Shown here: positions 1-64,000 of the stretch, piece after piece
How positions within the stretch are numbered: position 1 is the stretch's first letter
Layout: every line of letters starts with the position of its first letter
Origin: Basidiobolus meristosporus CBS 931.73
Lineage: Eukaryota; Basidiobolomycota; Basidiobolomycetes; Basidiobolales; Basidiobolaceae
Assembly (NCBI GenBank): GCA_002104905.1
Contig: MCFE01000406.1
Location: 1 to 64,000, forward strand
Direction: 5' to 3'
Length of the DNA stretch: 64,000 bases
Notes under the pieces: generated by a model
Database searches by the model: none
What the model was told of the DNA's origin: nothing
What the model saw: only the letters and a program-made list of their open reading frames with translations
Program-made: the position numbers and the translations under genes

Positions 1-272
1 GTTGACTCATCTGGTGCTGTCTCATTTTCACGAGTTGATACGATGGGTTCTTTCCGGCTGATCTTCTCAACTCCATCTCTCAACATTCCTAAATTTGTCT
101 AGAGAAAAGTCAGAACAATTTGTGATAGAAACTTCATATGAGAGAATAGTCCGACCGAGATGCTTTCACCCATTTTACTGATTATCCCTGCCAGGGAATT
201 ACTTGAGTTGACGCAAGATTGAAGTTCAGCCTCTTGGGTAAGTATTAATTGCTCTGTAGAAAGGTCACTCAT
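1..272 (-). CDS. Small coiled-coil protein, DASH subunit Dad2-like (partial at left edge)
   Basis: Reads leftwards off the window edge, so the 3' end is missing. The model has exons 272-156 and 98-1 joined across a 57-bp intron (155-99), frame kept. The visible 71 residues start MSDLSTEQLILTQEAELQ and are predicted helical. The stretch from EAELQ through SLAGIISKMGE to LGMLRDGVE resembles the helical core of DASH (Dam1) complex subunit Dad2, which helps couple kinetochores to spindle microtubules. The GTCGGA donor is weak and the typical Dad2 C-terminal motif would lie outside the window. It could be another short coiled-coil protein or chance. Confidence 0.33.
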
Positions 273-895
273 TACGGTGGACACACTGAGGTGAATTGTA
301 CAAAATAAAGATCTACATGAGTCAAGCACAGGAAATGTGGATTATTTAAACTTTGTGAGAATCACCACAGCGTACAGGCGTCGCAAAGTGTATTGGTGTT
401 TGTACTAGCATTGCATTATATACCAGTCATCATTGATGCGTAGCTTACATCACGCAGTCATGATTGTGGGCTATAAAGTACCGATACCTACCGTAACTCC
501 ACATGGGCTGCACTAAGAGATAGAGAGGGGCAATAGCCTCAGAGGTCTTGGCCTTATGACGTGAAGCCTGATGTAGTGATTATGAGATTTTCATCATGCA
601 CTGTGTGAGTAAATATAAACCACTTTCTAAACATGCAAAGTTTTAGAACAATTCAGAAAGTTATATGTCGTGCAATAATGTCTAGAAGCAGAGTAGTGTC
701 ATACAGACAGGAATGGTCTATATAAGGAAGTTTCGTTGAAATGAGCTTATGCCTTAAGCAGCCTACTTCAATACCTAATACTGAAGTCATGTATATTGCT
801 ACTATTTTAAAGAGAGTGGATGTATTTGCGATGTTGAATTCTATCTGATCAAACATTCCCAACCCTACATTTTATTTGCTACCAACTTTGTGACC
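273..895. other. Intergenic, divergent 5' region
   Basis: Lies between the start of the left-edge gene (minus) and the CsbD-like gene (plus), so it should hold both promoters. I see no open frame, RNA gene or repeat I can support. Confidence 0.5.
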
Positions 896-1302
896 ATGAG
901 GAACTCTTCTGCAGAATATCTCCTTCATTCAGATGCGGACAGGGATTCAATTCAAGAGCCTCACATTGATAAGCATTACTCCAAGAAAGATACTATCTCA
1001 GGGCTCAAAGATAAAATGAGTGGTTCGATTACGGTGTGTAACTGGTGTTACTGCAATTAACTTTTTTGCTCAGTCCCTAACCATCAAATTAGTCTAGCGT
1101 CGGGTCGATTCTTGGTAACGACACTATGAAGAAGAATGGGGAAGTTAAAATTAGCAAAGGAGAGGGGAAACTAAAGCAATGTGGAATGAACCCTAAATTG
1201 CCAGATGGTAATCATGATGGCTGCCAAAAATTAGGCCCCGAGGATGACTTTCATGTGTACTATACATGCAGTGGAAGACCCAATCCAGGTGACATGGCTT
1301 AG
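896..1302 (+). CDS. CsbD-like small stress protein
   Basis: Two exons, 896-1033 and 1093-1302, joined in phase 0 across a 59-bp GT-AG intron give 115 residues. Each exon is below 60 codons, so the gene is easily missed. The core combines exon 1 (SGLKDKMSGSIT) with exon 2 (VGSILGNDTMKKNGEVK, then KGEGKLKQ). This matches the CsbD family pattern of G..K...G...GN...M...GE...KG.G..K. CsbD proteins are small hydrophilic proteins of bacteria and fungi, often stress-induced; their biochemical role is unknown. The C-terminal ~45 residues with four cysteines and a DGNHDGCQK segment are not part of the usual domain. The intron fits well in length and the 3' site is AAATTAG. A nearer acceptor (CTCAG at 1071-1075) would break the motif frame. 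Confidence 0.62.
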
Positions 1303-1439
1303 AAATGGAGTTAACAGTAGTGATGAATACTCGTTGGTAAGATATCACCGGAGAATAATTCCAATTCAGGAATTGGTTTTCTCACAAACAAACTAACAAA
1401 ATAACGCAGAATTGTAGAAACACCCAAAAGGTATAAATG

Positions 1440-2890
1440 TAAAGCTGTTTAAAAGCCCCAAACTTTGCATACATTATCCTGGAACCTCACCCAGTGAATT
1501 GATAGCATTTTTTTGATTAAATGCCACAAAAATATATAGGCTAAATTTCAACTAAATAAGCCAACGATGAATACCACCTCTTGAATAATAAAAACAGATT
1601 AATTGAATGTAAAAGTAGTACCTATACTTTTACATAGTCTTGGAAAAACAAACGCGTAAAATACGTTTAGGAAGGTCTTAAGAACATGTGTGCAAAGTTT
1701 GGGGTTGTTTGGACAACTTATCAATTTTTCATGTTCTGGGTACCTGATGTTTGTTGTAAAAATTCGTAATTGCACCTAACTATTCACCTAACTTAGTCAC
1801 TTAGATCATTACCTTCAAACCCTAGAGAATACTGACCAAATTCCTTGTCGAGATTTACTTAGAATATTTACCCAGAACATGAATATTCTCAAAGTTGCCC
1901 AAACAGCCCCAAACTTTGCACACATGTTCTTGGGACCTTCCTAAGCCTATTCTATGTGTTTGTTATGCCAAGACCATGTAAAAGTATAAATACTACTTTT
2001 ACATTCAATAAATCATTAAGTGAAAACCACATAATATACTTGTTCTCCCAATCACTTCCAATATCTCCAAAACTCTTGCAACAATATTTTGGTGAATTAT
2101 TCAATTGGTAAATCCTAACAAGGAATTTGGGCAGAATTCTCTGATTTTTAGACCATGATCTAGGTGACTAAGTTAAGAGAATATTTAGGTGAAATACAAA
2201 ATTTACTACAGGGACCACATGCAAATCTCTATATCCTGAGGACATGAAGTATGCAAGAGTAATGAGGCACTATCAAATTAAAATGTATTATTCTCAGTAA
2301 CAACTGTATAGCAAGTAAAATGGGAATCTGGAATTGGTTTGGGATTATTACAAAGTTTGAGTGAAACTCAAATCTAATCTTGAATCCAAAGCTTTAGTGA
2401 AAGCAATTATGTATGGGAAGTTTGTTGAATTGGTGTGATAAGTGGAGTGAGGCTCTTGTTATCATCAAGCAACATGAGTATGACTAGACTGTGTGGGATC
2501 TTACAAGACTTACCAAGTGCTTAAGAGCATCATTTCCATTGTTGAGGTTATTGTAAGTACTCAGTTAACACTTGAACCATTCATATGCCTTAAGATCTAT
2601 TTAGCTTATCGCTAAATTATGAATTATTTACTTATAATTTGGTTCGTAAGCTAATTCTTGGAATTAGTGAAGGCCTGGATATTATCAAAATTTTCAAACT
2701 CGCCCAAAAGCCCCCAAACTTTCCACACAACTTCTTGGGACCTTTCTTAAAGCATTCTTATCATCGGCTTCACTAAGTTCTCCTAGAAGTGTGTATATTT
2801 TATTTGAACTCAATAAAACAAGTGAATATCATGTAGTTCTTCTAGTTCTCCAAATCACTTCCAATACTGCCTAGAATCTTACAGTAGAAG
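1440..2890. repeat. Cluster of dispersed AT-rich repeat copies in both orientations
   Basis: A block containing GCCCCAAACTTTGCACAC followed by TTCTTGGGACCTT recurs. A short copy lies near 1447-1500 (+), a reverse-complement copy near 1606-1740, and forward copies near 1870-2090 and 2690-2890. A second block at 1775-1860 recurs as reverse complement at about 2110-2200. Copies are diverged, perhaps 70-90% identical over 50-200 bp by eye, with no coding potential. This looks like a decayed non-autonomous element family or solo-LTR fragments; I cannot see intact ends or target duplications. Confidence 0.6.
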
Positions 2891-5711
2891 TGAGATTTGT
2901 GAGACAAGAATGTGTGAGGTGTACAATAAAATTTTGTCAGAGATTGATTAAACCTCATTGCATTTGCTATCAGTTTTCATATCTCTACTTTCCAACACCA
3001 TGCAGTAATATGCTCTGGGAATTTTTTCCCGACTTTTAAAAAGCCGTCACAATTTGTTGGTACCAGGTGTTGTTAAAATATATCTATGCTGTTTTTACGT
3101 GATAAATCACAAACCCCCGTAAGTCTTTCGTCATTTCCAGATTCGCCTTGCAGCGTGAGTGCTGGGAAGTTTTTTGATAACTTTACAGAGGGCCTCAGTG
3201 TATAAGTATTTTCTTAAACAAAGGTGTATTATTAATTATTGTCAATTTTCTGGTAATCTGGAGCATTTGTACTTGTCATTAATTTTCAAGTGGCTTGCCA
3301 ATAATGATTGAAAGCCTCTAAGCCTGATATGCCATATGAGCATCTGTGGTAATCTTATTAAACTATGTAGGCTAATGTGCACTTACATTAATAGCCTAAT
3401 CTATAGATTTCATGTATCCACCACTGTTGCTTACTAACAAAGCTAATGGTAGTACATGACCATAGTGGTACTAAATTGGTGAGTGTGAGAGAGAAACTCG
3501 ATGTCAACGTTTCATCATTTTTGAAAGATGCCGCATTTTTCAAGTAGCTCCCAACTTGCAAAAACGCATAATTGCCAGTGCTAAACGGCGTTAAATGCAT
3601 GTTTTTCATCTTGTCATATAGCTATTCATGTTGCGCAGGCTAGATCGCTGAAGCAGATATCAAAGCTGAACCTTGAAACAGTTCATACTTGCAGTTCTTC
3701 GATGAACATGGAATTTGCTGTTTCAAAAATGCCGGTAAAAGGGCTATAAATAAGTGTTGGAATAGTCACAAGCGGAAGGTATTCTCAAATTACTGCCACG
3801 TTGAACCTGGATTTAGCGTAATCAGATGACCTACTATACACAAAATACTATGTTCAGCTGACTGCATCCATAGGTAACTAATACACAAAACTCCCCAACG
3901 GACAGGGATGTTTGTATGTCATATGGATCTCTGATTGTTTTATCATTTGAAACCAATGTTTCTATTTATTGGATGAAACTGAAAGCAAATGCTGGGTGAA
4001 CGTAGCTGTCGTAGACCGTCTACACGACGGAACTTTTGAGGATGCATCATATTACCAGTGCTTACTGCTCCCTAATTTCAAAACACATGACGGTAGAGTA
4101 TGTAATTAATACTGGGGTCTCTCAAACAGCTGTTGGGTACTAGGGACACCACCCTCATAAGAAAGCATTGGTCTGAGAATCGGCATGAGCTGCTTTCTTG
4201 AATGATGTGCTCTGCTCCATACAATGAATACCTAATTTAAATGACAGGGTTTGCAGAAAAGCACCTGAGTGGTGGTTTGCATTCCCTAATAGAACGCAAA
4301 TTTCTATCGCTTAGAGTATTCTCTCAGACAATATCCGAGCAATATATTTGGTTTAAGATAAAGTAAGCTTGGTTCGATATTGAGAATACCCATCCACTAA
4401 TACCCACAGCCTGCTGGGTTGCGCAAGAAATATTTCCATAGCCGTGAACAGACAAAGACATCAAACGGTTATACTGAAACCTGGCAACGCTACAAATCTG
4501 GCACACAATGACATCATAATGCCTTGACATTTCCTATTTTATAGTTGAGTTCTCCACCGAGGATTTGCTCACCAAATATGATGAAGCTGAAACTTGCTCA
4601 TATGAGTCGAAATCACTGAATATGTCCAATCTGTTCCTACTCATCAACCAAGCACTGGCCTATCGAGTGCCGATTGAGACGTAGCATTTCGGGTGTGTTG
4701 CCTTGATCCTTCTCGATACGGATCGAAATGGCAAGTTCTCACAGCGAATTTGATCGCCTTGATTGGGTGGTGTATGCGTCGTACGCCATTACTGCTTCGT
4801 CCCCAGATCGTGAATCTGGTGCAAACAGAAATCGCTCCTCCCCCCCAAAAACAATCAATTTGTAGATGAACAGGCTCACATGAACGATATCCCAGCCCCT
4901 AAGATCCATATCATGCTCTTACGAATACGTAACTCACATGAATCTTTTTTGCTGACCCGCACTCGCCATACCCCCTTTCCGTACATTGCTTCTAGTTACT
5001 GCGTTCCATCCGTACTCTATTCAGGGAAAGAGCACCGAGGCTATAGCCTGAACTAATCATGACTTGGCGTATGGATTTTCTAGAGTGATATTTGGACATT
5101 TCTAGCCGAAGTGTGGTACATATATGGAAGTTGGAGCGGATCGTATTCTTTTACTCAGTTGTTCGACTGCTTTAAATAACTGAATGTAGCCATTATTGAT
5201 TACAAATATAGACTATGTGCAAAATTTGTATTGCAGCTCATTGACAATAAAGTTTAACTACAGGCCATACATTCAACAAACTGGTTATTAAATTATCCGC
5301 CGAACAGAGTGATCTGAATTGCCATGAAAGTCATCCATATTAGGATGTCATCATTACCATCTTGTGCATAGGATTCAACCAGTACTTGGGCCTGTCCTTA
5401 CCCTTTTTTTGCATGTTGATTTGAGAAGGCTTTGTAAAGTTACTTCGATTAATTCAAAATATTCCGTTTCTACCCCAGTAGCCTCTTTTGTTACTTTTCT
5501 ACCCAACTACTCCGTGATATTTTTCTGATAGAAGAGTCTGGCTCTCACTCTAAACCTTCATATCGAGTGCTAATATTTCATAACACTCATACGGGTTATT
5601 TGTGTAAATTAATCCTTCCGAGTAGAGTAATCCTATCTTTATACCTCTTCAAAACTTACACACATTATCGTAAATCCGGTTTGCCACAACTTTGAAATCC
5701 ACTCTTCTATA
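2891..5711. other. Long gene-free stretch upstream of the histidine kinase
   Basis: AT-rich, with only short random open frames. The last several hundred bases should contain the histidine kinase promoter and 5' leader. I see no convincing exon, RNA gene or element. Confidence 0.5.
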
Positions 5712-8700
5712 ATGACAACAGATTTCCTACGATGTGTGGAAACTGTACTGACCTCCATGACTCGGGGTAATCTTCAAAACCACTCTATTGTAAACGCTGG
5801 CACCACTGCCTTGGAGAAGCAAGTAGAACTCGCTCTACTGCAGGTGATACAGCGCCAGAGTCACCTCGAGAATCAAGTAGAAAGGTACCAACAATTACTT
5901 GGCCACAGTTTGGATATGGAAATGTCTACTGCAGATGGCACCTCTCACGGGTTTTTAGCACTGGAAGCAGCTCAATTAGCCAAGGACAGCACTGATATAC
6001 ATGCTAGTCTAAGGCAAGCTGAGCAAATTGCCTTTCTTCCACACACACAGTATTCAGCTTTCTTTCCCAATCCTGAGGACCCCATATATTCCACTTCCTT
6101 TCCTGGTGAACATTCGGAACAAATCAAAGGTTGTATCGAAGAGTGTACTAGTGTGGCGGTCGCCATCACTAACGGAGACCTTTCCCAACGTGCTACTTGC
6201 CAGAAGTTATCTGGACCAGCTTTGAAATTGCAAACTGCCATGAACAACATGGCTGAGAAATTAGAAACACTCTCCGCAGAGGTACTTCACGTGCAGCATG
6301 AAATGGCCGAGATGGGGAAGTTGCGTATTCAAAGTGAAACTGAGAACTGGAGTGGCTCTTGGAAGGAAATCATGATCAATATCAATCGAGTGGCTGCTAC
6401 ACACTCAGCACAGGTTCGTGATATTGCGGAAGTATGTACATCGGTAGCTCAAGGGGACCTTTCGAAAAAGATCACAGTCGACCTCAAAGGCGAAACGTTA
6501 TTGCTGAAAAATACTATCAACACGATGGTCGATCAATTGAATTCGTTTGCCTCGGAGGTAACCCGTGTTGCTCATGAAGTCGGTACTGAGGGAAAACTGG
6601 GAGTTCAAGCGGATGTCCCAGAAGTCGGTGGAACATGGAAATTACTAACAGACAATGTTAACCTTATGGCATCCAATCTGACGGATCAAGTTCGAGATAT
6701 TGCAAATGTTAGCAAAGCTGTGGCGAAAGGTGATCTATCGAAGAAGGTTACTGTGAATGTTAAAGGAGAAATGCACGGGCTAAAGACCACGATAAATACT
6801 ATGGTCGATCAGCTGCAAACATTTGCCACTGAAGTAACTCGAGTGTCACTTGAGGTAGGAACTGAAGGAAAACTTGGAGGACAAGCGGTGGTCAAAGACG
6901 TCGGAGGCACTTGGAAGGACCTCACCGACAATGTAAACTTGATGGCCTCCAACCTTACCGATCAGGTGCGAGATATCGCTAACGTGAGCAAAGCCATTTC
7001 CGTTGGTGATTTGTCAAAGAAGATCACAGTGGATGTCAAAGGAGAGATCTATGAGCTGAAGACGACGATCAATACTATGGTGGACCAGCTGCAGACGTTT
7101 GCATCGGAGGTGACTCGAGTAGCTCGAGAAGTCGGGACTGAAGGAAAGCTCGGAGGACAAGCAGTAGTCAAGGATGTTGGTGGTACATGGAAAGATCTTA
7201 CTGATCATGTAAACATGATGGCTTCCAATCTTACAAATCAGGTTCGAGATATTGCGAATGTCAGTAAAGCTGTGGCGAAAGGTGATCTATCGAAGAAGGT
7301 TACCGTTGATGTCAAAGGTGAGATCAATGAAGTAAAAGTTACCATCAACACTATGGTGGACCAACTGCAGACATTTGCCTCCGAGGTAACGCGAGTGGCT
7401 CGAGAAGTAGGAACTGAAGGAAAGCTTGGAGGACAAGCGGTGGTCAAAGACGTCGGAGGCACTTGGAAGGACCTCACAGACAACGTAAACTTGATGGCCT
7501 CCAACCTTACCGATCAGGTGCGAGATATCGCTAACGTGAGCAAAGCCATTTCCGTTGGTGATTTGTCAAAGAAGATCACAGTGGATGTCAAAGGAGAGAT
7601 CTATGAGCTGAAGACGACGATCAATACTATGGTGGACCAGCTGCAGACGTTTGCATCGGAGGTGACTCGAGTAGCTCGAGAAGTCGGGACCGAAGGAAAG
7701 CTCGGAGGACAAGCAGTAGTCAAGGATGTTGGTGGTACATGGAAAGATCTTACTGATCATGTAAACATGATGGCTTCCAATCTCACTGCCCAAGTACGAG
7801 ATATTGCTCATGTTAGTAAAGCAATTTCAGTCGGGGATTTATCAAAGAAGGTTACCGTTGATGTCAAAGGTGAGATAAATGAACTCAAGATGACGATTAA
7901 TACGATGGTTGATCAGCTGCAAACATTTGCGTCTGAGGTAACGCGAGTAGCTCGAGAAGTAGGCACCGAGGGGAGACTTGGAGGTCAAGCAGTTGTCAAA
8001 GACGTTGGTGGAACCTGGAAAGACCTCACCGACAATGTGAACATGATGGCATCGAATCTTACAAATCAAGTTCGAGATATAGCAAATGTGAGCAAAGCAG
8101 TTGCCCGAGGCGATCTCTCCAAGAAAGTAACAGTGAACGTCAAAGGCGAAATGCTAGATCTAAAGAATACTATCAATACAATGGTGGTACAGTTACAGAC
8201 GTTTGCTTCAGAAGTTACGCGTGTGGCAAGAGAAGTAGGAACCGAAGGCAAACTAGGAGGTCAAGCAGTCGTCAAGGATGTTGGTGGTACATGGAAAGAT
8301 CTTACCGAAAACGTCAACATGATGGCATCCAATCTTACAAACCAGGTTCGAGATATTGCGAATGTCAGTAAAGCTGTGGCGAAAGGTGATCTATCGAAGA
8401 AGGTTACTGTGAATGTTAAAGGAGAGATCAATGAGCTCAAAATGACAATCAACACTATGGTGGACCAACTGCAGACATTTGCCTCCGAGGTAACGCGAGT
8501 GGCTCGAGAAGTAGGAACTGAAGGAAAGCTTGGAGGACAAGCGGTGGTCAAAGACGTCGGAGGCACTTGGAAGGACCTCACAGACAACGTAAACTTGATG
8601 GCCTCCAACCTTACCGATCAGGTGCGAGATATCGCTAACGTGAGCAAAGCCATTTCCGTTGGTGATTTGTCAAAGAAGATCACAGTGGATGTCAAAGGAG

Positions 8701-11700
8701 AGATCTATGAGCTGAAGACGACGATCAATACTATGGTGGACCAGCTGCAGACGTTTGCATCGGAGGTGACTCGAGTAGCTCGAGAAGTCGGGACTGAAGG
8801 AAAGCTCGGAGGACAAGCAGTAGTCAAGGATGTTGGTGGTACATGGAAGGTCCTCACAGATAATGTCAACTTAATGGCATCCAATCTCACTGGCCAAGTA
8901 CGAGATATTGCGAATGTCAGCAAAGCTGTAGCCCGTGGTGATTTATCAAAGAAAGTTACGGTAAATGTCAAAGGTGAAATGCTCGAACTCAAAAACACTA
9001 TCAACACCATGGTTGATCAGCTGCAAACATTTGCGTCTGAGGTAACGCGAGTAGCCCGAGAGGTCGGTACTCAAGGAAAGCTTGGAGGACAAGCGGTGGT
9101 CAAAGACGTCGGAGGCACTTGGAAGGACCTCACCGACAATGTGAACATGATGGCATCGAATCTTACAAATCAGGTGCGAGATATAGCAAATGTTAGCAAG
9201 GCTGTCGCCAAAGGGGACCTTTCTAAAAAGGTTACAGTGGACGTCAAAGGCGAAATCAAAGAGCTGAAGGTTACGATCAATACTATGGTGGATCAACTGC
9301 AAACCTTTGCTTCGGAAGTCACGCGTGTGGCCAGAGAAGTCGGAACTGAAGGAAAGCTCGGCGGACAGGCTGTTGTTACTGACGTTGGAGGTACTTGGAA
9401 AGACCTAACCGAAAACGTCAATATGATGGCCTGGAATCTGACAAGTCAAGTTCGTGATATCGCCAACGTTAGCAAAGCCGTCGCAACTGGTGATCTGTCT
9501 AAAAAGGTCACAGTCAATGTCAAAGGAGAGATACTGGATCTCAAATTAACCATCAATACTATGGTGGATCAGCTACGTACCTTCGCAGCAGAAGTGACTC
9601 GTGTAGCGAGAGAAGTCGGTACAGAAGGTAAACTAGGAGGTCAAGCTGTCGTTAAGGACGTTGGTGGAACTTGGAAAGACTTGACTGAGAATGTAAATAT
9701 GATGGCATCGAATCTGACAGCTCAAGTTCGAGATATAGCAAATGTCAGTAAAGCTGTAGCCCAGGGTGATCTCTCTAAGAAAATTACTGTCAACGTCAAA
9801 GGAGAAATGCTGGATCTCAAAAACACAATCAACACAATGGTCGACCAATTACAGACATTTGCTACCGAAGTCACAAGAGTCTCACTCGAAGTTGGAACCG
9901 AGGGTAAACTAGGAGGTCAAGCAATCGTTAAAGATGTTGCTGGAGTATGGAAAGAGCTCACTGATAATGTGAATATCATGGCTGAGAATCTTACGGGACA
10001 AGTAAGATCGATTGCCGAAGTGACCACGGCAGTGGCATGTGGTGATTTATCCAAGAAGATTAATGTGGACGTCAAAGGAGAAATCTATGAGCTGAAAACA
10101 ACTGTTAACTCTATGGTAGATCAACTTCGAACGTTTGCTGCTGAAGTCACTCGCGTTGCTAGAGAGGTAGGAACTGAAGGTAGGCTTGGTGGTCAAGCCG
10201 TCGTCAAAGACGTTGGAGGAACTTGGAAAGACCTAACCGATAATGTCAACTTGATGGCTTCCAATCTAACGAATCAAGTTCGTGATATCGCCAATGTTAG
10301 CAAATCGATTGTACGTGGCGACCTATCAACCAAAGTTACCGTCAATGTCAAAGGTGAAATGCTAGACCTCAAAGATACAATCAATACTATGGTCGACCAG
10401 CTGCAAACATTTGCTACCGAAGTCACCAGAGTTTCATTGGAAGTGGGGACTGAAGGCAAATTAGGCGGTCAGGCAGTTGTAAAAGATGTTGCTGGTGTAT
10501 GGAAAAATCTCACTGATAATGTGAATACAATGGCTGCCAATCTTACTGGACAGGTTCGCTCAATCGCCGCCGTTACAACTGCAGTCGCGCGAGGAGATTT
10601 GTCGAAGAAAATTTCAATTAACGTAAAGGGCGAGATCCTGGAATTAAAAGACACCGTTAATTCCATGGTTGACCAGTTGCGTACTTTCGCTGCTGAGGTT
10701 ACCCGTGTGGCGCGCGAGGTTGGAACTGAGGGTAAATTGGGGGGACAGGCCGTTGTCAAAGATGTCGACGGAACCTGGAAGGATCTAACTGACAATGTCA
10801 ATTTGATGGCCTCCAACCTAACCGCACAAGTACGTGACATCGCTAATGTCAGTAAAGCCGTCGCTTGTGGTGATCTCTCGAAGAAAGTAACGGTGAATGT
10901 AAAGGGCGAAATGTTGGATCTGAAGAGTACTATTAATACCATGGTAGATCAACTCAACTTGTTTGCCGCTGAAGTAACCAGAGTTGCCCGAGAAGTAGGA
11001 ACAGAAGGAAACCTCGGAGCTCAAGCCCAGGTCAACGATGTCCTAGGCATTTGGCAAGAAATCACAAACAACGTGAATACAATGGCGGCTAATCTAACTA
11101 CCCAAGTTCGAGCCTTTGCTCAGATCTCTGCAGCAGCTACTGATGGTGATTTCACCAGGTATATTACTGTTGAGGCGTCTGGTGAGATGGACTCTTTGAA
11201 GACGAAAATCAACCAGATGGTCTATAATCTTCGTGAGAGCATCCAACGAAACTTGGCTGCTAGGGAGGCTGCGGAACTGGCGAATAGAGCAAAAAGCGAG
11301 TTTTTAGCCAATATGTCGCATGAGATTCGTACTCCTATGAACGGCATCATTGGAATGACAGTGCTGACACTAGAATCCGATCTTACTCGCCAGCAGAGAG
11401 AAAATCTTACTATCGTAAGCCAATTAGCCAACTCTCTATTGACAATTATCGACGACATCCTGGATATTTCCAAAATCGAGGCTGGAAAGCTTGTCGTTGA
11501 GCAAATCTCATTCTCCTTAAGAAATTCGATGTTCAGCGTACTCAAGACTCTGGCAGTTAAAGCTCATCAAAAGCGGTTAGACCTCATCTATGATATCGAT
11601 AAGGATATTCCCGATCAGCTTATCGGGGATCCTCTTAGGTTACGGCAAGTTATCACAAACTTGGTGGGAAATGCCATCAAGTTTACCACCGAAGGACAGG

Positions 11701-12794
11701 TGATATTACAAGCCACTGTCAAGGAGATAACCGATGGAAATGTGATCTTGACCTTTTGCGTAAGCGATACCGGAATTGGTATTCAAAGCGACAAATTCAA
11801 CTTGATTTTCGATACCTTTTCGCAAGCCGACGGCTCAACCACTCGAAAATATGGCGGCACTGGACTGGGCCTTTCTATTTCCAAGCAACTTGTCCAACTC
11901 ATGGGCGGTGACCTTTGGGTCAATAGCGTTTATGGTGAAGGAAGTGATTTCTATTTCACCATTCTATTCAAACGTGGTGCGATGTCACTAGATCTCCTGG
12001 AGCAGCGCATTACAATGTTCCGTAAGAGATATGTCCTATTCTTAAACACAAAGAATCACCCCGACAGTGATGAGGTGCTTTGCATGCTCAAAGGGCTACA
12101 TTTGAGGCCTGTTAAGGTCTCTTCCGTCAAAGAAGCTGTAGAGATTGCTAGCTCCTCGAAACCGGATACTCCTCTATTTGAAATGGTTATCGTAGACGAC
12201 TTGTCGGATGTCGAAAGAATCCGCACTCACCCTTGCCTACGATATGTGCCAGTAGTCCTATTGGCAATAACCATGCCGATGCAATTGAAGATGAAAAACT
12301 GTATCGATATGTTGATCACTTCATATATCAACCTGCCTGTAACTCCTCCTGAATTGACGAATGCGCTAATGCCAGCTTTGGAATCCCACATTGCGTTGAC
12401 GACTGAAACTAGTGGCAAAAACCTGAAGATCCTTCTAGCAGAAGATAACTTGGTTAATCAAAAGCTGGCTGCCAAAATACTAGAGAAGCATGGACATGAG
12501 GTGACCATTGTGTCCAATGGATTGTTAGCTGTTGAAGCGATCGAAAACCAGCGATTTGACCTGATCTTGATGGACGTTCAGATGCCGATAATGGGTGGTT
12601 TTGAAGCCACAGCACGGATTCGTGAAATGGAGCGAACCACAGGAACACATATTCCTATCATTGCCCTTACTGCGCATGCCATGATAGGAGATCGGGAGAA
12701 ATGCCTCACAGCTGGTATGGATGAGTATGTCACGAAGCCGCTGCGCTTTAATGAGCTTACCACAACTATCAACAAATTCCGTAGTATACCATAA
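5712..12794 (+). CDS. Giant group III hybrid histidine kinase with 18 HAMP-type repeats (NIK1/OS-1 family)
   Basis: Intronless, 2,360 residues, no signal peptide or membrane segment, as expected for cytosolic group III kinases that act upstream of the HOG osmostress MAP kinase pathway and are the target of fludioxonil and dicarboximide fungicides. Order: N-terminal region to about residue 140 and a partial HAMP unit. Then come 18 units of exactly 92 residues; the marker Trp is W217 in the first and W1781 in the last, 17 x 92 apart. They are followed by the H box with phospho-accepting H1870 ([11 protein letters not shown]), the ATPase domain (N box [26 protein letters not shown]), and a C-terminal receiver with D2288 in LILMDVQMP and the YVTKP lysine. 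Known fungal members have roughly 5-9 HAMP-type units and 1,000-1,400 residues. The start at 5712 precedes the conserved part and is the first in-frame ATG. Catalytic residues look intact. Confidence 0.97.
6348..11315 (+). repeat. 18-unit, 276-bp tandem array encoding the HAMP repeats
   Basis: The repeat unit is 276 bp (92 codons) with no insertion or deletion in 17 successive spacings; the Trp codon recurs at 6360 + 276n through 11052. Units differ from about 99% identical to clearly diverged. Units 3, 5 and 9 (Trp codons at 6912, 7464, 8568) are almost the same at DNA level, and 7344-7744 matches 8448-8848 with one difference by my reading. The last units (14-18) are the most diverged. Each unit holds one canonical HAMP ([20 protein letters not shown] ... 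TINTMVDQL) and a linking helical segment. Confidence 0.95.
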
Positions 12795-13306
12795 TCACAA
12801 TTTTGGATATATTTATCGAGCATGGTGTCCTTCACACTACGATGTCTATTTTGCTCCACGAAATGCTACTTTGAATCTGCGATTTTTTCCGACTAACCTG
12901 CCCAATTTCGCTCTTGGGAAGACCACTGGGTATGAGATTTAGAAGGCAGATGTTAGTTTGTTATATATATCATCATTGTAAAATACGCAGGTTAATTGAG
13001 CTTCCAAAAGTAGCGTATCACTATGAGAAAAATAAAGATAATATATAAAGCTGTCGTTACTGAATACAACGCACTCGATAAGTATATATTGGTGTATAGC
13101 GGGGTGATTTTATGGCTATATAAGACACAAAAGCCGGCTAATCCATGAGCTTCTTGCAATAATGATATTTATTGTAGCTATTAAATTCATGTTCACTAGA
13201 GCGCGAATATTTAAATACAATTGAAGTAGTACGGAGAGTTCAGTCAAAGAGTGAGCTGATGAGGTGAACACCGAAGTACACTATCTACATGGCTTTGGCG
13301 GTGGTA
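12795..13306. other. Intergenic, convergent 3' regions
   Basis: Between the stop of the histidine kinase and the stop of PMP3. AT-rich 3' sequence with AATAAA-like signals (for example near 13028); nothing else seen. Confidence 0.5.
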
Positions 13307-13566
13307 CTATAAATGAGGCTCACGTCGGTGCTGAATTATTACATACCAGGCATGAGCAACACCTGCAATATCACAAAGTCTAATGTTAGTTGCAAATATC
13401 GAAGTTCGCAAGTGCTCTGTTTACCTGGGATCCATCCAAGAATAGTAAGTCCAATGTTAATCCAGAAATCCACCTTAATGCCACGCTTTAAAAACACAGC
13501 AACGGGAGGAAGGAAGAGAGCAAGAATTAGCTCAAGAATTTCATTAGAGGTCAGATTTGCAGCCAT
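13307..13566 (-). CDS. PMP3/SNA family proteolipid
   Basis: Two exons, 13566-13425 and 13362-13307, with a 62-bp intron; the codon G|GT is restored and the product is 65 residues. The protein is the usual two-helix UPF0057/PMP3 plan: an N-terminal hydrophobic helix (LILALFLPPVAVFL), a basic loop (KRGIKVDFW), then INIGLTILGWIPG completed across the intron by VAHAWYVI. The GWIPG(V)xHAxYVI motif is diagnostic. PMP3 proteins sit in the plasma membrane and affect membrane potential and cation tolerance. Reading through the intron gives a plausible but wrong 75-residue frame without the terminal motif. The C-terminal tail is short and basic. Confidence 0.93.
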
Positions 13567-14073
13567 GATGGTTTAGGAGAGAATCGTGCGTTAATTATCA
13601 CAATGATCTTGTCAAAGATACATATATATACTTGTTTTGAGCCCTATAAATTATCATGTGAAGTCATGATATACGTATATACTCTGCACGCATTGGAATA
13701 CTTCAAACATGTGAGGAAGACTTCCAGACCTGATTGGTAAAGCTAGATATAATCATAATTCTGGAAATGATTACACCTATCTAGCCAACACTCATCGGGT
13801 ATTGAATATCTTAATTGTGCAACATGTTTGTCATCATAATGACAGAATCAATGATGTGTTAAGACCATTAGAGCCAGAGTTGCGTTAGGCATTACAGTAT
13901 TGTATTTATACCAACAGCTGACAACATCAAGCAGAGCTCTTCTGCTCATAATGAACATACGTCAGCATCACTGGGATCATAGAGTCCGAAGTATCCTTGC
14001 AACAGCCTCAAATTGTGTTGAAATTGGATCGTCTTATGTGTGGTTCACATATGCAATGTTTATTACTGTCTGC
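13567..14073. other. Intergenic
   Basis: 5' side of PMP3 and 3' side of the DUF7137 gene. No supported feature. Confidence 0.5.
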
Positions 14074-14847
14074 TCAACTAATGTCGAGGTATATATACAG
14101 AAGAAATGATATAAGAAATGAGTGTAACCATGAACCTGATATCACGCCAGCATCGTTATAGCAGGCAGAGCATGATGCTAAAAATGAGGTTAGCCAAAAG
14201 CGATAGCAAAAGATCAAAAATGAAGCAACTCACGCTGCCAGCCGGTAGGTATGTACATTGCGAATGGCATGTTCAGTGGATAGAGTCTTCCAGGCTCTGG
14301 ACCAGCGTCCAGCCCACGTTCATCAAAGATTCTCAAACGGTAATCATTACTCTCAACAAGTGGGGAAGCCGTTTGGGGCCAACTTGAGGTAACCCATACA
14401 TATTCCGTAATAGCCCCACTTATGTTTAGTGCCAGGGGATATTCCACTCTCTGTTGCGGTCTTTGAATGACGATACTAATGTTTTTTGGTGCAATTCGCA
14501 GGTTCTGGTCATATTTCCATCGAAATGTAATATTTTCACCAACCGCAAAATAAGGTGGGATGTCAATGGCTGGGTTAGGCGGGTTTAGCATAACAATCAT
14601 CCCAGGCGATCCTGTTGGTGATACAGAGTCGCTAGACGAGGTTCCAGTGGGGGTAGTTATATTGGTGCTAACCGATGGAGTTACAGCATTACCCAGCGTT
14701 GTGTTTTGCGTGAATGTAATAGAGTCTATGTCATGCCCAAGGCTCAGTATGCTATGGAAGATGAACGATAATTTATATTTTACCTTGGCAAAGAATATGC
14801 GCGCATGATAATAGGAACAAGGTGCAATCTGTTATTCTAACCCTCAT
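14074..14847 (-). CDS. DUF7137-type secreted/cell-surface protein
   Basis: Three exons, 14847-14784, 14725-14234 and 14177-14074, give 219 residues with both introns (58 and 56 bp) in frame. Exon 1 encodes a signal peptide (MRVRITDCTLFLLSCAHILC). It is followed by a Ser/Thr/Asn/Pro-rich stalk and then the domain beginning NPPNPAIDIPPYFAVGENIT with FRWKYD. Exon 3 supplies the C-terminal WxxxCxxC pair and a hydrophobic tail (SWLHSFLISFLL), which suggests membrane or GPI-type anchoring. The intron 2 acceptor is preceded by GCTAACC. DUF7137 proteins are fungal surface proteins of unknown function, often Ser/Thr-rich and presumably glycosylated. The end of exon 2 is supported by a GTGAGT donor; reading through it destroys the Cys motif. 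Confidence 0.85.
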
Positions 14848-16674
14848 GTAGTGCGCTAGTTCGAAGCTTTCAGAATGGCAAGAGGTTTACACCTACAAAA
14901 AACTGCTCGCCTCGATGGATTTCAGGCTTATATTGATTTGATAGTCAAGCTATCATTTGTTAACAGCCTAGCTGCAATCATTTGGTTGGTAGAACTGCGA
15001 TATGGCTCTAGATCTGCCAAATAAATAACAAGCATCACCATGAAGTCATTAACGATCTCAAACATCCCAAGGCGATGCTAACAAGACTGCATTATTTAAC
15101 TTCTGTTGAGCCACCATGGGTGACAACGTTTCAGTGGATTATGAATTCATATCTAATTATCGATTAATCATTAAATATTTGAATCAGCATCTGGCTAAAG
15201 ATGACAATGGGCTCTTCCAAACAATTGGCCTGCTGGTTGCAGAACCTCGACGGGATTGGGCCTCCAAAAATCTGACTCATGCGCACGCTGCTTGATTTGT
15301 TTGGCTCAGTTCGATGATGAAGATTCGAACACTACCTGACAGCATCGATAGAGAATTTCGTTGGCGAGATGGGTGCCAGCATGGTGATGGAAAACCGCCT
15401 AGTGCCGAAAGAGCAATCTGGCGCTCGTTAGATTCCTGATGAGTAAACTGATCAATAGTTGGAATTGGACCCTTTTCCTTTGTTAGATATCAAAATGCTC
15501 CATTACACTAAATCTGCCTTCAATCCGGCAACTTCAAGTTTGATTCATAAAATTGACACGGAATTTGTCATGTTAATGAGCTGAACTTCACCATCCGGTT
15601 CCCACATCTTGTGAATCAACCCATCGCATGCGAGGCATATAAACACTGTTTTGAGGTGAAATGTTTGGAGTATACTCTGAATAAAGGTGGTTCATTTTTC
15701 TGTCAAATCCGCCTAATTTGATTGTTTGAACAACCCTGACAAAGGTTAAATACTTCACTTTGTTAAGTCTTATTGATCTACACCACTTGCATATCATCCC
15801 GATCGACCAACTCTTCTCTGACCGAACTACCAACAACAGTAGTATTCATGCTGCTGCTGTATGTACTGGATGAATACCCTGTAAATTTGAAATCATCCAG
15901 TAAACTGTACTGGGAGCTACATGAGTCTCCTAGACTTTAATGATGACAAGGTTTGCATGAAGTGATCCCAATCAATGCTGGTGTTATGACTTCGCAGTAC
16001 TGGAGGTGAGAAATAGGCAAACAGAAAGTAGTAGATGCCAGCCTGATTATGCACGAAACCTTTATCCAATGATATTCGGATGGATTGATCTGTTGCATTG
16101 CTTGATTTTCTCGTAGATTTTCTGCTTGTGTATGATAGGTAGCTCCAATACATCATTGCTGGTATGCAGAGCACTAGACATCTGGTATGTGCCGTTTCTG
16201 TATTACTCCATTGGAGTTTGATGGATGATGTGCCATATGGTCCTATTCCCCGTAAGTATGAGGCTCTATGACTGTGCATATGAATACTTGATCTATTAGG
16301 TGTAAAGAGCCGTGCTTTTTTGCATCTACGCTCTTGGTATTACACCGATGATACAATTCTTCGCTTTTCAACTCGCCATTTTAATGTATAAGCAATCAAT
16401 ATATATATCGCCGCTCTACATTCTGCAAATACTTCGGTAATGTTGGGATACAATCTAAGCACAATCCTGTAACACGTGCTACTTTACCTCCTAATAATTC
16501 TTCCAGATCATGCAATCACTATCATACTGATATCAGCGGCTATTTAAATGGCTCCGCCCATCAAGCCCACGTCAGATATTCGTGACTGCTTATTACATTA
16601 GCCCAAGTGATTATAGAATCGTATATATTCAATTTCTTCCCAATCATCCACGATCATCTTTACAACTGATTAGA
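14848..16674. other. Intergenic, 1.8 kb
   Basis: Upstream of both the DUF7137 gene and MscL (divergent). Contains a 59-codon open frame at 15116-15295 starting in a CCACCATGG context but with no recognisable domain, and a 120-codon minus-strand frame at 15917-16279 that does not look protein-like. A TATATAT stretch near 16400 may belong to the MscL promoter region. Confidence 0.45.
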
Positions 16675-17399
16675 ATGCCACACTTGGACGATCACCCATT
16701 CCTTGCTGATCAAGAGAGAACTATTCGTATGGGCCTGTTGCAAGGAACAGAGACTGTTACCAAGACTGCTAAAGGAATATGGCATGATTTCAAAGTATAA
16801 ATATCCATTCTGCTTATTAGTCGTCAAGGATTCTAAACCGAAGTATACAGGATTTTATAGATAATGGAAATGTGTTAGGATTGGCCGTTGGGCTGGTTAC
16901 TGGTGGCGCCTTCACCAGTCTGATTAACTCCTTGGTCAGTGACATAATTACACCACCCTTTGGGCTCCTGCTAGGTAAGTGCTCCATGTACAGTTTTTTG
17001 TGTGCTCCTGAGAGTAACCTCCATTCCTAGGCAAGGCAAACTTTGAGAATCTTTTCGTTATTCTGAAGCATGGAAATTCCATAAATCAAAGCTACGAAAC
17101 CATTGACCAGGCGCAAAAAGATGGTGCAGTAACTTGGAATTATGGCCGTTTTATCCAAGTTATAAGCAATTTTATTATACTAAGCTTTTCACTCTTCTGG
17201 GCTGTGAGATGTATGCTCGCCTTTATTTCGGATGTTGAATCCTCAAACTAACCCGCTTATAGTTTTCCAGATTTTTCAGAAAGATGAAATCATCAAATCT
17301 CAAGTGAACTGCAAATATTGCCGCAGCTCGATCAATAAGAAATCAATACGATGTAAGTTTTGCACATCATGGCTTGATGAACGTGAGCAACCTCGGTAG
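16675..17399 (+). CDS. mscL: Large-conductance mechanosensitive channel MscL with Cys-pair tail
   Basis: Four exons (16675-16794, 16851-16974, 17031-17210, 17263-17399) give 186 residues with all three introns (56, 56 and 52 bp) in frame. Exon 2 has the TM1 signature GNVLGLAVGLVTGGAFTSL followed by SDIITPPFGLLLG. Exon 3 has the periplasmic-type loop and TM2 (NFIILSFSLFWAV). Exon 4 adds a CxxC-x(n)-CxxC tail (CKYCRSSIN ... CKFCTSW), probably a small zinc ribbon. MscL opens under membrane tension to release osmolytes; it is mainly bacterial, with patchy occurrence in fungi. The N-terminal 40-residue exon is polar and could be a cytosolic extension. The localisation (plasma membrane or organelle) cannot be told. 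Confidence 0.93.
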
Positions 17400-19042
17400 G
17401 GTTGTCTCCAGCTGCCTTGCTTGGCTATCCCCTGCTCATTCTAAAGTGTGGAATCCTACTGATATGTTACCCTGTGAATTCGAATATGCATCAATGTATA
17501 TAAATATATACCTTCAGCACACTGCTATATGCTATTAAACTATGTACTCCAATTAGATATCATAACTGCAATTAGTGAGGCACATCTGACCTGTTTGCGG
17601 ATATTTTCTACTCAATAGCTTGAAAGCTAAGGATACCTATCAAACAGTAGGAAGCTATAATACCGGTGAATCTACAAACGCCTAATAGATCTAAAGCTCT
17701 GTCCAATGTCATCCACACAACTGCAGTGCAAGCTTGGCAACCCATAAGAATGGTCCAAATCACATTTTATGGAAGGTAACGTAATTATTTGAGTATGCAT
17801 TCTGCATCTGGATGCTCTGAAACGGCCACTTCTGATCCATCATGAACGCTTACTTTCTGATGAATCCAGGGATCAAGGTGGATTCACTTTATATAATATC
17901 AAATGGTATTATTAGGAGCAGTTTGGATCCTCATGTCTTAATGACTGCCGCTTGTGAATCACCTTATATGCCCTCAACCTGGAACAGGCCGTTGCAATAG
18001 CCCGAATAAAATCTCATATAATATTTCAGTTACTGACTATACATGGTGATTAAAATAGCACTTGAGGGATATGGCCTAGTTGCTAAGGAGATTTGTATGA
18101 ATGCCAGAAACCCGAGTTACTGAGAAAAAACACCACCCTGCACTGCACATCCCATTGAGCCTCTGGTTTCCCTTATATAGCAGGGTTAATATTACTACAT
18201 CTTATCACACATCAAGACGAGGTGACTGCTAGATGCTAATATCAAATACCCTTGATGGATACGAATTCTAAGTACTTGTTGAGCAGTCATCGCCTCTTCT
18301 CCCTGTGGCCTTGCCCCTGAGATAGTCCAATGGATACTGCAGTGGATGTTCTCTAGTGTTTGAGTTCGCTATCATTGAATGGTCGACATTTACCGGTTAC
18401 TTTAGCATTAAACCATAGAAATCCATACTTCGGCGGAATATTTATTGAGATAGTATATTTTTATTGTTTTTTGAACAGACCCCATATCCCCGTATCAGTC
18501 CCCAATGGCAGCCTCGCAGGGTGGTTTGTTTTTTTCGCCATCAACTGATCTCCAAATTGAGATTCCACGTTTTGATAGTCAAAGGTAAACAAGTCCCTTC
18601 ATGATCAAAGATCGAACCAATTATCCAGGCCATCTCCAGGTTATATTTTGCGATAGAGGTATACTCAGCATATGTGATTCAAGAAAAATTGGATTTGTCT
18701 TCCAAGTGGATCTTTCAAGGAATGAAAATATTGGTATAGTTTTTTATTATGATCACCAAAGTATATGCTTACACCGTGATACAAGTCAGTGGTGGTTTGT
18801 ACTACAGGGGTCGAGCCCACTTTATTTTAAATAGCTCCAACACTGTAGTTCATCATTATTTTCCGAATTGGTCCAACGTCCAGTTTACTTCAATCGATCT
18901 TACCTGCATCCTTCCACAGATTTTGCACCGCAAACCACCACTTCAAGCGTTTCGTTCATACGGCCTCGCTTACAATTTGACTCTTGTCTAATACCCAACG
19001 ACACTACATATCAGCTGAGAGCACATATTAAGGTATCTCAGT
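17400..19042. other. Intergenic, 1.6 kb
   Basis: 3' of MscL and 5' of the cyclin gene. Several short open frames (60-80 codons) between 18360 and 19050 have no protein-like features. No RNA gene seen. Confidence 0.45.
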
Positions 19043-20373
19043 ATGCCATCTAATCTGCCAAAGAAAGGCCACTCTGGCGCACCAAAGAGGAGTGCAAATG
19101 CTTCGATTTCTAAAATTGCCGAGGCTAGGAAAACTTCGGGCAAGATTAGCAAGAGCATCCTCTGCGATATGACCAACAGACAGGTAAATCCTCGCCTACG
19201 CCTAGGTGACTAAGATTGGCCCACTAACTTGGTAAGCTCTATTAGACGGCAAAAGTGTTTCCGAACCAACACGGGGACGACGGTAGCGCTGAAAATAGTG
19301 AGCACGCAACGATCACTGTTCAAACATCGCGCAACCCTCGGGCGGAAAACTATGATGACTCGAGTATTCACTCGACTGCACAGCCTTGTGATGCCTTGAT
19401 GGATATGGACCCTGATGCTGGCCATGATCCGTTCAACCCAATTATACAGGACATCGAGGAAATGGATAAACATGACATAAACATGGTAGCAGAATATGCG
19501 GACGAAATTATCGAATACATGAGAGAATTGGAAGTAATGCTGATCCATACAATTTCTATGTATTCTCCACGAAATCTAAACTTCCCTTTCTAGATCCGGA
19601 TGTTGCCTGACCCTTCTTACATCGAGCGCCAGCCCGAGTTAAAATGGCATATGCGTGGGATCCTTTTTGATTGGTTAGTCCAAGTTCACGACCGTTTCAA
19701 GATGCATCAAGAGACCTTGTTTCTATGCGCGAATTATATCGACCGATTTCTTTCCGTTAAAGAGATTTCGATAGACAAGCTACAACTGGTGGGAATCACT
19801 GCACTCTTCATCGCTGCAAAGTACGAGGAGATAAGCCCACCCACCATTAGTGAGATGATATTTATGGTTGATGGGGCTTTCTCTGTTGACGATTTGAAAA
19901 AGGCAGAACGGTATATGATGAACATATTGAACTACGAACTGGGCTATCCAGATCCGCTGAGCTTTTTACGGCGGATATCTAAGGCAGATCACTATGACTC
20001 CTCTATTAGAACTCTAGCAAAGTACTTAACGGAAGTCACCATCATGTATGAAGCATTTATCCAATATCCCTCATCAAAGGTTGCTGCAGCCAGTTACTAT
20101 CTTGCTATGGGGTTGTTGGACAAGGGAATTTGGGTAAGCATCAATGTTACACATTTCCATGCCGACGCACCTAACTTTTTTTCCACCGCCCAGACCAATT
20201 CTCATGTACATTATTCAGGCTATACAGAAATGGACTTGATATCCTGCGCACTTCAGCTTCGTAGTCGCCTCCCTCATAAACAAAACCACGAGGCCATGTT
20301 TGTCAAATACCACTCCGAAAAATATATGAGCGCTTCAGCCTATGTCGAAAACGTATTCACAAATTATTCCTGA
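19043..20373 (+). CDS. G2/mitotic B-type cyclin
   Basis: Four exons (19043-19183, 19246-19533, 19594-20133, 20194-20373), all joined in phase 0, give 382 residues. The cyclin box starts at MRGILFDWLVQVHDRF (classical MRxILVDWL) and continues through LFLCANYIDRFL, LQLVGITALFIAAKYEE and the second cyclin fold to HSEKYMSAS. It is a Clb/Cdc13/NimE-type activator of Cdk1 for entry into mitosis. Introns of 60-62 bp carry good branch sites (ACTAAC in intron 1). The N-terminus has no RxxL destruction box. The only candidate is KSILCDMTN (residues 37-45), which aligns with RxALGxIxN but has Lys in place of Arg. The 382-residue length is at the short end for B cyclins. Confidence 0.95.
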
Positions 20374-21327
20374 GGGCGCATGAGGGAATCCACCCTACCC
20401 CCTCTAATATTCTCCACTGTAATGATAGATTTACCTTCCCTACCCCGAACTAGGTAAATGCACAGGCCCATTGTTGATTTGTATTTAGGTATAGTAATGG
20501 CATATCTTTCTTCTGTGTATAAATTCGAGTAGTCTGTACCGTCAAGCGTTGTTATGAAACCTAATCTGTCCAGAAACGGGTATTTGTACGAATCCTTCAT
20601 GATTACAGGCATGCAACCTTGAGGTGTCACATCATATATTTCTTTGGATCTTATTCAGCGAAATTTTTTTCTTTGCGATAATGGAATACATATAAAAGTA
20701 TTTGAAATATCAATGATGTTAAAGTAGCCCTCATGGCGAACAGGCTTCGAACCGCAACGATTACTTCAATTGTATTGGTGCATTCAATGCGCGTAAAGGC
20801 GTAGAAGGCGCCGGAACTCCACCCTTCAATCAATCACATACCTTTAGTAAAACTTTAACCTGCATTTTCCTATATCCCTCGGGCCACCTGTGTCACAACA
20901 TTTATTTACTGAACACCAGGCTTAGCCATATATGGTATATAGAATGAAAGTCGATATTTGAAGAGAGCTCCGTATTTCCTAAAGCAGCCTGACTAGATAA
21001 TGCAGGGATTTTCCTCAAACTGACCTGAACCTGCACAAGCAGTATAACCTGTTCTCATAATCACTAGATAATTCCAATTCCAGGCTGACGGCCTACTGCC
21101 TCAGCTTTTATGTAGATCAACATAAAAAAGCGAAGTTGCTCTATGACCACCTAACCCATCATCCTGTCGCGATGGTGATGATCACAATGTGGATGCCGAT
21201 TATTTAGTGATTAGGCTGATTATCCGATTTAAAATTGTTCCCAAATAACTCATAATCACTTGGTGATACAGTAGTCACCGATATATGATGAGAGAAATTC
21301 TATTTTATTAAGCCGTGTTATAACCTC
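20374..21327. other. Intergenic, 0.95 kb
   Basis: Between cyclin and MSS1. Holds an 88-codon minus-strand frame at 20364-20630 that overlaps the cyclin stop and is not convincing, and a B-box-like GGTTCGAAGCC at about 20744-20754 (minus) without tRNA structure. Confidence 0.45.
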
Positions 21328-23316
21328 ATGTTTAGACTCGTAAGAAACTTTCGTCATGCCAATGCATGTCCTAGTCAACGTACGTTCCTTGGGACCTTTC
21401 GTCCGAATGTTGATCGCACCATGAAAATTTCAGAAAAAAGTACATGGACAAGAGGAAGCCCCAATAGTTCCCGTAATATTGTGGAAAATTTACTCTATAG
21501 AAATTATTTTACCTGGAAGTCGGGCGGGCATTTTGAAGACACTATTTATGCTTTATCTTCGGGTAGGGGCAAGGCGGGGGTAGCAGTAATACGTGTCTCC
21601 GGTCCTGACGCATCCAAGTGCATAGAGAGGTTGACGAGACCCTTTAATTCTGTAAAAGCAGAGATGGAGACCCTGCCTCCTAGTAGAAAAGCAGTGTTCA
21701 GAAAAATCATTCATCCTTCTACCGGTGAAATTTTGGACCATGGGCTTGTACTTTGGTTTCCAGGTGAAAATTTGACCCTACATATCACACTGTACGAGTC
21801 CCCATAAGCTAACGATATTTTTATACAGGTCCGAATAGTTTTACAGGAGAAGACATTGTTGAGCTTCAGGTTCATGGCGGAAATGCGGTTGTTCAGGGGA
21901 TCCTAGGTGCACTTGGAAAACTCCAAGATTATCGACCTGCTGAGCAAGGAGAGTTTGCTAGAAGGTGATGATTGACTACACCCATTTCACAGTATCAAAC
22001 AGTATACTCATTGCCCGAAAGAGCTTTTGAAAACGACAAATTAGATCTAACGGAAGTAGAGGGCTTAGCCGATCTTCTCAACGCTGAGACTGAAATACAG
22101 AGAAGGTTGGCCTTAAGACAAGCCGGGGTATGGTAGCTTGAGCTTCTGACAATCTTGTTTTCTTAAAATAATGTTTTCAACTACTAGGGTGCACTGAAAG
22201 GACTGTATGATAGCTGGCGTTCTGACATAATCAAAAACCTGGCTTTGGTTGAAGCTATTATTGACTTTGGTGAGGATGAAAATATTGAGGATGGTATTTT
22301 TAAACAAGGTAACGCACCTCATGACTGCACTAGAGGAACCTGTCTATTAATATTTATTTATCAAGTGTACGATGCAATCTCTTCAATGTACCTTTCTATT
22401 ACCAACCACATGAACGATAATCGCAGAGGGGAAATTCTTAGGGATGGCATTCATATAGCTATCCTTGGATTGCCAAATGCGGGCAAAAGCAGCTTTCTGA
22501 ACAGAATAGCTCAGCGTGATGTTGCGATCGTTTCACACATCCCTGGAACAACAAGAGACATCGTTGAGACCACTTTGAACATTGGTGGATATCCGGTAGT
22601 ACTGGGTGACACGGCAGGGCTTCGGGACACTGATAACCTCATTGAGGCGGAAGGCGTTTTTCGAGCGAAAAAGAAAATACAGCAGGCAGATATCAAAATT
22701 TGTATCATTGACAGTGCTATGCTAGTAGGTGACGAAGCTAAAGTGAACCTAAAGAAGTCGTTGGGTCCTATCGTCACGGATGAGATTGATTCAAACACGC
22801 TGATACTACTAAATAAGTCGGACGCAGTCGAAACAGCAGATGGTATCCGAGAGCTGAAAGAAACTATCATAAAAGAATTAGGTTCCTCGTTTATTTGGGA
22901 GGTTTCTTGCAAGACTGGAAAAGGAATTGACACGTTTTTGGGAAGCTTTGCAGAAATTCTTGAAAGCAGGTACAGTACTTGTAGAACTTGCTAATAGTTA
23001 CCAGAGGCTGATTGGACTATTGTTTTGTAGTTACGGTACAATGGTTGCTGAAAGTCCCCTCATCACCCAAGCAAGGCACCGAGTGCATTTAGGTGATTGC
23101 ATTGACGCCATAGAGAGATTCCTTGGTATGTAACACTTCAAATCCAATCGTATCTTCAACCATCTAAATATCTGATTCTTCAAAGGACAAGATGATATGG
23201 TTCTGGCTGCTGAAGATCTCCGGCATGCTGCTAATGCCATGGGAAGGATCACTGGTAGGATAGATGTTGAGGAAGTTCTTGATGTCATTTTTAAAGAATT
23301 CTGCATCGGAAAATAA
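21328..23316 (+). CDS. MSS1: Mitochondrial tRNA modification GTPase MSS1 (MnmE/GTPBP3)
   Basis: Seven exons (21328-21763, 21829-21964, 22022-22127, 22188-22308, 22366-22969, 23031-23125, 23186-23316) give 542 residues. With its partner MTO1/GidA it makes the 5-substituted wobble uridine of mitochondrial tRNAs. The N-terminus is basic and Ser/Arg-rich, consistent with a mitochondrial presequence. It is followed by the TrmE N-domain ([38 protein letters not shown]) and the helical domain. The inserted GTPase domain has P-loop GLPNAGKSS at 301-309, DTAGL, NKSD and SCKTG. The helical domain then resumes and ends in the conserved FCIGK, whose Cys (residue 539) is the catalytic cysteine position. 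Six introns, 57-65 bp each, all keep frame. The gene converges on the MFS gene, stops 139 bp apart. Confidence 0.96.
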
Positions 23317-23455
23317 GGCCAAATAGAACCGAACAGACTTCGAATAATAGAAACGGTCGTTTTTACTAAAAAACTTACTATATTAGATACGAATAAATAT
23401 AGCGCATCATTTATATTAAAGCATGAAGGTTCTACTATATAATTCAATGTGTGTA

Positions 23456-25005
23456 CTATAGGATATATCGGAAGTTCGAAACAGCCGACAATCCAGACCC
23501 TGGAGCCTTTTCTGGAGTAGCGTTCTCGGTTTTTCGATTTTGTTTACTCAAATAACATCTTAGCAGGAGTGAAACTGTGGCCGTTAAGCATAGCATGCAT
23601 ACATTGGTGGTATGACTTGGTATGTAATGTGGGGCCTCTTCTTTTCGGTATAACTGGCCTGCAATCACACCACCAATGTTGCCTAGTGAGATTACCAAGG
23701 CTGTTGCAGTTGCAGCTTTGGTGGATCCATGGATGTTGTTACTAAGCCAGCCGAGCGATATCGGGATGCAGGAAAATACTCCTATAGTTGCTATAGAAGC
23801 AGCTGCATAGAGAGCCTTCGTGTCGGCCAGAACAAGAAGCAAAAAATAGCCAAGTGCACCAAGTAGACTTTGGCCAAGCACGTGATAGCCACGCTCCTGA
23901 CGGTAATCTGAGTGGAATGCCATTGCAATTGTAAATATGAAGCCAAGTGCGTACGGTGGCGCAGTTAGAAGCTGAGCAGTAACGTTGGTAAATCCGAGGT
24001 CACGAACGATGGTAGGAAGAAGGAATGCCAAGGAGTAGAGCGGAAGGACAATCCCGATAAAAAGTAAGGCGTACATCCAGACTACAACATCAGTAATTGC
24101 CGCTATAAATTGCTGTTTATCTAAATGCGAAGTCGATACAGTCCCTTGTTCTTGAGTGAGACGAAGTTCGACCAGTTCACGCTCTCTAGGGGTCAGCCAC
24201 TTGGCTGTGGATGGACTGTCAGGTAATAAAAACCTGGAGGATTCGTTAGAGAATAATCGTGCATCAGGTTAGATGTGACTTCTTACCAAGTTGTAATGCC
24301 AAGAATAACGGTAGGCGCTCCCTCAATGATGAAAATCCATTGCCAACCGGAAAGCCCAGAAGAACTATCAATGTGGGTAATGCCATATGCTAGAACGCCA
24401 CCAAAAGCGCCAGCCAATGTGGCAGCTGAAAAGAATAATGCGACTCTGGAGCATTGCTCCTTACGAGTATACCAAAACGTGAGATAAAAGATGATTCCGG
24501 GAAACAAGCTTAACAAATGAAGTTAACACCAAAACACAGAGTAGAGTATACATCCTAACACCAACCCTGCCTCCGATAACCCAAGAAAGAAGCGGCACAC
24601 CATCATTCCGGCGAAATTCTTCACTGCGGCCATAGACATGGTACACACTCCCCAAGTAACCATGATTCTGGCAATCCAGTGAGAAGGAGAATACTTCTTG
24701 AGCAATAGATTCGATGGGATTTCAAAAATAATGTACCCGATGAAAAAGATCGATAGGCACCAGGAGTATTGACTTGAAGTGAGACCAATGTCAGCTTCCA
24801 GATTTGCTAAGCGAGCATTGCCTATGTTCACACGATCCAAAAACGAAAACAGATACAGCAATCCGGCGTATGGCAATATTCTTGCGTCGATTTTTCTTAG
24901 CAGGTGTGCTTCCTCTTCTGGTGTCCATGTGTTCTCTTGAATCACAATCTCTTGTGGGGATGTCCTCATTTTTGTTTCTTCCTCTCTGAGCTGGATCTCA
25001 GACAT
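23456..25005 (-). CDS. MFS transporter, anion:cation symporter (allantoate permease) family
   Basis: Three exons (25005-24566, 24508-24287, 24233-23456) give 479 residues. Family marks: KIDARILPYAGLLYLFSFLDR at the first membrane helix, NIGNARL, the SEAGLFPG stretch restored across intron 1, WQWIFIIEGAPTV, and the FLLPDSP segment restored across intron 2. This is the Dal5/Tna1/Liz1-like ACS family of plasma-membrane carriers for carboxylate or vitamin-like anions (allantoate, nicotinate, pantothenate, biotin). Substrate cannot be predicted from sequence alone. Twelve hydrophobic segments are expected. Introns are 57 and 53 bp. It is the first of three minus-strand genes (carrier, GNAT, dioxygenase). 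Confidence 0.93.
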
Positions 25006-25946
25006 TGTAGATTCTATATCTGCTGGCAGGAGAAAATGATAAAATTATAGCGGTTTTGACGTATTTATATCATGGTCAAACCAAGCAGCACACACTAGTA
25101 TTATTGGGAAATATTTGCATGTAGCGCGCAGTATATAAAAGGGAACAATGTAGTGTGTGCTTCTGCATAATGTTGGGTTATAATCAAACAGTTGAAAGTC
25201 AATGTAGTGCGGAATCACACTGAACATGTTTTAAGGGGGTGACGTTGCAGCTAATACTGTATTGCCTAAAGCTTGAAATCTTATGAATCTAGCTACCATA
25301 TGCCTTTATATGCCTATGTTATATACTGTTTAATTTTAGATTATCCGTTAGATATCTTTCATGTAAAGTCTTGATTGTTTACATACAAACAAGTACGATG
25401 ATTCTTTAAAGGAGATTACATTGCTGGATATTACCTAAAATTGGGAATGATCGTCTTGCAATTTGCACGTTGTACTTACACCTTCAGTTACCACCTTTGC
25501 AGGTCCGGCAGTTCTCGTCTTTCGGGTAGACAATCTCGCATTCTATTCGCATCTCTTGGCTACCTAAATCAATCAAGCTGTCAATCTTAAGTACGAGTAA
25601 ATTGATACACTGCAAGCCTGGTGACAGGAACTATTCTCTGGAACGCTATTCGTTAAAACCAGTTATTACCACACTGCATTCCAGTATCCGAGTGCTCTTC
25701 CGGCCAGCCTATACAATTGCCATAGTCTATCTAAACTGTACCAGCAATAGGCTCTATTTGCCCAGTGGAGTATGCATGGTAAAATGAAGCCAAACGAGAT
25801 TTTATAATACAGTTTCTTCGGGGTCGCTGGTGACTGTTCAGTATCATTTAATATATATATATATATATATACCGATTCTTGTAAATTTCATGGGTGGCAG
25901 CATATCTCTGTAATATATGCTTATATATTAAAAAGTATATAGAAAT
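25006..25946. other. Intergenic, 0.9 kb, with an (AT)n tract
   Basis: 5' side of the carrier gene and 3' side of the GNAT gene. A minus-strand stretch at 25487-25563 could read as a Cys-rich C-terminal exon but no partner exon is visible. Otherwise empty. Confidence 0.4.
25850..25871. repeat. (AT)n microsatellite
   Basis: About eleven uninterrupted AT dinucleotides just downstream of the GNAT gene. Confidence 0.9.
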
Positions 25947-26558
25947 TCACAGAACAAACATCGACCCGTCTTCCCAAAAGAAGCATACTTGGAGATAAAT
26001 ATCTGAAGCAAAGGGTTTTTTGACTCTACCCGCTTCAACACCAGTGAGTTTTTTGCCATAGAAATGCTGGGCTCTTAAATTTTGACTAATGGTCCACACA
26101 CAGAATTTCTTGGAATCCATCAGCTCAAACATCCTTTTGACTGCAGTGCACCAAAGACTTTGTGCCACTCCAGTGCCATGGTAATCTTTCGAGATATAGA
26201 AAACCTTCACTTCACCGGTGTTCTTTGGATCAACAGCAAAATCGGAGAAATTGGAGCGAACGGGACCAACATCGATCAGACCAACGACCCTGCCATGAGC
26301 AGTAGCAATCCAGGTGGTGTCTTGAGGATTCACCCCATTGAAGTGGCTTTCCAGTTGTTGGCATCGATTGTGGCACCACTCAACAGAATTCAAACTATCC
26401 AACAAGGCATCAGGGACAATCCCTTTGAAGGTATCTCTCCAGGCTTGCATATGCATCTCTACAATAGAACTTGCATCTTCTGGTAAAGCCTGTCGAATGG
26501 TAACCTCTGATGGTAGCGGACGGAGGGAGATAACAGGGTCTAAGGAAAGCACACTCAT
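25947..26558 (-). CDS. GNAT-family N-acetyltransferase
   Basis: Single exon, 203 residues from the ATG at 26558. An in-frame ATG further out at 26702 would add 48 residues of poor quality, and the AAAATG context at 26558 is better. The GNAT fold is visible from TIRQALPEDASSIVEMHMQAW (strand 1/helix 1) through TTWIATAHGRVVGLIDVG. The acetyl-CoA-binding motif A is FYISKDYHGTGVAQSL (Q/R-x-x-G-x-G/A variant HGTGVA), followed by WTISQNLRAQHFYGKKL, the usual motif B 'N..A..FY'. Acetylates an unknown amine, probably a small molecule. The 3' neighbour on the same strand is the carrier gene and the 5' neighbour the dioxygenase. Confidence 0.88.
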   Translation of the reverse strand: MSVLSLDPVISLRPLPSEVTIRQALPEDASSIVEMHMQAWRDTFKGIVPDALLDSLNSVEWCHNRCQQLESHFNGVNPQDTTWIATAHGRVVGLIDVGPVRSNFSDFAVDPKNTGEVKVFYISKDYHGTGVAQSLWCTAVKRMFELMDSKKFCVWTISQNLRAQHFYGKKLTGVEAGRVKKPFASDIYLQVCFFWEDGSMFVL

Positions 26559-26910
26559 TTTGATTAATACAGGTATCATGATCACAAACAGCTTATATAC
26601 TATCAAAATTCTCCCACCTTCTATGCATCCTTGTAATGAAAACTGCGGATGTTGTCGTGTGATCAAATTCGAGCGTCTTGTGGGATAGGCTGATATTGTC
26701 ACAACATCTATTACTCATAGTTAGTACACAAGACAGTGAAAAACGAATCAAGCAAAAAAGACATTCGAGGTTGCTCTTTCAAGTGGTCCCTTTAATAATA
26801 TTAATATAGGAATCAACAATATGCGGGAATCGTTAAATTCGCCATGTTCCACAATGATTAGAATTCGAAGTTGATAAATCCCATAGCCAAATGCCGGCTG
26901 AAGGGATTGC
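26559..26910. other. Short intergenic
   Basis: GNAT 5' region and dioxygenase 3' end; no feature seen. Confidence 0.5.
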
Positions 26911-28127
26911 TTAGTACAGTGGAGTGAAGGGTACACCGGATGGCTGTAGCCAATTATCATCAGCATACTTGGCTTTCATGTCGATTACATGGAATGTGTA
27001 GATGTATCTCGAGTTCGCTGATAAATTTGGAGTAGACTTATGAACTACAGATCCATGTAGGAGAACTAGTGAGCCTCGACCAACGCTTTCCGTAACGAAT
27101 TGATCATCTGGGAACTCCAATGATTGAACCTCTCCGATAAATTTGGTTCCACCATTTTCGGCATCGCGCACGAAGCGGCGGCGCAATGGTACGTCTGGAA
27201 AGGAAATCAGTCAGCATGGAAACTCGAATGTGCTAGAAAGACGCTTACTCTTATGAGACCCAGGAATAAATGAGAGGGTTCCATTACTGGGCGTACAATC
27301 CTCCAAGGCAAACCAAAAGCCTCTCGCGGTCGGTGGGTCAGTATAAAGGAACTCAGAGTCCTGATGTGAAGGGACTATTGCAAGAGATACCATTCAATAT
27401 CCAGCCGTGGAACCCAACTTCAAGTATATTCACCTTTCCCCCCAATATACGGTTGCTTCAGAATCACCATTGATTGCAATACCACGGGCTTTTCAAAGTT
27501 GAGAGCCCTGGCGATGGCCTGTACACGCTTGTCCAGAGTAAAATCTCGGAATACCTGATCGTGCATATGCAACCCTATATAGCTCGACAATTTAACGGAA
27601 TGGGAAATCCTTGATCATGCTTTCCTAGTTACCATGACCAATTTTGTTGACAGCCTTCGATTTATCTCTGTTCAAGGCCCCGTTTTCGTCAAACGCTGCT
27701 TCCTCAAAAAAGAATCGTATCTTATCCCCAGAGGTAAGGAAATAATCATCTCCAACATGTTTATTCGTCTGGAAGCGCTCGAAATTAGTACCCTATTGGC
27801 CTGCCCTCAGTAAAGACTTACCTCTCCAGTAGAGAACTGAGTCATTGGATGGCCTGCCAGGTCAAATTCATTTAACAACTTGTCAGAGCGCTCTTTCAGC
27901 TCTTGGGCTTTTTCAGCGGTGAAGAAATTCGGGATGACAAGACTAAACTCGGGTTAGAATAAACCTTCACCTATAAATGATTTATCACGTACTATCCATC
28001 TTCGTCAAACTGAGAAATAGGTTGAAGGACCAAGTCGTTAATGGTAACATCTTTAAAGTGTATAGTATAGCAACTTTACCTTGGCTTTTAATTCGGGGGT
28101 AAAGCTAAACTCGGCAGCAGCAGACAT
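26911..28127 (-). CDS. Phytanoyl-CoA dioxygenase family protein (PHYHD1-like)
   Basis: Seven exons (28127-28080, 28009-27993, 27942-27822, 27768-27633, 27574-27434, 27374-27249, 27194-26911) give 290 residues, close to animal PHYHD1. Fe(II)/2-oxoglutarate oxygenase marks: the metal ligands H158 and D160 in SHQD, distal H248 in VVHKS, and R259 in SRYIYTFH for 2-oxoglutarate. Other family blocks are [40 protein letters not shown] and FIPGSH. Exon 2 is only 17 nt. All six introns (50-70 bp) keep frame. The natural substrate of PHYHD1 proteins is not established. No peroxisomal PTS1 tail (ends FTPLY). Confidence 0.94.
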
Positions 28128-29421
28128 ACTAGATGTAATGGCAGAGGGGTAAGGTGAAGTGACTATGAACTGAATGATCCACTTTTGGAAAATCAAAAGT
28201 TGTGACTATTAACACAGTAAGCTTGCGTCAACGAAATATATTTATCGAGTACCCTAGGAGTGCGATAAATATTATGTTCTTCTGCCAAGATTTAAATACT
28301 TAAATAGCCGAATATGACTCGTGAGAATATAGCGATAGGAAATGTAATGTATGTGGGCTTGAAGCACCAAGGTGTGGGAATATCACTAAACTTAATTTTG
28401 TGGATCGTTACAAAATTGGTAACTTGGCATTGCAAAAGACGGGGTTTGGAAATTATACAAGCTTTTGTAACGCAATAGTATAAACTCTGAGCCATAAATT
28501 ACAGTGACCATATTACGATAGTGAGATACTTCATGTTTAGGTTAAACTTTGAATTGCAGTTATTTATCAAGGTTGTGGAAAAATTCCAGATTAATGGAAG
28601 TAATATAGAGCTACAGCCTCGAAAGCAGTATTCCTCTCTGAAAATCTTCTTCTCATCACCCTTTTAACAGGCCTCGAGTTTGAATTACAGGTATTTGTCA
28701 TTAATAGTAGTTGATGATCATGGCTGTATTTGTATATCTAATACTGTGCAAGTAACGACTCGTGGTGAATGAGGGTTACTCTCAGTGCTACTACTATGTG
28801 TAGGAAGGAGCATCTCTTGGCATTGGAAACTTCTACAATTCAAAACGCGAGGTAAATAAATGCCGATCTTAGCAAACATATTTACTATATACTAGTTGCA
28901 TATATACCCCTTTCCAATTGAGTTATTCGTCTCGCATTGTGACCGGTACTTGACTAAGCAGAGGCGAAGATCAGCTCGTTGTACAGATTAGGATATCAGT
29001 TGGCTTCTCGGTGAAAGACCTGAATGCTGTCAATTATCGAGACATAGGCAAGCTATAATGACTGAGCGTTAGAATTGGCATTCCATCAGCAGTTTCAATC
29101 TTCAGTAATCCAACAAAGACCGTTCTCGACGAACCGATATTGGAAACAAGACCGTTCTTTCCAAGCCTGGAATAATACAGATTGTCCGCTTAATAATAAT
29201 TGGTGGCGAGAACGGGGATATCGGCCCCGATTAGCCGAGCTTCGGCCGACATTTTAAAAGTGCGTGACATTTGCTTCTCATGGAAAATCAAAAAGCAGTT
29301 GAGTACTTGAGCCTATCAGGGCCGAATCCACCTTACTATACAAGGTTTGCTGTCATGAAAGTAGCTCCTTATGATCATGATGATGTAACAAAATAAAGTA
29401 AATAGTGGCTGATGATGAATG
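28128..29421. other. Intergenic, 1.3 kb
   Basis: 5' side of the dioxygenase gene. No supported exon, RNA or repeat. Confidence 0.45.
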
Positions 29422-29791
29422 TTAATCATCTTCGTTGCTCGTAGAGATGTTAGATGAGCTTTTCGTAAATTCAATCAGTCGCTCAAGGCGCGCTTTCGGA
29501 ATAATAATAAAGCAGGAATATGTCAACCAGGCAAGACAAAGTTGGTCCTAACAAGTATTGGTCACAAAGATTATCGCGATTTCTGGTAAGAATGACAGAT
29601 TTACCTAAACAAGAAAGATCTCTCAATGGCTTTCAGAACCTCACGAGTTGATGGGGGATTTCGTTGACGGATTCTACCGGCTCAAATGGAGTCTTGAAAT
29701 CGGGGTTGAAATCATAATTATGTGGTGCATCAATCTTGGGATTGCAATACATATGGGCAAGAGCCTCCTTGTAAAGTATTGTTTGGCTCAT
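29422..29791 (-). CDS. Possible two-exon small protein, unknown
   Basis: Candidate exons 29791-29645 (MSQTILYKEALAHMYCNPKI...) and 29547-29422 (DQLCLAWLTYSCFIII ... PKARLERLIEFTKSS), joined in phase 0 over a 97-bp GTGAGG...GTTAG intron, would give 90 residues. A central hydrophobic segment and an acidic tail are visible. I do not recognise a family. Other frames in the same interval also read open for 20-30 codons, so the splice model is uncertain and the whole could be chance. Confidence 0.25.
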
Positions 29792-30175
29792 ATTGCAATC
29801 ATCCTATTGGAATATATCGACCCACCCAAAAGTAAGCTGGGGTGAATTATATCGATTCTAAAATAACGTATCTGATTAGCACACAACTGATCGTGATTAC
29901 TCATGATGGAAGTATTTCGGCAACTCTGAAATATATGCGGCCTCTCAATAAATATAAATCATCCGATTTTCCGCTGCAGCGGTTCCTATTCTTGCCATTT
30001 CAACTGATTCATTGTTGAAAAACTTATCACAATCTTATTCAGTTTCTAGTTACCTGTAACCAACATTGTTGTGTCTCTTCTGTTATTTGGGTTTGTATCT
30101 TAGCATTTTGTAACTTGCCCAATAGAGCCCACCAACAATACTTGTGAACATATTTGGGTTGCATTTCTTATCCTT
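29792..30175. other. Promoter region of the Zn2Cys6 regulator
   Basis: AT-rich; ends in a T-rich leader before the ATG at 30176. No defined site seen. Confidence 0.4.
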
Positions 30176-32513
30176 ATGCTATTATCATCACCAGAGGCCA
30201 GCTTCTCCAGTGATCACAACACATATAAGAAATCTCGAACTAGTCGTGCTTGCGATATATGTAGAAGAAAGAAGGTCAAATGTGATGGGTTAAAACCTTC
30301 TTGTTCTAACTGCAGCACCCTTGGTTCTAAGTGCACTTACCTTGATAAGCCCAAGAAACGTGGCCCACAAACCTCTCAACCAAAAGCTCTCGAGGCACGC
30401 TTGAAGCATCTAGAGAAGTTGCTCACCTCACTTGTTGATCAGGGTGGTTCACTATCAAGTCAAGTCACTAATGAGTTGCGTTCCATCAACTCTTCACAGA
30501 CGGAGGAGCCAGAGGTATGGTAGTAGGTGTCGATTCCAGGTATTCACTGCACTAATCATCTTTTAGAATTCAAGCGAAGAGGAAGAGTCAAACCCCGAAG
30601 AAGAGGATCGTCCAACTCATTCAGATAAAATCTTACCTCACGATATCTCCTATCGATATGCCGGAAGTAGCTCTGGAATGTACTTGCTTAATGGGGAAGG
30701 AACAAACCATTCTGTTCATGATATTACGAAATTCCTCCCTGAAGTTTATGACGATCTTCCCAATTTGCCCGAAACTTTCCCCCCACCTGATTTAAGCGAG
30801 AAGTTACTGAACAATTATTTCCGACGGGCTCATCCGTACCTTCCAGTATTTCACATAGACGGATTCATGAAGAAATACAGGGAAGGAACTGTTCCTCCTA
30901 TTCTTCTTAACGCAGTGTATGCCCTGGCTTGTCTTCACTCGGGAGATTATAATCTGTTCCCAAGCATCGAAGCTTGTAACAAGTACGCCCGAATGTTCTT
31001 CCGTCGTGCCAAATCATATCTTGATTCGGAATACCATTCATCCTCTATTCCTGTGATTCAGACCTTGTTCTTGATGACATTCAGCCCAGTATCGGGGTGG
31101 CTTTTTCTAGGAATGGCCATTCGAATGGCCCAAGACTTAGGCTTGCATAGAAACATTGAGTCTCAAAACATGAGTTTAACCGAAAAAGAGGATCGCAAGT
31201 TACTGTGGTGGTGCTGTGTCACTATGGACCGCTTTTACAGCTCGGTACTTGGAAAGCCCATGTCCGTCACTAATTCCGATTTTGATACTAAACTCCCAAT
31301 GGAGATTGCAAGCCCAAATTGTGAATATTCCTTGCCCAGCCCAGCGGTGTCACTAAGATACTTCACTCATCTTATTCGCTTGACGAGTGTTATCAATCGA
31401 ATTATGAGAGAGGTTTACGGAGTTGAATCTACCGCATCCAACCAATGTGGAAAAATTCTATGGACTTTGAATCAGGAGCTGAGAGATTGGGAGCAATCGC
31501 TACCTGCTGAGTTCAAATACGACTTCTCGAAACCAATAGCGAACAACGTACATACTGTGCTACTTACGTTCTTTTGTCAGTATGGCTATATTCTATTGAA
31601 CCGCCCCTTCATTATGAAGGCCGGAAAGCACAAGAAATCGACAGCACCAGATCCGGCACTCCAAATCTGCTCGAGAGCGGCTAGTATTATGACCTTTATT
31701 TTCTTCCATACGCCGAATGGCTATAAGTTGCATGGTGTCATATTCAAAGTATCTTTCACGTTTGCGGCTTCTATGATTCATCTGATTAGTACGCTTTCGG
31801 AGAACGAGGAGATAGCGCGAACAGGAAAGGTTAATCTGTCGTTTAACCTGCGCCTTCTTCAAGAATACAAAGAAGTCTCAGCAGGGTTCGACCGCTGCTT
31901 CAAATTTATGAGCGAGATCGTTGAGAATCGTAATTTCCAAAAGGTCGATGAACTTCCTGCTGAGCCAATATTGCCACCCCCTGTCATCTTCTCACCCGAT
32001 CTTACACACAAAACCCCGAAACGAAGCGATTCTGCTGCGATTTTAATTATTCCGGAAAAACAATTGGATTCACCAGTGCTCAAGACCTCAACTGCCCCCT
32101 CACCAGCAAACTCAATGGCGAACTCGAAGCCACGCAATGCGTCCCCGCTGGAGCACAACATGAACTCGCTCACGCCAATGAACGTGAACCTAGATCAAAT
32201 CAATATAACTGACCCGATCTTCCAATACAACTCTTCACAAGCAGGCCAAGTGGCTGGCAATCTGTTTACGCCAGAGTCTTATCAGAGTTCACTGAGTTAT
32301 ATGAATCCGCAAGGAGAGATGCGCTCCATGGCAAACAACACTGTAGCAATAGGCCCCAATACTATCTCGGAGGCATACATACAGCAAGATTTTACGCCTG
32401 TAACTTTCATTGGAAACCCCCAGTTCTATAGCAATCACCAGATGGACATTAACATGCAGGAGTGGAACAACTATATTGATCAGTTTTCCAACTTTACGCC
32501 CCCTTCTATGTAA
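30176..32513 (+). CDS. Zn2Cys6 fungal transcription factor
   Basis: Two exons (30176-30514, 30567-32513) with a 52-bp intron give 761 residues. The N-terminal binuclear zinc cluster has all six cysteines (C26, C29, C36, C43, C46, C53 in CDICRRKKVKC ... CSNCSTLGSKC), a linker with KKRGP, and a short heptad region (LEARLKHLEKLL) for dimerisation. The middle holds the fungal-specific regulatory domain (YLPVFHIDGFM; GWLFLGMAIRMAQDLGLHRN; DRKLLWWCCVTMDRFYSSVLGKPM). The tail is Ser/Asn/Pro/Gln-rich and probably disordered, typical of an activation region. Acts in the nucleus on CGG-type sites. It faces the MFS gene at 33.1-34.6 kb tail to tail; whether it regulates that carrier is not shown. Confidence 0.95.
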
Positions 32514-33107
32514 TTTTTACCCAATTCAATTCAATGGCTCATCGAGTATTTGTATTAAAATTTTGTGTATCTCTTTAATTGGTAGTCTAATAGTTGCATT
32601 CTCCTACGTTCACAGTATTCATCCAATATACTACGTGTATTTGCTTCTCTGGGCGGAGACCCATTTTTGCCTCATGATCGACGCTGAGCATCATCCAACC
32701 GGAGCACATGCTCATGTCTTCAAATTTAGGTAAAAAGGGACATGATGTGCATCCAAAAAGCCATCGGATCATCCAAATCTGAGACAATGGTATGTATATA
32801 GTAACAATGTCTTGGTCTTGGAGATACATATTAGACAGCCCTTGGAGAACCAACTGATCGGTCATCTCCCAACATGCAATATTGGTAGTGGCTGCAGGCA
32901 TCATTGGGTGGACCTGAACCAAGCACAGGCGACCCTACAGATATGCCTTCGAGATTAATAAATGCATGCATATATCCAGATGAAGTAAGCATTTCAGACA
33001 TGGTGTAGTGTAGAATATCGTTTATCAGAGTATGGGATACAATCTTTTCAAGCATTACACAAAAATGAACAGAAAATAAAGAAAAGGCGAGGATTAACAA
33101 AAATTTG
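32514..33107. other. Intergenic, convergent 3' regions
   Basis: 3' ends of the Zn2Cys6 regulator (plus) and the carrier gene (minus). Overlapping short frames on both strands are not convincing. Confidence 0.5.
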
Positions 33108-34574
33108 CTACAGTGTGTAGCTAAAGTCAGGATGCCTGTCGCCACATAGTTCTATTCCTCCATGTCTTGCAACCTCCTTTTCCTTCTGCTCCTCAGTCAA
33201 GTTGGCGCGACGTCTATTCTCTCTCGTGAAGATGACCCTCAAGAGAATTACGAGTACGGTTTGGATTCCCACGCATGAGACTGCAATTATATTCCCTCCC
33301 AGATACTTGGGTGGGTCATAGTAGATCTGCCCACCAATTGCACCACCAATCGTTCCAACGGAGACAATTGCTGCAGATGCTACAGCCCGGCGAGTTAATC
33401 CCCCAAAATTGTTGTTGAACCATGCTATCTTCACTGAGACGTTCGCATACACACCAGCAGTGATCAGGATAGCGCCAAAATAATGGACGCCAACGAGTTC
33501 ATCGTTGACAAGTATAAGTAGTAAGAACCCGCAAATAGTCACCAGATTAACAAACACCATATGCAGACTGCGCTCAACAAAGTGATCGGAGCTGATGCAG
33601 AGGAAGATTGTTGCAAAAAATGCAACTGCGTAGGGAGGGACGGTCATTAACTGGGATTTCACCGTAGACCAGTGGCCAAGGCCATTGACTATAGAAGGCA
33701 AAAATAACGTGACGCCTTGGAGTGCAATGGTTCCGGTTATATATATGACCATATAGGCATATGTTTTCCAGTCTTTGAATACAGACCCAACTTGTGCCCA
33801 AGACCATGAGTGGTCATTCGCCGCACCAGCGTCGGTGGCTAATCTATTGATTTCGTAGGCGCGTTCGTTTTTGTTGAGAAATTTCGCGGTTTCCGGTGAA
33901 TCTGGAAGGAAGAACCAGCACAAGATCGCCAGCACCACGGTTGGCAACCCTTCGATCAGGAATATATATTGCCATTCCGCCAGGGAACCCTTTATCTGGC
34001 TAATGCCGTAGGCTATAAGACCACCAAAGGCACCAGCCAGTGATGAAAAAGACCAGAAGAACCCAAGTCTGACTGCTTGCTCCTTTCGCGGGTACCATAG
34101 AGACATGTAGTAGATCACACCAGGGAATAGGCCCGCTTCGAATGCACCCAAGAGAAATCTACAAATCGCCAATCCAGCAAAACTTTGGATGCCGACCATT
34201 GAGACGGCAACCACTCCCCAACAGAACATCAGGATTGCAATCCATTTTGAGGCCCGCCATCTCCTTAATACGATATTGGAAGGTAGCTCAAAGATTACAT
34301 ATCCAAAGAAGAAAATAGATAGGGCCCACTGATACTCCAGGTGTGACATGTTGAGGTCTGTCTCCAGCCCACCAAGCTTCGCGTTGCCAATGTTGGATCT
34401 ATCGAGGTATGAGAGGAGATAGATGATACATAGTAATGGTAGTAGAGTGAGGTCGAGCTTGCGCATTAGTTTCTTATGTACAACCGCGTTCTCTTGATGT
34501 TCCGGGTTGGCCTTCTCAACATCAACATCATAAATGGGCTTTTCAAGGCTATGCGAAGTAGCAGTACTACTCAT
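33108..34574 (-). CDS. MFS transporter, anion:cation symporter family (second copy)
   Basis: Intronless, 488 residues. Same family as the carrier at 23.5-25.0 kb: KLDLTLLPLLCIIYLLSYLDRSNIGNAKL, AGLFPGVIYYMSLWYPRKEQ, WQYIFLIEGLPTV, FLPDSPETAKFL, and the second half VPPYAVAFFATIFLCISSDH, IAWFNNNFGGLTRRAVASA. Twelve membrane helices expected, with cytosolic ends (MSSTATSHSLEKP; charged C-terminus). Related fungal proteins move nicotinate, biotin, pantothenate, allantoate or tartrate with protons. The lack of introns contrasts with its three-exon paralogue, so the two are not a recent tandem duplication. Confidence 0.95.
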   Translation of the reverse strand: MSSTATSHSLEKPIYDVDVEKANPEHQENAVVHKKLMRKLDLTLLPLLCIIYLLSYLDRSNIGNAKLGGLETDLNMSHLEYQWALSIFFFGYVIFELPSNIVLRRWRASKWIAILMFCWGVVAVSMVGIQSFAGLAICRFLLGAFEAGLFPGVIYYMSLWYPRKEQAVRLGFFWSFSSLAGAFGGLIAYGISQIKGSLAEWQYIFLIEGLPTVVLAILCWFFLPDSPETAKFLNKNERAYEINRLATDAGAANDHSWSWAQVGSVFKDWKTYAYMVIYITGTIALQGVTLFLPSIVNGLGHWSTVKSQLMTVPPYAVAFFATIFLCISSDHFVERSLHMVFVNLVTICGFLLLILVNDELVGVHYFGAILITAGVYANVSVKIAWFNNNFGGLTRRAVASAAIVSVGTIGGAIGGQIYYDPPKYLGGNIIAVSCVGIQTVLVILLRVIFTRENRRRANLTEEQKEKEVARHGGIELCGDRHPDFSYTL

Positions 34575-36059
34575 TTTCTAAGGGAAGATGAAAATATGAT
34601 GAATAATGTGAAAGACTTGGGGCCTGGTGCTTTTATGTAGCCGGAACGGTGAAAGGCTGGCTTCGTTACTGTCAAGATCTCCGTATCTTGAACCAATCCG
34701 GGAGAAGACAGTTACAAACCATGGGAAAATCAGCTAGATGTCGATTCTATAGAAACTATACATTAATGCAGGAGCGCTCTATGATGCCTAGCGATTTGGA
34801 TGCATGAATCTTTCTAAGACTTTTGGACGATTATGGCGAAGGCAATCAGCACAACCAAGCCATGAAATTACTATGACTTGAGGTCAAAGTCGATTTGTCG
34901 AATCTGAGACATGTCTACAGGAAAAACTTTCAACCATTATATTGTAGTCAACGGATAGGCGTAGCAAATATCATGAGCTAATCTGCCAACACAATTGCTT
35001 TCTATACATATCCAGTCGGCACTAGTGGGCTCACATGATGTTACTTACTGTATTCATACCTCTGTTACTGGGTGTTGGGTACTCACGTCGTACTCGATGA
35101 TTGCTGGGATAGTGGCGGACGCAATACACATGACAAAAGTACTATAACGATGACTCTCCAAAATCCATCGTTTTGGGTGAAAAGGCTGACAATATCCCAA
35201 ACAAAGATATTAGGGAAGGGGAAAGTCGGACAGTGACCAATGGTAGCTCTATGCTCTCCCGACATCTTGCTTGAATGCATGGATTTCGGTAGGCTATAGC
35301 CTGCGATTTGTTGTAACTATTATAGTTCTAGTGCTTGAGCAATCAGTAACCAGGGCATTGTCTTTGCCAAGCAGCCGGTTTCAAAGAAATCTTTTTCGCA
35401 TCAATATCTCCAAACTGGGAAAAGTATGAATCCCGTTAGCAGCCAACCCCTTGCCTGTTGACTGAGGAGCTTGGCCGATGAGCTGGATGGCGAAATATCA
35501 TTGAAAATCCGAACAAACAGCGACGTAGTGAATTCGGTTGAATATTTTCCCTCAAATCCAGCCCACCGTTTCCATACTATTGGCCTTATATAGCAACGTA
35601 GCTATTTTTGCCACACTACATGACCTCAAATATGAAACAAACGTTGGGATTTAATACTTGAATTCACTGAAACCACCACTGATTAACCTGAGATGTTCCC
35701 CATATGTAATCCTATCAGGAATAGAGTTGCCCCCCCCCACTGCGATCAGAAAAGAAAATTAACGATTCAATAGTGGTTAGTGGGTTCCCCACAAGGTCTT
35801 ACCTATATATGCACATATATGCTAGAAAGGTGGGCCTGATTAAATTATGCATGACTTTTAAAGGTCATCAATAATAGCGCTGCTTGATGTCCTAAGCCAT
35901 TGGGACTCTGATGGGGATTTTTACGAAGAAATTTACTGATCTGTTAGGATTGGTAAATCCATTGTTCAATTACATCCACTGAGGTGTAAATGAGCACTGG
36001 TTGGCAAATCTGCCTTTTTACTCTGAGTGTCCGTAATTACCGGCAACATCACTAGCTTG
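34575..36059. other. Intergenic, 1.5 kb
   Basis: Divergent 5' regions of the carrier and ALKBH1 genes. A C homopolymer (35730-35738) is present; no other feature seen. Confidence 0.45.
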
Positions 36060-37353
36060 ATGAGTGATACGACTAAAGCTCCGAAATTCAAGTCTAGAAG
36101 ACAAGAGAAATTGGCTTTAAAGAATGCACAGAGCAACAAATCCTATGTTAACCAGACAGCTTTTAGAGCTATCGAACGAAAATATCGCACACGTTTACCG
36201 CCACCAGATTTCAGTGATGTCCTTGACTTCGCAAATCTTGAGAACAACACTCCAGAGAATTTAGATAAAATCGTGAGACTTGAACTCAAGCATAGCCTTG
36301 CACAACTATCACCCCTATTTGGGACAAACGAGCATAATCAGGGCAGACTTTGCTACACCTTAAAGGACCATCCTGGTAATCTCCCCCGTGGTTTTACTTG
36401 TACGGTCTATTCGGGCATTCTAACCTTTCCTTTCTCCCTCAGGACTTGTCGTCATACCTCGAGCTTTTGCACCAGACGCCCAAAGAAATGTTATTAAAAG
36501 CTGCCTTCGGGAGCATGCAAAGCATCCAAATTTATCCAACTTGGACGCACACTATGATGTCCCGGACGCTGGAATTTGGAGTTTATATCAGAAGTCAGTC
36601 AAGGGCGAGATTACTCCTCAGGATGCCATATATTATGTTCCTCTAAAAGAAAAATCGGACGACGAGGATGAAGTAGGAGCGTATGGTGATGCACCAAAGG
36701 ATAGTAACCTTGCTGTCCTTCCGCCTTTTCAACTAGTTCGTCGACTCCGATGGATTACTTGTGGGTACCAATACAATTGGTTGGACAAAACCTATGCCCT
36801 TGAAAAACGATACCCATTTCCGGAGGATATAGGTGAAATTGCTACAGCAGTAACGAAAGCAATTGAAGGGGTTGGTTATACCGGAATAGACGGCCAGGGA
36901 TACATAAATCAATACGAGGGAGACAAATTTTCTCCAGAGGCCGGAGTCATAAACTATTACCAACTGAAAGATAGTTTAATGGCACACGTTGACAAAAGCG
37001 AAATTAATATGGATGCGCCTTTGATTTCATTCAGGTATGGCTCAGCCTATGTTTTCTTGACTCGCGAATGTATGCTTAATTGTGTTTTACTTGGATCCAG
37101 TCTCGGGCATTCATGCATTTATCTTTTAGGAGGCGCGACGCGTGATATCACCCCGGCTGCCATCTACCTACGTAGTGGGGATGTATTAGCTATGTGCGGC
37201 CCTTGTAGAGGCGCATTTCATGGAGTTCCACGAATCCTGGAAAACACTTTACCAGATTACTTGAAGGTACATCCTGACGACCCTGATTGGGATATCTATG
37301 CAAGCTTCATGGATGAGGCAAGGATTAATGTGAACGTTAGACAAGTTTTCTGA
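36060..37353 (+). CDS. AlkB-family dioxygenase, ALKBH1-like
   Basis: Three exons (36060-36375, 36443-37034, 37101-37353) give 386 residues. The start is the ATG at 36060 (MSDTTKAPKFKSRRQEK); the frame is open further upstream but only to a GTG. Fe(II)/2-oxoglutarate residues: H287 and D289 in MAHVDKSE, H343 in FHGVPRI and R383 in NVNVRQVF. Intron 2 (66 bp) has no in-frame stop, so an unspliced reading would insert 22 residues. Removing it restores the family motif ISFSLGHSCIYLLGG. Other marks: DHPGLVVIPRAF, HPNLSNLDAHYDVPD, GVINYYQLKDSL. ALKBH1 proteins demethylate or oxidise nucleic-acid methyl marks (for example tRNA m1A and m5C) in nucleus or mitochondria; the fungal substrate is unknown. 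Confidence 0.95.
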
Positions 37354-37979
37354 TGACTACCGTGCATTTTGAAACGGCAGCTATACATACATACAACAAG
37401 CATTGGAACCAGATGTCCGGTAAATAACCAGGATTTCTTTTGCGACACAAACCAATATGGTGATAGACAAATCATTCACAAAACATCATATCATAGTCGT
37501 ATATGTATACCATTTGGCATATAAATTACGGAACCCCGTCCTAGAATAAACGTTGCATCGTTCGTTTACCCTTTGCTGCTGATATCATTCTCGAATTTGT
37601 TTAGTGAAAAGTGATTGCACTCCCTAGGAAAATTGGGGAGACGCTCATCACAAAAACGCCCAAATATCAGGTAGATTAGGTTCGCAGCTGATTCCAGTAC
37701 ATCCTCATCCAGCAACATGCAGCTATCCTTAGATTATGCGGTAACGATGTTTGTTGGTGGATAACATTCAAGATATGCATCTCATACCAGGCCATGTACG
37801 CTATCCCTAATTGTGTCTCGAGGTTGGAAAAGCCCCTTTCGAATTAGCAAATATTTGAACTGTTTCCAGAAAGTACCAACATATTTAATCGTTGTTGAGC
37901 AACCCCGCTTTCAAAGCAAATTTATTCCTGAAGAATACAAACAAATGCCATCATTCCGAATAATGGCGATGCTTGGTAG
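37354..37979. other. Intergenic, convergent 3' regions
   Basis: AT-rich, between the stops of ALKBH1 and the GPI protein gene; nothing recognised. Confidence 0.5.
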
Positions 37980-38683
37980 TCAATGACATGCATAGTGAAT
38001 CATGAATGCAAGGGATGCGATAGTTAGGGTGGAGACGCTCAGTCGAGTAGCAGCATTGCCAATTATAGTGGGGGTTTTCCCTGGTAATCTGGGTGTGGTG
38101 GTTGCAGTGATGGGTGCAACGGACGATGGAGAAGTTGGAGAAGAATTATTTGAAGTCAAATTAGATGAAGGAATGATTCCCATTGAAGAAGTAGAATTGT
38201 AGCCATTATTGGTATCTCCAATCGCTCCATGTGGCGATTGTGGTGGAGGTGGCTGGGATTGCGAGGCTTGGATTTCGAAGTAATGAGAGTACGAGGCATT
38301 GGGACCCGACCCCAAGCGAACAACATAGAGTTTTCCCGGAGCTAGTGTTGAAGGGACCATCCATTTATATGATCCATGCTTCATATAAACACCTCTGGTA
38401 ATTGTGGTGATTCTGTCTAAGTTATCTGCCTTTCCAAACATCAACGTAACATCAAATTTCTCATCAGCAACGGATCCATTCACTTTTCTCCTATGTTGAC
38501 AACTGTTAGCGTATCACGTAAGCTATCTGCTAACCCATGGATGTGCCCTTACCACTGGATAGTCGTATTTGTGCCAAGCGTCCACCGGGTACCGCCTACG
38601 GGGTTTGTAACAAACAGACCGGCAAAGGCGAAGGAGGTAAGAGATGCAACAGAGGCTAGAATTGTAAAGATGTTTAAGCGCAT
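37980..38683 (-). CDS. Kre9/Knh1-type Ser/Thr-rich GPI-anchored wall protein
   Basis: Two exons (38683-38553, 38490-37980), 62-bp intron, 213 residues. Signal peptide MRLNIFTILASVASLTSFAFA precedes the domain GLFVTNPVGGTRWTLGTNTTIQW ('W..G....I.W') and, after the intron, RKVNGSVADEKFDVTLMFG and KWMVPSTLAPGKLYVVRLG. This is the Ser-Thr-rich glycosylphosphatidylinositol-anchored domain (Kre9/KNH N-terminal family). Residues about 105-190 are a Ser/Thr/Pro/Asn stalk with several N-glycosylation sequons. The C-terminus (SVSTLTIASLAFMIHYACH) is a hydrophobic GPI-attachment tail after small residues GNAA. Likely a cell-wall or plasma-membrane surface protein. Confidence 0.9.
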
Positions 38684-40467
38684 TGAGTGGGAAAAGAGAA
38701 GAGCGTGTTGATGAAATTTGAAAGATCCAATAATAGCGGGCATCCCCCGAAACATATATTTATATACAACCCCAAGATCGATCTGTCATGAACATCAGGT
38801 GCAGACTTATTAATGGACGCTGAACACATGCAGCGTGAACCCAATTTGTGTGTGTGCATTCCATGCAATTTTAGACTGCGAAGTAGAGTCGACTGTATCA
38901 GACAATGTTTACCACACCCTGGTCCCGCACTTGAAGTAACAATAGGAATTGTGGACGCTAGCGAAGCTGTCGGTAACAGCAATTTGGCTCGATACATGTT
39001 CTGAATGGTAGTGATAACACCTCGATTTTGACATCTTGACAGCAGTCCCGAAAGCATAATGGAACCTAGCTACTTCTCGCAAGTAGCTGAAGAATGCATA
39101 TTTAAATGGATTGTATTGATTAAATGAGTAGTTTCCCTCCCATCACCTATTGGCCACAGGAGCATTCCTGACACTCCTGGGAGGTGATGGTAGAGATTCC
39201 ATTATAAACCTTGGCATTTATAGTACGTTTCTATACTTTGGTGGTAATGCAACTTCCAATTGATTTGCAGTGCCAACTGCATTTTGATTTAGGTCTTTAT
39301 TAGATGTGGTAACTTTTCATTAAAACGACAGTTGGATGCAATTAATACCGGTTCTCGGGGCAACGATCAAGCGTACATTGTATTCCAGTAGCTGCAAACG
39401 AGAATAATATGACTCTTGAACCTTCGGATATACCAGAATGTGAGATCACATCATATATGGTATGTCAGATGATGTCTCCAGAGGTATTTACAAAGATATG
39501 CGATTCATACGAGAGTGCAGTTAGTAATGAATATCGGCGGATGTGGAGAAAATGAACGGTAGAAATCCCATCTGTTGTGTCTATAAATTATCTACATGCA
39601 GCAATACATATTCTGCACTGGCTACCATTGGCTTCTATATGCACATAACATTCTGCTTATCACTCATGCCCTAAGCCTTGGCTATTACAGGTGTATGATG
39701 CTTTTATATGGCAAAAAATGTAATTTGATACTCTACCGCGGGACAGCGAGGGCTTCAAAGCTATGGTAACAACTGTACCTTTGTTGCTCCATTTGCTATA
39801 CTTGTACTGTGGAACTGATACTGCTAGTATGACATTTGATTATCTACTGTGGTGGCATCCTAGTCTCCATCTGTGGCGTCTTGAAGGTTACTGAATCCAT
39901 CTTACTTAATCTCATTGCTATACCATTCGTCCGCCAGCACGATTCAGTATTGGATCCTGGACTAGTCTTGGAAATATATATACAACAATAGATTACCTTT
40001 GACTCTAAATCAAGATGTTGTAGTTGAACCCTCAGCAAATAAGTCGTGGTAGTGCCATTCACCATCATAAATTCTGAATTTGTCTGGTCCATCTAGAGAG
40101 CATTGGCTGCCCTAGTACTATTCAAAACAAGCCACTATTCTATTGAAAACGTGCATTTGAATTCCATGCCAAAATATGTGCTCATTCGCTAGATTATCAT
40201 GTCGATCTTCAGTCGGTTACATAAAATTCATTGCTGAAACTTCACGACGTTTGTAGCACACTTATCATTGTAAGATCTATACTTGATTTGTATCTGTGGG
40301 TTCAAAATCCTTCTACCTCATTTGTAGATTATCACATCTACGTATTCGCACGGAATTGATTCGATGAAAGTAATTTTCAGGCTGATTCCCTCCGCTTTAT
40401 AAATGTGTTCACCATACCGCCTGAAACATACGAAGTCTACCTCGGCTTGTTTGTGAGTTTGAAAGAA
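38684..40467. other. Intergenic, 1.8 kb
   Basis: Divergent 5' regions of the GPI protein and RidA genes. A 127-codon minus-strand frame (38674-39057) overlaps the GPI gene and has no protein-like pattern; another at 39844-40092 likewise. Nothing supported. Confidence 0.45.
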
Positions 40468-41061
40468 ATGTTGGCAATTACCAGTAAATTATCCTTGGCT
40501 ACTCGCCGCGTTGCCACTCCTGTCTTGAGCAGGTTCATGAGCGTTAAGCCTACCAGCGTTTACTCCGAAAATGCTCCTGCTGCTATCGGTCCTTACTGTG
40601 AGTGGACGCTCTCTACTATGCCTAATAGTCTTTCTTCGAACTAATGTCTGGATTTCTCTACCGAAGCCCAAGCCATGACTGCCAACGGCTTCATCTTTGT
40701 GTCTGGTCAACTTCCAGTTAACCCCAAGTCCGGAAACATCGAATCTAACGACGTAAAGGAGCAAACTGTAAGCTGTAGAACCTATTGGTCTCCTACATAC
40801 CCCCGACTAAAACAAACTTCATTGCAGCGTCAATCCCTCACCAACATTCGTGCTATCCTTAAAGAGGCCGGTGCCGACTTCAGCAACGTCTTGAAAACCA
40901 ACGTATTCCTGAAGGACATGAATGATTTCGCCTCGATGAACGAAGTATACGCTGAACTTATGGGCGAATCCCGTCCCGCTAGAGCCGCCGTTGAAGTGGC
41001 CCGTCTCCCCAAGGACGCCCTTGTTGAGATTGAGTGCGTTGCTGTTGTCAGCAAGCAATGA
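40468..41061 (+). CDS. RidA/YER057c/UK114 family imine deaminase, mitochondrial form
   Basis: Three exons (40468-40597, 40667-40767, 40828-41061) give 154 residues. The ATG at 40468 yields an Arg/Ser-rich amphipathic presequence ([26 protein letters not shown]), as in yeast Mmf1. The family core follows: [51 protein letters not shown], and [21 protein letters not shown], with the active-site Arg in PARAAVEV. RidA hydrolyses reactive enamine/imine intermediates (2-aminoacrylate) released by PLP enzymes, protecting branched-chain amino-acid synthesis in mitochondria. Introns are 69 and 60 bp. Codon use is C-rich, typical of a well-expressed gene. Confidence 0.96.
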
Positions 41062-41546
41062 TAGATTCCCCAAATTTTCCACCCATTGCAACATGCCTCA
41101 TTCATATACTCTATATATAAACTGCCATTCCAATGTATTTCCTTTCTTTGTGAAGCCTACGGTTTTTGAGAGGGTGTGTTCATAGAAGCTGGTACTTAGA
41201 CAGGCTCATGGGGGATGTATATTACACTGGTTTACTGATGACCATTAGCGGAGGTATTTGTGGCCGTGTAATGGTGTGTTGTTGAGTAGGCCTTACCTCG
41301 CGGCAAGTCGCAGAAACATGCAGAGATGCAGCTATCGTTCTCAATTGACCATGAACATGTAGACCGGATAATCAGAAAAAATCGACTTTTCAAGCTGATT
41401 CAATCAACCAATACCATTGGCCAGAATGGTATGATTCCAGGCCTGTTGGAAATTGAGGAATAAAGTGTCTGAAGCTTCTCTCCCCGAATACCTCTCTCTG
41501 GGCGTTTAGACCGTTTTAGCAAAGTCGACCACGAACGAACTTCAAC
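41062..41546. other. Intergenic; RPL11 promoter
   Basis: 3' end of RidA and 5' region of the ribosomal protein gene. A pyrimidine-rich stretch precedes the start. No defined binding site recognised. Confidence 0.45.
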
Positions 41547-42306
41547 ATGGTGAGTTTTCATTCCACAAACCACTTTCGCCCGCTTGCTGAATGAGTATTT
41601 GGAATATCATTCAAATCCCTGTTTCGCCCAAGCGTCGACTGTGGGTTAGCTGCAGGTTTCATCAATTATCACTTTCGCATCCATACATCCCTTTGATACT
41701 ACTGTCCGTACCAATTTTGTTACAAAGCGTCCAATACCATTCATAACGCACTGGACTAACTCTCTAGTTGTACAGGCCGTAGAAGCATCCTCCTCTACCA
41801 ACCCTATGCGTGAGCTACGCATTGAAAAACTAGTCCTTAATATTTGCGTCGGAGAGTCTGGTGATAGACTTACCCGTGCTGCCAAGGTGTTGGAACAATT
41901 GACCGGTCAGACCCCTGTCTACTCTAAAGCTCGCTACACTGTCCGCAGTTTCAGCATCCGTCGTAATGAAAAGATTGCTGTCCACTGTACCGTTCGTGGT
42001 CCTAAGGCTGAGGAGATCTTGGAACGTGGTCTTAAGGTCAAGGAATATGAATTGAAGAAGTCCAACTTCTCTGCCACCGGTAACTTCGGCTTCGGTATTC
42101 AGGAACACATCGATTTGGGCATCAAGTATGATCCTTCCATCGGTATTTATGGTATGGATTTCTTCGTTGTCCTAGGCCGTCCTGGTTTCCGTGTTGCCCG
42201 CAGAAAGAGATGTCAATCCAAGGTCGGCTTCTCTCACCGCGTCACCAAGGAAGAGACCATGAAGTGGTTCAAGCAGAAGTATGATGGCATCATCTTGAAC
42301 AAATAA
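41547..42306 (+). CDS. RPL11: 60S ribosomal protein L11 (uL5)
   Basis: Two exons: 41547-41549 (the ATG alone) and 41776-42306, 177 residues. Protein begins [21 protein letters not shown] and is colinear with yeast and animal uL5 to the end ([20 protein letters not shown]). Core blocks: [60 protein letters not shown]. It is part of the 5S RNP with uL18 and 5S rRNA in the central protuberance of the large subunit. The intron right after the ATG is 226 bp, three to four times the usual length here, with GTGAGT donor and CTAAC branch site before TGTACAG. I saw no clear snoRNA boxes in it. Confidence 0.97.
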
Positions 42307-42818
42307 TTCCCTATTTGATCTCTATTCTTTTTGAACAAGATCAATTAAATAAACTAATACCGACCTAGAAAGACTTAAACGTATGTTCTTAGCCTAACCA
42401 TCGTCAGTGCCACCAGTAGGAAAGAGTGGGGCCCATTGCATACCCAGCTAAATTCCAAAACTTCATGGTATACGAAGTTATTTGCGCTCAACATTTGTAG
42501 CTACGCAGTGCTTCCTCCCCAAAGCATTAATCAGTCGTCTCTGATAGACATCCCACGCCGTACCAAGCTATTCCTCGCGTGGTTAAAATACAAACGTACA
42601 CTGCCATACTCGACATCATATCCAAATAATGATTAAGCATATTGTGAAATGTTACGGGTTTATGTGCCATAGAGAGTAGCGTGTGACATGGAGAATGTAT
42701 ACGATATCTTGAAAAGGGCAGAAAGATAGAGGCGTATGAATGAAAGCCAATCTTGTGAAGGATTGATGACAGCTCAGAACAAGATAAGCTTCGCAACGAA
42801 GGAAGCGAACCGTATTGT
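42307..42818. other. Intergenic, convergent 3' regions
   Basis: 3' regions of RPL11 (plus) and NDUFB7 (minus). No other feature seen. Confidence 0.5.
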
Positions 42819-43291
42819 TTATTCCTGCTTAGCTTGCTTCTCCTCAAGCTCCTGCTTGCGCTTTAACTTCTGCATATTTCTAAAGCGGCGCATGTAACTA
42901 AAACAAAAATGAATCAGAGAGTTCCCTTCCGGTGAACAAGGCATCCCGCACAGAATCACCGAATAAGTGCTGCAGTCACGGGTCTTTGATAAAAGTTGCA
43001 CTTACTCGTCATATTGGCACTTTTCATAACCATGACGCTCGTCCTCACACTTCCAGGGAAGGTACCAAGAGGCTTCACGGCATTTGTTCAAAGGAATAAG
43101 AAGATGTGCACAGCTATCACGGAAAGCCAAAGGAATGCGCGCATCTGCCATTTCTTTTTGGGTGGCAATCATTGGTGGGGGTGCCTCTAGAGTGAAATCT
43201 TTGAAGAGGATCGGTGAAGTAGGCAGGTCAGATCACATTAGGGATTGGGTTATATCTTGGGGATGCACTAACCTTCAGCTTCAGTAGCCAT
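42819..43291 (-). CDS. NADH:ubiquinone oxidoreductase subunit B18 / NDUFB7
   Basis: Three exons (43291-43273, 43198-43006, 42897-42819) give 96 residues. The first exon is 19 nt. Twin CX9C motif: C36...C46 and C57...C67 in RDSCAHLLIPLNKCREASWYLPWKC with EDERHGYEKC, then a basic helical tail (MRRFRNMQKLKRKQELEEKQ). This is the accessory subunit of respiratory complex I that sits on the intermembrane-space side and is oxidised by the Mia40 pathway. Its presence implies the organism retains complex I. Introns are 74 and 108 bp. Confidence 0.96.
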
Positions 43292-43774
43292 GTTTATATA
43301 AGTACTTCACAAGCAACTGACGACAAACAGGTGAGGAAGTATATATGGTTTAGAAACTTTCGGGCCTGAGGCATGAGAATCTAGTATGGAATTGGCTACA
43401 TGTTGGGGTCTTTTGGGGTAAAGGCCCCCTTCATTTTTCCAGATGCAAGAAATCTATATGCGGGGTAATAAAACGTGTATTAAACAAACGGTTTAATGCG
43501 ATCATAACTTCATGGCTAGATACTTCATCCCAATACTAAATTTGTCGATTTATTTGAACACAGCTTTATGTTAGATTTAAATAGACCATTATCAAGGACA
43601 GGACGGTTAAGGATTATGGAGACTATTATCTAGGGACACCGTAGCAGCTTGCTCAAGGGGTTATATAGTAAATATCTACCGAGCATCGAGTGTATTCCAC
43701 GTTATAGAATGTAGATAATTCGCTTGTTAGTAATAAACATACGCAATGTAAAGTCAATTATCAGCCACTTGAAC
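43292..43774. other. Intergenic
   Basis: NDUFB7 promoter side and 3' end of the TBC gene. If the last TBC intron is not removed, that frame runs on to 43702. Nothing else seen. Confidence 0.45.
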
Positions 43775-45489
43775 TTAGAGTGACGAGGACATCCAATTCC
43801 TAAAATGTATCGAGTATTATATATCACCATTACGGGTACAATAGGTATTAGAGATGTGTACCTAGCCAATTCATTTTTCATTAAAAACGCTATGGCAACG
43901 GTAGATACAGAGGCTGACAGTGCCAGGACAGCAAGGATTCGATTGGCATTTTTGCCAAGATAATTGTGACGGGGGTCTCGCTTTTGGGCAGGAGGAAGCG
44001 GTTTACTGAGTATCTTGCGAACATGCTCTACATTTGGTTGATCGTCAATTCCGAGGTTTTCCCAATTCTTGCTATAAGTGTTGACTACAGATCTAAATAG
44101 AGCTACGACGTAAGTATTTGGCCTCAGTTGACGCGAAAGGGCCTTACCGCTTGGGTAGCTCAAGTCCAGCAAGCGCTTGAAGTTTACTTGGTGGATATTT
44201 CGCTAATAAATCCAATGTTTTTGATAAAAGTGCATCTACGTTTGCTCCTTGTGGGAATTTGGAGAGGAATGTATGGACCATCGCGTATTCACATTCACAA
44301 TCCAGAAGCTCATCTTTACGGCTTAACACAACCTTGAGGTGACAGTTAGAGTCAAAGAACAGATCAGCCAACAGCTTAGTCACTCACACTAGCAGCAAAA
44401 TACACCGGCGCTAATGGGTTCACCGAAAGAAAGAAATCGAACAAACGTGTAACTTTGGAAAAATCATTCAAGTCGTGGCTGCACCATGTCAGAACCCAGC
44501 TGAGACAGAAATATGGTGGTGTCTCCGATCTATTATTCACGCTGTTAAGAGGGCTTCAAGCATGTTTGGCTAAATGATTCACTTTACTTTAGTAAGAAAT
44601 TGCTGACTTGCGAATCTTCTTGCGCCAAAATGGTTTGCATCAAGGCTAGTTGGCTCATCACCGGCTCCAAGGAATCAGACATTGCATCCGTGTAGTTGAG
44701 TTAAGAATCTTGTCTAATATGGGAAATAGCAACGAGGAAGATTATACGAAACGAAAGGATATCTCAGGAAAAATAGTGCCATATTCTGGGCCGCTTCAGC
44801 AGCCTTATCTGGTCCCAAGACTAGAAGCAGACAGGTACATATGTCATGAAATCCCTAAAAGCACTGCAAATTAGAACAACAACAGCATAAATGACCAGTA
44901 TAATATCGATTGACATGCCTGGTAATAAGATAGTTCAGGATTGTTCCTTAGGACCTGGGTTATTACCGAGGTAAGTTCTTTTCGTTTTTCAGCTCGCCAC
45001 GTCTGTCGAGTATCCGCTAGATAATATTTATCAGCTGAAAATCTCCAACAATTAACAGAAAAAGTAATACCTGTGGGCAATTTTCCTAAAGATCTTTTGA
45101 CATCTAAGTCTACTTGGGATTCATCTTTATGGGGCATACCTAAGAAGCATACAACGTTACAAAATTTCCTTTTGGTAACTAATCTTCCAACGAATTACTT
45201 ATTGTAGAATTTATCTGTGTTTTATCGCAGTGAAGAATCAGAGGCCTTGATCGAGAAACCGTTATTGACGAATCGCGTATGAAACAGGCTCACATAAGAA
45301 CCAGTACCAAGATAATCTTCGAAGCCCATCATTTAGTAAACCTGGCCCAGTTGTCGCCAGCATCTTTAAGCTAGCAATATCTTTGTTGCGAATAGCATCG
45401 TTTATTAGTCCTACTCTCAGCTGTCGTTTATCTCGAGAGTTCTTGGAAGTATTGGTCCGATGGAGGGTTTTTTTCCTATGCTTAACCAT
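43775..45489 (-). CDS. TBC-domain Rab GAP, TBC1D20/GYP8-like
   Basis: Nine exons: 45489-45294, 45139-45071, 45016-44919, 44854-44763, 44689-44588, 44541-44388, 44332-44148, 44092-43862, 43799-43775; 383 residues (animal TBC1D20 about 400). TBC marks: R finger in QVDLDVKR (R81), Q finger in YYQ (Q121), then GFHDICTCLLLVLG, LSWVLTWCSHDL, RLFDFFLSVNPLAPVYFAAS, LDCECEYAMVHTFLSKFPQ. A C-terminal membrane anchor (RILAVLALSASVSTVAIAFLM) fits the ER-anchored GAP for Rab1/Ypt1. Intron 3 is GC-AG (44918-44855). Intron 4 (44762-44690) is a U12-type AT-AC intron. Intron 1 (154 bp) is the least certain: the WPxLL region reads WYWFLC, so a small exon may be missed. Without the last intron the tail would run to 43702. 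Confidence 0.88.
44690..44762 (-). other. U12-type AT-AC intron
   Basis: 73-bp intron 4 of the TBC gene. The 5' end reads ATATCCTTTC, exactly the minor-spliceosome donor, and the 3' part holds TTCTTAAC (44700-44708 on the plus strand as GTTAAGAA) 11-12 nt before a terminal CTACAC. Removal restores the family sequence FFLR-DAMSDS; no GT-AG alternative here gives an open frame. Confidence 0.85.
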
Positions 45490-46321
45490 TTGTAACTTCA
45501 ATATGATGGCACAAGTTGCTTTTGGTAAGTCAAACTGTATTCTTCATTGACAACGTTCAGGCAAGAATGCATTATGGTGGAGGAATTGCATATGATCTTC
45601 CATATTGCGCATAAATTAATTCGAATATCGTAAGCGGGAATGCTTGGCGTTAACCACGAAATTATCCAACTTAATCACCAACCGCCACCTCATCAATGTT
45701 CATCGATATCTCTGCAGGCCAGGGCTGATTTTAAATTCGATGCAATGAACCAGAGCAGAAACATTGCAAATTTTGTATTACCAAGACCGTTTCCCTGTGG
45801 CAAACGGATCTTGCTAATCACCAATCTCCACTTTCCCAACTTTCGTATATTCGCACAGCGACCATATCCACTCATCACGGCGCATACATATGAGACATGG
45901 GTTTCTTCCAATCCTTACAATGGGTGTCCTATATAAATATACCAGAACATCAGGCCCATCCATGCAGTGCGTGAACTAGTACCTTCTATTTGGTACTCTC
46001 GGGTAACCTAAACTTTAACAGAGTTAATCAATTAGTAAAAGCCTGTCCGGCCATTGGCTGGTGCGCAATACCTTGGAGCTCACCTATGCGAATGAAAATC
46101 CAGGATTCTTCAGAGTACGCCATTGTGAATAGGTTTAATAAGCTTACTATATTAAGCATGAATGGGTGTTCCTGGTACATTTGCCCTCCGAGGTAACACC
46201 GACTTGTTCTATATTTATGAGTAAGCTATAAAAGCCAATTGCCAAACCACTTTTGTTTAAGCTTTATATTGCCCACAAATCTGGTCGCCAGATTGATGGG
46301 AAGAACCACAATTAACCAGCC
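45490..46321. other. Intergenic, divergent promoters
   Basis: Between the TBC gene (minus) and the GH47 gene (plus). Short frames at 45640-45936 on both strands are not protein-like. Confidence 0.45.
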
Positions 46322-48595
46322 ATGTTTTCCATATTACCCCTATACAAAAGTGAAAAAACCAACGTGCAGAGAACTTGTCAGTTTCCAAGGCCCACCCGAC
46401 GATACACACAGCTCTTACTGATTGGAATTGGAACCTTTTTTGTATACATTGTATTCCGTCTTCTCACACCTCATATTAGCCCCAGCCCGAGCTCCTTAGT
46501 ACACAACTCGGAAGAACCATTAGATCCCAACTGTCCTGGTATCTTTGCCTCCAACAACTCCCATGTTGCTCGATATTCCACCTCTTCAGGTGGCAGTTGC
46601 TCTGCTTTCGAAAATCTTGAACACTACAATCTATCTGAACAACGACGTGAAAAGATCAAAGCTGGCTTTCTTCATGCTTGGAACAACTACGTGGAAAAAG
46701 CAATCGGTTGGGATGAAATATCACCAGTTACGGGAGCACCTAATAATAGGTTACTAGTTACTTATCTAATGACCGTCGAAGCAATATCGACTAACTTATG
46801 TTGAATTTTTTTCCGCACAGGTTCAACGGGTAACGACTAAAATGCTCAACTAACCCTCCCCAACTGGTGCCCAACTGACGCATTGTTTATAGATGGGGGG
46901 CCACACTATTTGATTCTCTGGATACGATGCTAATCATGGGCTTGAGGTCGGAATTCGACCAAGTTATGCAATATGTCAAGGAGGTTGACTTTTCCAAAAG
47001 CGTAAGTAGTCTTTGCTCCGCATGCTTATGGACTGAGATTGATCTTTCCTCCAGAGCGGGGTCAACTTCTTCGAGACCACCATTCGGTATCTAGGGGGGT
47101 TAATTAGTGCTTACGAGTTATCTGGCAACCCGATACTGCTAGACAAAGCTCAACAGTTGGGAGAAAATCTTTTGAAAGCCTTTCACACGAATTCCGGGTA
47201 TCCGTACAACAATGTTGATTTTCAATCGTAAGTGATGTTTAGTAAGATCCTTATCGCTTTGGCAGCTCTAACATAGATTGTCTACTTAGCACGACGGATA
47301 TCCCATTACATAATGGAAGATGCGTATTGGCTGAGATAGGATCATTTCAATTGGAGTTTAGGAAATTAAGTGAGCTAACAAATAACCCGATATTCCTTGA
47401 AAAGGTATGGGGTCCGTTGAATTTCTTATGGGCTTGGCTGATCCACCATTTCTAGAGTCAAAAAGTGATTGATACACTGGATAAGATTGAAAAGCCTTAC
47501 CCTGGGCTGATTCCAGTTAGCCTAGACCTTGATACTGGCAAGGCACTGAAAGGTAATCCTCTGTTCCAGGTGGCAATTTTCTTAATTTTTCCCTTACCAT
47601 TGATGACAATAGATACGATCTCTTTTGGTGCATTGGGCGATAGCTACTATGAGGTAATTTGCCAGTCAATCTCTTTATTGGTGGACGTACCTAATGTAAT
47701 GTGGGATAGTATTTGCTGAAGCAGTATTTGTTGACTGAGAAGTCTGTAGACCAGTATCGGCGAATGTGTAAGTGGCCTTCTAGGCAGCTGAAAGACACAC
47801 CTATTAATCCTTTTATCCTAGATGAGTCCTCAATTGATAGCATGAAAAAATACATGATAGCCGAGGCCCGCGGACAGACCTATTTGTCGGCGTTGAACAG
47901 TCAATCGGTGATTGAGAAGTCCATGGAACACTTGGTGTGTTTGATTTTTTGATTCCTAATGCTTGCTGGTAAAGTTTCGCTAATGGGATGGTGAAACAGA
48001 CTTGCTTTACTCCAGGCCTCCTTGCCTTAGGGGCAAAAACATTGGAACGCCCGGAGGATTTGGAGCTGGCAAAGAAGCTCGTGAAGACATGCTACGATGC
48101 CTATAGAACATCCGAAACTGGCCTCGGTCCAGAAAAAGTCAGATGGCTGGCGGATTCGGATTCGGTGGAACTTCTGAACCCAGATGATGCGAAGAGAGTG
48201 CTGGACCATGGGTTTTATTCGGATATACCCTACTACATACTGCGACCAGGTAATTCTCCTCAAATAGCTCGGGAAACCATTGCGATACTCACCCCTTGTT
48301 GTCCCCAGAAACCATCGAGAGCATCTTTTATCTGTACCGATTCACTGGCGATCGCAAGTATCAAGAGTGGGGGTGGCAGATCTTCACTGCGCTGGAAAAG
48401 GTTTCCCGGACTCAATTCGGTTATTCTGGACTGAACAACGTTCATGACCCCCAATCATTGGATAACAAGATGGAGAGCTTCTTCATGGCGGAGACCATGA
48501 AATACCTCTACCTGCTATTCTCATCACCGGACCTGATTAATCTGGAGAAATATGTATTCTCGACTGAGGCTCACCCATTCAAGATCAACCACTGA
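46322..48595 (+). CDS. GH47 class I alpha-1,2-mannosidase (type II membrane protein)
   Basis: Eleven exons: 46322-46749, 46821-46829, 46893-47001, 47055-47227, 47290-47404, 47456-47552, 47613-47653, 47710-47767, 47822-47934, 48000-48249, 48309-48595; 559 residues. A single N-terminal membrane segment ([18 protein letters not shown], residues 31-48) after a basic tail gives a lumenal catalytic domain in ER or Golgi, trimming Man9GlcNAc2 N-glycans. GH47 blocks: [90 protein letters not shown], and the Ca2+-binding STEAHPF near the end. Exon 2 is a 9-nt microexon. Intron 8 (47768-47821) has no in-frame stop and would otherwise read as an 18-residue insertion interrupting RRMYESSIDSM. Confidence 0.95.
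46821..46829 (+). other. 9-nt microexon of the GH47 gene
   Basis: Encodes the centre of R-F-N-G-W. Flanked by TTCCGCACAG and GTAACG; skipping it would delete three residues of a conserved block without changing frame. Confidence 0.85.
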
Positions 48596-49049
48596 ACCTG
48601 AGCATGTATAGAGTGAACTTTGGATATTGTTACGGACTTTTCATATAAAAAGTACACGCGGCAAGCCCAATCGTGCCTTGTAGCTTGATCATCTAGTACA
48701 ATTCAGAAGCTCAGCCGCACCTTTGCTCCCTTGGTGCCCGGCTCGTCAGCAACAAATACCGAATCGGGGATGTTTGATGGTTTTCTATAGTTTACTGCAT
48801 GGATCAAGATTATTCACTCAGATAGTTGAGGGAGTGGTGTAGGGTTTGTAATATAGGTTAGTGGCCGGGAAAGGTGCTTAGAGGAATGCTCCACTTCAAT
48901 CTGAGTCGTATGCTCTAAAGAGTAGTCTATAGCCGAGGCCAAAAAGGGAATTGAATCGGCACGTATGGGTCGAATAATTAAACGTAGGTGAGCTATGTGA
49001 TAGGTTTGGTGAGATAAAAAGTGTAATGCGCCTGACATGGTTCTCTAAG
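48596..49049. other. Intergenic, convergent 3' regions
   Basis: No supported feature between the GH47 stop and the stop of the unknown minus-strand gene. Confidence 0.5.
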
Positions 49050-49787
49050 CTACCAGATCTGAACCTCCTCATCAAAATAGGTTTGGTATCGTTGTTGATG
49101 TGCCTTGCGTATACCAGGAAAAGGAAAGGTGAACCGTTGGCTACTCAGTAGAATATCGATCTGAGGATCACATAAGGCGGGGGTGCGGGATGCACGCGTG
49201 GGCTGGATGACAGGCTTTGGATCGGAAATTTCACTTTGTAGCATGATGGAAAGTAGTGACACCCTATTTGGGGGCGTGCAGCTTGGTATGATCTTTTCGA
49301 AACAAAGTTCGGATTCCACAGACGCGGCCTCTGGTATAGGTATCGAATTACTGAGGTTCTGTTCAGATATCTCGTCCGAACCATGAGGTGGTCGATCATT
49401 CCTGATCTTCGATGTTTCAACCTGAGAATGTAGCTCATCAGTGTCATGTCCACTTGAGCCTGTCATGAGACTGGGTATAAGGCCAAAATCATCATACTCG
49501 TTGATGAAGCTCATGAGTTTCATCTCCATGTCCCTACCTGCGGCAGCCATAATCCGCTCGAAGCCGGTCATTGGGCCAGTCCCCTCCGAACCCACAGGGG
49601 GGTGGCTGTTGGTGGGTTGGGAGTTGGGCCGGAAACACTCCTTGTCCTGGATTGCCTCGCTTCCTTTGGACACTCTGATGGCTCCTTTGTATGGGAGCTC
49701 AGGATGTACTCCTCCTGGATAGGACTTGTTCATAGTCCCAATCATTTGAACTAACCTTGTTGCACACGCATCAGCTTTAACTACCAT
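49050..49787 (-). CDS. Unknown protein, 245 residues
   Basis: Single long frame from the ATG at 49787 (MVVKADACATRLVQMIGTMN). The frame continues a few codons upstream to a GTG, and a CTTCTACAG acceptor lies just before, so a 5' exon may exist. Composition is coding-like: Ser/Pro-rich disordered middle, a short helical block (FERIMAAAGRDMEMKLMSFI, NEYDDFGLIPSL), and a basic aromatic C-terminus (FTFPFPGIRKAHQQRYQTYF). No membrane segment or signal peptide. I recognise no domain. It may be lineage-specific; a GTTAGT donor within the first 15 codons leaves room for a different splice form. Confidence 0.5.
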   Translation of the reverse strand: MVVKADACATRLVQMIGTMNKSYPGGVHPELPYKGAIRVSKGSEAIQDKECFRPNSQPTNSHPPVGSEGTGPMTGFERIMAAAGRDMEMKLMSFINEYDDFGLIPSLMTGSSGHDTDELHSQVETSKIRNDRPPHGSDEISEQNLSNSIPIPEAASVESELCFEKIIPSCTPPNRVSLLSIMLQSEISDPKPVIQPTRASRTPALCDPQIDILLSSQRFTFPFPGIRKAHQQRYQTYFDEEVQIW

Positions 49788-50834
49788 ATTCGGATCAAAC
49801 TGTAGAAGCACTGGAGAGGAGGAGGGGCGCTATGGTGCCAGAGGAAGAAAAGGAAGGGTGGATTTCTGCTTGTTACCGTGGGCTCACTCTACACACGAGG
49901 CTGATGTGTGCTACCGAACGATGGATGTATGAATAGAACAAATTAAGTGTGAAGGCGCCCAAGCAGGTTAATAAATAAGATATTGTAGAAACATTGCCCC
50001 GTTTCAAAGAATATGGGCCTTTTTGGCTACATTAACTTTAATAGCTAGCGTGAGCCGAGATTGGTTGGAGTATTGGTGCTATTGCAACTAAACCCTGTCG
50101 AAAAATTGGAACCGCGTTTCGACTTCGTAAGAGATGTGGTTACAAAATAACAATCGTGCCATTGTTTTCGGTCAGGAGAGATATCGATGCTAGGCTGCCA
50201 ATGTGAGGAGGCCTGGAAATATTGTCAAAGGGCCTCAAACAAACCGATCAACAGGGTGGATGAAGCTAGATATGGCTACGGTCCCTGAGCACGAGGCTCG
50301 ATTTGGTCTACTGACCATCAAAACCATCTTCGTTTTATAATCGCACACTAAGATAGCATATGGAGCCCAAAGCACAATTCATTTGGAGACATTCCTCATT
50401 TAAGCATGCATGGTAAGTCCACACTCGTCGCTAGGCAGAGTGGGAGCACACGATAATATGCCGAATTATTAAAAACAACAATCGAGCTCAAGAGTGCATT
50501 GTTCGCCATGATTATACAACTCAATGCTAACCCAAGTTGGAGACTGAACAGCTTTTGAGCATCTTAATATGCACAGATCCCCTATACAAAAGACTTCCTC
50601 ATGGTAGTTCGGGTAAACCTCATTGGGTGCTGCTATCGCAAAATCGGTGTATAATAGAGATGATTAGAGTGCTTTATTCCAGAATAAATGTACATAGCAG
50701 GGTATTTGAAGTGCCATTGATGGTGATTGCGAACGGGAGAAGCGAGTATTAAAGCAATCAGTACTTGATGGGCGTGAGGGACGGAGAAAACTGGCAAGTC
50801 TTCAAAATGGTATGTCAATCGTCAGGAATTGTGT
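49788..50834. other. Intergenic, 1.0 kb
   Basis: 5' region of the unknown gene and 3' end of the beta-helix gene. Nothing supported. Confidence 0.45.
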
Positions 50835-52659
50835 TCAATTGTTTTTTTGGAGCCTAGCCTTTAATTGCTGCTGGTAAAGACTAGCTGGCTCCACGCGCTT
50901 TCCCATGCTCTCGTACCAACCTTCAGGCTTCTCTCCAAATGCCGCCCGAAGCTTTTCCCCTACCTGGCCCACTGCGAAGTTCTGTGCGGTGGGAGGCTTC
51001 TGAACAATGACACTCCCTTCACAGTTCCAGAGCATGTAGTTTGCACCCGACCATCCATGCCCGCTACCCATGTAGCCACGGTATTGGACAGCAATCGATG
51101 ATTTCACATTGTCAAAGAGCCCTCCAACAGACCAGCGCATGTGAGGCTCTATTCAGAAAACAGATTCAAATAAATCATCAATGCCAATAGATATGGAATC
51201 CATGTAGACGAGGACACTTACCGCTCGTAGCAATGTCCCTTTCGGACTGACAATCATGGAAAACGTTGGGGCCTGTTATTTGAGATCCAACAATAAACGG
51301 ATGTCTGGCATCAGTAGCACGACATTGTTTGTAGAGGATTCGCTCACTTCCTGCTGCAATGTAGTAGGCGTATCGATAACTACCATCAATGGAGGAGACT
51401 GGCTCGCTATAAGTACAGTCTTGCACGGTGACTTGTAGGGATGCTTGGGTTGTAATGAAGTAATCGAAATGACGTCCAGTAACCCCGCGGACCCAACAAT
51501 TCACGCAGCTTTTGACGTGCACAAATCCAAGTGCGTGGTTGTCGTCTGCTAAATAGGTCTCACCATTCTCGAGTTTTTTGGTGACGGTATTATCGTAAGC
51601 AGCAACCCCGTTGAGATATTCTACTCCGACATGCTCGAGTCTCTCTGGGTAGGTGTACTTTGCGATCCAGCCACCACCCCATCTCTGATTTATACTGGTG
51701 GTCAGAGGCGCGTCAAAAGTGATGGTACCGGCGTCGTTGTCGACTTCTTTCACTTTCCTTGTAAAGTAGAGATCGAAAGGCTTCCAGTCATACGAGTTCC
51801 TGTTGTTGGGGTCGTGCCAGGACAGGGTATCCATACCAATTTCATGGATCCAGTCCCAATTACCATAGCGCGCAATGACTATATCATCACCAGCGGCAAA
51901 CTTTCTTGAATCCTTGGTAGTTAACTGAATCTGAGTGGCACCCAAAGGAACATACTTCTGCATGATAGGTGCTTGGCTTCTACGATTCACTACAAATCTG
52001 GCTTTTGTATCGATGGTGAAGGTGTACAAGCGATCCTTGAAAGTCGAAACAACTGTGGTGTTGCCGTTCTTATCACCACGGATGATAATCCCGCTGGCAC
52101 CTATGTTGATGACCTTGTTAACGGTGAAAACACCTGAACGCAGGAACAAGGCGCCCCGATACTTGGTTTTAGGGTCGATTGGGGCAGCTGCGATTTTCTG
52201 GATAGCCTCTTGGATTCTAGCCGTATCATCACCATTGGAAGGGTCTAGAGTCTCTAATGTAGGTATGTCCTCAGGGATATCCTGCTCACCATTGTAATAA
52301 CCAACATAGGAGTAGTCTGGAATAATGTCGCCCTGGTCCGTGAAGGCTTTGTAGTTGATAGCGTTGGTATTAGTATCCACGGTTAGCAAGTTTGTCTGAC
52401 CTGCCGTTCCTGTCGGTTGCAGGGTTGAGTGCGGAACTGGGTACTTCGGTGGGAATATGGCTGAGCACCAGAAAGATTCGGAGCAACGCCAGTGTCCGTA
52501 AGATATGGCCCTTAACATGAATAGGAAGAACAAGACCACTCCCACTTGGCAACATCTCTTGACAATAGGCTTGCTATCGCAGCATTTGAACCAGATGCAG
52601 AATATGTCAGACCAGTGAAATCGTCTTTTGTTATTGATGCCGGAATATTCGTAGGACAT
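50835..52659 (-). CDS. Membrane-anchored parallel beta-helix (pectate-lyase superfamily) protein
   Basis: Two exons (52659-51222, 51148-50835), 73-bp intron, 583 residues. The ATG at 52659 is used; the frame extends upstream only to a GTG. A Cys-rich cytosolic N-terminus is followed by one membrane segment (VGVVLFFLFMLRAIS, about 39-53), so the rest should be lumenal or extracellular. From about residue 140 it is a right-handed beta-helix: ALFLRSGVFTVNKVINIGAS, GIIIRGDKNGNTTVVST, CVNCWVRGVTGRHFDYF, CRATDARHPFIVGSQITGPN, and after the intron EPHMRWSVGGLFDNV, GYMGSGHGWSGANYMLWNCE. Similar proteins in bacteria and early fungi are thought to act on polysaccharides; substrate and catalytic residues are not known to me. 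Confidence 0.85.
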
Positions 52660-53294
52660 GATGGTATACGTGGGATTAGGGAAGCAACAGAGTGAAAAGA
52701 GCAGTCTTGTGAAGACCTGTTCAAGGAGTAGGTAATGTTGAAAAAAACTGAACTCGTTATTACATTTCGAATTTCCTCGTATCACCTCCCGTTAATGAAT
52801 ATTAGAATTAATATAGATATTTGTAACGTATACTGTAGAGGCACCAATCCACTCTCGAGGCTAAATAAAGATGTGGCCAATATCGGCTGTCACTTTCTAT
52901 TTTCGCCACTCACATGATTGAAGTTGAAGGTGTCATGAGCAATATGTGGGTGCATATTCTTAATAAAGATTTGATGAAGCCATTAGCACAATTATTGCTA
53001 TTTTGTAGGCGTCATCTCCAGCCTCAAAAGAGTGCGTAGCGCAGTATCGCAGAAAAGCCGATGGAAAACTGGCCAATTTCCCTCGTAACTCGGCGTTGAA
53101 TTGAGATGTGTATTTTTTTGCGCAATATAAAGATAAATGAACATCAAACGGTTGGGGAATTGTATGGCTAACAGTAAAACGAATTATTTGCGTGAGGATG
53201 TGGTTATGTTTCCTACTAAAAATGGTTCCTTCGGTTCAACAAAACAAAGTAGAAAGCTGGAGAATGTATAATGGCCAATTATCGACGAGCGGTT
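52660..53294. other. Intergenic
   Basis: 5' region of the beta-helix gene and 3' end of ARF6; nothing else seen. Confidence 0.45.
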
Positions 53295-54074
<780 letters not shown>

Positions 54075-55018
54075 GTTACGCTTAGTGGTATTTGAAGATC
54101 GATTAGGTAAGACAAATATTTGGGGAGTAGTTACAAACGAATCTGAGGCTGTCTGTATCTGGGTTTAGAACACGAAAAGAACAACAGAGCAGAGTGAAGT
54201 TAAAAAAAAGTGTTAAGAGGTTGTAGTTTATTTGGAAGAAACTAGGGCTAGTGTTATGCGAATATCAGATTCGAGGCCATCAACCGCTGGACCCTAGTAA
54301 ATACATGTATAGTTTATCAAATCGACTCAAATAACTAGCATCCACGAATTATTCAAATAGGCAATGATTTATCACGGTAACATCTTTTGATGGTTGACGT
54401 CTGATCTATGGCCCCTTTACTCAATTGTTCAGGTTTATGAGCTCAGCAACCCTCGTAAAACCTGATGCCGCTACTGTCTTTACAATAACCAGTCACGCTA
54501 ATTCCACAGCAGATACCAATAAAAAGCAGACCCGTCGTCGAACTTGCAGCTTCTCGGCTTGCTCAGCAGTGTTTCCATATTGGTACGAGGAATGCAGTGT
54601 TACCTGACCCAGAGACGCAACCAACCCTTACAGCTATGCTACATAGGAAGCGTGTCACCGCAGTGCACACGGGTATGTCCATCCAATTGCATTCTCGACC
54701 AGAGATATCTCAGACGCTTATAATATCTGTATAGACTGTCTGCCGATGCCTAACCAGCTGTTGAGCCTCCAAATTGACTTTATGGGTTTATTTTGAATAC
54801 ACTGCTTGGAGACAGAAATGGTAGATTATTGCAAGTTTTGGTTATTTGTTACAGGATCGCCTAGGTGTACAAAATCTATGAGGTTAAGAAGGGGAGTTGC
54901 ATCACTGGTTATCAAAAAAAATCCTTAGGCTAGATCAACCATGTAAACAAAAGGAATTGAGATGTATAAAACTGCACGGGTTAATCATCAAACAAGTTCA
55001 GACGGCTTTCACGAATCG
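54075..55018. other. Intergenic, 0.9 kb
   Basis: 5' region of ARF6 and 3' end of the aquaglyceroporin gene. A 56-codon plus-strand frame starting at 54437 (MSSATLVKPDAATV...) with a basic, two-Cys end is noted but not supported. Confidence 0.4.
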
Positions 55019-55918
55019 TTAATTGAACTGTTTGTTGGGCTTGGAGCATGCGAAGAATTCGTAGATAAATCCTCCAACAATGGCTCCCAGAGCAGGTGCA
55101 ACCCATAGGACCCAGAAGATATGATCACCTCCGGTCCATGGGATACTCTCCCAACCAGCAATCGACATGAAAATTCTAGGACCCATGTCACGTGCCGGAT
55201 TCATGTTAAAGCCGGTCAGAGAGCCGAAGCTGAGCCCAATACCACACATCATCATACCCAGTGCCAGGGGAGTATAATGGGTTGCACCAATGTTCATGCG
55301 ATCAGTAATTGCAAAAATACAGAGTGCAAAGAAGGCGGTATCAATGAATTCGGCGTAGAAGGCGGTACCAATCGTCATATATTCCGGAAGAAAGGCCACA
55401 AAGAGACCAGCAGACTCGATATCGCGAGTTCCCTTGTCAAATCTGACGATTTGTGCATGGAAATAGGTGAAGTTCAACAAAGCGGAGCAAAATGCGCCGA
55501 AGACTTGAGCAATTATATACCATGGGACTTTTTTCCACGGGAAGCCACGGTTAACTGCCATTGAAAGGGTGATGGCTGGGTTAACATGTCCCCCAGAGAT
55601 ACCATTGCACATGAAATGCCCAAGCATGAAGGCGAAGCCGACACCCCAAGGGATAGTGTTTCCAACGATGGAGTAGCCTCCAATCTCCATTTTGCATTGC
55701 TGAACAACCCCGATGATGAAGCTAATAAACACAAATGTACCCAAGAATTCACCCAAGTATTCTCGGTATGTAGAGCGGAAGTTCCCTAAGACACCAGCAC
55801 TCAAAAACCGTTGCATGCTTGAAAGCTCCTGTACACTGACTTCGGTAGCGAACGCTTCGCCCTTTGAGTTGCTAATGCCTTGAGTAGAATCGTAGACTGC
55901 TATGCGTTCCTCGGCCAT
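55019..55918 (-). CDS. Aquaglyceroporin (MIP family)
   Basis: Single exon, 299 residues from the ATG at 55918; the frame extends upstream only to a GTG. Six membrane helices and the two pore motifs: NPA at 113-115 (SGGHVNPAITLS) and NPA at 240-242 followed by R243-D244 (GFNMNPARDMGPRIF). The Asp after the second NPAR is typical of glycerol-conducting GlpF-type channels rather than water-selective aquaporins. The N-terminal 50 residues are cytosolic and polar, the C-tail short (SKPNKQFN), so it lacks the long regulatory ends of yeast Fps1. Probably moves glycerol or water across the plasma membrane; relevant to osmoadaptation alongside the histidine kinase. Confidence 0.96.
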   Translation of the reverse strand: MAEERIAVYDSTQGISNSKGEAFATEVSVQELSSMQRFLSAGVLGNFRSTYREYLGEFLGTFVFISFIIGVVQQCKMEIGGYSIVGNTIPWGVGFAFMLGHFMCNGISGGHVNPAITLSMAVNRGFPWKKVPWYIIAQVFGAFCSALLNFTYFHAQIVRFDKGTRDIESAGLFVAFLPEYMTIGTAFYAEFIDTAFFALCIFAITDRMNIGATHYTPLALGMMMCGIGLSFGSLTGFNMNPARDMGPRIFMSIAGWESIPWTGGDHIFWVLWVAPALGAIVGGFIYEFFACSKPNKQFN

Positions 55919-58900
55919 TGCTGTTTGAGATTTGTGGATGATGTTAATCGTGCTGCAACAACCTGCTTTTATATCATTTCGAGCCGTATAGCACACACTT
56001 TCCCTATGCTTCCATTTATGGCTTCTCCAATCGTATTTGTATGCTGAATTATTTCGTAAAATGAATTCGGATATATTCCCAGTTGTTGGAGAACCAGGGT
56101 TACCAAGTTAGTTCGAAAACTTGGCGAACTTTCCTTTCTTGCCACGATCTTTTATTTCTCGACCTTCCAACTTGCCAGATTTTCAATAATGGCGATTCCT
56201 GCGTATCTCTTCCTTCCTCTGAAGTAGAGCGTACTGTTACTGTTACTGTAATACTAACATTCCAGCAATTTGAATACTACCTACATACCCTAACGTGACA
56301 GTTAGCTAAAGGCTATGTGAACAGCTGTAGAATAGGAAGTAGAAAGTAGAATGATCCACAATAGACTTTTCATTCTGTTTTCGTACAATGGGTATTCAAG
56401 CCTCCGTAAGATGATTTATCAAACTGTATAGATCCCTAAATACCTCACCTCGATGGAATAGTTGCTAGGAATAGACTAGTAATAATGGAATTATAGATAA
56501 ACCCTATTCCGATCATTAGTTTTTAACTCCATGTTAAAAAAGAATTCTAAACACATGCCTACTTTTACGCGAGTAGTATAGTTTATGCTCTGGATCTGGA
56601 TTACATATTGGTATTGAATGGGGGGTTGATAAAAACCCTTCCATATATATCAATAAGCTTGGCGGGATGGAAAAATATTCTTTCCAACTTTCTTGTGATC
56701 AAGTTAAAACTCGGTTATCAACATACGAAGTTGGCCATTCAAAATTGTAAATGGCTAGATAGAAAGATTAGATCATACCAAAAGGAGATTTAACAAATAA
56801 CACCGGTATCAAATCAAGATCTGTATTCCACTGATGACATTATTCCAGAATTTTAAGGTTTCCTACAGAATGCGGGTGTTGGAGTCAAAAAAATTACTCT
56901 CAGGTAAAAGCCGATCGGCATTTCGGTTGAATTGATTTGGGATTACAGTTCGAAAAATTTTCTCTTGTAAAATTAGTTGAATTATGACTCTACGTATTCA
57001 CCCATACGGTATTCAACTAAATCTTGAGAATACGTAAAGTTAATCAAATAGTTAAATAGGAAGTCATTAATATTCGTTATTTGGCGAATTTCGTTAACAC
57101 CAAAAAGGATGCTAGTTAATATTAGAAATGATGCTAAACCATCTTTAATGCCTAAGCTCCGCTTCTTCATAGTACGATACAGTGTAGATCTATGCTATAA
57201 CATGATCACTATATCTCAACCCAGCGAAAGGGGAAGGATGCAACAGAGGAGGCGCTGGGTGATTGACGCCAGTCCTACATCCATCCCATTGATTGACGAG
57301 GTCGCTGATGGATGATGTATTGTTACAGAATTGTGATCATTGGACAGATTATTGGTTTGTAGTGTGTTTGTAAAACGATGTGTCAATCTTGCTCCCCCTC
57401 CCCTACCCTGATATTGGTGACAGAGCGAGTGATTTGCCACTGGTCTAAACTGAGGCATGCACAGCTTGGATCAACCAGAGATCACCACTCACTCTTCAGA
57501 ACTAACACCCATTGCTCCCTCGTAACAACCACCCTCACCCTCACCCCCACCGTCGCTTTCTCCGTTCTCCGTTCTCATGACCATTGCCAGCCGTTAGTAA
57601 TCCAATATCTCAATACTCTTCCTGCGTGATTTCCAAGCATCGGCAAGGTATCTAGGTGCTGGTACAAGCTCCACTCACCCCTTTCCTGCGTCAGAGCATT
57701 TCTGGAAATAATGGGTCACAGTGGCGTACATCCTGATCTCTAGGGTCACTATGTGCTAATCAAGATCTCATTCCACCCTACGATTGACCTTTAACCAGAA
57801 ATTTAATCTATTCCCGAAACAATCAGATCAGCTCAGAATTGATCTGATCGAATCCCGCTGTCCTTGCATTGGTGCCTCGGATGCAGTTTGACTATCTATG
57901 TCTCCACCCAATTCCCAACTATTCTGTGCGATATGTGCTAATGATGCAAACACCAACGCCAACGCTAATGTTAGCGCCAATCCTGACGCTGGTGTTGCTG
58001 CTAATCAGGAGAGAGGGATGCAGATACTACTGCAGTGGCCAGGAGTGGTTCTCGGTGCTGATGTCTTTGACATGGGCTTGGAAAGGGGAGTGACCAAGGT
58101 GAAAGGAAGGCTTCTCTCCTGTAATCGGACCCTACCATGCATGCATCATCATTACCTCACTCATATCTCATATCTCGCATTTCACATCTCTCACCTCTCA
58201 CCTCTCACCCTACCCTTCACCCTTCGCCCTCCTTTCTCCCATGATTCATTTCCACCTGGCTGTGTCTGATAGAATATTTGCTCGCCCGCCTAGCTGCCTA
58301 TCAGCAATCTGGAATGGGGCTGATCATCCTTGTTTCACGCTGATCCAAGCTCTGATCCCACCACTGACCCTTACTCACATCCCAACTCCGACTCTGGCTC
58401 CCATCTTCCCATCCCCTTCCTTTCGCTTCCCTTCCCTTCTCTTCCCTTCGACTCGCACTCATTAATGGCTGTGGTGTGAGAGACCTCGAACGTCTCAGGA
58501 GACCCACACCGAGCTCATGTCAAAGGCCAACACTGACACTAGCACCAGCACCAGCACCAGCACCGTGCTGTTACCCTTCTTGATTAGAATCCCGGCCAAT
58601 CACGGAGATTATTTGGGAATGAATGAGTGGAGGTCGGCATCAGTGCATGGATTCGCTCAGGGCAGCCATTAAATGAGTGTGAGTGTAAGGTCAGCTTTCC
58701 ATCAATTTGACAGAATGAGCATGGCACGAAGATCGAATCAGATCTGATTGAATCTACGGATATGATGAGATAAGGGTTGAATCAATTCCAGTCATTATTG
58801 TAATTTCGGGTTGATGTGGACCTTTTACATACGCTATACTATCCAAAGGTTTCTTTGTAGCATGAATATATGAGCATGCGCATAATATCCAAGCCATACG

Positions 58901-59659
58901 CCGCCGATAAACGATCAGGGGGATTCCAAAATGATTACACCTACCACTTCAACTACATGTGAGTAACCAATGTATTACGATCAAGTTTCGCCGCCCAATA
59001 ACCTTGGTGATGGGGGTTTATCCAGTGGCTGATTTTGTACTTGTGTCTGACAAAAACCAAGGATGCATTCCATATTAGTTCTCACTAACGCTGTGCACCA
59101 ATTTTCGTACGGCATTCTACTTCTCAGAAATATTCCATGACCAACCTCAATGATGTGATACATGGGTTTCCTTTTCCTAGGTAGCTGCTCGTATATAGGA
59201 ATTCGAGATGCAAGTACGCTCAGGTAAGCGTCTACGAGTTACTAGGAATGGCATCTATGCAACTCCAATTATTGCTGCATTTTGCAGACACATTCATCCC
59301 TGTTCAACACGTGGTGGGTCGAAAGAATCCAAACATTCGCATGTTGACATTGTGTGACTTGAAATAACTTCACCATCTCAAATCTATTGATGGAGTTAGA
59401 GAGCATACAGGAATATTACAATTAATAGGTCAACCGATTCGTAATTGTGAACCGAACAATAATTGGCCATGTAAATCTATGGATATGGTGGTGAGCGTTG
59501 AAAATTGTGTTGGGTGTGCCTGGGTTATCCACAGTGTATGCGTGAAAAAAGCGGATCTTGATAATTATATACATGAGCAAAGCAAGAGAAAGATCCAATA
59601 TCAAAAAGAGAAACCAAATTATGAATGAGTGCATAAAAATTTCTGTGCTCTAGTCACAC
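55919..59659. other. Gene-poor 3.7 kb with a compositionally distinct island
   Basis: 56000-57200 is AT-rich and empty. About 57200-58760 is visibly richer in G+C, with polypyrimidine runs, low-complexity ACC/CAC-type motifs, and AATCAGATC-type palindromes near both sides (57824-57846 and 58736-58749). A 123-codon frame at 57898-58269 falls in it but is mostly low complexity. 58760-59659 is empty. Confidence 0.5.
58541..58564. repeat. (AGCACC)n microsatellite
   Basis: Four tandem AGCACC hexamers inside the compositional island. Confidence 0.85.
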
Positions 59660-60993
59660 CTAATGGCATTTTGCTGCAGAGTGAGGAATCTTTCGTTCCC
59701 TTAGATACGAATCAAACAGAAGTTCAAATGATTGCTCCTCATCTTTAGTGAAAGATGATCTTCTCCCGGGCATTTCTTCACCTTGATTTAGCCGGAATTC
59801 TAAGCGTCGTTCTCTAAATATTTCCTTGATCTCATTTGGTACAGATAGGGGTTTGAACGTATGAGTATCTCTAAGAATCGACCGTGAATTGTTCGAGGCT
59901 TTCGAGTCTGACTCCGAGCTTGTAATAGATTGGCTGCGCTCAACAGCTGGAAAGCCTCCATTCTCTACGGGTGGTTGTGCCGCAGTAGCGGAGATTCTGC
60001 GGTGCTGTGATGGATATGCTGTTTCACCTGTGGCCTTACGTTTTACCGGGTTGCTCTCTAAGGAGTCTTCAGAATTATGCCGACTGTAATGAAGGATCTC
60101 TTTGATCAGATTGCAGCAATTTACAACAGAAAGTACATGCAGCAACTTACGCTTTGGACCTATACTCTTTGCGAATCCGGATGCGAACGCCTTGATCTGA
60201 GAAGGATCTTGAGAGAAATGTTGATTCAGCCATCCCTGGAAAGAGTTTCGGTGGATATACTGTGAATGTATTGGAGAATACGGTGGCCAGTGGAACTGCG
60301 CTGAAGCTAATCAGACACCAATTAGCATCGAGTTATATGAGGTCTACCTACTGTATTACCTACTTGACAATCTCAAATAAACTGAACTTTAGGCGGAATT
60401 GCCCTTCCACTCGAACTGATATATCGGAGAATACGAAGAAACCACCATCTGATTGCATCGTAATACTCTGTTATTGAACGCGCATTTTGTATCCATGTCT
60501 TGACCGTCGACTTACCAGAGTTATCAACATCCTTCAGCTTGTAGAGTGAGGAAACCAAGGTGCCAGTGAGGCTTCTGGGGGAAAGCTGGGCTGTATTCGA
60601 GGGGTGGACAGGAACCAAACTCGCATACATTACAAAGTATGGGTTTTGAAGATAGTCGCTACAAGGGAAGTCAGTCATTCGCCGTAGTTGGATTCACCAT
60701 CTTGCAATTATACTTACTCGTTCTCTTCATGTCCATTTATTTTGATTTGAACAATAGGTGGTGGATCAATAGGTCTGCGGTCAACCTTTTCCTTAGAGCT
60801 ACATAAACGTGCTTGTTTAGGCTGCTGGCGGACTATAAGAGAGTAGTCTCTGCGAGTGTTCCAAGAGGGTTAAAAACACGCCGTAATGAAGTATCCGAGG
60901 CGAAGCTACTAACCCGCCTGGTTGGTATCCCAAGCTCTTTAGGTCGGGAAGAAATCGGTATCCACTGGAGGCGATGGGATGAGATTTTGACAT
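59660..60993 (-). CDS. Velvet-domain transcriptional regulator
   Basis: Six exons (60993-60914, 60849-60718, 60658-60516, 60448-60364, 60306-60151, 60083-59660) give 339 residues, all junctions in frame. Velvet domain from about residue 28: [131 protein letters not shown]. Velvet proteins are fungal DNA-binding, NF-kB-fold dimers that couple development, light response and secondary metabolism. The C-terminal ~140 residues are Ser-rich and basic (PVKRKATGE), with a possible nuclear localisation signal, and are probably disordered. Introns are 57-67 bp. Which subtype (VeA, VelB, VosA) it is cannot be settled by eye. Confidence 0.92.
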
Positions 60994-63900
60994 CCTTCTT
61001 GGCGTGACGTATGAAAGGGGGACTAAGTGGTGTGGATAATCAAAGTGGTGTAGGAATCGTGGCGGTAAAATTCAATAGATTTGAGTGCGGTCCCGTTTCT
61101 TGAATGGGTGCAAATTATGTTGGAAAGAGATAGGATGGTGGCCTAGGGTTCCAAGGGCAATCAAGCGCTGTCGAATGTGAGATTTGGAGGCTCAGCAATG
61201 ATGTAGGTATAAAAGTTGCCAAAAGTGTTAAGGGGGAACGTGCGATTGATTGGCTTTATATAAAGGATGAAGCGATTATTCGTCCTACCAGAAATCCTCC
61301 GGCAAGCCGTGACCATGGAAAGTCATACATCGTAGATTATGTTGGATGGAGTTTGGCAAATAACTCAATCGATTGAATATAGTAAAATGGGGGACCCAAA
61401 TATGGAAAAATGAGAAATATTGGGTGGAATGCGGATCCAATTACTGCAGCGAGCTTCTGTTAAGAAAAATATACCTTTTTAGTTTAGGCCCATATTCAGA
61501 ACAATAATGCTGTTGGAATCCACATTAGGAACCACCAACTGATTTAAGGGTAGGCTTTGATACAGATGGTGTGGTAGAGTTATTCTGTACCACAATGAAT
61601 ACTGTCGTATCGTATAACTAAAGTGGAAATAAACCCGGTAGCCTGCTATTCGCTTCGTCAGATGCCCTTTGGTTGAGGCCCCAATATCAACCATGAAAGC
61701 GCTACATTGCGGGATGGTGCGGTGATTAGACCGCTGAAGAGCCATGGGAGATTGCATGAAGGTGATTCTGGAGCGTGAGCCAATTGGATCCAGGCGCTCT
61801 TACTCTCCCTACTGAGTTGTTCGCCACATCCAAGGCTGATTTACGCTTAGTGGTCTGAAGTTATTTACAACAATGCCGAATCTGATCCATCTCGGTCTCA
61901 ATGTGTTCTATGTGATCATCCTGTGAATCGAGTCCCTTTGACTGCGAACCCAAAACCCCTTCATAGCCTTTCTTATGGCCAAGCAGCACTTGCGCCAATC
62001 CGCTTATCGTAGCTACCACGATGCGTACGTATCATTAATCAGCAAAACTCTTCCAAGATCTGGGAAACACGAATAATCAAGCTAAGAAACGAAATTGTCA
62101 GCGCCTTCCGCAACTCTAATCCAATTGAGCTGATTGGCGAATCGAGATTCCTATCCTTCTAAGATTCATGCTTATTCTACCTCCCGCCCCTAAACAACAA
62201 GGCCATAGTCCTCGACATACATGACTGGCCCTTCCCTTCAAATATTAGATCACAACCCACCCGAATTTGACACTTGAGGCAACTGCCTGTCGCAGAAGTA
62301 GTGGGTCATGGTAGCGTTCTAGTCGCTGGTTTCAAAGCTAAGTAATGATCCTGAAAGCAAGGTGATTTGTCTCAATGATTGATATCATCATCCACAAATC
62401 ACCCGATCATCCAGTTTTCTTCGCAAAGCAAGGGATATAATTTGTCTATTTCAGTGCTATCCGAATGGCGCATATACCCCTCTCATATAAATTGCGAATG
62501 GGATCTTTCACTCTATTCTAGGCTTGGAAATGGCTGATTGCTATTGAAGCTCGACTCGTCATGAGTGTAACTAATTATAGAAGCGCTGGTAATCTACATA
62601 TCAAAAGACCAGTCTATCATCTGACAACAAGTCTTACAACCCAATACTGGGTGCGAAAGTGGCAATATCAACTGAGCTATGATAAGGGATACGCCCAAGT
62701 GAAATCAGGTTGCATTGCTCTGATGCTTATGTCAATATCGGTTTGTTGCCATCAGACCAATTAAAGAGAAAGCCAAGGATTGTACATAGAATAGTACATA
62801 ATTAGCTAGAAACCCTGAGTGGCAGCTCCAAGGATTGGTTGTAATCAAGCATTAAAGCAAGTAGGCTGACGATCTCTTTATAGTATTGGCATTCTATAGG
62901 AATCCCCATCCGACACTATGCGCCTACTGTGTGAAGAGTGCTGCAAACACATATGTATTGTTTAGGATCAACCCAGCGTTGCGGATATCCCCCGCCGCCT
63001 CTGCATACCGTGATCTTTGAATGCTCTTACCAACATCTGTCTCATTCTGATTAGATGTGGCATCCAACAAATCATGGATGTAGCCTGAGCAGCCACACCA
63101 AACAGGGTATATTGAATATCCCTCAAATCTACGTGTGGAACATCTTTGTTTCAAGGAAACCCGATTACTGTATTTGCCCTCATTTCATATTAGTCATCAA
63201 CCAGAGTTTGTACCAAGCCCAAAGATATCGCTTATACTTATCGTGCTCAGCAACACTGATCGCCAATATCTAAGATTTCGATAATCAATCCTCCGGTATT
63301 CAAGCTCTGGGCTATCATATACGGAAGTGGTTGGGCTCGGGGGATATTATATATCAGCTTACTGATAATCGTGTGGACTACTGTCTAGAGAAGATGAAAA
63401 TTGGTCCTGCTGGAATGAGGGAAGTATACTCAATGCGGAAACCGGGTTTACTCGGTCGAAAAAGAATGTCACCCATCATGCAAACATCTTGTGGGATATA
63501 TTAAAATATACCAGCTTCCCGATATTTCTCCTTGGCGTAAACCATCTTGAAAGGAGGAGCATGTAATATGCCGATGCGGCTACGGATTGACTCGATACAT
63601 CATCGTTTCTCAGAATAATGGTGATTGAGGTGAAACGAGCCAACTACTGGATTACATCAAATCACCTACTGCTTGATGACCTGCACATTGGTTCTCAGAA
63701 GGCCAGGGGATTACTTGTTTAGCCAGACCAGTTCCACCAATCGGAATACTATAATTGAGATATCCCATTAGTGACAGTACAGCTGAGGTACATATTAAAT
63801 ATAGCTAGGTTATTTTCATTGCATGCTACCACACAAACCGAGCGATCTAGACTTCGCAAAGCCAGTTGCAATCGTGATTTTAAATCAACACCACCCTTAT

Positions 63901-64000
63901 ATTCTAAATAATAAAGGCCGGTCAGTGTGGTGATAAATTACTATAACTTGGGCAAATTGCTCCAGGTGTCATATGCTTTTACATGTGAGCAAGGGTTTAG
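60994..64000. other. Gene-poor right end, 3.0 kb
   Basis: 5' region of the velvet gene and beyond. Short frames at 61479-61757 (minus), 62561-62764 (plus) and 62924-63154 (minus, TTG start) show no family resemblance. No RNA gene or repeat supported. Confidence 0.45.

Follow-up and report, generated by a model that had tools for sequence, protein, structure and literature searches.

A predicted U12-type AT-AC intron in a TBC1D20/Gyp8-family RabGAP gene of the fungus Basidiobolus meristosporus

In U12-type (minor) introns, the distance between the branch site and the 3' end is usually short. Fungal minor introns were the subject of a 2023 study in NAR, the authors of which are reportedly Larue and Roy. 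According to the available text of PMC10639083, B. meristosporus contains 249 minor introns (0.554% of its introns), which is the highest density found so far among fungi; 205 were counted in Rhizophagus, and no convincing minor introns are described there for Ascomycota and Basidiomycota. For Zoopagomycota, in which Basidiobolus is placed, the same text infers a low ancestral density of minor introns and calls it notable, so ancestral retention of the intron described here is an assumption. Minor introns were also reported in Rhizopus and Phycomyces in 2010 (PMC2846911). In the accessible part of that paper, U12-type introns are characterized by the absence of a pyrimidine tract, and the three AT-AC introns of Trichinella printed in it read TTCCTTAAC.

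The intron analyzed here shares both species and class with those counted in the available text of PMC10639083. In its 5' splice site, branch site and AC end it resembles the U12-type AT-AC introns known from animals, plants and Rhizophagus irregularis, to the extent that these are presented in the sources at hand. It differs from the Trichinella introns in the branch site, ATTCTTAAC, which opens with A. An earlier note on this DNA placed the intron in a host outside Dikarya, which holds, and the absence of convincing minor introns from Ascomycota and Basidiomycota is as given in PMC10639083. The novelty implied by that note does not hold, since the 249 minor introns were published in 2023 (PMC10639083) and a splice at this site is already part of the public gene model. 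The finding itself is correct, and as far as species and intron class go, it is already published.

The window, i.e., the whole 64-kb stretch of DNA that was analyzed, contains the host gene listed in Table 1. Its joined exons were translated into 390 amino acids followed by a stop codon, with zero differences from protein P0001, which was retrieved with the assembled exons as query and is named 'hypothetical protein K493DRAFT_266340 [Basidiobolus meristosporus CBS 931.73]'. Because the ten joined exons translate exactly to P0001, we conclude that the AT-AC intron is already removed in the public gene model. The protein contains a RabGAP-TBC domain (PF00566, 65.8 bits), and the two solved sequences that it matched are both human TBC1D20 (4hl4, E 4.1e-45, and 4hlq). 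With this domain and with TBC1D20 as the closest match, the protein belongs to the TBC1D20/Gyp8 RabGAP family, in agreement with the earlier description of the gene as TBC1D20/GYP8-like; it resembles the family in the RabGAP-TBC domain and shows no notable difference from it. When P0001 was compared with the whole genome, eight matches were obtained at E ≤ 0.001. All of them belong to exons of the host locus, and therefore no second copy was detected at this threshold. A literature search combining TBC1D20 with minor-intron terms gave no mention of TBC1D20 among the matches listed. As a separate observation, intron 4 of the same gene (44855-44918, minus strand) can be placed in four ways that reproduce the public protein, none of them GT-AG; the best fit is GC-AG, GCATGT...TTTTAG.

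Table 1. Coordinates of the host gene, of the AT-AC intron with its predicted signals and flanking exons, and of the second minor intron in the window.
Feature	Position	Strand	Details
TBC1D20/Gyp8-type RabGAP gene, 10 exons	43775..45489	minus	spliced translation equals K493DRAFT_266340 (P0001)
Exon 5, upstream (GFHDICTCLLLVLGPDKAAEAAQNMALFFL + split R)	44763..44854	minus	
U12-type AT-AC intron (intron 5 of 9)	44690..44762	minus	73 nt, phase 2; one of the two placements reproducing P0001
U12-type 5' splice site ATATCCTTTC	44753..44762	minus	bases 1-9 equal the consensus RTATCCTTT in the available text of PMC2846911
U12-type branch site ATTCTTAAC	44700..44708	minus	11-12 nt before the 3' end of the intron
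3' splice site AC	44690..44691	minus	placement that reproduces P0001
Exon 6, downstream (split R + DAMSDSLEPV...NFLL + split K)	44588..44689	minus	
U12-type GT-AG intron, Arf6-like gene	53891..53980	minus	90 nt, GTATCCTTTT...TATCCTTAAC...TTTTACAG

On the minus strand, the AT-AC intron stands in the context ...TTCCTGAG|ATATCCTTTC...ATTCTTAACTCAACTACAC|GGATGCAATG..., and it splits the codon context CTG-AG|G-GAT in phase 2. The branch site together with the next base, TTCTTAACT, shows one mismatch to the published UCCUUAACU, as printed in the accessible part of PMC2846911. The mismatch is a C to T change, at which G-U pairing is possible. The branch site is followed by TCAACTACAC, and a pyrimidine tract before AC is absent. 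Sequence features expected of a U12-type intron were found, namely the 5' splice site, the branch site, a short branch distance without a tract, and restoration of the reading frame. The coordinates and motifs given in the earlier note, including the 5' splice site, the branch site and the AC end, proved right to the base; the strand, on which it was silent, is minus.

Removal of the intron brought back the conserved frame with residues matching P0001, and the Basidiobolus ranarum protein P0002, which has FFLRDAMSDSLEPV at the residues corresponding to the junction, is identical there. Retention of the intron would result in a frame shift followed by a stop (LRYPFVSYNLPRCYFPY*). P0001 was reproduced by two single-intron placements, the AT-AC intron at 44762..44690 and its 1-nt slide, TA-CG, at 44761..44689. 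We also considered GT/GC..AG pairs lying between codons 150 and 180 that were at least 30 nt long and of a length that keeps the frame. None of the 11 pairs yielded LRDAMSDS, and a GT-AG or GC-AG intron at this site was ruled out on this basis. The claim that splicing restores the LRD-AMSDS frame, with no GT-AG alternative doing so, is borne out by these pairs and by the reproduction of P0001. The same 11 length-compatible pairs in and around the intron would allow an alternative isoform, in which a nearby GT-AG pair is used besides the U12-type intron. However, two of the pairs contain stops, and the remaining nine would remove the LRDAMSDSLE segment or put other residues in its place, wholly or partly, so that we regard such an isoform as very unlikely. 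The motif and the exact frame-restoring junction together make a strong case for the intron. Judged from the sequence, the stretch 44762..44690 is very probably a genuine U12-dependent AT-AC intron of the B. meristosporus TBC1D20/Gyp8-family RabGAP gene.

The pattern ATATCCTT..YTTAAC..AC occurs twice in the window, compared with an average of 0.035 over 200 dinucleotide shuffles. The second occurrence, at 11608-, was rejected as an AT-AC intron and taken as spurious, as it is antisense to a long plus-strand frame that resembles a histidine kinase on visual inspection. The region 11538-11608 (minus strand) is probably a chance AT-AC-like motif and a useful example of a false positive. Looser matches in the window were noted at 31749+, 45377+ and 10378-. 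Since one of the two window matches is taken as spurious, the motif alone is no proof. That match would also suit an explanation without any intron at 44762..44690, in which an insertion, a frameshift or an assembly error in a decayed gene coincides with a chance motif. This is scarcely credible for a gene that is otherwise intact, with nine introns, that lacks a second copy in the genome at E ≤ 0.001, and whose B. ranarum counterpart P0002 carries FFLRDAMSDSLEPV at the equivalent place. The identity of the intact ten-exon gene with P0001 and the lack of a second copy at that threshold led us to drop the pseudogene interpretation.

The loose pattern RTATCCTTN{25,55}YTTAACN{6,16}YAC was found 117 times in the whole genome, and its reversed form 54 times; therefore, a loose motif match on its own is weak. 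The strict AT pattern ATATCCTTTN{25,55}CCTTAAC gave 49 matches genome-wide, and the strict GT pattern GTATCCTTTN{25,55}CCTTAAC gave 34, each compared with 0 reversed controls. These 83 strict matches are motif pairs, i.e., candidate introns. In 30 of the 49 AT loci, we looked for 3' ends with which the joined flanks stay open in some frame; 29 loci had at least one such end, and one (L065) had none. The test was a loose one, with neither a minimum length nor a control. Could the intron instead be excised by the major spliceosome, being U2-dependent despite its AT-AC ends or non-canonical in some other way? Major AT-AC introns are known, with 85 of them in human data according to the available text of PMC8280824. 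However, nine of nine bases match RTATCCTTT, the branch site is one base off the U12 consensus and lies 11-12 nt from the end with no pyrimidine tract before AC, and the 83 strict U12 motif pairs have no reversed counterpart in the genome. We consider excision by the major spliceosome extremely unlikely and retain the assignment to the U12-dependent class.

The earlier note had predicted U11, U12, U4atac and U6atac RNAs elsewhere in the genome. The B. meristosporus genome (89.0 Mb, 1311 contigs) was searched for the minor-spliceosome machinery, and all four RNAs were matched. The U6atac match (contig C779, 63.2 bits) and two U11 matches (contigs C215 and C738, 76.8 bits each) are above the gathering score. 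The candidates for U12 (C1:278116-278270-, 46.9 bits, E 1.5e-6) and U4atac (C394, 43.4 bits, E 1.4e-4) are full length and below the gathering score of 53. The first bases of U11 are AAAAAGGGC. The two U11 copies (L003 687-820 and L004 1501-1634) are identical, with surroundings 99.2% alike over 2.33 kb; being on different contigs, they are either haplotype copies or a recent duplication. In a control set of 14 genomes, zero matches were obtained for each of the four RNAs; this control is weak because the make-up of the set is not stated and one named member, Sulfolobus, is an archaeon. An Rfam search of the window itself at gathering thresholds gave no match, and hence no snRNA was detected there.

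The search for minor-specific proteins covered PDCD7, 48K, CENATAC and TXNL4B. PDCD7, which the earlier note had named for checking, was matched over positions 187-306 of 306 with one stop inside the stretch; the score was 26.3 bits alone and 32.5 bits with neighbours, at a cut-off of 27. The U11-48K zinc finger was matched with 30 bits (cut-off 21.1), a match also seen in one of the 14 control genomes. For CENATAC, three stretches on contig C436 scored 41.2, 33.1 and 27.7 bits (cut-off 25.3), and one of them matched the solved 'Centrosomal AT-AC splicing factor' 8y6o with E 4.4e-4. The six DIM1-family stretches fall into two loci in the genome. The first is closest to Thioredoxin-like protein 4B (TXNL4B; E 1.1e-17, next 4A with 6.8e-5), and the second is closest to U5-15kD/4A. 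The TXNL4B-like gene and the U6atac gene (L080 and L002) are located about 33 kb apart on the same 63-kb contig, C779. Altogether, four snRNAs, of which U12 and U4atac scored below the gathering threshold, and four minor-specific proteins point to a minor spliceosome in this genome. In the available text of PMC8280824, the share of minor introns affected by CENATAC depletion in human cells is given as 92% for the A-type and 24% for the G-type. The presence of CENATAC in the genome fits the AT-AC intron, since the minor introns for which this protein is reported to be mainly important in human cells are those of the A-type. The existence of a whole second spliceosome had been predicted from a single intron seen in raw sequence, and this was borne out within the searches that were run. 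The finding supports Basidiobolus as a minor-intron-rich fungus that could serve for studies of minor splicing.

The following mechanism combines the sequence with established minor-spliceosome biology, starting from the observed motif, junction and machinery parts. The 5' end of U11 (AAAAAGGG) would pair with CCUUU of the 5' splice site, and U12 (GUAAGGAU) would pair with AUUCUUAAC, leaving the branch adenosine bulged. U6atac would arrive with U4atac, presumably aided by CENATAC and TXNL4B, and would take over the 5' splice site from U11. Excision would then join CTGAG to GGATGC and restore L-R-D-A-M. The duplex energy calculated for short pieces of the 5' splice site and the U11 5' end was -4.9 kcal/mol. 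For the branch site GAUUCUUAACU, the energy was -5.0 kcal/mol with the genome's U12 piece versus -3.7 kcal/mol with the consensus piece; the corresponding values were -7.9 versus -6.5 kcal/mol for GAUCCUUAACU and -6.5 versus -7.4 kcal/mol for GUUCCUUAACU.

The U12 candidate (L001 1501-1655, minus strand) reads GAGUAAGGAUAAUAACG, compared with GAGUaAGGAAAAuAAcg in the Rfam consensus. Its branch-site-pairing stretch is GUAAGGAUAAU versus the consensus GUAAGGAAAAU, which is a single A-to-U change in a candidate scoring below the gathering threshold. In the duplex, the altered position would lie opposite the first base of xUCCUUAAC. This first base was counted in the 83 candidates, which were selected by motif from the B. 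meristosporus genome alone and some of which probably come from duplicated contigs. The facing base was A in 35, T in 30, C in 10 and G in 8 of them. The share of A (35/83) was compared with the 27% mean A content of the four preceding bases (binomial p 0.0027). Among the 57 candidates with T as the next base, the facing base was A in 28 (p 4.3e-4) and T in 18; against the xTCCTT background elsewhere in the fetched loci, 28/57 gave p 0.002. After removal of identical tails, A was found in 32/77 (p 0.004). In the AT subset, A made up 20/49 (p 0.012) and T was commoner (21/49), and in the GT subset the result was not significant (A 15/34, p 0.09). The facing base is A in the AT-AC intron (ATTCTTAAC, outside the 83) and in the intron of the Arf6-like gene (inside the 83).

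The excess of A is suggestive only, T being about as common. It is conceivable, though on balance somewhat improbable, that a U12 base changed in Basidiobolus and that branch sites moved along with it, giving ATCCTTAAC beside the usual TTCCTTAAC, i.e., snRNA-intron co-evolution. If true, RNA and introns would have co-evolved within the very fungus whose minor-intron density is the highest known; if upheld by a proper comparison, the change would offer a small example of such co-evolution that can be put to the test. In a literature search on fungal U12 coevolution, the point was not named among the matches listed, as far as their available text goes, which is no proof that it is unpublished. 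The U12 change with a re-pairing branch-site preference may be unreported.

The single 64-kb window holds two minor introns, one in the TBC gene and the other in the Arf6-like gene. With its fuller middle motif, the latter (53980..53891) reads GTATCCTTTT...GCTATCCTTAACCC...TTTTACAG. Its removal joins ACT A|CC and gives GKTTILYKL, with the junction at GKT|TILYKL. The assembled protein has 180 amino acids and matches ADP-ribosylation factor 6 (2a5d, E 8.7e-99). The branch-to-end distance in this intron is 23-24 nt, which is on the long side of the usual U12-type range.
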